A stretch of DNA of 64,000 nt, from the NCBI GenBank assembly GCA_022925895.1, contig JAKSYS010000103.1:56799-120798 (forward strand), given 5' to 3'. Under the pieces are notes generated by a model. That model had not been told where the DNA came from. It did no database searches and worked only from the letters and a program-made list of their open reading frames with translations. The stretch comes from Fragilaria crotonensis. Its lineage: Eukaryota; Bacillariophyta; Fragilariophyceae; Fragilariales; Fragilariaceae. The position numbers and the translations under genes are program-made. Positions 1 through 64,000 of this stretch are shown one piece after another (the first letter of the stretch is position 1; each line of letters opens with the position of its first letter).

Positions 1-367
1 CGTCCCCACCACGCTACCTCCGAATGGTCACCCAGATGGAGCGGACCGTAGTCACTGAACACGGATCGATCGTTTGCATCCGCAGTCAAACGTGACCGAG
101 ACCTTTTGACCAATTCGGTATAGCTCTAAACAGCGTATCGGCTAATTAGAGTGATGACTCAGCTATGCAGTCTTGAGGTCTGCCTTCACGTATCCATAGG
201 AAGCATTTCGACGAAAGGCCGAAGGCGAGCCTTGAACTGAGATTGCGAATAGACAAGCTTTCAGATGTATGTGGTGATGAGCATGTTGTGGACACTGAGA
301 CTAGCCAGGTACTTTGCCTATCGCGATGGCACACATATAACGATTACTTTACTTTTCCATGAAATTC
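1..367. other. Left-edge non-coding stretch
   Basis: I see no supportable gene here. It lies downstream (3' side) of the minus-strand PX/EDR2 gene and probably holds its 3' UTR. Short reading frames in it have no recognisable product. Confidence 0.4.
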
Positions 368-2559
368 TCAAACTGAGCTCGCACAGCTAGCATCGTCGTC
401 GGTAGGCTGCATGAAGTGATTTTTCATCGGCGGAAGTGGCGAACATGAGCATGGGTCGATTCCATGCAAACGCACACCGACCAGCATTTGCTCAGGCAAC
501 TCATCCGCTGCGTTTCCTTGAACCACGAAACCAAGATCCAAAGTCAACACATTCGTGTGACTTCGGGTGACACTCAAGATGCCACGAGCTGCAGAGCTGG
601 AAACAATATCCAAGTCAGCCTCGAGGTATAGCTCCTTACCCTTAGAAGCCTTCTCATACACCCAATTAACAGGCAACTTGTTGCCGATAATGGCAGGCTT
701 TCCGCCGACGACGCTCTTAACAACCCATGGGCCTTCAACCACGACAGGGACAATCTTGAGGGTCTTGTTCTTTGTCTCTTGGTCACTCTCCAAAAAGCGA
801 CAAACGCAGCGCTCCCCAGCCGACATTTTACTGGTATCCGGAACGTCACCATCAAAGTCGTATTCGTATCGCTTGCGCACGAATGGAATAAAGCGCTCTG
901 GGATCTCAAAGTAGGAAACGAACACTCCCCAAGGAAGGCGAAAATTAATAATGAGAGTTGGTTTCTCACGAAGCGCTCCGCCCATGACACCAGAGTTGCT
1001 TCCAATGTTCTCTGGGCAAGCGTCGGTGAGAAAGAGATCCACTGCACGAGCAGGAAACAAGAATTCTCCCGACTCGATTTTCTTCTTATCAACGAGATAG
1101 TTTGGACCACGAACATGAAAGTTGGTAAAGTCAGGAACAGACCAGCAGTTGAAATGTGAACCCAACTTAGCCCCTGGCGGAAACATGTCCATTGGGGACT
1201 TCGTCAATGGGTCTTCATGGCCTTCTTCCAATACTGACTCAGTCATAATACCGGCACCTTGGTTGTCAATGGCGAACGTTCTCGGTCCAACCTGGAGTGA
1301 ACGTCGAATCAAGCCGGTGCTTGATACGGTTCTCGGAGTTCGAGGATTCGCGAATGCAACAATTGGCTTTGGCATGGCGGCGGGGGTATCGATGCCGCTC
1401 TGTGATGGACGCGGCATATGTAAGCCTACGCAAAAGAGAGCAAAGCCCAGCAACAGGGCGACATCGAAATCGACCGTGACAGCAACGTGTGATGAAATCT
1501 TGAGGCCAATGGCTGCGGCGATGAAAATTGCCAGAAAGGCGTATGGACTGTTCTCAATCAATTTTCCGAGAACGTTACCCTCAGCGAATTGCACGGTTGG
1601 AACTGGCTTGGAATAGTTCGGGACGAGCTTGCTCTCGGGGTGCGCATCTTCAAGAACCAAAGTAGCCCCTTCCCCAACTTTGGAAAGCATCTCATTGTCC
1701 ACAGCCCGATCCTCGACGGATCTTCGATATTTTCGGCTGATTGGAATCACAGGCGACGTGACAGTTTTGGACGAATGGTGCGTATTGAGTTTGGGTGTAG
1801 AATTGGCTGGATCCACAGTGTCGACGACGGTCGGTCGCTTGATATGTTTAAAAAGAGTCTTCAACGGAGTCACTGGATTTGGAACTCGAAAGGGTCACTT
1901 TCCTGGACCATAGGGGGGAGCGATTCTTCATCTTCCTCCACATGATCGGTCATGAAGAATGTTTCCACAAGATGCGCCGTGGCACGAACGGAGGCAGTCG
2001 AATTCTCGATCGACTTGGGAAAGTGTTGCAGAAGGATTTCCAAGGTGTCGTTAAGCGTTTGTGCTCGCTGCTTCGCCATAGACTTGACATAGTTGAAGTT
2101 GACCTTTCCCAAATACTCCATCTTTTGAGCCTCAACAAGGTGTTCCACAGACAGAACGAAGTGAATCATGTCCTTGTCATCGTTCGATAGATCACGATCC
2201 CCCTGTTTCAGCTTTTTCTCCACTCCTTTTTTGAGCTTAGATACGAGGGAACGAAAGGCGTTGTACGTCTTGCATATTCTACAAAGTGATTCGAGGGCAA
2301 CGAGAGCATGAGCGCAAATAATACAGTATTCTTCCAATGGATTGCAATATTACCAGGTACTACTTTACTCCGAGAGTACTTACTTAAAAGAATCAAAATT
2401 TGCATGACTGATCTTGTCAGACTTTGGTTTCACGGCAATAATGTAGTCCGTCTCGACTGCCATACCCCCATGAATACGATAATGATCGAATTCGACGACA
2501 TGGGCTTCGACGTTGTGGTGCATCATCGCCACAAGAAGCGCATTTTCAATGCCTGACAT
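368..2559 (-). CDS. PX-like + EDR2_C (DUF1336) domain protein
   Basis: Likely lipid-binding/membrane-associated protein of the EDR2-like type. Exon 1 runs 2559-2384 from ATG (MSGIENALL). A GTAAGT donor and a TTTGTAG acceptor define a 105-nt intron (2383-2279). Exon 2 restores the frame and reads FK-ICKTYNAFRSLVSKLKK, which resembles the end of a PX (phosphoinositide-binding) domain. A helical stretch follows, then a low-complexity region with a hydrophobic segment (FLAIFIAAAIGLKISSHVAV) that could be a membrane span. The C-terminal ~250 residues are a recognisable EDR2_C domain: FNCWSVPDFTNFHVRGPNYL, then FRLPWGVFVSYFEIP, and finally GFVVQGNAADELPEQMLVGV. Near 1870-1895 the frame changes by one base beside CCC/TTT. 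The C-terminal frame has no ATG of its own there, so I treat the two parts as one gene with an indel; a short unrecognised intron is the alternative. Known of the family: plant EDR2 carries PH, START and DUF1336 domains; function in diatoms is not established. Confidence 0.8.
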
Positions 2560-2799
2560 GGTGCAAGTCAGTTCGAAGTTTGAACAACCTCCTGTTAACG
2601 ATGGTTATTGATTTCACAACAACAAGCAATGCAAGAATTTCGGTATCATACCTTCTACTACCGATAGTACCAGGTACCACCTACTCGGAGTACCACTCTA
2701 TGTGCAGCATCTGGCATCTGGATTCTGGATACGCTTTCCTGCTACCGGAAGATTCTGTCATATGAACTGTAACCAGAAGACAGAAGTGATATGTTATTG

Positions 2800-2823
2800 A
2801 GAGTTCCGGGCTAAAGGAAATCC
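2800..2823 (+). repeat. Left 24-bp terminal inverted repeat
   Basis: Begins AGAGTTCCGGGCTAAAGG and is the exact reverse complement of 4406-4429. Confidence 0.8.
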
Positions 2824-3149
2824 ATTAGAGATTTCCCTTAGCATTGACTCAGAACCGGTTCTGAGTCAAAGTTAACGGAAAAGTTAAAGGATTTCCTTTA
2901 GCACTTAACCGAAATTTGCCGAATTTCGCCGACCTAAGGACTACGATTTCCCTTAAGGATTTCCCTTAGCTGGTTTCTCTTCCACGTGTTCGCTTCATCG
3001 TTTTTGAGCTCCACGTGTAACATCATTTAGGTGCAGCTCTGGTAGATCTCACTACAGAATAGACTTCACATCCGCAGAAAAATCCGTCCATCCCCGCAGA
3101 ATGCAGATGCAATGCAATGAGAGAAACTAAAACAGATTGCTGCATCCTG

Positions 3150-3960
3150 CATGGAATGAGGACCAAAGTTGACTAGAAGTATGAACAAGTCATGCGGGAA
3201 GTGCAGCTGCAAAAGACGAGAGTCTTCACTGTCGAAGAATGCGTCTGTGATGAGACTCGAGTTTCGCCGACACGATTTGAGCGAATCAGGAGCCAGTATC
3301 GACATCAACATCTCAACAGCGGCTTCACTTCAGACTACAAGATTTTGTCAGCTTCTTGTTCGTTATATAAATCAGACATGTGCAAAGTTTGGCTGCAAAA
3401 GGTAAGAGTCTTCATCCTCAACGAAATGCGGTTGTGATTAGACTCGAATTGTGCTGACACGATTCGAACAAGTGAGGAGCCCGCATCCACATCGATATCT
3501 TAACAACGGCTACACTTCAGACTACAAGAATTTGTCAGCTTCTTGTTCGTTATATAAATCAGACATGTGCAAAGTTTGGCTGCGAAAGGTAAGAGTCTTC
3601 ATCCTCAACGAAATGCGTTTATGATGAGACTCGAGTTTTGCCTACACGATTCGAACACGTGAGGAGCCAGCATCGACATCAACATCTTAACCACGGCTAC
3701 ACTTCAGACTACAAGATTTTGCCAGCTTCTTGTTACTTATACTAGAAAGGCATGCACAAAGTTTGGCTGGGAGAGATGAGAGTCTTCATCCTCAAAGAAA
3801 TGCGTTTGTGGTTAGACTCGAGCTTTGCTAACGAGTCTCGAACAAATTACGAGCCAGCATCGGCATCAACATCTTAACAACAGCCATAAGTAAGGCAAGA
3901 AGACTTTTTCAGCTTCTTGTCAATTTTATATGAACAATGCATGTGCAATGTTTGGTTGTA
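3150..3960. repeat. 187-bp tandem repeat, about four copies
   Basis: The phrase ACTACAAGA..TTGTCAGC recurs at 3334, 3521 and 3708, exactly 187 bp apart, inside the inverted-repeat element. The two middle copies are very similar through TTCGTTATATAAATCAGACA and AGAGTCTTCATCCTCAACGA. The outer copies (from about 3150 and from about 3890) are diverged. No open frame is conserved across copies, so it behaves as a minisatellite, not as coding sequence. Confidence 0.8.
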
Positions 3961-4405
3961 ATTTCTTTGTTATAAGAGCACTGTATTTGTGTTAGCCGTT
4001 GCCATCATCCTGGGAGAAATCTTGGATTGCCGTATCCTGATTCCTGATGTTCTCCTACACATCCTTTCTAATGCAATGAGGGCGTTGCAAAATGGAAAGA
4101 ACAACAAGGAGCAGAGTCTTTAAGGGACAAGTGGACCTGCCATCATCAAATACAGCAGCAGTCTGGCTCAAGGGCAGAGCTCCATTATCGACATGATATG
4201 TTGCTTTGCGATGTGATCGCGTGGTGAGCATTTTGATATGCCATGTTTTTTCTGGAATACTGCTCTGTATGCTTGTCTGCATTCCTGGGGAAAATGAAGC
4301 TAAGGGAAAAGCTTAGCTGTCTGATCCTACCCGGACGATGTTTGCTAAAGGATATCCTTGAGAGATTTCCCTTGGCTCCATATCAAAGGGTTACGGATAC
4401 TTAAA

Positions 4406-4429
4406 GGATTTCCTTTAGCCCGGAACTCT
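4406..4429 (-). repeat. Right 24-bp terminal inverted repeat
   Basis: Ends CCTTTAGCCCGGAACTCT and is the exact reverse complement of 2800-2823. Confidence 0.8.
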
Positions 4430-6807
4430 AATTATATGTGTTACCAATATGTTGGTATGTAGGATTCTAAGCATACTGGAGTCAGGAGTACTCCAGTACC
4501 GAACGAAGGAGTCTCCTACTACTCCGTACCCAGTACGGTCGTACTCCAGTATACCATACTACACGGAGTCTCGCCAGAGTATGATACTCCAGTACAATTG
4601 TACTTGTAATCCAGTACGGAGCGCTATTCCTCCAGTACACATGTATACAATGTACTCGGAGTACAAATCAAAACCTCTACTGGTATAAGAGGAGCTTCTT
4701 GTGCTGTACAACGAGGTATTCCCATGTCTGCGTGTACTGTGTATTGTGTACTGTACCAAATTGCAAATGCTGATGACTGGAATGGCTTTATCTCGGCAGA
4801 AACGTCAATGTTTTACAACAATTCTTGTATCATTGATCCTTCATCACCATGTCAACAGCAATGAAGAATGATCAAAGTACGGGAGCAAGATCCAAATTGC
4901 CTATCGATGATATACAAGTCTTCGTTTTTCTTTTGCTGGTTCAAAGTCGTGTATAAATATGTATTCAGCATAGTATATACAATATTTTGTATTCTGCTCT
5001 TAATTTTTTGACAAGAGTTTGATGAGTAAATGGTCAATCAAAATTCGTATTGGACAGGGTTTTGAACAAGCTGTTTTTACCACACAATTTGGAACAAATG
5101 CCAAGTGGAATTCTCTCAAACATATTAAAATATTCAGAACTGAAGCTTGTAGAAATTTGGAGGGCATCCTCGACGTGTGAAAAAGGTCGTACAACAATGT
5201 TTTGACGTCTCATCTACAGTATGCGTATTTAAGAGAATTGAGCAATTAAATTGCTTTTTCTATCAGCAGAACATATCTCTATTTGTTGACTAATGAGAGC
5301 TTTATAATAGGTCACGGTGTGAAATTATGGAAAATGGATTGTTTTTTGCGTAGAGGTCCTTGAATATCACAAAAAGGTTGTTCAAAGCCATTTTATTGGG
5401 ACAAAGCCATTTTTATGTGGCATAGGTACAGTGTACACGGCTTGTTTCAAACAGAGCCCACATACTAAAGAAACAAAACACAGATCCAATAGTCTAAAAA
5501 TACTGATGAAGCTCAATTTCTTGAAAGAATACAAGAGATTGACACCAATGCTTTGTCTCATCCATTTTGCTTCTCAGTCTTTGCGAGTGCAGTATTTAGA
5601 GAAGACACAACACTATTATTAAAGCAAGTGCTACCATGGCAACTATTGTAGCTATCATACATGTTCTTTTACCTTTGACTCAATAACTTTTAGCTGTGTC
5701 CTGCTCCAGCATTGCCTCAAATCAAATTAAAGCACCACCTAGTAAGAATCCATTTGCTGCCATTATTTATGTTGTTGCAAACAATCAAACAGAAACACAG
5801 AAGCCAAATTTTGAGAAGAGCGCTTTGATACTATTGATGCAGTGCTGAGATAGCTGGACAAAAATGATAGTAGTAGTAGGTCCGATTTCCGTTGTAGCTT
5901 TCCCAGCAAGTGAACTCTAAACTGTTTCAGATCCTTCTTTACTGGTAGACCAGCATGCGGTGCCATAGCAGCACTGACATCAGGATACTTTTGACCTAGA
6001 TGACAATCGTAGATTTCTTCCAAGATTTGATGGCAGAGGATAGGAGCTGTAGTACTGTTGTGGTTACTATCTCATTTTTAGTACGGGCATTGGGCACTGT
6101 ATCGTACCGCTAGCCTTAACCCCTGCAATTCTAAGTTAGGTCTCTCCTTCCCAGTGTATCATAAAGTTGTTAACCTCTATTTTTTATGCATACGACGAAT
6201 CATAGTCGGTACTGTAGAAGGTGGAGGCGCGCCGGCCAGATCTAATAAAATTAACCGCAGTGCCTACTATCGTTAGAATTTAGAATGCATCATTAAACGT
6301 GGGAAGGACACAGGACTGATCTTTGTAAGCATACATGAATGACGAAGAAGAGGCAGACATAGCGAAATACGGTGGTATAATAAGTCCATGGTGGTAATTG
6401 TACGCTTGTATGTACGGCTTCTTCCTGTGACTGTGGACTTTGGAGCCGAAGCCTACATCGCCCAATCTTTCAGATCTCCCGAGCGGAATTTATGGCGTTA
6501 CTTGGGGGTTAATAGATTCTTTCTTCAATTTTTTGTGGCTGCCTGCAAAAATTTCGTCGATTCGTTTGCCGCCTGCTCGCTGATCATCCTCTGAAATCGG
6601 CCAATCCAACCAGTTTCTTTTCGATACTACCGTGCCAGCACAACCCGTCAAGGCAGTCTAGCCACCATGTAACACTTTACGGACCCGACTTCAGTCTCTT
6701 GACAAGGAGGTAGAAGATTCCGTACATGTGGCAATATTGAGCCAACCAAACCTATGAGATCTACTTGGTAGAATGCCGTTGTCGATAATAGCAGGTAACA
6801 CACCACT
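4430..6807. other. Gene-free stretch with GTAC-rich cluster
   Basis: 4441-4760 is packed with GTAC words such as CAGTACGG and GTACTCCAG (I count 15 GTAC in 320 bp). 4800-6250 is AT-rich with no recognisable product. 6220-6242 holds a GC-rich GGCGCGCCGGCC word. 6280-6807 is ordinary and probably holds the 3' UTR of the protease gene. Confidence 0.5.
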
Positions 6808-8619
6808 TTAAATAGTTTTAAATTTTTGGCGCGGCGCTGAGGCGGAGTGCCTTCTCCGGCGCACGGATCGTGGCGGACGCACCGCACGCGCTGATGGAAT
6901 CTTGCGATCAAAGGGGTGTGGCTGCCCAGAGCCCAGGACGGCTTCCTTACCGGCATGGTCTTTTTCGGTGAAGCTAAGCGTGCGTGGTCGATAGGAAGTG
7001 TTCCCATATATTCTCGAGGCTGCGTTCTCCACTTCACGCAAGTTGCCACCTGAATTTGAACGGCGAAGCACGGATATTTGACTGCTGTCTGTTGTATAGA
7101 CGGTGCTTTGGTCGCCAAGCGTGGATCCACCAATAGTAGAGCCACCAATCGTTTCGTCGCCGTCTCCTTGGTACGTATTTCGTCGCGAGGGACGATAGTC
7201 GGAATCAGGAACCACGATTTCATAGACAGGACCCCAATGGGGTTTTGGTTCGGATCGAGGTTTCGTCGGTTTCGCTTCAGTTTTTTCCATGGCGTTCGAG
7301 ACACCACAACAAAAGTCACGGACGATGGCATCATTCGTTTCAGAGGCATTGCAGAGAAGGTTTAAGATTGATGATCCAAGATGTCCCGGTTCTGGCGCTC
7401 TAGAACCGGCGAATTTAGGAGCATCTTCTCGAATAGTTGATGACCGCATTCCGGCAACTTCATAGAGGAGGATGTAAGCGTCCTGGCTCAAGACAGTCTT
7501 GACATCCGCCTTGGATATCACGCTGTCATTGGCCTTGTACCACTCATTATGGCATTTGACGTACGCCAGGTAATGTCCTGACTCGCAGGATCGACCTTGG
7601 TGGACCAAGACACCCACAAGTTCGTATGGAGGAGGCTTGGCCTTGTTAACGCGAGACATATAGTCTCCAATTTCAAGCTTCAGCGGAAAGTGGACATGCT
7701 TCGACAGACGCACCGTTCGACCGTAGTTGTCAAATGCGAATCGTTTCAAGTGGCAAACCAATATCGACGGGGCAGTCGCCAAACGAAGTCCTTTGGTTAC
7801 CGGTTGCTTCCGTTGGCATGCGCTGCACATGACCATATTGTCATGATCCAGCATTTCAGTCTTGGTGAACTCGCACAGAGCATCTCCTAAAGTATTCACG
7901 TGATTCATACATATGTCGAGGCTGAGATCCATATACCGATCTCTAGTCAGACTTGACCGTCCACAAGCTTGACACGTGACCGCTGATTCCAACAGGCCGT
8001 CAAAGAGACTAGATAGCTGCCTGTTGTGACCGTTCATGGTCAATGTAGATAAAAGCGCTCTCATAAACTCATGAGCATCTTCTTGCTGAAACGGGCGTAA
8101 ACATTTCGATAAGCGATCTGGGTGTCTGGTAATGGAGCTCGGGTTCACTATACTGGTGGAGGAACCAAAGAACCACGACTGGTGTGCTGGCTCCGGGGAA
8201 GCATATTCACGAGTGATCTCTGTAAGTTGACGCGTCAGCCATTCACTTCGTTCTTTACATTTCTTGGTTTCGCGGCGCTTTCTTCGCAGTTCTCGTCGCG
8301 ATAGCTTCTCCATTTGTCTTGCTTCATCTCCATCTTGTGAATCAACACTCCCCGATCCGGCGGCCAGCAGGTTTGAGTTCGAAGCATATCTTCGAAAGAT
8401 AGCTAGCGTATGAGGTTCTAGCAAGGCATGGCTTAAGGATGTGGATAGAAGGCACTGCAGGGCTGCGTTCGCGTAGCAAGTGTTTCCAACGTTCTCAAGG
8501 CCCTTGGGAGACGCGTTATGCGGGATCTTCGACACATGAAGTGAAGAGGAAGATGCACTAAGATTTGGTGGGACGTCGCCAACGATAGCCCCCCTTCCAG
8601 ACCCAGCTCCTTTGCCCAT
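6808..8619 (-). CDS. Ubiquitin-specific protease (USP/UBP, C19 family)
   Basis: Thiol deubiquitinase that removes ubiquitin from proteins. 603 aa, uninterrupted, from ATG at 8619 (MGKGAGSGRG). The Cys box is GLENVGNTCYANAALQCL with catalytic Cys48. QQEDAHEF lies at about 178-185. Two CxxC pairs (216/219 and 265/268) form the usual zinc ribbon of the fingers. The His box is SGHYLAYVKCHNEWYKANDS, with His349 and the polar partner at N364/D365. The core (about 38-390) is followed by a ~210-residue Ser/Arg-rich tail without known domains, ending in a basic stretch (RPPRSVRRRRH) that could direct it to the nucleus or nucleolus. It looks closest to the USP36/USP42 type, but this is by eye only. A long basic insertion (about 100-130) sits between the Cys and QQEDAHEF boxes. 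Confidence 0.93.
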   Translation of the reverse strand: MGKGAGSGRGAIVGDVPPNLSASSSSLHVSKIPHNASPKGLENVGNTCYANAALQCLLSTSLSHALLEPHTLAIFRRYASNSNLLAAGSGSVDSQDGDEARQMEKLSRRELRRKRRETKKCKERSEWLTRQLTEITREYASPEPAHQSWFFGSSTSIVNPSSITRHPDRLSKCLRPFQQEDAHEFMRALLSTLTMNGHNRQLSSLFDGLLESAVTCQACGRSSLTRDRYMDLSLDICMNHVNTLGDALCEFTKTEMLDHDNMVMCSACQRKQPVTKGLRLATAPSILVCHLKRFAFDNYGRTVRLSKHVHFPLKLEIGDYMSRVNKAKPPPYELVGVLVHQGRSCESGHYLAYVKCHNEWYKANDSVISKADVKTVLSQDAYILLYEVAGMRSSTIREDAPKFAGSRAPEPGHLGSSILNLLCNASETNDAIVRDFCCGVSNAMEKTEAKPTKPRSEPKPHWGPVYEIVVPDSDYRPSRRNTYQGDGDETIGGSTIGGSTLGDQSTVYTTDSSQISVLRRSNSGGNLREVENAASRIYGNTSYRPRTLSFTEKDHAGKEAVLGSGQPHPFDRKIPSARAVRPPRSVRRRRHSASAPRQKFKTI

Positions 8620-11155
8620 ACTATTCGGATCTGCAGCGCGATAGATAGGAGCCTAAGCCTTCACAAACACACTACCTCTGGAGAGAAATAGTTCAAGATT
8701 CACCTTCGTTGATCACTCCAAGCAATCCACGACAGCTGAACGACGCTTCTCTATGGTACAATGGTGCGATAATCCTGACTGCGGCGTTGGGTGAAGTGCC
8801 TGTCTCTTTCTTTCAGTGGACCTAACGCCTTAACAACAATCAGGGGTATGGGGTACTATTGAGGATAGAAAATGAGAGCAGAGGCAAGGAAACGGAATGT
8901 GGATGGTGCATCCATGTCCTCAAGGCTGAAGATGTTCATAAATCGCAAGTCTGGAATTTCTATCGGCACTTGTGGTGATTCAACGGAAATAGAGAGCCGC
9001 CAAATCGACAAGCTGACGTTCTCCCCCCAAAACCTAAAATTTGATCTGTTTTGTTTTCAGTATATTACTCCCCATTGAATATTGATTCTAATAACCATAA
9101 AGGCCATTAGCATTAACATAACTTGAAGATGGATTTTACTATGATCAATCGGAGTTTGAATTTCGGCGAGTATCATCAAAAGAGAACTTCTACAGTTACG
9201 ACCGGTCGCTTCTTCCGTCGAGTGACTTAAATTTTGAAGCGAGTCACGGTCACTGTCAGGATGTTGGTCATGGGGATGGGTCGCGAGTCGTGAGTCGCGA
9301 ATCGCGACATCGTCCTTTCGTATCTCGTGGGTGTGTGGTTCCTCCTTCCTCCGCCAAAACCAGACACATCGGTGCTTTGTATTTACATTACTCCAAGTAT
9401 GAGTACCACGTACTTGTAGTCCAGTTCTCGGAGTGGTATGCATAGACTACAAGTACTGCGTTATGTGTATGGTGTATGTCAGGGATTGGAAAAATAATAC
9501 TGTCCCACGTTGAATCTGGTATTACAGTCCTCCGGTAGGTAGAATGGTATTGTGCTGTTGCACTGGGAGGTATTTTGGTATTGAAAAATCCTTCAGTCCG
9601 GTATAAATATAACTTCTCTTCATTTTTGGAAGCGCAGTACTTACTCAGTTCCATTGGTTTCGTCCGGTAGGTATAATGGTAGTAAAAACACTACAGTAAC
9701 AGTAAACTGCAGTACTACAGTACAGAAATGAACCGTATACACACTGATGCAGGACAGAACATTTATAGAAATTCAAGCTGGTATTCCCGAACACCGGAAT
9801 TCAAAATACTACCGACTGGACTCAGTAGAAAATAACCATGGGTCCTGGTTACTGGTTGGTATATTGCAACTCGCAGGTAACCAGTTATTGGGCATTTTAA
9901 AAATCACAGTAGTGGTACAGTATAATACCGTCGGTATTTGGTTACCGGTACCGGTGGTTATTACTTCCAATCCCTGGTGTATGTACCAGGATCCAGAATC
10001 CAGTCGTATGCCGTTGCATACTCGGACAACGGAGTATTCTCCGTTAGATCTGGCTGCAGGATGCATTCTACTTACTCGACTGTTGGCAGCAACTACATCG
10101 TCTCTTAGTAAACTAGCTAGTTGTTGAGGGAATAGGTTGGAGTTTGTAAGACGTAACCCATGATCCTTACTTCCGTGTGTCCATGTATTACGAACTGGGG
10201 TACAGTTTTTCGCAGAACGAAGTTGAACGTAATGAGTAATCATAAACAATTAGAGCATGCTGTGTTACGTCAACATGGAGAATCACATCCGCCGACGGAC
10301 GCGCTGATTTTTTGGAGGAAACGCAGATCAGGCAGGTCATGTCTGTTGATGGTTCAGAATTCGTACTCCTGTGTTGTTAAGCTCTCTGTCTACATATGCA
10401 TCATGTAATCATGTATCATGTACGAGCGACAGACGTGTCCCTATCCCTGTTCATACTGGAAGTCCCAAGTCCCCAAGTTACCAGCAAGAAATCGGATCCG
10501 GAAGGTCACGAGCACAGCAAGGGTATTGGAGTACTAATACCAGCTCCCAAGGTACTGTAGCTCCGGGAATCGGGAAAAGACACTGAAAAATCGGATTCAC
10601 GAGTCAGAGATACGAGACATACGACGTAGCACTGGTGTATATACTATATACTGTATTCTGTATTGGGTACTGTACTCTTTTTGGTACATCTGTACATCTG
10701 TACTTGTACCTGGTACGATACCGAGAAGCAGATCTGGAAGATGTGTCGAGGGTTGAGGTGACGCACGGAAGCAGCTCAGCCTCGACGTCTGTCGTGGCCA
10801 GTTCCACGTACTACAAGTGTAGAAACGAGTACGGATTGAACCATGGAGAAAGAGTCGTCGTCTTGAAACCTCAACATGTCTCCAAGACCACCCAGTGGTT
10901 GCGTGGTTCGTGGTTATCTATGATACCAGCAGCTACCAGTAGCATCCAATCCGTACTGTAACACTCAGACCTCTGTACTCTGCACACATCCTTGAGATCC
11001 ACACGTTGCCAGTTACTACCTGTAGTTGTGACAAAGTAGTCAGGTCTGAGCCTTCAAGCATTGTTGTTGATCTTTAAGTGCATCATCCATTATCCCCTCT
11101 GACTGCTGTAATCGCTGTCGAGACCATTGTTGTATCTTTATCTCAGGGTATCATC
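8620..11155. other. Gene-free stretch, GTAC-rich from 9.4 kb
   Basis: 8620-9360 is likely the promoter side of the protease gene and contains a short nest of GTCGCGAGTCGTGAGTCGCG palindromic words near 9278-9305. 9380-10980 is dominated by GTAC-containing words (GAGTACC, AGTACTGCAG, GTACTTGTACC). Open frames here have no recognisable product. 10980-11155 precedes the LARP start codon. Confidence 0.5.
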
Positions 11156-12929
11156 ATGACGGAAGTAGAGCCTTGTCCTTTTACCTCATCAGTTCAATCA
11201 CCAGATCCTTCCTCTGCTGAAATGGAGGAATCGCGTTCTCCATCGGACTGTGCTGCCTCCCCTTCGCCCATGCAAGGTTCCGTTGTATCGGAAGATGTGC
11301 TGAACCAGCTGTCGCGGCAGTTAGAGTTCTACTTTTCGACTGTAAATTTGTCGCGAGATACTTATCTGAGGACGCTCCGTGAGCTCAACGATGGTTACGT
11401 TCCTGCCACTATTCTCGCTAACTTTGCCAAAGTCCAACTGATTTGTCCCTACGACAGCTATACTGCTGTTATCGAGGCTGTCACCAACTGCAGTGAAAAT
11501 TTGGAAGTAGTATTTGTCGATAAGGAGACCAGTCGAAAAGTGCAAGCCGAAGGACCGCATACTCTGCTGGCAATCGGACCAAACATTCGAAACCCATTGA
11601 ATTGCCAACGACTCCATAACTCCCGTGCCATGGCTTCAGTTGCTTCTTCGAACATAACTGACGCTGTAGAATCAATGTCGGTTCCCCCCATCTTCGGTGT
11701 CCAAAACACTATCATCCTACGCGAAGTCAAGGAAGGTGTCACGGAGGATGACATTAGGGAGTTATTTGACTTTGAAAAATGTCCTCCCATCCAGCAAGTT
11801 GTTGAAGATATTTCGAGCTTTTGGTAAGATTCAAGAATTCGTCTATAGCTATAGCATCGTTAGCATGCATCGAGGCATATTCAGGAACTAACGTGCATCT
11901 CCCTCCTCAGGTTCGTCACTTTGAGTACGACGTCACGAGATGACATGGTCGATGTCATGCTTGCCTTGCGATCGAAAACCTTGAAAGGGGAGCCTCTCAA
12001 GGTCCGACTAAAGTCTGGAAATATCCCGTCACCTGCTACCCAGCAGCAAGTCTATGTGGGTGACAGGAATTTGGCATACGATCCCAAGAGCGGCGCGAAG
12101 ATGGTGGTGGGAAATCATCATAAGAAAAAGGCAGGGAATCCGCAACAAGGCACCAGTCCCAGAGAGGGGAAAAAGCCAACTCGGCGGAATGTTCGCAAAA
12201 ACAAGAAGGATGTGACATCTTCTATTGGAAACCAGATCCACCAGGCCCCTCCACCACCCTTGGTGGAGTCGCAGTTTCCGTCGTTGGAACCAATTGCAAG
12301 AACATTGGATCCTGTGGTGTCGACAAAGGGTAAGGAAGAAGACGATGAATCGAAGCCCACGTCATCTGATGGAGCTTCGACGGCTACTACTAGTACGTCG
12401 TCATCGGTCGTGGGTGATGGGCCAAAGCCTAAAGTGACGGGAGGGTATGCGGCAGCGTTGCTCAAACCGGCTCCAGCCATCCAACCGTCAGACAGTGCAC
12501 CTAAGGAGACCAAGGTCAGTAGCATGAAAGAAAGTTTTGTGATGTTGTTGTTGTTCCTCGATACGGCGGGTATGATGACGCTTTTTCTAGTTGCTCGACG
12601 TTGATCAATGGGTGCAAAATGTATTCGTACTGTCTGACCCCTCGAAAGTTCGTTTTGATTTCGTTCGTTCTTTAACGTCCTTTACCCTTCTGATTCATGT
12701 TTTCCACATTTTTTATCCGCAGAATGGGAACGGAATCATCGATGGTAAGAAGTTTAAGAATGGCAAGTCGGACAACGGTGTGCCCAAGGAAGTCGGAACT
12801 GAGAAGGAGAAACCACAAAGCAAACCAGCGGTGATTGAAACCGTTGTGCCCATGGCCTGGGGAGGTGGTCGATCGTTTGCTGACGTTCTCAAGAAGGAGG
12901 AGATGCCTGATCAGCGAGCGTTGTCATAG
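11156..12929 (+). CDS. La-related RNA-binding protein (LARP), 3 exons
   Basis: RNA-binding protein with a La module. The exons that fit are 11156-11823, 11911-12514 and 12723-12929 (492 aa). Intron 1 (87 nt) has a GTAAGA donor and a CTCCTCAG acceptor and splits the codon of a Trp. Intron 2 (208 nt) has a GTCAGT donor and a TTATCCGCAG acceptor, phase 0. The ATG at 11156 (MTEVEPCPFT) is chosen. The La motif (about residues 42-110) contains LNQLSRQLEFYFSTVNLSRD and DGYVPATILANFAKV. It is followed by an RRM-like fold starting NTIILREVKEGVTEDDIREL and running across intron 1 into FVTLSTTSRDDMVDVML. The C-terminal half is low complexity and basic, with an SQFPSLEPI motif. The order La motif + RRM fits LARP4/6-type proteins that bind mRNA 3' ends or tails; the subtype is uncertain. 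Confidence 0.85.
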
Positions 12930-13510
12930 CGTGGAAACTTTCTGTATCCATAATGTGCCACAAAATTGACGAAACGGATTCATCGAACTCCATGACAAAT
13001 TGTGAACGGATATGCCCCATGCATCGCTCGATTGATGGCCTTGCATGATCATGATGCGAGACACAATGCTATGTGGACTCAAACGAAGCTAAGAAAGGCG
13101 AATTCGGGAAAGGAGAGAGACTTTAAAAACGCCACCAACTAGAAAAAGAGGAAAACTTTTAAATCGAGCTTATGCGTATTCCTAGTACCTCTTTTGCGCT
13201 CCGAGATTATTGCCTATTTGGAGTGGATTTTGTTTTAAGTGGATGATGTCTGACCACCACAAAAGCGTCATACAGTGAGTCTGGGTAGGATTGTTGAGAC
13301 GCGCCTTCTTATCCGAGAAACAGAACTCTCTACACTACCATGACGCGCCCACTCAAGCCTTGGTCTCTTGCTCTTGTTTGGCACGAAGTCTCGCTTGCTT
13401 TCGTAACTCTGCCATTTCAAAGAGAGACAGTATGTTGGGCACGCAACCACAGCCACATCTGGGCTGGTGAGCAACAGGAAGAACAGGTGCCAGCGGCGGC
13501 GTGTAGTCGC
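12930..13510. other. Convergent 3' intergenic region
   Basis: Lies between the + strand LARP gene and the - strand EEP/Mut7-C gene. I see only presumed 3' UTRs and no credible frame. Confidence 0.4.
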
Positions 13511-15660
13511 TTAGCGATCCACTTCCATCCGCAATAGCGCCACAAACGAACGACGTGGTGTCAGTACCAAGTTCTGTCGAATCAGACTTTCTTCGCTATC
13601 GACGTCCTCGACGTTCGCAACAGCGACCGGGACTTCAGCTTCGGCCGGAACAGAAATGGAGAGCTCAGCGCCGACGGCCAGGTGGTCGCTTGGCCAAGAC
13701 GAACTCGGCAAAAGATGCGCATTACTTGTAACACTTCCATTCTTAAGCTCTTTCAAGGAGCCTGGCAAGAACAAGCGACCAGTTAGTTCAAACCTGGAAG
13801 ATTCGAATAGTACGTAATCCAAGAAACCGACAAAGTCGGATGTGACGTTTGTGAACGGCTTGCATTCTCCTACGATTGCGCCGTTGTCGTCCTTCAGAGC
13901 ATATGAACTCTCCAGTTGAACGGGGCAATGCAGCTCATCTTGCTTCAACCATTCAAGAACTTGAAGTGTCTCCACCTCGATCCCAGTTTCCACGCCCTTC
14001 TTCCTCTCCGCCTCGACATCCACAAAATCGAACATGCTAAGTGGTCCTTTAATCCCCACGCCACCTCTCAAACACATTTCAAACAGCCTCGTCGCTTGGC
14101 GCTTGACCCGCGAGGCGGAGCTTTTTGGGCGGTCGGACCACCAGTATCCCTGCCCACATCCGTCACATTCATAGCATTCCAAGTCATCCGACAGCACGGT
14201 TTCGGGTGCCTGGTGAGCGGCAAAGATTCGTTTCTTTTCGTCCCGATCAGTCACATCGCGAATGCTACCATTGCAGACCACGCATCTTGACAGAAAATTT
14301 TGCGGTTCCAGAACAACTCCATGTGACAACAAGATATGAACCAATGCTGCTTCTAAAGTGCCAAGAGTCTTTGGGCTGATGAGATATGCTCCCGGAGGGC
14401 AATCCTTGCGCAAAATGAGTTTGGAGGACGTTGTAATTAGAGCCCGCCCTTCGGCTCGACAGCGATCAAATATTGCAAAGTTAGAATGCTTCGTTCTTTG
14501 AATCTCTTCCTGGTCAGTTTCCCAAGGCAGCGTCGACCCCAAGTATCCGGAGCCATCGCGTGAGTCGGTTTAGAGTAAAGTCAAGGATGTACCTTATTTG
14601 CGGATTTGAATCCTCAATATCCAGAGAGTCTAACTGCTCCACAACTTGATCAATTTGGGCAGCCTTTTCAGTGTCACCAATGGAGGAGGTAACACCGTCA
14701 TCATCTGGTCGTTGATTGCCGTACCACGGTGCTGTTGTTTTCGCATTGACTTTCCCTCGAGTCAGATACTCATGTACAGGGCCCCCGGGTTGGGAATTCA
14801 AATCTCCACAAAAGACAATGGGATCGCCATTTGCAAAGTAACGCGTCCGTTCCACGGCATAGTGCGCCTGACACAGTTTGACGTAATCAAACTCGGGATT
14901 CCAGTACAGATGGGAATTGGCAACCACAATCCTGGTAGATTTGGAGCTGCGGTGCTGAAGGCGGACCACGATCGCCACATTGCGTCTCAAAAGAGATTGT
15001 TGGACGCCCTGAAAATTCGAATCGAGTTTGATCACATCAGCGACAGTAGCACTAGGAGTAGCAGCATTAGCGCTTATATTCGTAGTCAGTTTTGACGGCA
15101 AGGTGGCTAAGTCATCAAACTGAATGAGGTCTTTTTTGGATCAAAGTCCAGTCGTTGGTATTCCAATAGATACAGCACGCATCAACACGACCACCTGCGC
15201 CACCGCCTCTGACTGTGGGTGTCGAAGCTCCTTCGAAGTTGTGTTCCGTCAGAGTTGTCTCGAAAATCGGCAAGTCCACTTCTTGAAGGCAGATAATGTC
15301 CAATTCCAGCGACAGGAGTTTCTTCAAAACCTTGTTGATTAGGGAATTCCGTCGTTTGGGTTGGAAAACAACATCTTCATAGGATGGAGGGAGATTCCGA
15401 TGCGATCGTCGAGAAAGGTAGGCATGTGCCAAGACATTCCACGAAACAATACGAAGGTCGAGTCGTTGTTGACCATGCGAGTCAGCTTCTTCAGCGTTGT
15501 TTTCGTCTGCTTTGTTTTTGGAATCGTCGTCCGACTCGTTGGTCTCTTTGAGAGCTTCGAAGTCGAGTCGATCTACCCAATTGTTGGATATACTGCTGCC
15601 GGTAGCTGAAGACTTGGCGGGCTTCTTTTTCTTCCTCGGTAGCTTCTTCTTCTTCGACAT
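13511..15660 (-). CDS. EEP nuclease with nested Mut7-C domain (two frameshifts)
   Basis: Predicted RNA/DNA nuclease of the exonuclease-endonuclease-phosphatase (CCR4/Angel-like) fold. ATG at 15660 (MSKKKKLPRKKKKP) gives a Lys-rich, possibly nuclear N-terminus. The EEP core starts LRIVSWNVLAHAYL; LDIICLQEVD supplies the metal-binding Glu, VVANSHLYWNPEFDYVKL a His, and VFCGDLNSQPGGPVHEYL the Asp/Asn pair. Then, instead of the usual loop, comes a Mut7-C domain: LDFTLNRLTRWLRILGVD, then GRALITTSSKLILR, then a zinc ribbon (FLSRCVVCN ... CYECDGCGQGYWW). The EEP fold then resumes with NVTSDFVGFLDYVLFESS and ends with the catalytic WPSDHLAVGAEL. Two one-base indels interrupt the frame, at a 6-A run (about 15133-15138) and a GGG run (14521-14523). 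Dropping one base in each gives one continuous protein of about 715 aa. All EEP catalytic boxes are present. Confidence 0.82.
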
Positions 15661-16328
15661 GCTGTGATTGAGTTCTCTTGATGCAACCTCTTCAATCGCC
15701 CTGTCAACTTCTTTGGTCTGCTCGAGACTCGAGACTCTCCAATCCGTTCGCCCTCACATTGGTGAACGAGTGGTACCCGATACTTTAGTACTCCATACTC
15801 CGTACAAGTACCGCACTGGAGTACTGAATCTATGAAATACTTGTATTCTGGACTCTGGAGTCTGGACTCTGGAATCTTGATAATATGCATAGCTGTACCA
15901 AGTTAACAAGGAGTTTCTGGATTCCTTTTCTTAGTGCAGTCGGGTTTAGAAGTTGATCCATGTCGGATGCTGGTATGAATCTACTTACGCTGACTACGAT
16001 CCGTCTACTGGTAGTAGCCAACCATGATACACGTCATCGTCATACCGTAGTCACATATCTGATATCTGTGTTTATCCTTTCTCTATTATACCGTGAAAAT
16101 CCATTCCCGAATTCTTCTATATAAGGGATGATACAGCATATTGCCCATTTTTGGCTTATCAATGCACGGATTCCTCCGTATTGTCATCGCCTACACGTTT
16201 AGGGGGTTTTCGTTTTTCGTAGAACAGTTTCTCTCTCGGTTTCAGTCGTTGATTATCGTTTATTTTTTACACCAGCATCATCACCCTCGTCTGATCGCAA
16301 CGTTTCATAGCGCATTCGCAGTAAGATA
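15661..16328. other. Intergenic region between divergent genes
   Basis: Lies between the EEP gene (-) and the small TM gene (+). GTAC-type words cluster at 15780-15840. A TATATAAG box-like word lies near 16118-16126, about 200 bp before the ATG at 16329. Otherwise nothing. Confidence 0.4.
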
Positions 16329-16715
16329 ATGTCTGTTCCAATAAATGTGATGATGCAGCACGACGTTTATGATTTCGAACAAGTCAACGGACTTCTTATT
16401 CCAGTTGATGCCAGTAACGACGAATCCAAGAATCCTGGACTTTCCAGTACGACTCGGTCCGTTTTATGGGTTCTCATTCTGTTTGTCATGTTGGAGGCCA
16501 TGTGTTCCTTCGCTGGACATGTGGGGGAATCCTATCTGTTAAAGGACAAGGCCGCTCATCTCCGAACGAGAGAATACCCAGAACCTGATTTTTCGTTGAC
16601 CGCGGACACTGATTTGCCAACTACCGAGACTTCGACTAGCGACACGACACCATTCTCCCAACTTGACATGAATGCCACCGCCAGTTTCACGCCTGTTGAC
16701 CCACTCACGAGATGA
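16329..16715 (+). CDS. Small single-pass membrane protein, unknown function
   Basis: 128 aa from ATG (MSVPINVMMQ). One hydrophobic segment (about 44-63, VLWVLILFVMLEAMCSFAG) separates an acidic N-terminal part from a Ser/Thr-rich acidic C-terminal part (LTADTDLPTTETSTSDTTPF). There is no N-terminal signal peptide, so a signal-anchor topology is likely. I do not recognise the family. It is short and lacks homology evidence visible by eye, but the uninterrupted frame with a clear TM segment favours a real gene. Confidence 0.5.
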   Translation: MSVPINVMMQHDVYDFEQVNGLLIPVDASNDESKNPGLSSTTRSVLWVLILFVMLEAMCSFAGHVGESYLLKDKAAHLRTREYPEPDFSLTADTDLPTTETSTSDTTPFSQLDMNATASFTPVDPLTR

Positions 16716-17116
16716 TGATTTTCGACTTTCAGATTGTGGAGTGGATGTACTCTTGAAAGTCATGGTTGGAGAGCACAGAGTTCGATTCGGCCAATTATAT
16801 GCGTTAATTATGGTACTATCTATTCGCGCCATGAGGCGGCTTACCTGATGATTGCTTCCAGTGTAAGGTTCTTGCCAGTGCCATTAACGAGGGTTCCCCT
16901 TTGACCTTTGAGTGGCGTGTTGACACGACATGTCGAACAACAGTCGTCACGAGCTGGCGATTTGGGGTGAAGCTCACACATCGTTGTAGCTGTTGATACA
17001 GATATGCATAGTCAGAATTGCACTGTGGAACATTTTTGGAAACGAAACGTCAAGTCATCCGAAAAACCTCCAGGCTTTTTCAAAATCTAACTCCACTAAA
17101 AGTATAAATGAGTGGT
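16716..17116. other. Convergent intergenic region
   Basis: Only presumed 3' UTRs of the small TM gene (+) and the Ser/Asp-repeat gene (-); no other signal seen. Confidence 0.4.
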
Positions 17117-20100
17117 TTAACAAACGTCAAATAAATAATTGTACCCTCTAATATACATTATTAGCTGTTCGATGTGCTTGTCGCCGAGGAGCCTGGGACT
17201 GCCTGATCCACTTGAACTTGTTCCGCTCCCACTTCCGCTTGACGTGGTGAAGCTCGCCGAGCTCGGAATATCTTCACCACGATCTATTCCCTTTTTCGGG
17301 CGGAGATTTGATCCTTGAGGAGTTCCAGGTGATACATTGAACGAGCCGCTCGTCAGCGCAGATGGTGGCGCGGGCCGACGATACCGCGGCGTCTGGTGCA
17401 CTCGCGGCGGGGGTCTCGCCTTGGACTTGTGAATGGCAGCACGCGCTCGCACCTTGGCGCGGCGTTCTCGCATCGTGTGCAGAGTGCTCAAAAGCTCTTC
17501 TTCGCGACCTGCAAACTGAACAAACATGGCGTCCAAGTTTTCAACCTCTTCTGGCACAAGCTCGCGGACGAGATCTTCAACTTCCTGGCGAATCTGCAGC
17601 TGTCGTCGGAATTCAGTTGCATCGTTGAGAAGTCCCGTTGCCATTGTGCCAGCTGTGTGATAAGACTGGTCTTCTGCAACTTCGTGCTCATCTTCGGACG
17701 AAGCGTCGCTAGTCTCTCCGTCTGACGATGATGACGAGCTGTCGCTGCTGTCACTGTTAGTGTTGCTTTTTGCTATCACTACCGCTGTCGCTTGAGTCGT
17801 CACTGTCTCCACTCGAGTCTCCACTTGTACCACTGCTGCTATCCTCTGAATTATCCGTTCCTTCCATTTCAGGAACTTCTTGCGGTGGAGCCTTCGAAAT
17901 TTGAAGGCCAGCCATCTGCCTATCGAATTCGTCAGTATCAACAGATTCAATGACAGAATCATTCGCCTCGTCCAATCGTTTCGCCTCTGCCATGGCATAC
18001 GCCAGCGCCTCCTCAGTGTCCATACCCTCGAAAGCGTCGTCGAAGGTACCAACCGAAGGAACCTGTGTACCGTCCTCGAAAGTGTTGTCTGACGATGAAT
18101 ATTCTTCGGAGGCTTGGGAATCACCGTCATCAAGCGCCGACCTGAACGACTTCGACAAGTCATGGTCGGTTGCTTGCTTCCGACGATCGCGTTCGTCAGC
18201 TAGGATCTGAGCTTGCTTTGCCGCGGTTACACTTTCCTCCTCACTGTCACTACTTAGCGCTGAATCACTAGACGATGAACTATCGGACCCCAAGCTATCA
18301 TCGTCTGATGATGATGACGACGACGTACTTGCTGCTTTGGCAGGCACCACGGAAGCCCCTGGGGAAACCGCCAGTAGCCGCCGAGAGTTCCAATGGCCTC
18401 TTCGGTGTCAATTTTAATTCCCCGGGACTAGAGCTTCTCAGGCCGTCCCCCGCATCCGAATTCTCGCGCGGTTGGACGCCGAAATTCGCACTTCCCCAGC
18501 CATCCGCGTCGAAAGGAGGTGAGTGACTTTCACTATCAGTCGCAAATGCCGGTGAGAAATCAAGGTCGCCCTGTGCCGCTGACGGAAATTCCCCGCCAAG
18601 CTGGTTTTGGCCAAATGAGACATCGAAGGCACCGGGCTGCGGAGTACTTTCAAAGGCCACGTCATCCCATGAAGCGTTAGTGAATTCAAAGTTGCCCTGA
18701 ACTGACTGTCGCGGTTCGTTGGCGCTACTGGCGATGGCATTCGCATCTTCTGTGCGGTCGCGTTGTTCATCGCTCCTCTCGTCGTCGTTCCCTCGTCTTG
18801 CCATCGCCATCAAGCCAGCACCTGCTGCGAGTCCTCCGCCAACAGCAACAGCTCGGCGGATGTTGCTAGAATTCTCGCTGCTGTTCGTTGTCGATGGAAT
18901 GGCTTCATTTGTCGATGTCGCACTAGTGCCAGGCGAGAGCCACGGGCTCCTGCGCTGCGATGCGAGTCGCCCGGGGATCGGCTTAATCAATTCGGCGGAC
19001 CCATGTTCCACATAAGGCGAAGCGTCAGAGATAATTGACCCCTCGTTTGAAATCACGCTTCCTTGCGGTGGCGAAAAAACCTCCGTTTGCATGAATGCTC
19101 TCTCCAAGCCGACCGCAACCACTTGATTTTCATCAGCTGGAGACCTAGAAGGCGTTGGACTATCCTCGCTCTCGCTGCCGCTTGATGAATCGCCACTTGA
19201 TGAATCCGAGTCGCTGTCGTCGATGCTGGATTCGTCTTCATCCGAATTCGAGATCGAGGCTTCGACTGTCTTTGTTGGATTTGACACCGAAAGCGACCTA
19301 TTGCCACGACCGCTCGACGAGTCGGCCCCGGCTTTGCTGCTGTCGCCGAGACTTGTCTCCTGCGCAGCAGATGTCGCGGGCCCACCCAAGGCAACGTCAT
19401 CAGCTTCACTGGGAGAAGAAGAGTCGTGGTCCATCTCACTTGACGAATCAGAATCTGATTCGCTTTCTTCGTCGACGGGTGCATCGTCGCCGTCACTGCT
19501 TCTTCCAATACTATCCTTCTCACTTCTGGTTGCAGCTATTGCCCCAACTGTCCCAGCTACAGCCACGGCGCCAAGTGCCACAGCACCTGCAGGCTGCACC
19601 CAAGTATCACCTTCGGAGGTTGCAGTTAAGGGGACTGGTGCAGTTTGAGCGACGCCAATTCTATTGACGTAGGCGTCACGCTCTGGCATCGGGGATAGCA
19701 TATCAGGGTCTTCTTCTTGGATACTCGCAAGAGACAAGGACCTTCGCGCAGAGATAACATGAGTTGTCACGGCTTGAGAAGGAAGATGTACAACGTCTGA
19801 GTCAATATCTTCTGTGGATGAAGTACTTAGGCTCGCGCCAGACATCTCAGAACTCTCATCGCTGCTATAGCTGCTTGATTCGTCATCATCGTCGTCTCCC
19901 ATGATTGATGCCTGACGCCCATTGACGAATTCAAACTGTCCGATGTCTGACCCTGCTGTCCAGGCTGGTTCAAACGGTGGCGGTGAGACCTCCACATTCC
20001 CTTCTCCTTTGTGTTCTCCGTTCGGTTTTTCGTTACGGTCTTCGTCCGCGCCAGACCTAGCACTGTCGTCAGACAAATTATCAGTAGAATCCTGCTTGTC

Positions 20101-23100
20101 TTTGCTTGGCATATTGCTAGAAAGGACGGCCGCTGACACCGCACCGGCAGTTGCCGCAGCGATGGCAGCCGACGCCCCGGCGTTTCTGTCGTCACCTGAA
20201 GCGAATGCGACACCTTGACTTTCACTTGATGCAGATCCCAAGCCAGAGCGTGAAGTGGAACCACTTTTGCTGAAATCGGCATCGGCTTCATCAACAATAG
20301 CACTGTCGACTTGAAACTCAGCGATGTCCGATTCTGTCCAGGTGGGTTCAAATGGTGCGGGTGATGTCACAACATTCCCTTTGTCCACCTGTTTTTCGTC
20401 TGGTTCGTCGTCGCTGTCGTCCGAGCTAGAACTGCCGTCCGAGCTAGAACTGCCGTCCGAGCTAGAACTGCCGTCAGATGAATCGCTCTCGTCCTTGCTT
20501 GTCACATTGCTAGAAAGGGCGGCCGCAGACACAGCACCAGCACCGATCGCAGCGCTGGCTGGAGGAATGCCCGAGTCATCAAGAGCGGTCGCTGGGTTTC
20601 CTTCTCGATCGTCATCAGATTCTGAGTCAGAGCCAGAACTGGAGTCTGAATCAGAACTGGAGTCCGAGTCGCTAGAATCGGAGTTTGCTCTAGCAACAAC
20701 AGCAGCAGCAACTCCTGCTCCAGCCGCAGCACCGAGAACCGCAGCGGTGCCGGAGCCATTCTACTGTTGTCGTCGTGGGTCATGGGCGGCGGCTGACTGC
20801 TTGAACAGCCTTACTCTCAAAACGCAGTGTGTCATTTTGATCATCGATAGCGCCGGCGACAGGCATCGTACCTTCGACACCCTCCAAACCAGTTTCGGTT
20901 TCTACAAAGAAATTCTTGGTGGGGAAGGACGACTGTGCCCAGCTGTTTCCGAACGGGCTCTCCCCACCTTCTTCTGCGTTGGCTTCATCATCTGCCATCT
21001 GACTCAGATCCAGAACTGGAATCAGAGTCAGAGCCAGAACTGGAATCAGAGTCAGAGCCAGAACTAGTTCCAGAGTCGCTAGAAGCGGTATCCGCTTTCG
21101 GGACAGCAGCTAGACCAACTGCAGCGACAGCTGCTGCACCAACTACAGCTGCTTGGGCGGGAGGCATTTCATTCATGCCACGCTCCGGCGGCGGAAACGA
21201 GGCATTTTCAGCAAAAGAATTCTGAGACCAGCTGCTCCCGAAAGGTTTGTTGGCGAGGTCACCGTTGTCTTCCTCCTCGACGACGGAATCAGACCCCGAA
21301 CTAGACCCCGAGCCTGAACTAGAATCCGAGTCTGAACTAGAATCTGAGTCCGAGCCAGACGTGGAGTCCGAATCACTGGAATCAGATCCAGCCGTTTTGG
21401 CAGCGGCTGTCACAGCAGCGACAGTTGCAGCACCGGCTACAGCGCCAATGGCACCAGCACCAGCAGGATTCAAACCGTACTTTTCTTCTGCAGGGGGAAT
21501 ACTGAACGTATCATCTCCAAACGCAGGTCCCCATGTGCCGAGGGTTGAATTGGATGCGTCCGTTGAACCTGCAAGGGACGTGGAAAGCTTCGCAACGTTG
21601 GCACTTGCCCCAACGGCCATCACGGGCGCAGCACCCTTGTCGCCGTTGCTGCTGTCAGAGTCCGACCCACTACTGCTTGAGTCAGACCCACTGCTACTTG
21701 AATCCGACCCACTACTGCTCGAGCCCGACCCACTACTGCTCGAGTCTGACCCACTGCTGCTCGAGTCTGACCCACTGCTGCTCGAGTCCGACCCACTTGA
21801 CCCTGAACTGCTACTCCCTTCAGAACTATTTTTCGGGGCGTTTCTAGCCATCGCCACAGCGGTAATGCCAGCCCCACTCGCCGCTCCAATAGCAGCTGCG
21901 GTGGCAGGCTCCATACCGTCATTTGACTCCATTTGTTGAATTGGCATTCCAGCGGGATATTGAGGCCGTGCTGGGACCTGAGGCGCCCTTCCTTCGCCTC
22001 CATCGTCAGCACTGTTGGAACTATCCGAATCGCTGTCCGAATCACTGTCCGAATCACTGTCCGAATCGCTGTCCGAATCGCTGTCAGAGTCGCTATCTGA
22101 AGCGCTATCCGAGCCACTGTCAGAGTCGCTATCAGACTCAGAACCACTAATCTTCTGCATAGCAACAGCGACTGCTCCAGCATTTCTCCCGGTGCGAGCA
22201 CTGGCTGCTGGCGCCAGTCCATCAGCATCAAGGCCGAACACCTCTTGGAGTCGAAGACTGACATCTTGGTCTCTCATTCCGTAGGGTGGAGGGGGGGCGT
22301 TCAGCGAATGCGGGAGCTTCCAAGTCGTCGGCCTCTTGAAGGTAATTCTTGTTGTACAGAGAGACTCTTTCGTCGTCATCGCCCTGTTGAGCACCTCCTT
22401 TGTAGGGTGCGCTGCCAGCAAAACTTCCAACATATTTATCATCGTCATCGTCATGGTCGTAATCTTTGGACCAAGTAGCACTGCTATGTGTCCATCTCAT
22501 TATGAACCAAACGCACAGAAGAAACCCAACGCCAATTAACCCTGCAACAACACCCAGCGCTATCGTGGTGCCGTTTCCGATGCTCCGTCAGCATCGCTCA
22601 CTGGAGCTGGAGTGGGTTGAGGTGTTTTGTCTGGTGCCAGGGTTGGTATTGTTTCTCCAATACCGCAAATGGCGTCTCCGGATTGACTGCTGTAAGTTCT
22701 GCTTCGAGGTCGCCGGCAGAGATGGCCTCCTGAGTAGTGAGTCCGAAATCTTCGATAACAGCACCAGAATTGACGTTGTCAACGTTGATCTCATACGCTG
22801 CATATACAGCCTGGCAGAACGATCCAGGAGAAACTGAATCTGGACACTGCACGTCGATAATGTTGTTGAAAGCACCACTATTTTCGACGAATTGAGGCCC
22901 TGAGTCTAGTCGGCGTGTCGTTGTCGCATTCTGGGACATGGACTTCACAACGTTGGCAGTCATAGCGTTGAAGGAAGTGAGAAGTTCCTCACGGAAGGGT
23001 GACCCTTCTCCTAGTCCTGTCGCAGTTACACCAACGGAGTTGGAAATGGTAAATGCCGATGGAATGGAAAGGATGCCGGTAAAGTTAGAAACAGAAGGAG

Positions 23101-25146
23101 GAGAGGGCGATGGACTTATAGTCGGAGAAGAGGGAGAATTTGGAGCTGGTGACAGGTTCGAAACCACAAGAAGGCCTGACCCTTCCTGAACAAGAATTGC
23201 CTGCAGATTCCCATCTGCGATGTCGAAATCAACTTCATCCGTTAAGGTCGATGAAACATTATCTGATTCATCAGTTGGAGCGGTCACTTTAAAGGTAGCC
23301 GTGACTATCTGACAGACCGCAGCGGCATCTGACTCTGAACTCGGACAGTCAATGTCAGTAAACGTCTCGGTGCGCCCAGAGTTAAACACAAAGTCCACAG
23401 CACCACCGTCCCCACCGTATATTCTGACGACAGTCTCGTTTGTCATCGTATTGTAGCTCTCATCAAGATTTCTTCGTTCAGCGTTGGACGATATAAAATC
23501 CGCAGCAAGAAGCCCTTCAGTGTTCGATATTATGAATTCGCTGGAGAGCACTAGCCCTTCAACCGACACCGGGGGAGGCGTCGGCGATTGCGAGGCACTG
23601 AACGAAGGCATAGGTGTGGGAATTATCGTTGTGGTCGTAGCGGTCGGAGAAGAGGTTGGTATCGGAAAGGAAGTTGATGGTATTGGAGCAGAGCTTGAAG
23701 GTTGTGTAAGGGTCGGGATTCGAGATATCGTTGGACCTTGAGTGGGACTTGAAACGGGTATTGCAGCCGTTTGAAGAGCAACATATGTGTTATCACATAC
23801 CTGAATCAAGAAATCAAGTTGGTCTTGTGTTGGAGTCGATCCACTTTTTGATCCCCGGATGTCGATAGCGTAAGGTGTTGCAAGCTGCTGGAAATTATCT
23901 TGAAGCGCCGATGGAAGGTCGTCAAATGCCGAACCGCCGTATTCGCCATCGGCCAGTTCACTAACAAATAACACATACTCATCTTGGTTCATAAAACTAT
24001 TGGCATCTTCGTCTGCTACCGTCATGGCAGCGAAACACTGTAACCTAGTTCCTGTCGGTCGTGCTGTCGTTTGTGGTCCGGGCGCCAGCGTAGGCTTTGC
24101 TGTCGCCGGCATACTCGAGGTAGGTATTGATGTGATGGCCGGCGCTGGCGTTGCTGAAAATGTTGGCCTTCTTGTGGTGGGCGCTGGTGTGGCGATTGCA
24201 GTGGGCCGTCCTGTTGGAGATGCCGACGACGCTATTGTCGTAGGACTTACGGTCGGGGATGATTGCGTCGGAGGTGGTGTGCTTATTGGTGGAGTCGGCG
24301 ACACCGTAGGAGAAGCAGGCTCCGGCGTCACTCCAGAAGCAATAGCAATAGTCTCATTTGTGTCGGCGCAAAAGTCTACAAGGAACAGATCTTGTTCTGT
24401 TGTAGGGTCCTCCCCTAATCTTGCCCCGTAGATATCAACATAGTTATTGACATCATAATCGAAAAAGTTTGTTTGTATCACCCCTGGCAATTCTCCAAAG
24501 GTCGACCCCGCAAACTCATTAGACGAAAGGCGATTCACAAAGCCAACATATTCAGATTGGTCTAATAGATTGTCCTGGGGCTTGTATCTGATAGCGCCAT
24601 TGCCACCTGACAAAACAGTGATGCCACAGGCGGCCGTCCCTCTCGAGTTGTTGTGTTTAGTAATTGTGATTGATAATCGGCCAAGAAAGCAAGGCTGACC
24701 ATGTTGCATGTGCTTTGTAGAGACAGTGATTGAGCTTCGCTAGGGTACTCGGCGCGAGCCCCAGAAATGTCTATTGTTGCCTGTTGACCAAGACAGCAGG
24801 ATGCTACAGCAGTCGGATCGTCCAAACATTGGCAGCTCAACATCTGAAACGCCTGTCGCAAGGCCTCGGGTAGATCCCTAAATGGAAACAGGAATAGATT
24901 TTGATATTCTCCACCGGAGATGTTGTTGACAAGTCGTACGAATTCCTTTCGATTCAGTCTGCTGTCCCCATTCCAATCCGCTTCGGCTAGCGATTGTTGG
25001 CAACTCTGTGCTGCCTCCACTCGGGAGAGGATTGCGGACAGATATGCTATCCACACGAATACCATTGCCATGGATGGTCGAGTCACCGGATTCACTACCG
25101 AGGTTCGGACCCTCCGCCGTGTATGCTTCATGTCTGTGTTGGTCAT
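17117..25146 (-). CDS. Giant type I membrane protein: EF-hand ectodomain, Ser/Asp-repeat tail (frameshifted)
   Basis: One gene of about 2,600 codons is the best reading. The ATG at 25146, or the internal Met at residue 26 or 28, precedes a signal peptide (MVFVWIAYLSAILSRVEA). The ectodomain has three EF-hand-like repeats; loop 1 is DWNGDSRLNRKEF and loop 3 DEDANSFMNQDEY, both with the D-x-N/D-x-D/N ... E pattern. Pro/Thr/Ser-rich linkers follow, then two similar ~150-aa beta-type repeats (EFIISNTEGLLAAD, AFTISNSVGVTATG). A TM helix (ALGVVAGLIGVGFLLCVWFI, about 22500-22560) leads into an acidic DHDDDDDKY cytosolic start. The tail is built from repeated modules of a W/F-containing motif, an Ala/Gly-rich hydrophobic stretch and a Ser/Asp run. 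The far C-terminus holds VPEEVENLDAMFVQFAGREE, a coiled, charged segment. Frame breaks at about 24577, 22680, 22578, 22291, 20990, 20780, 18360 and 17768 mostly lie in or beside homopolymers and are probably sequencing indels. Two genes split in the tail remain possible. Function unknown; surface adhesion or wall-linked signalling is only a guess. Confidence 0.65.
21655..21800 (-). repeat. 21-nt coding repeats, Gly-Ser-Asp-Ser4-type
   Basis: About seven 21-nt units (plus strand GACCCACTGCTGCTCGAGTCT) encode repeats of Ser-Gly-Ser-Asp-Ser-Ser-Ser inside the Ser/Asp tail of the giant membrane protein. The units are nearly identical at the DNA level, which suggests recent slippage or unequal exchange. 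Confidence 0.85.
22018..22142 (-). repeat. 12-nt coding repeats, (Ser-Asp)n
   Basis: Units of 12 nt (plus strand CTGTCCGAATCA and variants) encode an unbroken run of about twenty Ser-Asp pairs. It is the longest such run in the gene and a likely site of length variation. Confidence 0.85.
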
Positions 25147-26197
25147 TCTGATGCGATGGGTGGTTGGCGCGGTTGATCAATCGGACGGAACTAATATACA
25201 CAAAGTCCTTCGAAACTTTTGTCACGATCGGGATGGTTTGTCTTGTCAAATTGATGACTATTCTGAAAGTATTCCGGATTGCTCAGTTGACTGCTTCTGA
25301 TTCCCGATTGACGTTGCCTACCCTTGAAGCTTCCTGGGAGATGCGGGAAAGTATGCTCTTTGGAGGTAAACTAGACAGTAGACCGCAGACTACTACGGTA
25401 CACTATATTGTAAACGTACCTTAACCAACCTTACAAATACATTGTACGAATGCGATGTAACTTGTGTCTTAACGGTACTCGAGTAGACCTTCATTCGACT
25501 TGCGACCGTGAATCAACCTTCAATATCATACTCCGTGGTGGTACTTGTACTTGAACCTGTTACAAGTACTCCGTGTGGACGAAGCGGATATAGGATACAT
25601 GCGTACACAGGTATTCTATGCTCTATGTGGTGTGTGGTAACAGAACCAGGTACCAGTACTCCTTACCTGTGCCGACAACGTACATATGTTGATCTGTGCT
25701 CTGTTAATGGGTGAATGCATAGTACGTTGTATATGAAATATGAACAACTGCATAGAGAGTATTGGCGCGAATTGTGCAGTACAGTACTGTACCATTGCAG
25801 TGGAATACACGAGTGTTGGTAATCGGCACGCGGGATGCTGCAAGCTGTTTGATGGGATTGGAGCAGCCATTTTCATGCCACGGTTCTTCATACAGTGCTC
25901 GAACTCCACCATAATACTAGTAGACACTACTACCGCTATGTAGGTCCAGGAGAGAATATAGAGAGGTCTCTACTAATTGAGTTTTGTGGATTACTGGTGC
26001 CGGTGTATTTGGTGGTACTGAGTATATTTTAATACTCGAGTTCATGGGGAAGGCCTTTATGATGCTGCGTCTTAGCCAGTGGTCTGCTAGTAGTAGTACA
26101 CTACTACCAGGCACCATACCATACCATACAAAAACACATGTCTTAATAGTAGAACGTGATCTATGTGTTCACCAGGGCTCCTTCCTCGAATCACGAG
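25147..26197. other. Gene-free stretch 5' of the giant membrane protein gene
   Basis: Likely contains the promoter of the minus-strand gene. From about 25380 it becomes rich in GTAC words and short inverted words. No credible coding frame. Confidence 0.45.
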
Positions 26198-26980
26198 TGA
26201 CGGACGAAACGGATCAGATATCGGGTCAGATATCTGTCAGATGTTGTACCAGGCGGCTCTCGTAGAAAACATCACCTCGTCCAACAGATCTGATCAGATG
26301 TCGGTCAGATGATCTGTTCAGATCTGCATATATTTACGACCTCGCATGATATTTTTTGTACCACGAGCGTCGTAGAAAAAAACAGATATCTGTCCACGAT
26401 CTGGCAGATATCTGATCTGTTTCGTCCGTCAAGCATAACATTGTTTTTGCCAAACTTTGAGAGCCCATAACTTTGCCAATAATGGCACCAAAGTAGATAT
26501 TGAAACAGATTCGAAAGCGAGATGTGAACTTTCCGAATCTGTCCTTCTTTTATAATGACCTTCTTCGTTCAATTGTTATATACCGACAAATGTTGTCGAT
26601 TTTGTTGTTTTCGGGAAAAAGTGCTTTCTGATGAGCCTCTAACTCTTCAACGAAATGAGATACAAGATAAAGTAGTGCAGATTTGGAAAGCTGCTTTATA
26701 GGGCTTTGATATCTGTTTCAATATCTATGTTGCTGCCAATATTGGCGAAGTTAAGGCTCACAAAGTTTGCCTGAAGGCAAATAACAATGCAATGCGCACC
26801 GTCTTGCCACGGGACTGACAGATCTGAAAAACAGATCTGTGTCAGATGTCTCGACATCCGGTTTCTCTACGGCACTCGTGGTACAAAACCTCGGGACTCG
26901 AACAGATGTCGCATCTGAACGGATACGTGCCACTGTACCTCATCAGATCTGTCGGCAAGACGGTTGCGGCTCGTGACCAG
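26198..26980. mobile_element. Foldback (nested inverted-repeat) element
   Basis: The core is a long imperfect palindrome centred near 26610: 26449-26520 pairs with 26702-26770 as reverse complement with few mismatches (for example AGATATTGAAACAGAT against its complement). On its left, 26198-26222 and 26407-26431 form a separate 25-bp inverted repeat with one mismatch (TGACGGACGAAAC at both ends). CAGATCTG and CAGATATCTG palindromes recur on both flanks (26213-26420, 26818-26960). No coding frame is present. Inference: a non-autonomous foldback transposon or two nested MITEs; exact outer borders are unclear. Confidence 0.6.
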
Positions 26981-28031
26981 CATCATGTTTTCTACATGCA
27001 AAGTCCATTGCGACTACGACATACGAATAAACTGTATATACATAGATAGAGATACGAAGATTGTTCACGCGAGTACTTGTCATCCACCTACTACAAGTAC
27101 CGGTTGTACCATTCCAACCAGGCTTGACTGCACGATACGCGATGTCGATTGCATACACTGGGTAATAGTGCCCATATCACGCATACCTGCAAACTACTGT
27201 AGAATCAAAACATACTGGTGTACTGGAGTATCATACAATACAGATCCTCGGACTGAAGTCTGTGCCTGTGCCCTTTCATGATAGCAAGGGAAAAGCTCGC
27301 CTGGAGTAGTACAAGTACTCCAGTACGTCCTCGACAGTAAAATCATCCGTACTTGTACTGGTACTACGGACTCACAAAGAGATATGGTATTCAGTATACA
27401 GTATGAATATAGTGCCAGTAGCATGCGTTCGCGTATTGGAGAATTGGAGTGCACATTGCACATAGCGCAGTGCACACAAGGAAGACGAGAGTGAAATCAA
27501 TACGCTCCGAGTATCGTACTTGTACTCTGCATGTGTATGCACACAACCCTATTATTGGTATGATATAGGTACACGAATTGCAGTACGAGTACCTACGACG
27601 GCACAGATTACGATCATCGAGTCTGTTTCAGTTCGCAGCGTCCGCAGCTAAACCCTAAACCTATTTTACATACAGTACGTAGATAGTAGAATCTTTTTTG
27701 GTAGCACGTGATCGTTGATACTCTGAGTATTTGTACTGTAGTTGATGATAGTAGTCCGAGTAATGGGAGTACTACAGTTCTACTCTAGTAGTAGAGAGTA
27801 GTAGTACAAGGACCAGTTACAACGAAGCAGAATCTTGCACTCTCCGGGAAAAATTTGGACTTTCCCGCATCTCCCTGTACTTCGTATGAATGAAACGCAG
27901 CGTTCCGGCAAGTTTGAGGCGGGACGCATAAATGCAGGTCGGGGTTATCAATCGGGATTACTCGGCGTACCAAAACTCGCCGTACATACCATTTTTGAAA
28001 GGCACAAATAGACCCCCCTTCATTTTACACG
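26981..28031. other. Gene-free GTAC-rich stretch
   Basis: Numerous GTAC words (27075-27110, 27290-27370, 27500-27600, 27720-27810), no recognisable frame. A single CTAAACCCTAAAC word at about 27651 is isolated and not a telomere array. Confidence 0.45.
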
Positions 28032-28088
28032 TATGGCTGGTTTCACGCTCGAGAAACGCGAGGTAGCCTCTGCTACATTTTCTACACG
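28032..28088 (+). repeat. Left ITR and TA duplication of the 3.6-kb transposon
   Basis: TA at 28032-28033, then TGGCTGGTTTCACGCTC. Beyond the first 17 bp the match to the right end continues with scattered mismatches (GAGGTAG is shared). Confidence 0.85.
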
Positions 28089-31000
28089 CCGATTGATTCC
28101 ACTAGATAAAATCTGACTTACGACGTCATGTCGCACAATAATTTACACGAGGTAAGCAGCAGCGTCGACGATGAGATTTGACACATTCGGAATCGTCACA
28201 ATAACGACCGCGGCTTGACTCACCCATGCCTTTACCCTCTTCATTGTCATAGGATTCGAAAGGTATGAGTGAGTCAAGACGCGACAAAAGCGTTGGCTCA
28301 AAAACTTCAATAATTCGAAGTGCCTTCTTGAAGATTTGTTATGACAGCACCTTCCAACGACGACTCTGGAACAAGTGGTTACCTGCGGAGATTTGGGTGG
28401 AAGCACTGGCAAAATCAAACCTAATAGATCATCTTCTCATGTCCTCAATAAAGGTTGGTGCTTTTAATGCAGCAATGGGAAGGAGTGGCGGTGACTTTGA
28501 TGGCCAGATGATCTCGCGCTATGATGGAACAAACATGACAGGAATTTTTCGTTTGATCTTTCAGCGAACCACGTTTTATAATGTGACTGACAAGAACAAG
28601 CAAGTTTGCTATCCATCACCACTTGGCGATAGTTGGAAAGAAGGTGTGATGGATGTAGCTAAGAATGTTTTTTGGTTTCAAGTGACAAGGTCGACGTGCA
28701 CTCGTCAGATTGTTCTTTTGGAACAGCACTGCGATGATCCTGCTGCTTCAAGCAAGCGTCAGAGAACAGACAACTGTGAGGATGACATTGTTGCTCCTGC
28801 ACCGCACCATCTTGTGTTGTGTCCAACAGAACAACAGCAAGACACATCCTCCTCTACTACAGCAGTCGAGACTAATCTAGAAGCCGTGTCGAATTCTTCT
28901 CTTCCTTTAGCATCGTACTGGAACAGTCGAGATGCTTCTAATTTGTTTGGAGGGGGACACCAACTTGGTGGTACACCTTTAGATGTGAGAGATCTACTGA
29001 AGCTACGTGTCGAGCTTCTTCAGTTGGTCAATCGTGGCGAAAGTGGGTGGCGAAATGTCATTCAAGGTCGTGACCCCGAAAATCTCTGCTCTCCATCCGA
29101 TATCTTTGCGGTTCGAGGACGAGCCACAATTCTTTGCCTTGCCTATCAACTGGCAATAAAGTATATGAATAAGTGGACTTGGGAGCAATGTTGTGAGCAT
29201 GCCTGCTCACAGCTTAATCCGCTCGGAATTGAACAAGCAACTCACAATCGCGCAGTGCAAGATTGGAATGGTATATTTCGAGTAGAGGGCAGTTTCCCGC
29301 ATCCAAATCATGCAGTACGATGTGGCAAGAAGCCTTTACCACTTTTATTCGAGAAGTACCCGGTTGCTATTGACGATATAATCCAGTTTGGGGTGAAGAA
29401 CCTGACAACTCTGACTGTTGAATCGTTTCATGGCTTTTGCCACGAAATTCTGTTGCCAAAGCTGTTTGAGCAGTGGCGGTCCGATGTATTACGTAGCTGT
29501 GACACCAGTACTACAAACGCCGGACAAGACATTTCACTGTTGACGATGCAAGCATTCATGAACCAACATAGAATCAAGATGCTGAGTATTCCAACCTGCT
29601 GGCGGTGGCTACACCGTCTCGGGTTTAGGTACGAATATCAGCGGAAAGGATACTACGTCGATGGACACGAACGCAGTGATGTCGTCGCATCCCGAAAAGC
29701 TTTCTGTGAGACGTATTTGACAGATGTGGAGCCTCGATGCTTGCGATGGATACGTGTCTCGCAACGTGAGTTGGAGACAACTCATAAAATCCTAAATCCT
29801 GAGTTTGGATATCGATTTAATGATGAGAACAATCAATCCTATGTTGAGTTTCACGTGGACTACTGTACTAGTAAGCAAGGCAAAGCTGCTGGCGGCGAGC
29901 CATTAGTATTTGAGAAACCTAGCATGAGTATCCGAGCACCGCATGGATCTATGCCGATTGAAGTCTTTGGCCAAGATGAGAGTGTTTTCTCGCAATTCAT
30001 CTTCCCAACAAAGACTTGGATGGGCCCTAATCAAGAACGAGGACTCTTCCCAAAATCACTTGGCGAGGGACTCATGATATCGGCTTTCGTATCGAGGGAT
30101 TCAGGATTTGGAATGCCAGTAAGTCCTGCACAATTGGATGCCATCAACCACCTTCGCTACGGCACCGATTACATTGACAAAGTGGCAGCAATGAGTATAC
30201 ATTTGACCACATGCAAGGCTCCCCTGAAAGAATCACCGTTTGTGCGGAGCCTTCTCATCGGTGCAACAAAGGGTGGGTATTGGAACAGCTATCATATGGC
30301 AATCCAATTGGAGGATGCCGTAGACTGCCTCCGTATCCTGCGGCCTGGCTTTGAATTTGTCTTTCTCTTTGACCATAGCCAGGGCCACGCCCGTAAGAAG
30401 GAAGGGGCTCTCGATGCCTCAAGTATGTCACGCAGCTACGGCGGTGTACAACCTAAGATTCGAAACTCCGAGATCACCGAAGGATGTCTTGGACCCTTTA
30501 ATCCTTGCCTGAGAACGGGAGACATGCAATCCATGATCTTCACAGAAACAGATACTGGTCCGTGGTGGATTACAACGCAAGAAGGACGTGAAGCTCGGAA
30601 GCATGACATAATTCATGATCCGCTTCCAGGTGCAGCAATCAAGCTTGCAAACCGAACCAAGGTTCAACTTGCTCGTGCCCTTAATGACGAGGCGGGTATC
30701 GCTGTCGACCCCCTTCGGCCTATGGATGAACTCAAGGAGATTGCAAATACGCACGGGGTCTCCCTCCAGTATGCTAAAGCTCGAATCACCGAAGGCTGGT
30801 GTATGAAACCTAAAGGACTCTTACAAATTCTGTGGGAGCGAGGATGGATCAATCCTGGTGAGTGTATGACATTTAAACAGGACAAAACAGCGGGCAGGAT
30901 TGTGAATACCTCGTTCTACACTATCAATGGTCACAAAGATCCGCAAACCGGACAGATTCTTGATTTGTTGTCACTGAGAGCTCTCATGGGACAATGCTCA

Positions 31001-31645
31001 GACTTCAAGGAAGAGGATACCGCTCTACAGTTCCTTGGAAAGCAGCTGGGCTTGAGAGTTCTCTTCACTCCAAAATTTCACTGTGAATTTGCCGGAGAGG
31101 GCATCGAATACAACTGGGCGCACGCCAAAGCAAAAATGCGAATCACCCCCATTCGCGAAAAGAAAGGGCGAGCAAATTTCATCGCTCTTGTGATGAAGTG
31201 TTTATGTCCTGAGAATGTGCTGACAAAGGAGAGGATTAGAAAATTTGCAGCGCGTGCAAGAGCGTACATTTGCACTTACTACCACTTGTCAAGGGATTCC
31301 GAAACCATCGAGAACAATCCAATTGCTGGCGAGCCGGCATTCGTCAATATTGCTGAGAAGCAACAACTCCTGTACAAGGAGATCGAGCGATTGATGAAAA
31401 AATTCAAGACTCATCGGTGCGCGCTCGATTTCGACAACAGCTTTGTCAGATCCAACTTGATCGATCTGACAGGAGAGTAACACTTTGCATCAATTCGTTG
31501 TGACAACAATTGATGTGAATGGAATGCGTTTCGTTTGATCACGAAAGATACGAAATTACTGATGACGTCTACTATGGAGTTTATTGGACGACTGTAGCCG
31601 AAGTACCACAGCCTACCTCTCGAGTCTTGAGCGTGAAACCAGCCA
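28034..31645 (+). mobile_element. Complete IS630/Tc1-mariner-like DNA transposon, TA-flanked
   Basis: 3,612 bp. The two ends start TGGCTGGTTTCACGCTC as inverted repeats; the first 17 bp are identical and similarity continues imperfectly for at least ~55 bp (about 28034-28088 against 31645-31591). Both ends are directly flanked by TA (28032-28033 and 31646-31647), the target duplication expected of the IS630/Tc1/mariner superfamily. The interior holds one uninterrupted transposase gene. A complete ORF, paired ends and a TA duplication together suggest a young or even active copy. Confidence 0.85.
28265..31480 (+). CDS. DDE transposase, IS630/Tc1-mariner-like, 1071 aa
   Basis: Catalyses cut-and-paste transposition of the surrounding element. 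ATG at 28265, no introns or stops. Residues 1-440 are not recognised. A linker typical of IS630-type proteins follows (SIPTCWRWLHRLGFRY, KGYYVDGHERSDVVASRKAF). The catalytic triad reads VFGQDESVFSQF (D571), FVFLFDHSQGHARK (D703) and, in PKFHCEFAGEGIEYNWAHAK, E948; these match the FxDE, DxxxxH and PxxNPIExxW boxes of the superfamily. The long D703-E948 spacing (about 245 residues) carries an insertion absent from classical mariner, where the spacing is about 34. The PKFHCE...IEYNWAHAK box and the DGHERxDVV motif recall large transposase-like proteins of basidiomycete fungi. At 1071 aa it is about three times the size of a mariner transposase. Intact triad and borders suggest it could still work. 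Confidence 0.88.
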   Translation: MSESRRDKSVGSKTSIIRSAFLKICYDSTFQRRLWNKWLPAEIWVEALAKSNLIDHLLMSSIKVGAFNAAMGRSGGDFDGQMISRYDGTNMTGIFRLIFQRTTFYNVTDKNKQVCYPSPLGDSWKEGVMDVAKNVFWFQVTRSTCTRQIVLLEQHCDDPAASSKRQRTDNCEDDIVAPAPHHLVLCPTEQQQDTSSSTTAVETNLEAVSNSSLPLASYWNSRDASNLFGGGHQLGGTPLDVRDLLKLRVELLQLVNRGESGWRNVIQGRDPENLCSPSDIFAVRGRATILCLAYQLAIKYMNKWTWEQCCEHACSQLNPLGIEQATHNRAVQDWNGIFRVEGSFPHPNHAVRCGKKPLPLLFEKYPVAIDDIIQFGVKNLTTLTVESFHGFCHEILLPKLFEQWRSDVLRSCDTSTTNAGQDISLLTMQAFMNQHRIKMLSIPTCWRWLHRLGFRYEYQRKGYYVDGHERSDVVASRKAFCETYLTDVEPRCLRWIRVSQRELETTHKILNPEFGYRFNDENNQSYVEFHVDYCTSKQGKAAGGEPLVFEKPSMSIRAPHGSMPIEVFGQDESVFSQFIFPTKTWMGPNQERGLFPKSLGEGLMISAFVSRDSGFGMPVSPAQLDAINHLRYGTDYIDKVAAMSIHLTTCKAPLKESPFVRSLLIGATKGGYWNSYHMAIQLEDAVDCLRILRPGFEFVFLFDHSQGHARKKEGALDASSMSRSYGGVQPKIRNSEITEGCLGPFNPCLRTGDMQSMIFTETDTGPWWITTQEGREARKHDIIHDPLPGAAIKLANRTKVQLARALNDEAGIAVDPLRPMDELKEIANTHGVSLQYAKARITEGWCMKPKGLLQILWERGWINPGECMTFKQDKTAGRIVNTSFYTINGHKDPQTGQILDLLSLRALMGQCSDFKEEDTALQFLGKQLGLRVLFTPKFHCEFAGEGIEYNWAHAKAKMRITPIREKKGRANFIALVMKCLCPENVLTKERIRKFAARARAYICTYYHLSRDSETIENNPIAGEPAFVNIAEKQQLLYKEIERLMKKFKTHRCALDFDNSFVRSNLIDLTGE

Positions 31646-31647
31646 TA
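31591..31647 (-). repeat. Right ITR and TA duplication of the 3.6-kb transposon
   Basis: Reads as the reverse complement of the left end: GAGCGTGAAACCAGCCA followed by TA at 31646-31647. Confidence 0.85.
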
Positions 31648-32612
31648 GTACCGGTACGACTCGGACGTACCCGAATGTGTGTATCGAAGGGTGTGAAGGT
31701 CAGAGGACAGAGGACTGTCGGTCATTTCACGAAAACTCAAAAATTCAAGAAATTCCTTATACGACCTAACGCTCATTTTTCGGCAGCGGATGACAAATTT
31801 GTCACAATGCTGGGCAAAAAATTCCAGATTGGAGGGTTCTGTTTACTTCCCAATAGCCGGTCGCGACATTTCAAAATGTCCGTTCAATGTTTGCAGTTGT
31901 TTTGTACCCGTACATGTAGAAAGGTTCTCATTTGTTTGGTACGACATATATGACATACGCATAATGGTGATACATGCACCAGGTACATCTTTATTCGTTA
32001 ACGCTCTGGAAACTGTAAACCTTTTTCTGCCCATCTACCGTAACAAAACTATACATGAATGATTATATTTAGGAGACCAATTTTGGTGTGACGTTCTACT
32101 CCAGCGCTTCACTGCAGTGTTGCACATCAGTGGACATTGCACAATAGTAAAATTAGAAATCCATGTGACTGACTTCGACTTGCTCCTGATATTTCATACA
32201 TTTAGTCATTGAGTACTACTGCCTACTGCCCATAAAACCAGGATTGCATAGTATCTAAAATGTCCACTGCAATCACGGTACATATATGTAGTACAAATAT
32301 ATATGTTTCCTCTCCAAATTCCAAAACAATTTTTTTTCATGAAAAGAAGCGCTCGAACAGTGCGATATCAAATAAAACGGCACTCCGAGCTCCCTGTAGA
32401 CGCTATCATACGACGTACGACTCTACCGGTAGAGTGTATCAAAGGACTACAGTAAAGAGCTCAAGTAGGTGCTACTGGTACTACGGTACGTGTTCCAATA
32501 CTCATACTGGGATCTGATGAGAATTGCGAGTTGCGAGTTGCGAGTATTGACTGTGAACGATGGAGCATAGTACGGACTACGGACTGTTCCTATTGTGCAA
32601 TTGGAATCACCT
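31648..32612. other. Gene-free stretch before the desulfurase gene
   Basis: AT-rich with scattered GTAC words and a short GAGTTGCGAGTTGCGAGT direct repeat at about 32527. The promoter of the PLP enzyme is presumably near 32300-32600; no clear box. Confidence 0.4.
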
Positions 32613-34058
32613 ATGACAGAAGGTGTTTTGGTAGCAAGAGTGCGACCTTCGTTGTGGTCGATGTTATTGAGATCCAAAGACTTACCGGTTCCATTCTTCC
32701 CGGCTGTCGCAACAGCTACGGGATTAGTGGCCGGTGCTATCTGGTTATTGAAGCGACGACGCCAAAAGAAGCTGTCAATTTCCCTCAGGGATCTCAAGTC
32801 TCTCGTGCGACAATTGGTCCTGCTGTGTACAGAAGAACCTACAGATTGCATCTACCTTGACTACAATGGCACCACGCCGGTTCATCCTGGCGTCTTGTCG
32901 TCCATGCTGCCGTATCTAACAGTCCACTTCGGAAACCCATCTTCCAGTCACCATTTTGGAGCTAAACCAAAACTTGCAATTGAAATTGCTCGTCAATCAC
33001 TCCTGAATCTCATCGGGAGACCAAACGAACCATTGTCGAGCATTTGGTTTACTGGATGTGGCACAGAATCTGACAATCTGGCAATCCATCTGGCTCTCCA
33101 GACATCTTTATCTTCCTCTTCGTCGCCCCAAAAACCTCATATTGTGACCACCAACGTTGAGCATCCCGCCGTTACCGAATGCCTCAAGGCTCTCGAAGAA
33201 GATGGCACTATCTCCGTCACATACGTCCCAGTCCAACCCGACGGCCGCGTCACGGTCAACGACGTGATTAGCTCTATAACTGACCACACCATCTTGGTCA
33301 CTGTTATGCTGGCCAACAATGAGTCGGGAGCACTGCAACCCGTCGCTGAAATCGCTGCCCATTGTCGCGAAAAGCATCCCAACATTTTGTTCCACACGGA
33401 TGCCGCTCAGGCCTGCGGCAAGGTGGATGTGGCAAGCCTTTGCCGTAATGCCGATCTCATCACTCTTGTTGGCCACAAAATAGGAGTCCCCAAGGGCGTG
33501 GCGGCGTTGTATGTGAGCGACACATGTCGGGCAGGAAAGAGCTGCTTGTCGTCGTCCCGGGGAGTCATGCTACAAGGAGGTGGACAAGAAGGGGGCCAGA
33601 GGGGAGGGACTGAGAATGTGCCGTACATTGTAGGAATGGGCAAGGCTGCAGAATTGGCGCTGGATAACCTACCAGCGACGATGCAACACATGGAGGCGAT
33701 GCGGTCGCGACTGTTGGAAAAATTGATTAAGGCGATTGGAGATGATATTCGCCCCAACGGGCCGATCGACCCCCAACATCGATTGCCAAACACATTGAGT
33801 ATTGGCATCCCAGGGATTGTCAGTGGATCACTTCTCAATAAGATTGGTCATCAAGTTGCAGCAAGCGCAGGCGCAGCCTGTCATTCCAGTGGAACAGGTC
33901 AGATTTCGTCCGTACTGAAGGCTATGAAGGTACCGACAGAGTATGCCCAAGGTACCCTGAGGCTATCGATCGGCCCCTCTACAAATCCTGATGAGATTGA
34001 CAGGGCTGCCACAATCATTGCCGACCAAGTCAAATTAGAACGACAGGAGAAACTTTAA
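32613..34058 (+). CDS. Cysteine desulfurase-like PLP enzyme (NifS/class V aminotransferase)
   Basis: Predicted to remove sulfur (or selenium) from cysteine or selenocysteine. 481 aa from ATG at 32613 (MTEGVLVARVRP). The catalytic part begins at IYLDYNGTTPVHPGV and has GNPSSSHHFGAKPK, the FTGCGTESDN phosphate-site loop, NVEHPAV, ANNESGALQPV, FHTDAAQACGKV and the PLP-lysine box LVGHKIGVPKG (K289). A RGGTENVPYIVG box follows. The cysteine loop AGAACHSSG (C423) is present, so the persulfide-forming residue is kept. The N-terminal extension holds a hydrophobic segment FFPAVATATGLVAGAIWLLK followed by RRRQKK, suggesting a membrane anchor rather than a cleaved plastid presequence. It ends 49 bp before the end of the ABC-type gene on the opposite strand. 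Confidence 0.92.
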   Translation: MTEGVLVARVRPSLWSMLLRSKDLPVPFFPAVATATGLVAGAIWLLKRRRQKKLSISLRDLKSLVRQLVLLCTEEPTDCIYLDYNGTTPVHPGVLSSMLPYLTVHFGNPSSSHHFGAKPKLAIEIARQSLLNLIGRPNEPLSSIWFTGCGTESDNLAIHLALQTSLSSSSSPQKPHIVTTNVEHPAVTECLKALEEDGTISVTYVPVQPDGRVTVNDVISSITDHTILVTVMLANNESGALQPVAEIAAHCREKHPNILFHTDAAQACGKVDVASLCRNADLITLVGHKIGVPKGVAALYVSDTCRAGKSCLSSSRGVMLQGGGQEGGQRGGTENVPYIVGMGKAAELALDNLPATMQHMEAMRSRLLEKLIKAIGDDIRPNGPIDPQHRLPNTLSIGIPGIVSGSLLNKIGHQVAASAGAACHSSGTGQISSVLKAMKVPTEYAQGTLRLSIGPSTNPDEIDRAATIIADQVKLERQEKL

Positions 34059-34107
34059 ACCGTTTTTAGACTTGATTGTAGAAGTACATTTACTCTACAC
34101 TCCCGCC

Positions 34108-37100
34108 TTAGCCACCGGTGGTCATGGCATGCCACTTCGAAGCATACATGCTTTGTTGCGGTCCACGAGCTAGCAACTCATTGTGGGTTCCACTCTCTAC
34201 CACTGCGCCATCTTTCACAACCACAATTCGATCGGCCAGTCGACCCGAGGCCCATTTGTGGGACGTGAAGACAGTTGCCGCCCCAGTCCTGCGGAGGGCT
34301 GCAAGAAGCTTGAGTTCGTCCACTTCAGAAAGGTACGTCATCAAATCATCCAGAAGTAACAGTGACCCCACAAGCGGAGCGCCTGAGACATTGTCATTGT
34401 CAAAGATAGTTTGCGCTAACACACGAGCCAAGAGAAGCTTAGACCATTCGGAGGGCGACAATGCGTGGCATCGAGGACGTAAGGCAGACGGCATCAAGTC
34501 GTTTTCGTTGGCAGTTACGACGGTCGATAACTTGCCAGGAAGCTGCGCCACTAATGAGGTAGCCAGGCCAGTAATTTGCAGAGCTTGGTTAGCGGCTCTA
34601 GCCCCAGCCGTCGGGTTCTGGTTCAATAATCCATCCATGGGTTCTAGAATTTCCTCCAGTGTGAAGCCCGACATGAACTCAGCATTGTCAGCAATTGTTC
34701 GAACATCATTCAAGAATAACCCAAGCCTCTTCTTCAACTGGTCTCGATCCCACTTCATGGAGTCTAACCCACAAATTGAAACAGAACCGCGGACCTTGGT
34801 AGTCGTAAGAGATCGCTTCGCTGGATTTACGAGAGCTTCTGCAATGGCAGTCAAGAGACGAGACTTTCCTTCACCGTCATCGCCCAGAATAGCCACAATC
34901 TCACCATTGTGACAATCGAAGCTCGCACCCCGTACAGCCCAAGCTCTTTTTGATGTATGCGCGGCCCAAAGGTCCCTCACGCTCAAACCGATAGTCGGCG
35001 AAATCGATGTTCCCAACAGTGGTTCTGGCCTTTTTTGACTTCCTGACACTTCCTCGACGACTTCGTTGAGAACCTTGACAAAGTTCTGCACGTAGGGGCG
35101 CAGATTTGACGATTCAATCGTTTTCGCGATGGCTTTCCACGAAAGTCTGAGCGTAAACATAAGCATGATCGATACATCCCAAATAGAATTGAATCGGAGT
35201 ACGCCAGTGGGGGCGCTGGTCGCCAAGCAGATCCCGGCAAAGCAGGAAGCGTACATAAAGACGGGTGCCAACAGAAGTAGGGTTGACAATACTGTGTATC
35301 CAACTTGTCGGAGCCAAGATCGCAGGGAATGGACACTGCGCAGTGTGGATGGCGGGGGCAACGTGGCTCGCCATCGTTCCGGTTCCCTCCAGAGCCCCGC
35401 TTTTGGACAGTAGTCCCAGTCGCGACGCACTCGACACACCCAAGTTGGAGAGCGTCGTTACCGTACCAAAGGCTGAAGCAGACACGTCCTCATCTTCTTT
35501 TTCGTCGTCGTCCAAGCTTCTCACCTTCCTGTGACCAGCGAGGGAAGGTAAAACGGCGACCGCAGCAAGTGAGCCAAAAAAGGCCAGCTGAAATACAAAG
35601 GCAACCGGACTATCCTTGAAGCTCGAAAATTGGACCGCGAGCAATTCGTTGATATTCGCGCTCAGAGCAACCAAAATGTCTTTCAAATATGAACCAACCT
35701 GAGCCCATGGAACTGGCCATGACCTAAACTCTGGGAGTGTCACAAATTGGAAAAAGGATCCAAGAACGGCATAGACAATGGGCTGAATGACAGATACAGT
35801 CATGATGATCATAGCGGAGAGGACGAGAGAAACAAATGACTGAAGCCTGCCCGTCTGGATGAGTTCGAGTACCTGAGCTTCCGAGGCTTGTCGCATGCGA
35901 TTCGGAACTTGCTTCTCAACCGGTTGACCGGCAACCAGTCGCATATACAGTTGTGAATAACGCGATGCCCCGTGTACGGTGGTGCCCACCGCGTTGGTCA
36001 AGCCACGAATTTGACTGTCAAAGATAACGTGGTTGGTAGCCGCCGTCAAGATAGCAACCGACAAAGCGTACAAAGCCCATCCCCGAGAGGCTTCCACAAA
36101 GATGCTGGCCGTGGCCGCGACTATATCGTTCCCTGAATCTTGAAGACCGGTACGACTGGATACCGAAACAAGTTCGCGGACACCGTGCACAACTGATCCC
36201 AGGCAAAGCAAATCCAGTATGGCCTTGTTTCGTCCGATGGCACGAGACTTTCGGACCTCGGGGTGTGACAGTAGAGCAGTTGATTCGCCATTGTGGCACC
36301 GCACCAACAGATCTGTCAAGGGAGGCATCGAAGACGATGACGACGACGACGACGATGGTTCTGTTCCTTTAGGTACTGCGGCCTTTACCTCCTTTTGTCG
36401 CTTGGCAGCTGACCAACGCCTCGATGTCTGATCCTCGTCCTTCCAGGCATCCATGGTGGCCGCTGCCATGGCACGATACGACCCAGATCCTCGTCCCAAG
36501 AATTTCGACACAACCGATGGCAATCTCGGTAAGGACGGTAGAGGAACACGCGACCAGAACGAGTTGGAGTCTTCCACCCGATCGTACAAAGGTCGAACCG
36601 GCTGCGATGGCCGAGGCATATGCTGTAGTTGTTCGGTCTGCATCGCAAATGGTCGTTTGCGAGTCTCTTCCCCAGAACCACTCTGTGCCTGGTCCATATT
36701 TGGCGGACGGGCTGTTGCCAAGGGTGGAATGGCCGTTCGGCTGCCGGCCAACATGGAGGCAGCGGGATTGGCCTCGGATGCTCCCGCCCGCAAGATTGGA
36801 CGCGGTTCCCATGAGTTATTAGCGCGAACAGGTATGTCGCGATCCTCTTCTTCATTGTCTGAATCATCCGCATTTCCCTCGGCTTCGGGCATGGCATACA
36901 GCGATGCTAGGGAGGCTGATACTTGTTGCGATGTCGCAGCAGTGTTGGTGGCGGCGGTGGTGGTTGAGGGTTGCTGGCGTGTCAGCGCAGCAAACTTACG
37001 TCCTCCGAGAATGCCGGCAATGTGCGAATCCGGAGCCTCGGGTCGGCGTAATGGCTGGTTTGGTTTGGCGCTGCTAGCAGTACTTACCACAGAGTGGGAC

Positions 37101-38317
37101 ACGACCTTTGTCGGTTTTGTGGAAGACGGTAAGAGTGAGGTGGGCAATATTTCACGAGCCTTGTGAGTCACTTGATGCGTCCATTGGTTAGTCCGTTCCG
37201 CTACCTTTTCTTCCACAAATGCCAAGCTATCAAGTCCTTGTTCAACCCGATTCCACAGTGATTTCCAAATGGGAGCTATTGTCGACTGTGACGACGATGG
37301 ATGTTGTCGTAGTTGCTGTCGTGGTAATGGTTGTTGTCGATATCGAGGAGGCGGAACTTGTTGTGTACGAAGTGGAATGTGTTGGTGTTGGTGTTGGTGC
37401 TGCAGCCCGTATGTCTGCGATGGTGGCTGCCGAAATTGCTGGTATTCATGGAATTGGCTTTGTTGTTGTTGCTGCTGTTGCTGCGGAATTACGCCGTGAT
37501 GCAGCGATTCGGGGGGCAGAACGCCCAGCGGGGGTACCCGAAGTTCTGTAGGTGGATCTGGAAGTTGCATTTGTGGCGGTGGCAGAGGCCGCGGTGGTGG
37601 CGGTGGTGGTGGGGGTGGAACCACGGGGGTAGAAAGCATGGTCGTCGTAAATACTGTCGATTCTCCGCCATGCCTCAGCCTGCCATCGTCCTCCTCGAGT
37701 CGGTTGCTGTCCACATGTACCTCAGTGTCAAGTCTAGGCAATTCCTCCTGTCGATGCTCTGATTCCAGCGACATACTAGCGTCTAAAGGTCGCCGTTGCA
37801 GTTCGTGCTCCTCCGCGTCCTCCTGTCGTGCAGCATCTTGTTTAGAAAAGGGTGGCTGGTCTGGTACATGTAACAGCTTCTCCTGTTGCTGCACGTGTTT
37901 GTTTCCCACAATGCGTTGAAAACGTTCCAAGATGGGATCGACTTCAGCTGTTGTTGTCAACGCTAGATCGTGGTCGCCAACCACTATCGTTGGCGTTTCG
38001 GTCTTGACCTTCGTCTTATCAAGATCGCTTTCTTGTTTCCTGTCATCATCGTCATCATCTCGAGGAGGAGGGGGCGGAGGCGGTGGCAGTCGTTTGGAAT
38101 CAGAATTGTCTACTTTTAACACGACGACAGGTGGTGGCGGTGGTATTCGTCCCACCACGTTCGATGAGGATGCCTCTGCTGTTGTTGTTGTAGCTGCCAT
38201 TACTACTACTACGATAGGTACAAACACAACCAGGGACACAAAACGAACGACTCGTCGAACAAGTCGTTGTCCGCCAGTTCGTCTTCGACATCGTGACAGT
38301 GTTGAGCAGTCTTTCAT
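34108..38317 (-). CDS. ABC-ATPase membrane protein with long Pro-rich N-terminus (one frameshift)
   Basis: Half-transporter-like ABC protein, about 1,400 aa. ATG at 38317 (MKDCSTLSRC) gives a signal peptide or signal anchor (FVSLVVFVPIVVVVMAATTT). About 600 residues of low complexity follow, with PPPPPPPP, poly-Q and His/Gln runs. Then comes a membrane domain with several hydrophobic segments (GWALYALSVAILTAATNHVI, SFVSLVLSAMIIMTVSVIQP, PVAFVFQLAFFGSLAAVAVL, YTVLSTLLLLAPVFMYASCF). The C-terminal ATPase has Walker A GDDGEGKS (about 34884-34861), a degenerate signature LSPSE in place of LSGGQ, Walker B LLLLDDL with Asp at the catalytic Glu position (as in ABCC NBD1), an H-loop TSHK, and a DRIVVVKDGAVVESGTHNEL end. 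One indel near a CCCCC run (about 35357-35361) shifts the frame; removing one base joins the two parts. Substrate unknown; ATP hydrolysis may be weak. Confidence 0.75.
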
Positions 38318-38788
38318 GGCGACACGCAGCAGTGCTTGCAAGTTAAAGTTCACAGTGTCAGAAGCGTAATGTAAGAGCCAGAATTTTAATAACACAAGTA
38401 GTCACCGTCCATCTCACATCAAAATCAGAATCATCAATCATCACGTGTACGACCCTGATTGATCCTTTCGGTGCTTTGTGTTTGGGCAGTAGATGTCATA
38501 GGCTTCGCGTGTTTTGCCACTTGGAGGGAGGTCCGTTAGTCGACCGAATTCTCCACTCCAAGTACTCGGCATGTACTGGAGTACCAGTACTGGTACGTAG
38601 AAATATGTACGTACTCAAACTTCAGACTTCAGACTTCAGACTCCAAACGGTATCGCCCTACTGACCTGGTACCAGGTACAGTGGAAGTATCGTGAGTTGA
38701 TACTGTTACTATGCATACCGCACACAGCACACCGACTACTGACTGATAACAGTTCGCAGCCCACACACACCATGTCCACAGTCAACAG
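38318..38788. other. Divergent intergenic region left of the MITE
   Basis: Lies between the ABC gene (-) and the Nup133-like gene (+). 38565-38615 has GTAC words; ACTTCAGACTTCAGACTTCA is a short triplet of 8-nt direct repeats near 38620. Ends with the 8-bp duplication that borders the MITE. Confidence 0.4.
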
Positions 38789-39109
38789 CAGAGACGGGAA
38801 TTTCTGAAAATATCAAACCCATGGGTACCCACGTAAAGCTACGCTCACGGAAGTACCAGCCCAAACCCACCCAGAACCCATACGATCTACCAAGACCTAC
38901 CCAAACCCACCCAAACCCAGTAGTTAGTACTGGACTAGATGGCTCTACTACTACCGGTAGCAAACATCTACAGTCATTTTTTGCTATGATTTGCCGGCCC
39001 ACCCAGACCCACCCATGAAATCCTGAGCTCACCCAAAACCCACCCTTAACCCAATGGGTTTGGGTGGGCCGTGGGTTTGGGTGGGCTGGGTTTGAAATTC
39101 CCGTCTCTG
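38789..39109. mobile_element. G-rich MITE with 16-bp ITRs and 8-bp target duplication
   Basis: 321 bp. The inverted ends CAGAGACGGGAATTTC (38789-38804; reverse complement 39094-39109) are identical. They are flanked by GTCAACAG at 38781-38788 and again at 39110-39117, a perfect 8-bp duplication, as made by hAT-type transposases. The interior carries many ACCCAAACCCACCC units on the left and GGGTTTGGGTGGG units on the right, so the two halves can pair and each strand has tracts able to form G-quadruplexes. No coding capacity. It sits about 150 bp upstream of the Nup133-like start codon. Confidence 0.88.
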
Positions 39110-39266
39110 GTCAACAGTCAATGATCCTCTGCCACATTTGAACGACGGACTGATACATCCAGCATTCATCAATTCCGTACAGTACTCTGCAGTCTACGCT
39201 CCAAAGCAAGGCGAGACATCATACGCCAAGTGTATCTGCGTTTGCGCTTTTTGCCATTCCATTGTC

Positions 39267-42150
39267 ATGTCGTCACAATCCTCGTTTCAATCGTCGTTTC
39301 AACTCAATCGTCATTTAGTGCGACCCTCCCCTCATGTGCCATGGGATGTGTCGGTGACCCATGTGATTCCGGCGATCCTTCTGGATGATATTATTTCGAA
39401 GCAAAAAATGGCTGCCTACGATTCGTACCGATCCATTCAAGCCATCATGTCGAGCAATGGAAAAATAAGTCTAGTGAAGCATCAAGGAGGAGCGGGAACT
39501 GGTGCTGGTGGTGGTGCTACTATCTATCAAACACTCTATCACCCGCTGTTGAATCGTTCCGAATCCCTCCTGCTCAGCATGTCCGGAAACGATGATTCAT
39601 ACTTCATTTACGCCTTGAATGCCACCACTGGATTCTTGGCCGCGTGGTGGTTGCCGCACAACGCCACTCCCTCAATGTTGGCCAAGACTCCTTCGTGCAA
39701 ATTGCGGTTGCCAAGCACTGTCGTGAGCACAAGTATCGTGCTATTGAAGGCCGTCGGGAGTCGTCTGTTCATGGCTTCCGCAACGGGACAGCTTTGGTGT
39801 ACCACTATATCGGCACGTCCAATGGTCCTCACCGCAACCGAATGGACCCGTACTGGCACAAGTTTGTGGAATCGTGTCTTTTCGACTGGCAGTAGCAGTT
39901 CCTCAGCACTGCACTCACCCATGGTGGCCTTCCTTCCCGCCACCGACAAGGACAATAACTCATTTTATTATTCCATCTCGCAATCCGGATGTATCGATGC
40001 GTGGCATACGGATGCCGGCAGATCTGTTTGTCGCCTGCAAGATTTGTTACAAGACGAAGTGGAAGATACGTTTGATGGCATTGAAGTTTTGCAGGCATCG
40101 TCGGCGACCTCGCCGATTGCCGAAAATTATGGGACCATGGACATTATTGTCAAGCTACTACGACGTCGTCGGGCTCGCATGTATTACGTTCGGTATGCTG
40201 ACGAAAAACTACAACATTGCCTTTGGTTGAATCGCTTTCCAGATTCCGTTCCGTGTCATGGAATCATCTCCTGTGACAATGGTATGGCATACGCATGCTT
40301 CGGATCCGCACCTGTCACTGTCCTCGCCCTCGGCAGCATCGGCGCCAAAAGTCCAACCTCCATGATCCACGAAATCGATCTACCACTCGACGAAGCATCC
40401 AACATTATTGGCATGGGCAAGGACTTGGAAACGCATGGCGTTGCGGTCCTTACCACACAGGGACTCTTCATTCGCGCCAGATGGATGCAATTGCAAGTTG
40501 CCGTCGCGTCCCCGTCGGACGAAGAAGCACACGTCCTGGCGCGACATTTACTCGTCGCGTTTTGGAACTACTATCAAATGAAAACCGTGCCATTGCCGCC
40601 GAGTTTGACTGCGACGACTTCAACGCCAAACATGGAAGCTGCCATTCTCGTGACAGCGCGACAGCTGCAACGGGAAGGTGACGGCTCATCCTCCCACAAT
40701 TGCATGGAATGGCATTTTGCATTTTTGAGACTCCTCAAGGAAGCCGGGTTGTATAAGAATTTGAGTTCGTCTGGGAGATGGACGTTACTTGGGATCGGTC
40801 AAGAGCTGGCAATTCATTCCATCCTCGCACACTGCCATTTGTTCGCCAAAGAATTACCACCGTACGGATTGGCAGCAAAAATGGCTCAAGTGCAGCAACA
40901 CGTCTTGAATCATTCTCCCACGACGGAATGGAGTATAGCATTGCAAAAGGTCCTCCGGACGGCCATGAACTATCGAAACGACCACGCGATTGCCACGTAT
41001 GATGTTTTGACCGACCCGCGGCACTTATGGACGCACGAACTCCGCGATTCCTTGCTTTTGCAGCTCAAACATCCTGAGAGTGCCAAAGTCGAAACGCTCG
41101 ACGTTGTCACGGCAGCTCTCCAGGTGCACCAAGAAATCAATTCAAAGACTACAATCTTGTCAAGTCATTGGGCATCGATTTGATTCGGAACCAACTCAAG
41201 GACGACAAACTGGCGTATGCCTTGTCTCTGAACATTCCTACTACGAAGGTTTATGTCAGTTGGCCATTGACAAACCAAATGAGTACTCACTGGAACCCAT
41301 TCTTACCAAATGGGATGACTTTGGTTCCTTTGCTCTTGTCTGGTTTGCCCAACAGGGCCATCACGACAAGGTCCTGCGGTATGGGAAGCTCCTGCCCGAT
41401 TCCTTCGGACAGTTAGTCGAGAAGCATTCGCCTCAATACTCGTGGGTCCACGAATTGTGGCAAAAGGATTACGGCGCCGCGAGCGACGCCCTCTTTCGAA
41501 ATGCAACTGGCCAAGATTTGGAAGATACCGAATGGCATCTGAGCATGGCCAAATTGGCGGCCAAGGTGCACAACGTGGCGGGACAAGACGCGAACAAAAA
41601 ACGTCGAGGGGAGGACAGTGCGGCGAACTATCGTCGCAAACGCATTGACAATAAGTTAGATCTGGTCAAGGCTCAACGCGCGTTGATCTATGGTGAACAA
41701 GTGCCACTGCAGGCACCAGAATTTCTGTTGAAGCTGGCGCTTGAAAAGTGTGATTTGGAACCCGACCAGATTGTACACTATGCGATGATGGGACTCATCA
41801 TTGCGAGCGCCGCCGACAATAGGGACGGAATTTCCACCGTATGGAGCAAGGTCATTGCCGTCGACATGGTGGATAAGTGGTCCGTTTGGATAAAAAGCAC
41901 TCCCCCGCCGTCCCGCGGCACCTTGGTCGAAGACACGGTCTTCGGACAGTTGTGGAAACTGGTCCAAGAACAACAGCCAGTCGAAGTGCAGTCGTCCATG
42001 CAGTATGATGCGGGTTTGGAAGACATGGTCTTGCGCAAACTGACTTCGTTAGACCGAGGAGCTGCGCGGGAACTCAAACGTCTCTTGTCCCGCACGACAT
42101 CCGTCGACTTGTCGCAAAGCGTTGTGGCGGGGAAGATGGACGAACAGTAG
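39267..42150 (+). CDS. Nup133-like nucleoporin (two frameshifts)
   Basis: Predicted scaffold subunit of the Nup107-160 (Y) complex of the nuclear pore. ATG at 39267 (MSSQSSFQSSF) is preferred; an in-frame upstream ATG at 39138 lies just 20 bp after the MITE duplication. The N-terminal ~430 residues have a beta-propeller character (SLLLSMSGNDDSYFIYALNA, KAVGSRLFMASATGQLWC, SGCIDAWHTDAGRSVCRL). The C-terminal half is helical, with HSYYEGLCQLAIDKPN, FALVWFAQQGHHDKVLRYGK and SWVHELWQKDYGAASDALFR, a pattern I know from Nup133 C-terminal repeats. The frame changes at about 41139 (AAAG) and again at about 41225-41235. Between them NLVKSLGIDLIRNQLKDDKL is clearly coding, so I read one protein of about 960 aa with two indels. 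Its 3' part is duplicated downstream. Confidence 0.65.
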
Positions 42151-42450
42151 GGTATGAATACTCAGAATGAAACGGATGGATTTGCAGGATCGATATGCTG
42201 GATTTCTAACGTACTAACGTAGTGATCCTCACAAAACCTAGGGATCGTAACATGGCAAAGGGAGAATAGCGTGCTGCGTACATGATCGCTTAGATAAACC
42301 AAATTCGCTTTTTAGGGTAGTAGGGCCACCTTTTCCAAGGCAGGCAACGACAACAATGGAAAAGGATGTGAACTTTGCGATATACAAACATTGCCTATGC
42401 AATACATATTTGTGTACTGGTGAATACTCATAATCTATGATTCCTCAGCT
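42151..42450. other. Convergent 3' region of Nup133-like and rhodanese genes
   Basis: Presumed 3' UTRs; the same sequence recurs, diverged, at 43769-44110. Confidence 0.4.
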
Positions 42451-42784
42451 TTATTTCAGATAATCAACATCACTCCATCCACCCGCATTCAGTACCTGGG
42501 TATATCCCTTGTTCCAACACCTCCTTTGCCTTGGTCGCTCTCCTGCCCGAGCGGCAATAAATAATAATCGGCGCATCCTTATCAGACCCAACAATAGCTT
42601 CAGGATTTTCTTCCAATTCTGGCGCTTCGGTGGGAATCACGGAGTAGTGCACCCATTTGGAGCCAAATTTATTCTCCAACGACCCAGTGGTCTTGATTTC
42701 TTCCTCCGTCCTTACATCAAGAATGACAGCGTTGGGCTGGTTTGCCAATGGAAGAACTTGGGCTTGAGACGCAATGTCAGACAT
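42451..42784 (-). CDS. Rhodanese-like single-domain protein (copy 1, one frameshift)
   Basis: Sulfurtransferase-type domain of about 110 aa: AVILDVRTEEEI, then KWVHYSVIP, then the active-site loop IIIYCRSGRRATKAKEVL with Cys77 of the CRSGRR loop. ATG at 42784 (MSDIASQAQV). After residue ~93 one extra G in a GGG run (about 42502) breaks the frame. Dropping it gives a tail like copy 2 (VLNAGGWSDVDYLK) and a TAA at 42453-42451. The sequence upstream of the ATG resembles the signal peptide of copy 2 (STFIPLFAAS) but has no start codon in this copy, so copy 1 as read would be cytosolic. Substrate unknown. Confidence 0.82.
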
Positions 42785-43057
42785 GGTAGCTTGAGAATCA
42801 AAGACAGGTTTTTCGGACGCAGCAAAGAGTGGGATGAAAGTGGAGGCAAGATAGATGGGGGCTCAAGGCTAAATGCGATATCCCGTCGGAGATATGGAGC
42901 TGCACGTTTGGGCCTCCGCACGTCTGGGGATCGTACGTCGTAATTCAGTATTGTAGAATTGTAGTGTAGCGTGCACGTCAGTATTATGCTAGGAGGCCTT
43001 TGTTTTATGTGACATTTCTACTCGTACGAACCCGAAACCCGACTCCTGTCAACAGTG

Positions 43058-43768
43058 AGTCGAAGGCATTTGCCTCAATACTTGTGGCTTGTGGGTCCAC
43101 GAATTGGCAGAGGGATTACGGCGCCGCGAGCAATGCCCTCTTTCGAAATGCAACTGGCCAAGATTTGGAAGATACCGAATGGCATCTGAGCATGGCCAAA
43201 TTGGCGGCCAAGGTGCACAATGTGGCGGGACAGCACGCGAACAACAAACGTCGAGGAGGACAGTGCGGTGAACTATCGTTGCATACGCATTGACAATAAG
43301 TTAGATCTGGTCGAGGCTCAACGCGCCTTGATGGAAGGTGAACAAGTGCCACTGCAGGCACCAGAATTTCTGTTGAAGCTGGCGCTTGAAAAGTGTGATC
43401 TGGAACCCGACCAGATTGACACTATGCCTTGATGGGACGCATCAGTACGAGCGCCGCCAGCAATAGGGACGGAATTATGGAGCAAGGTCATTGCCGTCGA
43501 CATGTGGACAAGGTGTCCGTTTCCGCCACCCCGCGGCACCTTGGTCGAAGACACGGTCTTCGGACAGTTGTGGAAACTGGTCCAGGAACAACAGCCCGTC
43601 GAAGTGCAGTCGTCCATGCAGTATGATGCGGGTTTGGAAGTCATGGTCTTGCACAAACTGACTTCGTTAGACCGAGGAGCTGCGCGGGAACTCAAACGTC
43701 TCCTGTCCCGCACGACATCCGTGGCCTTGTCGCAAAGTGTCGTGGCGGGGAAGTTGGACGAGCAGTAG
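43058..43768 (+). pseudogene. 5'-truncated Nup133-like gene fragment
   Basis: Matches the last ~240 codons of the upstream nucleoporin gene: DYGAASNALFRNATGQDLED, then QAPEFLLKLALEKCDLEPDQ, then LVEDTVFGQLWKLVQEQQPV and the same ...VAGKLDEQ stop. Small deletions break it into at least three frames (breaks near 43250, 43425 and 43500), and it lacks the propeller half and any proper start. It cannot encode a pore subunit. Confidence 0.9.
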
Positions 43769-44111
43769 GGTATGAATACTCTAAGGAAAGGAATGGATTT
43801 GCAGCATCGATATGCTGGATTTCTGACGTACTATCGTAGTGATCCTCACAAAACCTAGGGAATCGTAGCACCGCAAAGGACGACCCTGTCTGAGGGAGAG
43901 ATGAGTGCTACGCATACATGAAGGAACATATTCTGTCTTTTAAGGGCAGTGGGAATGTAAAACGCGAGACCTCCACCTTTCGTAAGACAGACACCGACAA
44001 CAATGGAAAGGATATGTACTTTTTGCTATGCAAATATAGTCTATGCAATAATGTATACTTCACCTGGTGAATACTCAGAACTCACAATCTATCGCATGAA
44101 TTCCCTCCGCT

Positions 44112-44533
44112 TTATTTCAGATAATCAACATCGCTCCATCCTCCCGCATTCAGTACCTTCGTGTATCCCTTGGATTCCAAAACCTCTTTCGCCTTGCGCT
44201 CTCTTGCCCGAACCGCAATATACAAGAATTGGGGCATCCTTGTCGGACCCAACAATGGCTTCAGGATGTTCTTCCAATTCTGGCGCTTCGTGGAGTCACG
44301 GAGTAGTGCACCCATTTGGAGCCATACTTATTCTCCAACGACCCAGTGGTCTTGACTTCGTCCTCCGTCCTAACATCAAGAACGACCGTGTTAGGCTGGT
44401 TCGCGAAAGGAAGGACTTGGGCTTGAGACGCAATGCCAAACATGGCGGCGCGAGAATCAAAGTCAGGATTGTTGGACATGGCAAAGAGAGCGATGAGTGG
44501 AGACACAAGAAAGGTTGTTCGCGCAAATATCAT
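44112..44533 (-). pseudogene. Rhodanese-like protein, copy 2 (frameshifted; probably decayed)
   Basis: Reads MIFARTTFLVSPLIALFAMS (a plausible signal peptide), then AVVLDVRTEDEV-type sequence matching copy 1, then KWVHYSVTP. The frame then breaks near 44290 and again around the active-site loop, where TATTGCGGTTCGGGC still encodes Tyr-Cys-Gly-Ser-Gly in another frame. The end VLNAGGWSDVDYLK is intact. Copy 2 has a start codon and signal peptide that copy 1 lacks. Because indels also affect other genes in this assembly, it could be a functional secreted or plastid-routed paralogue rather than a pseudogene. Confidence 0.6.
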
Positions 44534-44545
44534 CCCGAGAAATGA

Positions 44546-44797
44546 ATTTTTATGACGTGATCATAAAGCGTATAAATGTTGTGATAGATCTGTGATGACA
44601 ACGAGAACTCAATTTCGCCTATTCGCCGGAGAAACGAAAGAAGAGGCCATTCGTAAGTAAGTGATTTGAGACTTGAGGGTGTTGGGTGCGCAGGGTGCAG
44701 GGTGCAGGTTAACGGAACCGGTGGATGCAGGAGTCACGACAGGGTTCGGGTTAGTAGCCTGGACGTGGCAGTATTCATATGATAAACAGTATATAGC
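44546..44797. other. Short intergenic region after the duplication
   Basis: Contains a GTGCGCAGGGTGCAGGGTGC short direct repeat near 44687; no gene. Confidence 0.35.
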
Positions 44798-46928
44798 ATG
44801 AAGGGCCGAGCACCACTATTGCCTACTACCGGTATTGTATCTAATGGTATATTCGTATATGCTATGCTTATATGTCTGTTTTGCAGCATAGATAAGACAA
44901 AAGTGGGCACTTCCTACTTTTCCATCGATAATAAGTGCACTAGGTCTAGACTAACGGAAGATGGACATGTGCGCTGTCTACTAGAGTGCCGTGCAGAGGA
45001 AGTGGAGTGCAAGCAGTACTGCTATACTGCTTGCCGTTGTGTGGTGTATTGTTGGATAAGACGCGGCCATCCTCAATTTCTTACATGCTCTACCGTATAT
45101 GGCAAAAGATTGGACTCTTGGATCAATGACTTGAAATGGCCACAACAGGATACTCCGACACCCTACCAATGGTTGTGGAAGCGGTTTATACATTCATCAT
45201 ACCTTCAATATGTACCGTATTGGAAGAATCCCCCACTGGTCTTGGTCTCGGTACGTGACACAGTAAATGAAATTCCACCTACGTTGTTTGAATCCATAGC
45301 TACATGCATGAAGACGTGAACACATTTCCAAAGACTCAATGAAGATGATTGCTTGCTGAATTACAAGAAAAGCCAACAAGCAACTGACATCCAGATATCA
45401 TGGCAAGCATTTTGGTCAAAGGCAAGGTTGTAAATGGCTTCTGATGGCAGACTGGATGGAGGTAAAGGAATGCATGGATGGGTCCTGGCTACAAAGAAGC
45501 ACGTCTTACGTTGATGTTCTGCCCCGGTAGACGGATTTGTTTCAACACAGTGATCAGCACGGAGTGAACGTGCAGGGTGGTATGCATCATCGCTCCTTCT
45601 GGTAAGAACTAATGCAAGGATGAACTCAAGGATGTGGAGAATTCGCCATCCTTCTTGTTCCTTTGTTTGAGTTACAGATAGCAAAACTGCTATCTCAAGG
45701 ACACAGCAGACATATGCGCTTGCAAACTATTGACCAACAAGGATGCCGGATGATGTGGATATGATGGCATTAGTTGCATCGACGACCAGCATTTCGGCCT
45801 GAATGGGTAAAAGGCCATCAAGACTTACTGCTGTCTTTCCAGGCACTACCCGTAAAAGCACGTCTCAATAATGATGCAGACTTTCTGGCAATGAGATACA
45901 GGCTTCATGGAAGGTTAAGTTCATCGTCATGGGTAGATTATCAGCAAGGTGCCCAGAAGGTGTCGAGCGATACGACTAACCAGTCAATATGATTCCTGCA
46001 TTCATTTTCACATCAACGGCTATCATCTATGTCAGTTCATGCAGGAAAAAAATCAGTGGTCGGACGCAACATGGGACGAAATCCACTTCGGTACCTTCGG
46101 TTAACATTGAAACGCCTTCGCCCCATCCATCAGGTCACTCATAATATGAAGCGAGTTGTTCATGGACGGCTTCCAATTGTGAAGAAGAGACGTTACAAAC
46201 CAGTCGAGAATTCAAGACCCGAAACTCACGTTATGCCCATGCTGCAAAATGAGCAATGAGTCCTAAGCCCATCTCCTACGATGCCGTGCCAATCCTATAT
46301 TCATCGCAACACGTCTTTGTCGACTTCGGACAGATCTGGTAACCGGTGATACGCACTGGCTCAGATTTTTGATCGTGGAAGGGATTGAGCACTGGACAAT
46401 ATCAACTCTACAATTCTCGCAGGACTTACACAAATCTCCTTCCCAATTGTAATAGCTTTGGAGTCTTAATGCTGATGCCGAATTGGATGGCAGGAGGCAA
46501 TATCAGGTTTTCTGAGTATATACTGGTATTTGCTATTATGTCTCAATATTTAAGACAATGAACGAGAGGATACTATTGCAGGGATGAACAAACGCATGCG
46601 ATCCTGCATGAATGCTCTTCATGATCACACAACACGCTTGTGGATTGCTCGGAATGGTATCTTACACACCAAAGATGACGATGAAAAATTACAAATACAA
46701 TCTGCGGAAATTGCGGAAATCCGGGCGCTGCATAAGCAACCACATCTACTGAGACCAGGAGATCGACATTACTGTGAACGGTCACTGGTGGAACGTTGTA
46801 TCAACGGGCCTCCATCTACTGGCCGACATTGGTTGCGAAGGGTCCAAAGATCTGCCAAGGAAATAACTCGCTCTGGACGGGGCAGGCAATCTCTGATCAC
46901 AAACCACTTCTCAAAAGCGACAAGGTAA
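44798..46928 (+). pseudogene. Relic of a reverse-transcriptase/RNase H retroelement
   Basis: Three collinear fragments on the + strand look like the C-terminal half of the RT/RNase H polyproteins common in diatoms. 44798-45319 includes WINDLKWPQQDTPTPYQWLW. About 45774-45992 has an RNase H-type piece, WVKGHQDLLLSFQALPVKAR followed by LNNDADFLA. 46584-46928 has LHDHTTRLWIARNGILHTKD, then RPGDRHYCERSLVERC and HWLRRVQRSAKEI, the terminal motif I associate with these proteins. They lie in different frames with stops between, so the element is dead. I cannot see the RT palm itself. Confidence 0.5.
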
Positions 46929-49074
46929 CGGCACGATGGAAATACTTTTTTGTTTTAGCTTAAAGTATCGCGGGGCGACCCGCTGGGGTGGGGTACGTAT
47001 TTGATTCTCACGGTTGTTCGGATGAGGCGATAAGAACCCAATTATTAGTTTATGTTTTGTTTTGCTGTCGTTATTGTGAGAACCACAGTACTACTGAGAG
47101 CCGTTCTTTCCGCCGCAAAATCAGCCACAAAAATCAGCCGCAGATGCATGCATGGAACCAACGCCCTTATTCATGCTGATTTTGTGCAAAGCCCTCAAAA
47201 AGGGGCTTGCAGAATTTCATTCATATGTGAACCGTAGTATGAGGTGTTCTCTTTGCTCTGCCAAACATGCAGAGGAAACAAGCCATCTGCAATCTGCATT
47301 GCTGCACTAAGATAGTGTACCATCATCTCATTCAGTGGATGTGTACAACTAGTATGTCATCGCAATAAGACAAAAAGAATAGACACATGCAATAAATCAA
47401 AAGGAATGATAAATGCAGTGAATACAAGCTGACATTCATGCTGTTGTTATTGTACTGTTGCAATACTATACTATTCTGTTGAATGAATTGAAACCCGGAT
47501 TTTTGCAGCTGGAAAACCTTCCCTGAACAGCCAGGATGTCTTTCAGGCGCAGTGCTAGTCACAGAACCTTTTGACTCATCGGAGTAAAAATCGATTACTT
47601 CGACTAACTTTCCACGGCTGAATTTGCGGCTGGTGATTCTGTGGCAGAAAGAGATGGCCTGACTACTGCTGATATATGCATGGTGGGATTGACAACTGGA
47701 CAACCAGCCAGCAGTAAAACTTTGTTATGGTCAATTTCATTCATGATGTGCAGATATGTGCGGTTAATACAGAAAAAGGTAACTGTCATGAAAAGGAGTT
47801 TTCTCAACACGTGTGAGAGAAGTGATGGGGGGACAAGTAGTCTGAGAGAAGGGGAGTGTTCCTTGTTGTTCCAAGGAACACTCCTCGTATTGCAGAGATG
47901 TCGTGTCGTATCGCGGTGTGGCTTTTGGTATACAAGGCGTTGCTGAGCCTCGTTTGAAAATAAGTGTTAAATTGCAGATGATGAGATAAACGTGAAATTG
48001 GAATTGCCGTGAGTTTTGGTTCCTCTGATGTGGACAGAGTTGCACTGGTTACTGGAGCACGGATGATGTAACGTTTACTGTGCACACGGATGATAGTTAA
48101 GGATAGGAATACACGTAAATTATGTAGGGCAATACTGAATGTCTAACAAGGGGAAACCACAGCCGTTCCGTGCATTCATCGGTGGAAAATAAGGTAGACG
48201 ACCATGCCAGGTAGTACGACAGTGGTAGTAGTACTCCTCAGAGCATGTCTTACCACTATCATGGGGGGGGGTGGTACATTTCTGATTTTTTCACACACTT
48301 CTTATGGCTGGTTGGGAGTACATCAAATTGGGGGGGGGGGGGCAGATGATGCTGTACCATTTCAATGAGCTGATCTTAACATGCCTTTGAGGACTAAGGA
48401 ATCAATTGAGCAGAGCTGGAAAAACAGAACCAGCAAAAGTGTTCAACTCGGGAGTACATGCATCTGACTGACAATTGAAGTCTGTCAACAGAAGCGGATG
48501 ATTATGAATATAAGTACATCAAAGAAACTGATGCTGTCGGAGGTTGGAGAACAATAATAGTATGCCAAGTGTGTGCCTGTTTTGCACAAGCTTCCGAAGT
48601 TTGATCTGACGGTGGTGAGGAGTGGCATCATGAGTGAAAGAACTGATTCACCCTGCGATGCCCTTCTAGTAGCAGACGCACATGCTGAGGACGGTGATCA
48701 AAGCAGTGTTGTGGTCGTGTTCGTCAGGACTGCAGATACCCGTCGCAAGACAAACGTGAATAACACTGCTCCAGCAGAGGGTAGCAAACTGCCAAGCCTA
48801 GCTAATTGATATGAGACAGGCAAGAAATTTGGAAAAGGTACAATCCTCAGCAACGAAAGCATCAATCGACTTTGTCTTTGTCGCAATTGTTGTTCTCGTC
48901 AGGAGGACAAAGGAGGTCAACCTCAAGTATACGCTGTTTGTCATCAGCATCATCAACATTGTACCTAGTAGGAGTGTAGACACTGTAGACATTTCCTTCC
49001 ATCAGTCTGTGTGAAATGCACGTATTACTATGCAGCAGGATCAAACGAGCCAACGCAAGAATCTTACTTTTTTG
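46929..49074. other. Gene-free stretch, likely transposon debris
   Basis: Contains a repeated AAATCAGCC-type word around 47110-47150, a perfect hairpin at 47853-47884 and two long G tracts (48264-48271 and 48330-48342). Open frames are short and unrecognised. It may be the 3' flank of the decayed Harbinger-type element on the minus strand. Confidence 0.4.
47853..47884. repeat. Perfect 13-bp stem hairpin
   Basis: GGAGTGTTCCTTG and its exact complement flank a 6-nt loop TTGTTC. No gene ends next to it, so a transcriptional role is not supported; it may be a transposon tip. Confidence 0.7.
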
Positions 49075-49870
49075 CAACAAATTCCTGTGAAATGGGCGTG
49101 ACATTACTTGAAAGCGTCCTGCAGCACTCCAAAGCCTCGCTCATTATCCTTTCTGGCGCATTCCTGCCAAGAAGTGAAGGAGCGACTTATCGGAATCAGT
49201 CACAGGTACCTGTCTCCTCTTGACAAAGCGGGAATACAATGGGTAAATCCCATCCACCATTGCAAACGATTGCTGAAAGGACCCACCTGCACCCTGAAAT
49301 GTAACAATGTCTGCGGACTTGTTCTCCAATTTGACGAAAGAACCGTCAACCAACAACTCCCAAAGCAATGGTGACAAGTTCAAAAAAATTGTATCAGTGA
49401 GTGAGCCTGCATATCCAAAGGAGGCATTCCAAAACCATAAATGGTGATCAGCTAATACCTTCAGCATCACTGTCAGACCATCACTTTCTTTTCCGGACTT
49501 AAATGAAGCCTGGCTGCCATGCCCTTGGACGCTTCTCCCATCCAGCATGCATACAGTCAAGCAACCAAGCATTCCTTGAACACCATGCACTTCCTCATGT
49601 AGATTTGCAAATGTCCTTGATGTCATATTCATTGGGACACGCAAATTTCTTCAAAATAGAGTCGCTGCATGATCTCAGGAAATTCTTCACAACATTTTCC
49701 GGCTAGTGGCTTTGACATTTGCAAATAATCCGGAAACGCATGTATTCAAATGCTTTCAATGGCAAGAGTGCATTCGCCTCCTGGGATGTCTTGCCCTTCT
49801 TGAACATTGCATCAACATTGGAAACATAGAATGGATGATAGCGTGTACGATATAATCAAAAATGCTTCGG
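49075..49870 (-). pseudogene. PIF/Harbinger-type transposase relic
   Basis: On the minus strand the fragments run in the family order: NANALLPLKAFEYMRF-like start, then NFLRSCSDSIL, KKFACPNEYDIKDICKS, EEVHGVQGMLGCL, LTVMLKVLADHHLWFWNASF, YAGSLTDTIFLNLSPLLWEL, SFAMVDGIYPLYSRFV and finally RKDNERGFGVLQ. These match plant/diatom Harbinger-like (plant transposon protein) transposases. The central frame is open for 166 aa (49644-49144), but frameshifts and stops lie on both sides. The first catalytic Asp, expected after GMLGCL, reads Thr; the second Asp (SLTD) and the final Glu (NER) remain. Non-functional. Confidence 0.8.
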
Positions 49871-52800
49871 TGGTGTCCAATAAAAAAATTACGTCAAAGT
49901 TTCCAAGTGCTCGAACTAATCGACTCGTGATTCAACATGGATTTTTGGTTTAGTGGGACTTGTCTTTCATTAACCTTGAGATCCAAGTTAACAAGATTTT
50001 TAGCCAAGTTTACAACTCCAAACTTCATAACCTGCTACAAAAATAAGTAGTCCAGTATTTCGTCTATGACAGTATGACACTTAAACGATCAATGTGTCAT
50101 ACGATAGGCCCGCCTGAAGTATATGCATAGCTCCACATTTGTTATAGATGTCTCGAACCGACCATCTTCTACGTCCTTCGAGGGATTGTCTCCGCGAAGG
50201 GACATGATCTGTACTTGTCATGCTTCATAACAATCAACAATTGTGAACACTGACATCACCTTTGAAAACTGTCACATTGTTCGCAATTAAATTTGAGACA
50301 GGGATACTTTCTATGCTTGTTATCAAAAATGAATTGTGAATGACGCTCGTTTTCTCCTTCTCATGGTGGCGGTCATTGTCAGTACATGTGCGGGGAGTAC
50401 AAAGTTTACATGATCTTCTCTGATCAGAAGAACGATTGTGCATGGTACGCAGTTATATTCACCATCGACTTCAAAGAGGAAACTTGGGAGTTCGAAACTT
50501 CGATACTTGAATTCTTCTTTTTCAATTGGACACCACACATGAGCAACAAAAATCAAACTTGAAATTACTAATAATGCGCCCAGGATGTAATTTTTTATTG
50601 GATACCGCCTTAGGCTTGCAATCAATTGCAACGTACTGAGAGAGGCTGTGGTTGACCCTGTGCCCTCCCTGACCCTAGTACCAATGGCTCAGCATAGGCT
50701 CCTCAACACTGATCTGATCTGACAGATTGAAGTCATTTGCATGATGGTGTTGTTAACAAAATCATCGACCAGTGTTGATCTTTATTGTTCTAAGGATACC
50801 CCTTCAGCAAGGTTCAGGCTGGAGACTCCGCTGAGGAAGGGATCAAAACAGATCATACAACCGGTGTTTTGACATGCCCATCAAGCCAAATTGAGGTGCT
50901 GTTTGAAACTTTGTCCTTGCTGCTGTTTGCTTCATGGTGATGATATACATGCGGAACAATTTCAACAACTCATTTTCTGTCGTCTTCTTTAACGCCAGCG
51001 TTGTCAATCGACAGTTTGTCCATGCAGCTACATCCAGCAGGAGTTACTATATCCTGTGTTCCTGACCTTTTTTGACCAGGAAACAATAATGCACCAACCA
51101 AAATCCTAATACTCCGCACATGTGGTACATTGCCATTCAATGATGGTGGATGGGTCATCAATTGCTGCCCTGACCCTTTCAATGCTGCTATCAGTCGCAA
51201 TGATTTGCAGTGCAGCATTATTGTCCTCATCATCCCCTGTTCCTTTATCCTTTGAGAAAACTCTGCTACAACAGAAAGACAAACAGGCACCACAGCACTC
51301 ACATTGTCCTCCTCAAAACTTAAAAGACATGGGTTTGGGCTCATTCACTTCAGGGACTGGGGAGGTTGGATTTGTTGCAGCAACCAAAACTGAGCTTTGA
51401 TTCATCCTTTCAGTTCCAAGTCCGTTGTCTTTGTGGGGACGCTTGTAACATGGCTGGTCTAGTTCACTGACCTCAAATTCAAAATGGCTGGTGGCTGTTT
51501 TTGTAATGATGCCTCGAGGGTGATGGTTGGGTGTCTGTGATCATAATAGTCACAGCATGCTTCATGGTGGATGGTAATATGATCATCTCACTCAACTGAT
51601 CATTCTGCTGTTGAGGAGCTTAGTTTGTATTGCTTCTGTATCTTCAATTGTGATTGATCAAGGAAACCACGTGGATTTTGCATGCACGTTTGCAAAAAAC
51701 TGGAACAAGGATGTTGCACTCATTTTCAGATCAATTGATGAAGATCATGTTGGTCAGCTGTGATGCATAATCACCATAGTCTGGAGAATTCCCAAAAAAA
51801 AGACAGAAATCCTAAAGAAATCCTTGAATAACTCAGTTGCAAACAACATCCATCAACTGCCTATTCAAACCATGCAACCTTTTACTGTTTCAATGAGATT
51901 GACCAAGTTTGGAGTCCAATGGACATCTCCAAGATGAGGGGAAGCATATCCAACATAGGGAATTATGGAGTTACGTAACCCCATCCCTGTTAGGTGGGTT
52001 GACTCTAGGGTAGAGTGGAGATTGGAGACTACCAGGTACAACAACATCATCATGGTTTGAAGTTTACTCTGGAACATGTACTGGAGTACTGGAGTACAGA
52101 ATCTACTCGTAGTAGAACGAGGTATGCATATGTCATATGTCACACAATGTATGAACATACAATTGTATCTCCTGGTCGGAGTGCTTGTAGTCGGAGCTCG
52201 GAGGATGTTCCAAGTTCCAACATGCACGGTGCTGCTCTTGCTCCGCTGAGCCGCTGAGTACACTTCTCCTTGTACTGGGTACTGGATTGTAGACCACGAA
52301 CACTGCATCTATTGTGCCAGTATGTATATTACGATTCTGCTTTGTCGAATTCTACACGTGCCGTGTCGAATCGGAAGTCCGGTGTCCTGTGTCATAGAGT
52401 AGAGCGTCGTAGACCCCCATTGTGAAGTTATCCCATGCAGATTATATTCATGCCACGGGCCACGGCTTCTACAGAAGAGCACCGGGTTGAACTCATAATA
52501 CAGTACAAGTAATGTAGATTGTAACTACGTGCTACCGGTGCCCCCCTGCGCCCGCCTGCACGATCTTAAGTTGAAGTTGAACTTGATGTAAGTTGTTTGT
52601 CGATCTTGCGAGCGTCTCTACGCATCAGTTGTCCCTTCACTTGGTATACGCCATAGGTATCTATGTGGTATCATACTTGTACCAGGCACAAGTACGAGAG
52701 TCATATGCATTACAATACAAAGCAGAAGCCACATAAAAGCACCCGGATTTTCCAGTTTCTACGCTGTTGTACGTCCATACAGAAATAATCCGAACTTCGC

Positions 52801-52889
52801 AACTTAAATGCCGATATGGTTCCTGAAACTCAAATTTATAAAGAACACAATTTTGCCTTGACTGAGTTTTCTAGCCCATCCGACACAAT
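49871..52889. other. 3-kb gene-free stretch upstream of the FCP gene
   Basis: AT-rich from 49871 to 51870 with only unrecognised frames. A 102-aa frame at 50631-50323 (-) has a hydrophobic start but no ATG; one at 51344-50970 (-) has no known motif. 52030-52300 and 52640-52700 carry the GTAC-rich words seen elsewhere. The FCP promoter lies at the right end. Confidence 0.45.
52837..52842 (+). promoter_or_regulatory. Candidate TATA box of the FCP gene
   Basis: TATAAA in the context AATTTATAAAGAAC, 47 bp between its end and the ATG. Position suits a core promoter with a short 5' UTR; no transcript evidence. Confidence 0.45.
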
Positions 52890-53552
52890 ATGAAGTTCAC
52901 CATCCTCGCTGCCCTCCTCAGCTCTGCTGCTGCCTTCGCACCAGCCAAGAGTGCCGCACGCACTCCTGCCGTTCAAATGGGATACGAAAACGAGCTTGGA
53001 GTTATTGCCCCTACCGGATTCTTCGATCCCCTTGGACTTTCCGCCAACATTGACCAGGAGACTTTCGACGCTTACCGCGTCTCTGAGCTCAAGGTATGTT
53101 GCTTTCATAGACAACCCTTCACAAGTCCCTCAGTGCGGTAGCACTCACCATTCCCTTCTATCCAGCACGGCCGTGTCTGCCAGCTTGCCGTTCTCGGGTA
53201 TATCGTCCCTGAGGTCTTCCGTTTCCCTGGTGAAATTGCCCCAGGACTTGCATTCGCCGATGTCCCACACGGTGTAGCAGCCATTGATGCGATCCCTGCT
53301 CTCGGATGGGCCCAGATGTTCTTCTTCATCGGTGCCGTCGACTATTACGGTTTCCTCGGAGACTTCGACTCTGGCAAGCCAGACCTTGACGCTGCGGAGG
53401 CCGAGAAGCGTTCTCTCTCTGAGCTCCAGCACGGACGTCTTGCTATGCTCGCCGTCTTGGAATTGCTCCGTCACGACTCCCAGAACTTGGTTTCCCCTGG
53501 ATTCGACGGTCTTGACAACCTCATCACGGGTCTTCCATTCCTGTACAACTAA
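52890..53552 (+). CDS. Fucoxanthin-chlorophyll a/c binding protein (Lhcf type), 2 exons
   Basis: Light-harvesting antenna protein of the plastid thylakoid. Exons 52890-53093 and 53166-53552 give 196 aa. The 72-nt intron has a GTATGT donor and a CTATCCAG acceptor and sits between Lys and His of SELK-HGR. The N-terminus MKFTILAALLSSAAAFAP is a signal peptide ending in the AxAFAP motif required for import into secondary plastids; a short transit peptide follows and the mature protein starts near MGYENELGVI. Helix 1 holds RVSELKHGRVCQLAVLGYIV and helix 3 holds KRSLSELQHGRLAMLAVLEL, the E..HGR chlorophyll-ligand motifs. Between them lies helix 2 (ALGWAQMFFFIGAVDYYGFL). The length and the GFDPLGL-type N-terminus (GFFDPLGLS) are typical of Lhcf/FCP. 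The frame is clean. Confidence 0.96.
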
Positions 53553-54788
53553 ACACTAGTCTAGCTAGGTCGTTTTTCAAACACCGTCGTAAGGAGGTTG
53601 CTGTAGTAAAACGCTTAGGTTTCCAGGGATCAGTGATGTGCAACTCAGTGATCAGATCTAGCAAATAGCCAATAGCTGAACGCAAGCTCTCATGAACTAT
53701 TTTGTATTCTCAGTATATGGCAGTACTTCGCGGCCTTAAGAGTTCTTGTTGACCTTAACGATGCGTATTACAAGCCACAAAAGTGTTACTCGTGGTATTT
53801 GCGAAGGAAGAGGAAATCACGCAACACGCAGAGACTTTCAGAAGCCGATTGAGACAAATCTTAGGACTCTCACAATTCAGACCAAGACCCACCTTGACAA
53901 CAATGGTGTGACCTTTAACCGACCCCAGCCAATGCCGCTGGGATTTGTGATGTGGTGTGGAAATAATTGTGAGACCACTGGGGATGGTATCTCCAAAAGG
54001 TTTCACATGTTGGTCTGCCATTATAAGCTCGTAGGAGACTATTGCCAACACTGCACCAGGTGGTGAGTGAACTATGTCTAACTTAATCTACTCCACCCAC
54101 CACAGAGCCTGCCCTCAGGAAATCTTCACAGGATGTCCTCAATACATAATAGCTCATAAATGACTATTGCCAACACTGCACCAGGTGGTGAATGAACTAT
54201 GTCTAACTTAATTTACTCCATCTACAGAGCCTGCCCTCAGCAAATCCTCACAACCATCCACAATTCATGATAGCACCACCATTCTTTGACTATCATTTGG
54301 TTAAAGGCGGTGACACTGCTATAGTACGAGCAAAGGAGCTCCCGTCGATTCCTCCTAGTGGTATCATTGTTCATCTCTGATGACCAAGGGCGCCTTATTA
54401 AGCAAAGGAATTGGGCCGGCGCGCCTGACAGTGCCTTACCTAGTTAGAATGGACGCCTGTTAAGCTTCAAAAGGCAGTGTTTTGTGCCTCGGTGATTTAG
54501 AGTTGATGATAATAACGGTATACCGGAGTGTTGAGGAGCTCCGATATTCGCCGCCGGTTTGGTCCAGCAACAAAGGGCACTGACAGACCCTCCCATGAAC
54601 AATGATGAAGTCACTTTTAGCGTTTCACAGTCGCTCCTTCACCACCATAGGTCACTGCAAAAGTTCAAGTATAGCACCTGGCTAGTAGCAACCAAGATAC
54701 AAATAGCGTATGCATAGTAGCTTACCTCCTCCCAACGGAATTCCGTCTGCAAGACCGTCGATGACTCCTTGACAGGGACAGCCTCTAG
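53553..54788. other. Gene-free stretch between FCP gene and copia element 1
   Basis: Contains the FCP 3' UTR, an unrecognised 106-aa frame (53746-54066), an imperfect tandem duplication (see separate entry) and a GGCCGGCGCGCC word at 54413-54424. The 5' LTR of the copia element may lie at 54290-54780 but I cannot define its ends. Confidence 0.4.
54035..54250. repeat. Imperfect direct repeat, ~125-bp unit, two copies
   Basis: GACTATTGCCAACACTGCAC starts at about 54036 and again at about 54161; similarity continues through GAACTATGTCTAACTTAAT and GAGCCTGCCCTCAG. Confidence 0.8.
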
Positions 54789-56094
54789 TTGCACTTTGCA
54801 AGGAGGGAGAAAGACGTCAGAAGCTTGGCCGAGTCTTATGGTGGGCGTTGCACGACTGTCGCAGATGGACGATTCATCTTTGGCATCAGGCGCATCCGAT
54901 ACTTGATTAGCCTTGTCCACTGGGTCCAAGACTTTCTTTGGTTTGGCGAGGTTCCTACCCTTACAGAATTCGGTGAAGACGGCGCCGCATTTCGCGCCGC
55001 ATTGAAAACGGCTTTCTATCGAGACGACGTCCGTAAAAATGAGAAAGAACAGTCGGATACTGTCAGCATGGCCTGAATGGGAGCCTGCCTTCGTGAACTA
55101 TTCATCCACGACCTCGGGCGTCAACGGGGTCCCTTTATCTTAGTACTATGTAGTCCGTGAGAACGAGACTCCCATCGTTGGAGCTAGCTACGGCAGCTTC
55201 AACGAGCGGGCAATAGCCTGCGCACCATTGACTGGTGACGTATTCCAGGCTGACGCACGTAAAGTCCACCAACTAATCAAGAGTTTCTTGCAGACTGAGT
55301 CTGCAGAGCAGTGGGTCAAACCACATGCGAAGCGGCAAAGCGGCCGCGAGGACATGGAAGCCCTTCGCAGGCAACACAAGCTGACACATTGCAGCCGCGG
55401 AACGCATACGTGACACTCTTCACTACAAAAATGAGCGTGCCATGTTGTTTTCTGCATTCCTTGATAAGATGCAAAAGATGTTCAACATCTTTGAGGAAGA
55501 AAAATGAGCCAATTTCAGAGCAGGCAAAGGTTTGTATGCTCCTTGCTCAGGAAGGTGGAGCACCCCCAACTGCTGGAAGGGGTGAACACCCTCCTACTAT
55601 GTGTTCGAGCGTCCATGAGTGGCAGCACGTTCAGCGAATGCGCAAACCATCTCTCGGCTCAAGTCTCAGAGTTGCCGGATAGCCAGTCCTCGACAAAGAT
55701 TTCCAGCGCCGCGACGGACCGTACCGTAGGACCTAAGCGGATTCGAGGAGGCGGTGTGAAAGACAACGGAAAACGCAAAGGCATCTATGTGCCCGACGGA
55801 AGTGTCTGGACCGGGTTTTATTCGGACTGGGCTCCTATGTCTAGTGATGACAAGCAAGTCGTCCTTGAAACAAGAAAGAAAAACAAAGGGAAGTCGTCAG
55901 CAAAAGGACGCCAAGTGTCCGATGTTTGGACTAAGTTGAAGGATATTAAGTCTCAAATGGCTGACCTGAAGAGGACTATTTCGGCTCTCACTGAAGCTAA
56001 ACCCGTGGGTGATGGCGACGAATCCGACGCGCCTGATAATGTCGGTGACACCTTCGGGGGTCAACAGAGCAAGAAGCAGAAGAAGGACAAATGA
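54789..56094 (+). pseudogene. Copia element 1: gag region (frameshifted)
   Basis: Fragments in family order: VQDFLWFGEVPTLTEFGEDG, FRAALKTAFYRDDVRKNEKE, PLTGDVFQADARKVHQLIKS, QRQSGREDMEALRRQ, then MFNIFEEE, VSELPDSQ and SVWTGFYSDWAPMSSDDKQV, ending in KRTISALTEAKP and a Lys-rich tail. This is the gag of diatom Ty1/copia (CoDi-like) elements. Multiple frame changes and stops (e.g. 55073, 55410) show decay. The last part (55504-56094) is open for 196 aa. Confidence 0.85.
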
Positions 56095-58900
56095 CTCCTT
56101 CAGCCGATGTGCATCATTGCCTTGTCACGGACGCTTGCTATCTCGATGTTTGCTGGACTCCGATGGTGGGTTACGTTCTGTTCCCATGCCATTCAACCAC
56201 ACATATCGGCGCACATCTCGTCTACGAGGCGAGACTCACATCGCACAGTGTCACGCGTGCAGAATGATTGTTCTGTTGTCTGCACGGACTTAAACTTGAC
56301 TCGCACGCCAACACAATTGTACTCGGCAGCAACTGCCTGATACTCTCACACATGCCGAGAGTGCAATGTCTCTCCTTATACTACGGAGGCCAACAAATCG
56401 ATACGAAACGTTCCAATTGTCTCTGGCGCGACAGCTTGGACATGCCAAGAGACTGGTGGGGGCGCCTATATACTTGTGTTTCATGAGTCGCTTTGGATGG
56501 GAGACGTCATGGATCATACTTTAGTGAACCCGAATCAACTCTGACATTTTGGAATAGTGGTCCAGGATAACCCTTTGGCGGAGTGCAGATGCATCTTGCC
56601 ACCAAGTCGGACGGTATGTATTTCCCACTTTGTTCGTACGGCACCACAATCTCCCTGAATTCTCGGACGCCGACAGAACAGGACTTTCAAGAGTGCGTCC
56701 ATATTCAGATGTCTTTGAAATTGCCATGGGATCTCGATGCCGTTCTTCAATTCCCCGATTTACCACGGCGTGCGGAGGCGGGAGTACTGACTCTCTCAAC
56801 TGCACACGTCTCAAACTCTGCTGAACTCCTTACATCTTCTTGTGCCGACGCGGACTCATGTGCCAAAGACAATGTATGTCCTTGCCCACTGCAGATAGTT
56901 GAGCGGATAGTAGCTCAAGTCAGAGTTCCAGAAGCCTTGACGGATGTATCTGGGCGACGCACCTTCGTCTCTCTGACAATAGGCACACCAGTGTCACACC
57001 AGAAATGTTGAGTGAGAGATGGGGCATTGGACTCGTCCAGGCCCGTAACACAATTAATCTGAGGGTGTTCCCTCCGCAATAATCCCGATATGTTGTCGAT
57101 ATCGTGCGGACAGAGTATTTGAGAGACCTCTGTTTTGAGGCCACTTCTATAGCAATACCATTCTTTGGACGGCAAAAAGTTTGCTCAATTGTTCGCAAAC
57201 AAGGACTTCTTTGGCGTTGCCTACCCAATGAAAAACAAGTCCCTACTAGCAGGTGATGCCTTGAGGCAGTTTGTTCATGCCTTTGGACAACCAGCATTTG
57301 ACTACGGATGGGTTGCGCGAACAACAATGCGGTAAGAACACAGAGTTCATGCGCAATGTGCCCAAATACTGCCTCTACCACACAATTACCAAACCTGAAC
57401 ACCCCAACCATAACTTTGCTGAAGGAGTTATTCGCAAACTCCGGAAGAAATCCTTCAGAACAATGGTCAAGGGCTATGTCCCACGGAGACTTCGGGACTA
57501 TGGGCTTCGTTGGGTCTGCAAAATCAACGTCCAACTCAGCGACGGATTTGAGTGGCAGATGTCCACTAGAGAAGGTCACAGGGGTGTCTGTTGACATCTC
57601 AGAGTACCTATACTTCGGTTTTTACGACTGGGTCTGGTACAAAGAGAATGCAGGTTTGGGAGAAACGAAATTGGGACGCTGGCCTGGCGTATCTCATAAG
57701 GTTGGCACATAAATGTCCTTTTGGGTGTTGACTTCCGTGCCCTGCTGGCTGAAACGCTTCACGAAATGGGTTATATTCCCACCAAAGCCAATCCGGTCAT
57801 GTGGCTGTGTCTAGCAGTTAAGACTGACGGATTTGAGTACTACGAACTTGCTTGTACTCTGTTATGTTGATGATGTTCTATCAATATCAGCTGATCCCGG
57901 ATCAACCTTGTGGGGACTTCTTCAGTCCGTATTCAAACTCAAGGAAGACAAAATAGCTGAACCCGACATATACTTGGGGGCCCAATTGGGAAGGATGAAC
58001 ATGGAAGGCCATGAATGTTGGACAATGTCAGCTGAAAAGTATGTTTTGGCATCGGTACTCAATGTTGAGGAAGCGCCGGAAAAGAAAGGCCTCCGACCTC
58101 CGACTAGCTAAATGTTGCTTATACACCATCACCATGCAACTATCGACCTGAGCTCGACACGTCAAGCAGCGAGTTGAAGAGCGACGGGATTCAGTACTTC
58201 CAAGAATTAATTGGCGTCCTACGATGGGCTGTTGAGATTGGGAGGGTTGATATCCTGCTCGAGACATCTCTCCCATCTACTAACCTGGTAATGCCCAGGG
58301 CCGTCCACCTCAACTAATTGTACCGGATGTTTGGCTACCTTAAACTTTATCCAAAGAGGAAGCTTGCTTCCGATGCGCAACTCAAATGATCAGCGAGAAA
58401 ATGTTTCGCAAGCACGAATGGTATGGTTTCTGCCGTGACGCGAGGGAGGCATTATTTCATGAGATGCCCAAGCCACGAGCCAATTCCATGTCGACACACT
58501 GCTTCTACGCGCAGATCACAGACTGGGATCCTTATCTTTTGCAACCGTGCGCCTGTTCTGTGGCACAGCAAGCAACAGAACACGGTTGAGGCCAGTATCG
58601 TTGGAAGTGAATTCCAAGCGATGAAAAATTTGTGGAGTTGGTTGAGTCGTTGCAATATAAGCTCCGTATGTTCTGGGTACCCATCGAGGGGCCTAGTACA
58701 AATATTTTCTGCCTAGTACAAATATTTTCTGTGACCATGAAGCGTGTGCAAGAAGACATTGCTCCCGGAGTCCACGTTGAAAAAGAAACATCACTCCATT
58801 GCGTACCACAGATGTTGTGAATCGGTTGCTGAACAATTTCTACTGTGTCTGCGTTATATTGGGCTATGACCAAACCATGTGGGATTTCTCCGGACTTGTT
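56095..58900 (+). pseudogene. Copia element 1: pol region with internal deletion
   Basis: The protease motif LDSHANT lies at about 56295-56315, followed by the pre-integrase segment HTLVNPNQL and VQMHLATKSDGMYFPL. Integrase remnants run from ERWGIGLVQARNTINLRVFP through NFAEGVIRKLRKKSFRTMVK and SEYLYFGFYDWVWYKENAGL to ETKLGRWPGVSH. At about 57718-57735 the sequence jumps directly into the RT palm (GVDFRALLAETLHEMGYIPT) and the YVDD box (57863-57874). The N-terminal RT part found in related elements is missing, which suggests an internal deletion of roughly 1 kb or more. RNase H remnants follow (VEASIVGSEFQAMKN). Many stops; not functional. Confidence 0.85.
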
Positions 58901-60120
58901 AGCTTATAACTTTGTTCTATCCAAATCACTAATGCCATGCTACCCCACAATGATGGATTTCCAGTAGTAATGGTATGGTTTATTCAGTTTATCAGACCCA
59001 GCACTCACCTGTTGGCACGCAAACGGAACGGCGTGAATGATCTGGACGAAGAGAAGAGAACATTCGTCCTTGCAAATGAGCGTGTTGTGTAGCTTAATGA
59101 TGGGGGCAGGGCGACAAAGTACAGTCGTCGGTGGCGATGATGTCAACATCACACTACCCTTGTAGCAGCAAAGGGTTGTTTGCGAAACGGTAGCGGGAGT
59201 AGCTTTCCCGACGTAATCGTGCAGACCATAATCGTCGAGCTGACGAACGGTTTTGTTGACGATTGGATCAGTCATGTTCACCATGACAACCGATCCCAGG
59301 AGCGGAAGCGCCCAGTTCAGCCTAGGAAGTGGCGTCTGCGACGGCAGACAACAATGCCGCAAAAGGGGCACCGAGCGGCAGAGGCATCGCCGGACACCAT
59401 GAGACCAGGGAGGTCAGAAAGGACATGGTTTGGCGAAACGGCAACCACAGTTTAGCTGCGGTCCTCATCCATTCCCTCGAAGATTCTAGGGAAATTGCCC
59501 GGGGTCATGATTTCGATCGTGGCCACAACCAGGGTTCCAAATTACAGCCAAAGTCTTGAAGGAACAAGATTGGAAAGCCCTTTAGGACCTTGGAGGAACT
59601 GGACTGGTGACTGCATAGCCCTAGCTAACCTGGAGGGGTTGGGAGGTCATGCAGCGCAGGCTAAGTGGCACAGACATTCAATGTCTAAGTAAAGTGCTGC
59701 GCCGGACGTTTTCTTAGTGATTTTAACGTTACGGATTTTACGTAAGTAATCTAGTCCCGAGGATGGTCGGTAGCGAGCGGTTAGGGCAATACGGAGTCCT
59801 CATTCTGTGCAGTCGGATGAGTCGAATAGCGTTTGTGGCAGCGTTACACGCGCTTAGAATCCCGCATGACGCGCGCACGTTGACGCGAATTTGAAACGTA
59901 TCTACGTGTGGACCCGGTATAAACGCACGGCGATGCACGAAAAGCACACTAAGAAACTCCACGAATGTCCTGACATACTACGACCTACGTAAATGCTACG
60001 TATAAAACTTGCGGATGATTCCCAAACAATCGGCGACGAGTTTGTTGCTGGAAATATCACAATATTTCTGAAATAACAACTCTGTAAGGCACTTTTTGCA
60101 ACATTCCAACATCTTTGACC
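58901..60120. other. Between the two copia elements; possible LTR sequence
   Basis: No credible host gene. 59700-60110 has the composition and position of a 5' LTR/leader for element 2 (ACGTTACGGATTTTACGTAA near 59726), but I could not match a second LTR inside the window. Confidence 0.35.
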
Positions 60121-61554
60121 ATGGACGACGACGAGCAGTCCGAGGAGTTCACCGAGGCACTCGTCTACATCGGTTTCAACAGGGTCACCACAGAAGCGAT
60201 CGTTGCGCAGGGATTTACTTCCCCATTGACGCTCCTGACAGTCTTGGAGGACAGTCTCTCCGAGATGATGAGGCAGGTTGCAAGGAACAACCCACGACAA
60301 GATGCTAGCTTCCCCTTCGTCAGCATTAACCTCCTGAAAGGTTTTCGGCATTGGACTGCATCACAGATTCGATGCGGACTAGGCAAACTCGGAAGATTTT
60401 TCGAGGGCCATGGCAGAAGAAGCGGTGGACAGGATGCAGGAGGAGAAGAAGCTGCTAGATGACATGGGTGCCATGACTCCAAGGAAGCCGGAGGTGCTGC
60501 TCAAGAACCTCAGCTTGTGGGTGACTTGGTGGGAGTTGTGAGACAAGAACTACATCTACCAGCCACTTCCGAGCTGAGGCACTGTGTCCGTTGTCCTACA
60601 TTCATCAAGCGCACACGGAGGTGACGAATGAAGTGCGGGATGTTTAGTACAATGATTTGGACGACCATTTGGTCAACAATACCGTGCTCGAAGGCCAGCA
60701 TTACGCCATCATTAACAAGCAATACTACGCAGAGTTCAAGAGTTATTTCTCGGATGGGCCAGGTTGAACCCTCATGAAGCACTTGCTTTGACGCCAAGAA
60801 GGATGGTTGCGGCGCGGTTCTCGCTCTCCGGAAGCAATGTGAGGGTGAGAGCGCCAACAAGACTATCAAGGCTATGGCTTATGTGAAACTCGGTGCGTCC
60901 CAGTCTACTGAACATCGACGCAACTGGACATTTCAGCATTATGTCCAAGCCCAGCAGGAAGCTCATGCAGAAGTGGCGCTGGTGGGTGAGGCCGTTCCCG
61001 AGACAAAGAAGGCTCAGGATTTCTTGGCAAATGTTATGGATCCGACTCTGCAGATGGGTGTGACGCATTGCTTTGGTGAGCCCGAGAAGCTGAAGTCGTT
61101 TGAGAGCTGTCAGCAGTATCTTTTGACGCTGGCGACAACGACGAGGGCCTATGTGGCTGCTGGGAGAGCCGTAAGGGGCGTCAGCTCTGCGTCGACCGGC
61201 ACAGGTTCCAAGTTATCGGGTGGCAAGGGAACCAAGCGCAAGGGCGGTAAGAAGCAGACCAACACCAAAGGTTACTCCAACGAGGAGTGGTGGGCTATGT
61301 CTGATACCGAGCGGGCTGCGGTCGTTAAGGCACGCAAGGAAGCCGGCGGCAAAGGCAAGAAGAAAGCCAAGAAGGAACGCCAAGCTTCTGTCTCTGGAGT
61401 TGATTCCGGGGACGGAAACGGGGACGGTAATACCCCGGCTCGTCTAACGTCAACTCCGCGTACGCCGGCGACCAGTTTTGGAGGAGAGCCCATTGTGGCA
61501 AGATTGGAAACCGAGGTGGTGGAAACGCCAACTCGGACTGACGACAGGTCCTGA
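60121..61554 (+). pseudogene. Copia element 2: gag region (frameshifted)
   Basis: Begins MDDDEQSEEFTEALVYIGFN, with TTEAIVAQGFTSPLTLL and later WTASQIRCGLG. After several frame changes between 60460 and 60870, a 226-aa open part (60874-61554) reads AYVKLGASQSTEHRRNWTFQ, then AQDFLANVMDPTLQMG, and ends in a Lys/Gly-rich tail with YSNEEWWAMSDTERAAVVKA. Family: diatom CoDi-like Ty1/copia gag, a different lineage from element 1. Confidence 0.82.
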
Positions 61555-64000
61555 TGGACACCGCTGAGCGTGTGATCAAGGCCATGTCAAGCAGACCATG
61601 TGTGGACAGGTCCAAAATGGACTCGCATGCAGATACTTGTGTTGCGGGGTGCAACATGGCTGGTGGTCGTGTTGGAGGATACTACTGGTCAAACAGATAG
61701 TGTAACTCCATTCACCTCAGAGTATAATGCTCTGAAAGGGATCCCCATCGTGTTGGCAACAACAGCGTATGATTGCCCAACCGATGGGGAGACGGGAGAC
61801 ATATTTGTTGATCTTCAACGAATGTTTATTCTTAGGAGAACGGTTCCATGTGGGGGACATTCTACACCGATACGATGTTCGCTCCGACGACGTTGTTGCG
61901 TGGATACACCTGTGCCCAAGTCTTCACCGATGGGTATGGGTATGGGTATGACAAGTTCTACCCTTTGAAGTCAAAGGTAGACGCCTCCCTGGGACTTCTT
62001 GGTTTTATCCAAGAGTCTGGGGTTCTGGGTTGGCTGATTTCGGATGGAGCCTTGGAACAGAGAACAAGGCACTGGCAGGACGTTGTCCGGGACTATCAGA
62101 TCCGCCAGACGCTGACGGAGCCTACAGCCCGTGGCAGAAAAAGGCGGAGAATTCGATTTGCGCTAGCAAACGTGGGATTCGACGGTTCATGCAATCTGGA
62201 GGATTGCCAAAGAGGACTTGGTGCATTTGCGGCGAATGGTATGCTGGGACGAGGCGACTGACGGCGCATGATACGCCGGCTTTGAAAAGGGTGGATGGTG
62301 ACACGCCCGACATCTCAATGTACGTCCCTTTCAGTTGGTACCAATTGGTGCATTACATGAACCATGACGAAGAGGTGAAGCTTAGTTGTTGGTTGAGTCC
62401 GGCATGAGGAATTGGGAGCGGCAACTGCCATTGGGTATGCCAATCTCCTGCCGTCCAATCGCGAGGTCAAAGGTCTTTCTGATCGGGGACGAAATCGAGT
62501 GAATGCAGCACACAATCAAGGCAAAGGAACGGGAAAAACTGCAGGAGAAGATTGGCGACAGTAAATGCCAATCAGAGGTTGACGACAACTTCTTCGGGTT
62601 ATTCCTGTCGATCAAGGAAGTTCAGGAGGCGGAACGAGATGCAGAGGACGACATCGAACCCCTCGAACCCGAGTCAGCCAGGAAGGATGCAGACGACTAC
62701 AAGCCTGAGTCTATGGACAAGTTTATCTTGCCATCATGCATGCTTCTGCCACATGGCGAAGACGTGGTACGAGCGAAGGTCGTTGGTCGGATGCACGGAA
62801 GGGACGGTTACCCACTTGGCATGTGACACTCAAATCCGACCTTGGACACCCGGGAGTACCAGAATGAATTTCCAGACGGGTCGACTGCAACATATGCCGC
62901 GAATGTGATTGCTGAAAACTTATACTCACAAGTGGACGACGAGGGTTGGTGCCACTTCGCCATTTTGCATGAGATCACCGACCATAAGAAAGATGGATCG
63001 GCACTGTCAAAGGACGACGGTTTCATTGAGAACCGCCATGGACAGCGTCGTCCCAAGTTGACAATGACGAGGGGTTGGAAATTCGGTCTCTGGAAGGATG
63101 GCAGCGGATTGGATTCCGTTAAAGGACGTGAAGGAAGCGAATCCCGTCAAGGTGGCAGAGTATGCAGTTTCCAACAAAATTGCCGGAGAACATGCATTTG
63201 CTTGGTGGATGCGAGATGTACGGCGCCGCCGGCAGGGTCATGTAATCAAGAAGGTAAAGTCCACCAAGTATTGACTGCGGTCGCACAAGAATGGCATTGT
63301 ACTGCCAAAGACAGTGGCGAAAGCGCTGGCGATCGATCGCAGAAGGGGGACTACCTTATGGCGCGACGCCACTGAAAAGGAAATGAGGAACGTGATAGTG
63401 GCGTTCGAGTTCAGGGACGATCCAAGTCCGCCTATTGGGTTTGCGAAGGCGACTTGTCACATGATATATTTGACACCAAATGCGACCTAATGAGGAAGGC
63501 GCGACTCGTCCTGAATGGTGCGAAGCATAAAGTACTGAAGGAAATGATCTTCTTGAGTGTCATCTTGCGCGATAGTGTTCGGATCGCGTTCACTCATGCG
63601 GCTTTGAACGGGCGTGATATCATGGTGGCAGACATCTAGAAGGCTTATCTCTGGCACGAACTGAGGAGAGGCTTTATTTTGTTGCCGGATTGGAGTTTCC
63701 ACCTGATTTATGAGGACGGCCGGCTACGATTGTGCGTGCACTTTATGGAATAAAGTTGTCGGGAGCGCGATTCAGGGACCATCTTGCTGCGTCGCTTCGG
63801 GATATGGGATGCGTCAGTTGCAAAGCGGATCCGGATGTGTGGATGATGACGAAGACCGACGGAACAAAGTTCTACAGTTATGTCTTGGCATATGTTGATG
63901 ACATCCTCTGCCTCAATACGAATCCAAAGAATGTGGTGGATGCTTTGTCAAAAGTTTACAAGCTGAACAATGGGAGTGTCAAGGCAACTGATGTTTATCT
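61555..64000 (+). pseudogene. Copia element 2: protease, integrase and RT remnants, cut by window end
   Basis: The protease box DSHADTCVAG starts at 61620. Pre-integrase and integrase pieces follow (KGIPIVLATTAYDCP, then GDTPDISMYVPFSWYQLV, EEVKLSCWLSP). RT pieces include EFPDGSTATYAANVIAENLY, then SQVDDEGWCHFAILHEITDH, RDSVRIAFTHAALNGRD, and YVDDILC at 63891-63908. The window ends about 35 residues after YVDD, before RNase H. Many frame changes; same order as known copia pol. Whether the rest and the 3' LTR exist cannot be seen. Confidence 0.85.

Follow-up and report, generated by a model that had tools for sequence, protein, structure and literature searches.

We describe a 3612-bp element that is very probably an autonomous DNA transposon from a giant branch within the IS630-Tc1-mariner group. 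Its host genome encodes silicon transporters and is therefore almost certainly that of a diatom. The element occupies positions 28034-31645 of the window (the whole 64,000-nt stretch of DNA analysed) and lies between TA dinucleotides, with inverted ends of about 53 bp. We place it with IS630/Tc1/mariner because a relative from elsewhere, L043, acts as a bridge, and because of the TA target and the order of the boxes around the acidic residues. One genome provides a fully bounded unit and many relatives of graded divergence, and therefore the ends, the target and the protein can be defined together for the giant branch.

Element structure and transposase gene

The left end reads TA followed by TGGCTGGTTTCACGCTC from position 28032, and the reverse complement of TGGCTGGTTTCACGCTC ends at 31647. 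With the TA included, the inverted arms (28032-28086 and 31593-31647) are 55 nt each and 80% complementary, and 19 of the first 20 bases agree between the two ends. A preliminary description of the locus had reported inverted repeats with direct TA flanks at both ends, as we find here. It had also called these borders useful for defining the mobile unit, and the unit so bounded is shown by the shared ends, their pairing and the limits of the matches. The check that it proposed, a search for other loci with the same ends, was positive: with up to one mismatch allowed, the pattern TATGGCTGGTTTCACNNTC occurs 86 times in the genome and its reversed control not at all, so the end pattern is not due to chance.

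When the scan did not require TA, each of the 16 end-like sites in the family loci (copies counted once) was still preceded by TA. The adjoining outer bases do not extend the TA to TATA at either end of the window copy, nor at most other listed ends, and the target duplication is therefore TA.

Table 1. Features of the element in the window, with the basis for each where given
Feature	Position	Strand	Basis
Left TA target duplication	28032..28033	.	sequence; TA-free end scan; paired ends
Left terminal inverted repeat, tip TGGCTGGTTTCACGCTC	28034..28086	+	
Covarying inverted repeat, 5' arm	28209..28233	+	
Covarying inverted repeat, 3' arm, overlaps ATG at 28265	28259..28283	+	
Transposase gene, 1071 codons, unbroken	28265..31480	+	open frame; homologues
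Helix-turn-helix-like block, aa 438-480	29576..29704	+	23/43 residues common to L043; weak HTH_33 / IS630 likeness
D571, first catalytic Asp (predicted), GQDESVF	29975..29977	+	11/11 copies; aligned with L043
D703, second catalytic Asp (predicted), FLFDHSQGH	30371..30373	+	11/11 copies; aligned with L043
D703-E948 insertion, main part, aa 736-910	30470..30994	+	limits are the analyst's choice
Three-helix patch in insertion, weakly SAP-like, aa 793-837	30641..30775	+	low-quality model
KPKGLLQILWERG motif, aa 848-860	30806..30844	+	common to L043
E948, catalytic Glu (predicted), PKFHCEFAGEGIEYNW	31106..31108	+	11/11 copies; aligned with L043
Right terminal inverted repeat	31593..31645	-	
Right TA target duplication	31646..31647	.	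sequence; TA-free end scan; paired ends

At 1071 aa, the transposase has about three times the usual length; classical Tc1/mariner transposases have about 350 amino acids. All 11 aligned open frames carry D571, D703 and E948 without exception, and 244 residues lie between D703 and E948 in the window copy, with a range of 225-246 across 11 family copies. The single unbroken 1071-codon gene, the positions of the three acidic residues and a spacing of about 245 had all been noted from the start, and each is borne out in the translated frame. The transposase is under purifying selection (dN/dS 0.08 for the window copy against L009, and 0.08-0.24 in the six pairs with computable dS).

We predict an RNase H fold. 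AlphaFold2 models made from the single sequence and from a four-row alignment (window fragment with L043, L045 and L048) are of very low confidence (pLDDT 33.9 and 36.7). The sole better-modelled patch of the four-row model is the one within the insertion (pLDDT about 67-81); a SAP_new25 match at residues 815-839 of the family copy L021 (E 0.002) is below the cut-off.

Family members and recent movement

Relatives are encoded at a minimum of 43 places in the 62.1 Mb genome, so the distinct giant clade proposed in the preliminary description is present within this genome, and it is supported by L043. In 16 of the 23 family loci analysed, TA-flanked ends pair at a distance of 3537-3700 bp; the other seven gave no clean end pair at the expected distance. 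Eight of the 23 contain frames of at least 1000 aa. The pairing considered TA-preceded positions only, and the search that found 10 non-autonomous copies required TA; both add less evidence for the TA target because TA was part of the search.

Family members, and non-autonomous copies with the same ends, moved recently. Over 3579 nt, L025 and L028 share 98.97% identity; the match runs from a G that both have before the left TA as far as the right TA, and their 500-bp flanks have no meaningful match. The non-autonomous copies are 1.88 kb long, and six of them, at five different sites, share at least 99.1% identity. A joined-flank search found no empty sites for the insertions L025, L028 and L059.

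An inverted repeat at the transposase start

An additional and new part of the mobile unit is an inverted repeat at the start of the gene, which is most likely regulatory. It is found in 17 of 21 copies (L024 has no matching start pattern and L026 no N-terminus, and neither is in the count), over or just upstream of the start codon and 160-250 bp from the left end. Its arms vary between copies yet remain complementary. It is absent or barely present in L012, L013, L019, L022 and L024. These five are left out of the pair counts, as are the near-copies L028, L055, L057, L058, L059, L062 and L063. Slid controls are biased towards the observed register because the register was read off the same sequences; exchange of partners is the fairer control. 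It is also absent from L043, in a comparison from which L057 was left out. We rejected the arms as internal copies of the terminal repeat tips, since the arms of 13 copies resemble the tips no better than shuffled arms do (156 of 500 shuffles reach the observed sum).

The repeat may act either as a self-silencing hairpin or as a structure formed at the DNA level. G-U pairs are not enriched (7 of 42 non-Watson-Crick cells), and this speaks against selection on RNA pairing. The same count would suit a functionless repeat in which template switching during replication keeps remaking one arm as a copy of the other, as would the five copies with little or no hairpin. Against that account, the register is the same within each of two diverged groups, and the position is nearly constant in 14 of 15 elements (160-179 to 235-250 from the left end), whereas right ends score 5-9, about shuffle level. 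We give template switching a real though minority chance, and favour a regulatory repeat.

One specific form of regulation can be drawn from bacteria. In IS10 and IS50, an inverted repeat spans the transposase start and fold-back protects against outside transcription: the repeat folds the read-through mRNA and not the transcript made by the element itself. The diatom repeat also spans the transposase start. The bacterial mechanism acts at the ribosome site. By analogy, the hairpin of each copy could silence transposase made from outside transcripts, with the element's own promoter starting in the loop to give an unfolded, translatable mRNA; we regard this as a speculative proposal that is probably not correct in full. 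If true, fold-back inhibition of the IS10 type would have an equivalent in eukaryotes, and we know of no report of such protection in eukaryotic DNA transposons. As a covarying structure at the transposase start, the hairpin is a clear and testable regulatory candidate.

Predicted mechanism and activity of the window copy

The transposase probably binds the ends of about 53 bp through the helix-turn-helix that precedes the catalytic core. An RNase H-type active site of D571, D703 and E948, interrupted between the second and third acidic residues by a stretch of about 245 residues, would then cut the element out, and the excised element would insert at a TA, which becomes duplicated. The cut-and-paste chemistry and the binding role of the helix-turn-helix are both predictions.

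The window copy itself is predicted to be active. It could instead be a fossil or a domesticated gene that no longer moves: its nearest DNA relatives among the loci analysed reach only 71-74% identity over 2.3-2.6 kb, its nearest protein match (91%) is C261, a copy with stops, and a flank search of the genome found no empty site for it (the right flank is unique and the left flank is another repeat). We consider this rather unlikely given the unbroken frame, the ends that match at 19 of 20 bases, the intact triad and the dN/dS of 0.08, and a domesticated gene would have no need of the ends. In diatoms, a native transposon that targets TA could become a genetic tool.

Placement among known transposons

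L043 is a 3072-bp contig binned with an archaeal (Nitrososphaeria) metagenome-assembled genome, and it appears to be a eukaryotic stray in that bin. We take it to resemble fungal proteins, and a similarity of the giant transposase to fungal proteins is plausible. The window protein matches L043 (E 5e-11) across the helix-turn-helix, D and E boxes, and the D and E boxes of the two align in the expected order. L043 and the diatom family have in common the ends (TA followed by TGG, with L043 having its own), the helix-turn-helix, the D-D-E order, a KG.KQIL.ERG module and the PKFHCE box. Unlike the diatom element, L043 encodes only 696 aa with a D-E spacing of 129 residues, and its N-terminal part aligns poorly; the D-E spacing of the IS630 protein L041 is 34 residues. 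L043 in turn matches DDE_3 at 4.4e-6 (27.1 of 28.6 bits) and an IS630 model at 2.1e-8 (34 of 100 bits), both below the curated cut-offs.

It is improbable that the element belongs to a DDE superfamily of its own and has only TA targets and box style in common with IS630-Tc1-mariner. In favour of such a superfamily, comparing the diatom proteins directly with bacterial IS630 by profile gave a result that is suggestive and not significant: hmmsearch with a bacterial IS630 profile gave E 0.17 for the window protein in a 12-sequence set, and hhalign with the insert cut out gave E 0.014 (probability 3%) with D571 off its counterpart. Pfam returned HTH_33 only, below cut-off, and no DDE_3 match to the window protein, and no ordinary DDE_3 element was found elsewhere in the genome at E 0.001 among six candidates scored. 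The D-E spacing is also far beyond the range given in the portions of PMC8533490, PMC7325037 and PMC7386202 available to us. Against it stand the matches of L043 to the window protein and to both the DDE_3 and IS630 models, the expected D/E box order, the TA target and the short TGG/CAG tips. Searches of viral, phage and prokaryote collections, other than plasmids and E. coli genomes, confirmed no direct relative of either the window protein or L043. A PDB sequence search up to E 10 returned nine matches, all U2AF at E 0.15 or worse, and a profile search of PDB returned none; matches to Gln-synt_N, U2AF, PdxR and GabR were taken as chance.

Within the IS630-Tc1-mariner group, the giant branch is not among the clades in the available portions of those three classification papers. 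The D-E spacing by which clades are named can increase about seven-fold in a family whose members have nevertheless moved recently. According to the available text of PMC8533490, Sailor (DD82E) is a superfamily of the IS630-Tc1-mariner hyperfamily with DD78-111E, a transposase of about 676 aa and a 4-bp TATA target duplication, and it occurs in stramenopiles among others. It resembles the diatom element in its IS630-type boxes, the HCE in the last box, an enlarged D-E spacing and a long transposase, and differs in target duplication (TATA vs TA), spacing (78-111 vs 225-246) and length (676 vs 1071 aa). The spacing and the TA duplication rule out membership in Sailor. The Tc1/mariner superfamily, DD34 to DD41 in the available parts of PMC8533490 and PMC7325037, shares the TA target, the inverted repeats and a helix-turn-helix before the DDE/D core. 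It has no large insert, and its spacing of 34-41 excludes the diatom family (225-246 in 11 copies). As far as the available part of PMC7386202 goes, pogo (DDxD) belongs to the same hyperfamily, its spacings of 56 and 59 are termed very large, its third acidic residue is D and its DNA-binding domains come from other Pfam families; a DDD triad is at odds with the diatom family, where E948 is invariant in 11 of 11 copies.

The element and its family in the genome

The open reading frame, inverted arms and TA flanks of the window element were found again (table), and the coordinates, ends and catalytic residues in the preliminary description were right, with 244 residues between D703 and E948. In the genome searched (62.1 Mb, 881 contigs), the silicon transporter family is matched 19 times (best E 4e-193), which makes the host almost certainly a diatom, or else some other silicifying protist. 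It encodes relatives of the window protein at at least 43 places (64 matched stretches), a lower bound because 43 of 1133 candidates were scored. Twenty-three of these loci (L001, L009-L030) were read, and eight have frames of at least 1000 aa.

Features of the window and of other contigs (C-numbers) of the F. crotonensis genome (G000)
Feature	Location	Description
Transposase ORF	window 28265..31480, + strand	1071 codons
Inverted arms around ORF	window 28032-28086 / 31593-31647	80% complementary, 55 nt including TA
Element proper	window 28034-31645	3612 bp, TA on both sides
Start-codon inverted repeat	window 28209-28233 / 28259-28283	spans start codon
Dispersed repeat	window 27432-27877	~435 bp, stops ~155 bp left of element
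Isolated tip match	window 62292	no TA, not a family end
Double end	G000:C507:32675-32725	two end copies, same orientation, 32 bp apart
Wide-spaced facing ends	G000:C458:20498-26854	6.36 kb
Wide-spaced facing ends	G000:C140:44911-49326	4.42 kb
Non-autonomous elements L054-L063	G000:C390, C450, C539, C576, C658, C769, C131, C374, C426, C98	~1.88 kb

Further TA-flanked copies with the same ends, which the preliminary description proposed to look for, are present. Inverted ends beside TA occur on both sides at 16 of the 23 loci, spaced 3537 to 3700 bp (L021 is counted via its second-ranked pair). The end pairs of L012 and L019 are 4557 and 4804 bp apart, L010 and L014 have a single convincing end, and the paired-end scan of the 23 loci, confined to positions after TA, found no convincing end in L013, L022, and L026. 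A tip scan with no demand for TA (up to four mismatches, duplicate loci counted once) gave 16 sites in family loci, all preceded by TA, and one more match elsewhere in the window. The tips are TGGCTGGTTTCAC, CAGCTGGTTTC, CAGCAGGTTTC, and near variants, and an inner conserved block of the ends is centered about GTAC. The pattern TATGGCTGGTTTCACNNTC, with at most one mismatch, has 86 matches versus 0 for the reversed control.

The double end on C507 is a possible insertion beside or into another end. Facing ends farther apart than in a typical element were seen on C458 and C140, and may be nested insertions or cargo. The dispersed repeat left of the window element is possibly an LTR or other repeat; the 600-bp left flank has 15 matches including the window itself, most at least 93% identical.

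Mobility and shortened copies

Loci L025 and L028 are 98.97% identical across 3579 nt, from a G common to both just before the left TA up to the right TA. The sole match between their 500-bp flanks is 16 bases on the opposite strand (E 0.017). A search for the empty site of the window copy found none; its right flank occurs once and its left flank is another repeat. The joined flanks of three insertions matched their own locus and short partial stretches alone, with no empty site.

Ends of this kind also face each other at a distance of about 1.85-1.91 kb in thirteen cases (hand count from the end-pattern list), and ten of these copies were compared. They retain about 280-650 bp from the left end and 80-120 bp from the right end of autonomous copies, and therefore resemble non-autonomous derivatives that were mobilized in trans. 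Six of the ten are at least 99.1% identical among themselves (two of them, L054 and L057, have common flanks and therefore represent a single site), L061 and L062 share 99.3% identity, and L056 and L060 stand apart from both sets. Two sets that are more than 99% identical point to recent activity in trans.

A hairpin at the transposase start codon

An inverted repeat covers the start codon of the transposase gene or immediately precedes it, in the same place in other copies, a feature absent from the preliminary description. As RNA, window 28200-28300 has a folding energy of -39.6 kcal/mol (z -6.3), and seven folded copies have z of -6.4 to -1.3, L015 being weakest. A stem scoring at least 9 between -85..-31 and -28..+23 around the ATG is found in 17 of 21 copies. 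Stems with their own partners sum to 253, versus a mean of 137.8 for exchanged partners (sd 10.2, maximum 192; 0 of 20000 reach 253).

Pairing is maintained as the sequence changes. Group 1 has 11 sequences (seven autonomous, four non-autonomous; D-E spacing 240-246 where measured). With the register fixed, 146 of their 165 cells pair (88%), whereas sliding the register gives no more than 42%; additional Watson-Crick pair types number 19, versus at most 7 after sliding. Group 2 has nine copies (D-E 225-228 where measured; an offset of 6 was applied to L018 and L023); here 112 of 135 cells pair (83%) versus at most 47%, with 18 additional types versus at most 7. G-U makes up 7 of 42 non-Watson-Crick cells by hand count, which is at chance level.

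In 14 of 15 elements the hairpin starts 160-179 bp and stops 235-250 bp away from the left tip. Each of the nine non-autonomous copies examined retains it, with a stem of 11-16. At the right end, the top-scoring inverted repeats reach 5-9, about shuffle level. The hairpin is absent or barely present in L012, L013, L019, L022, and L024. The pairing is real, and it may act at the level of RNA or of DNA. Silencing of read-through transcripts is known from IS10 and IS50, and the most interesting candidate reading is that the hairpin may silence such transcripts here.

The transposase

D571, D703, and E948 are invariant in all 11 aligned copies (some partial frames); 131-136 residues separate the first D from the second, and 225-246 separate the second D from E. 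dN/dS is 0.08 for window-L009 and L011-L009, 0.10 for L018-L023, and 0.21-0.24 among L012, L013, and L014; synonymous sites are saturated in all remaining pairs. Family libraries (E up to 1) give little, with matches to HTH_33 in three of ten members (best E 0.0019), SAP_new25 in three (0.002), and transpos_IS630 in two (0.0013). Matches to Gln-synt_N, PdxR, and GabR in the same search appear chance-like. Two AlphaFold2 runs have pLDDT of 33.9 and 36.7. The sole somewhat better-modelled part is helical, at aa 793-837 inside the insert (pLDDT about 67-81), near the weak SAP match at L021 815-839.

Relationship to published elements and IS630

We compared the family with a Tc1/mariner phylogeny (PMC7325037), a Tisochrysis paper (PMC5963040), Sailor (DD78-111E, TATA; PMC8533490), pogo, in which DD56D and DD59D are termed very large spacings (PMC7386202), and a 3,972-bp TcMar element mentioned for Marasmius (PMC9674265). 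The open-access titles and abstract openings covered by the literature search describe neither a DD~225-246E branch nor a hairpin of this type. An earlier description is possible, because this scope is open-access and Repbase-type reports lie outside it.

Prokaryote genomes searched for FHCELNxIE gave seven contigs, three of which (L043, L045, L048), from archaeal and bacterial MAGs, encode transposase relatives, partial in L045 and L048. Eukaryotic binning contamination is the probable source of all three. L043 (JAJPIN010000208.1, 3072 bp, from an archaeal MAG bin) codes for a protein of 696 aa that presumably resembles fungal proteins, and we infer that this contig is a stray from a eukaryote. 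The contig carries ends of its own, TA|TGGTGCATATCATCTAAAG ... CTTTAGATGCGTTGCACCA|TA; a search for the start-codon hairpin in L043 found none.

The L043 protein matches the window protein with E 5e-11 (best of several stretches), covering the HTH, both D regions, and the E region. It also matches DDE_3 (4.4e-6, 27.1 bits, just below the 28.6-bit cut-off) and IS630 (2.1e-8, 34 bits, cut-off 100). Its D-E spacing is 129, versus 34 in the IS630 protein of L041. When the diatom family is compared directly with a profile built from 16 IS630 proteins, the match is weak (best member E 0.05, window protein 0.17). With the insert cut out, hhalign against IS630 gives E 0.014 and a probability of 3%; this alignment places D703 and E948, but not D571, on the IS630 residues.
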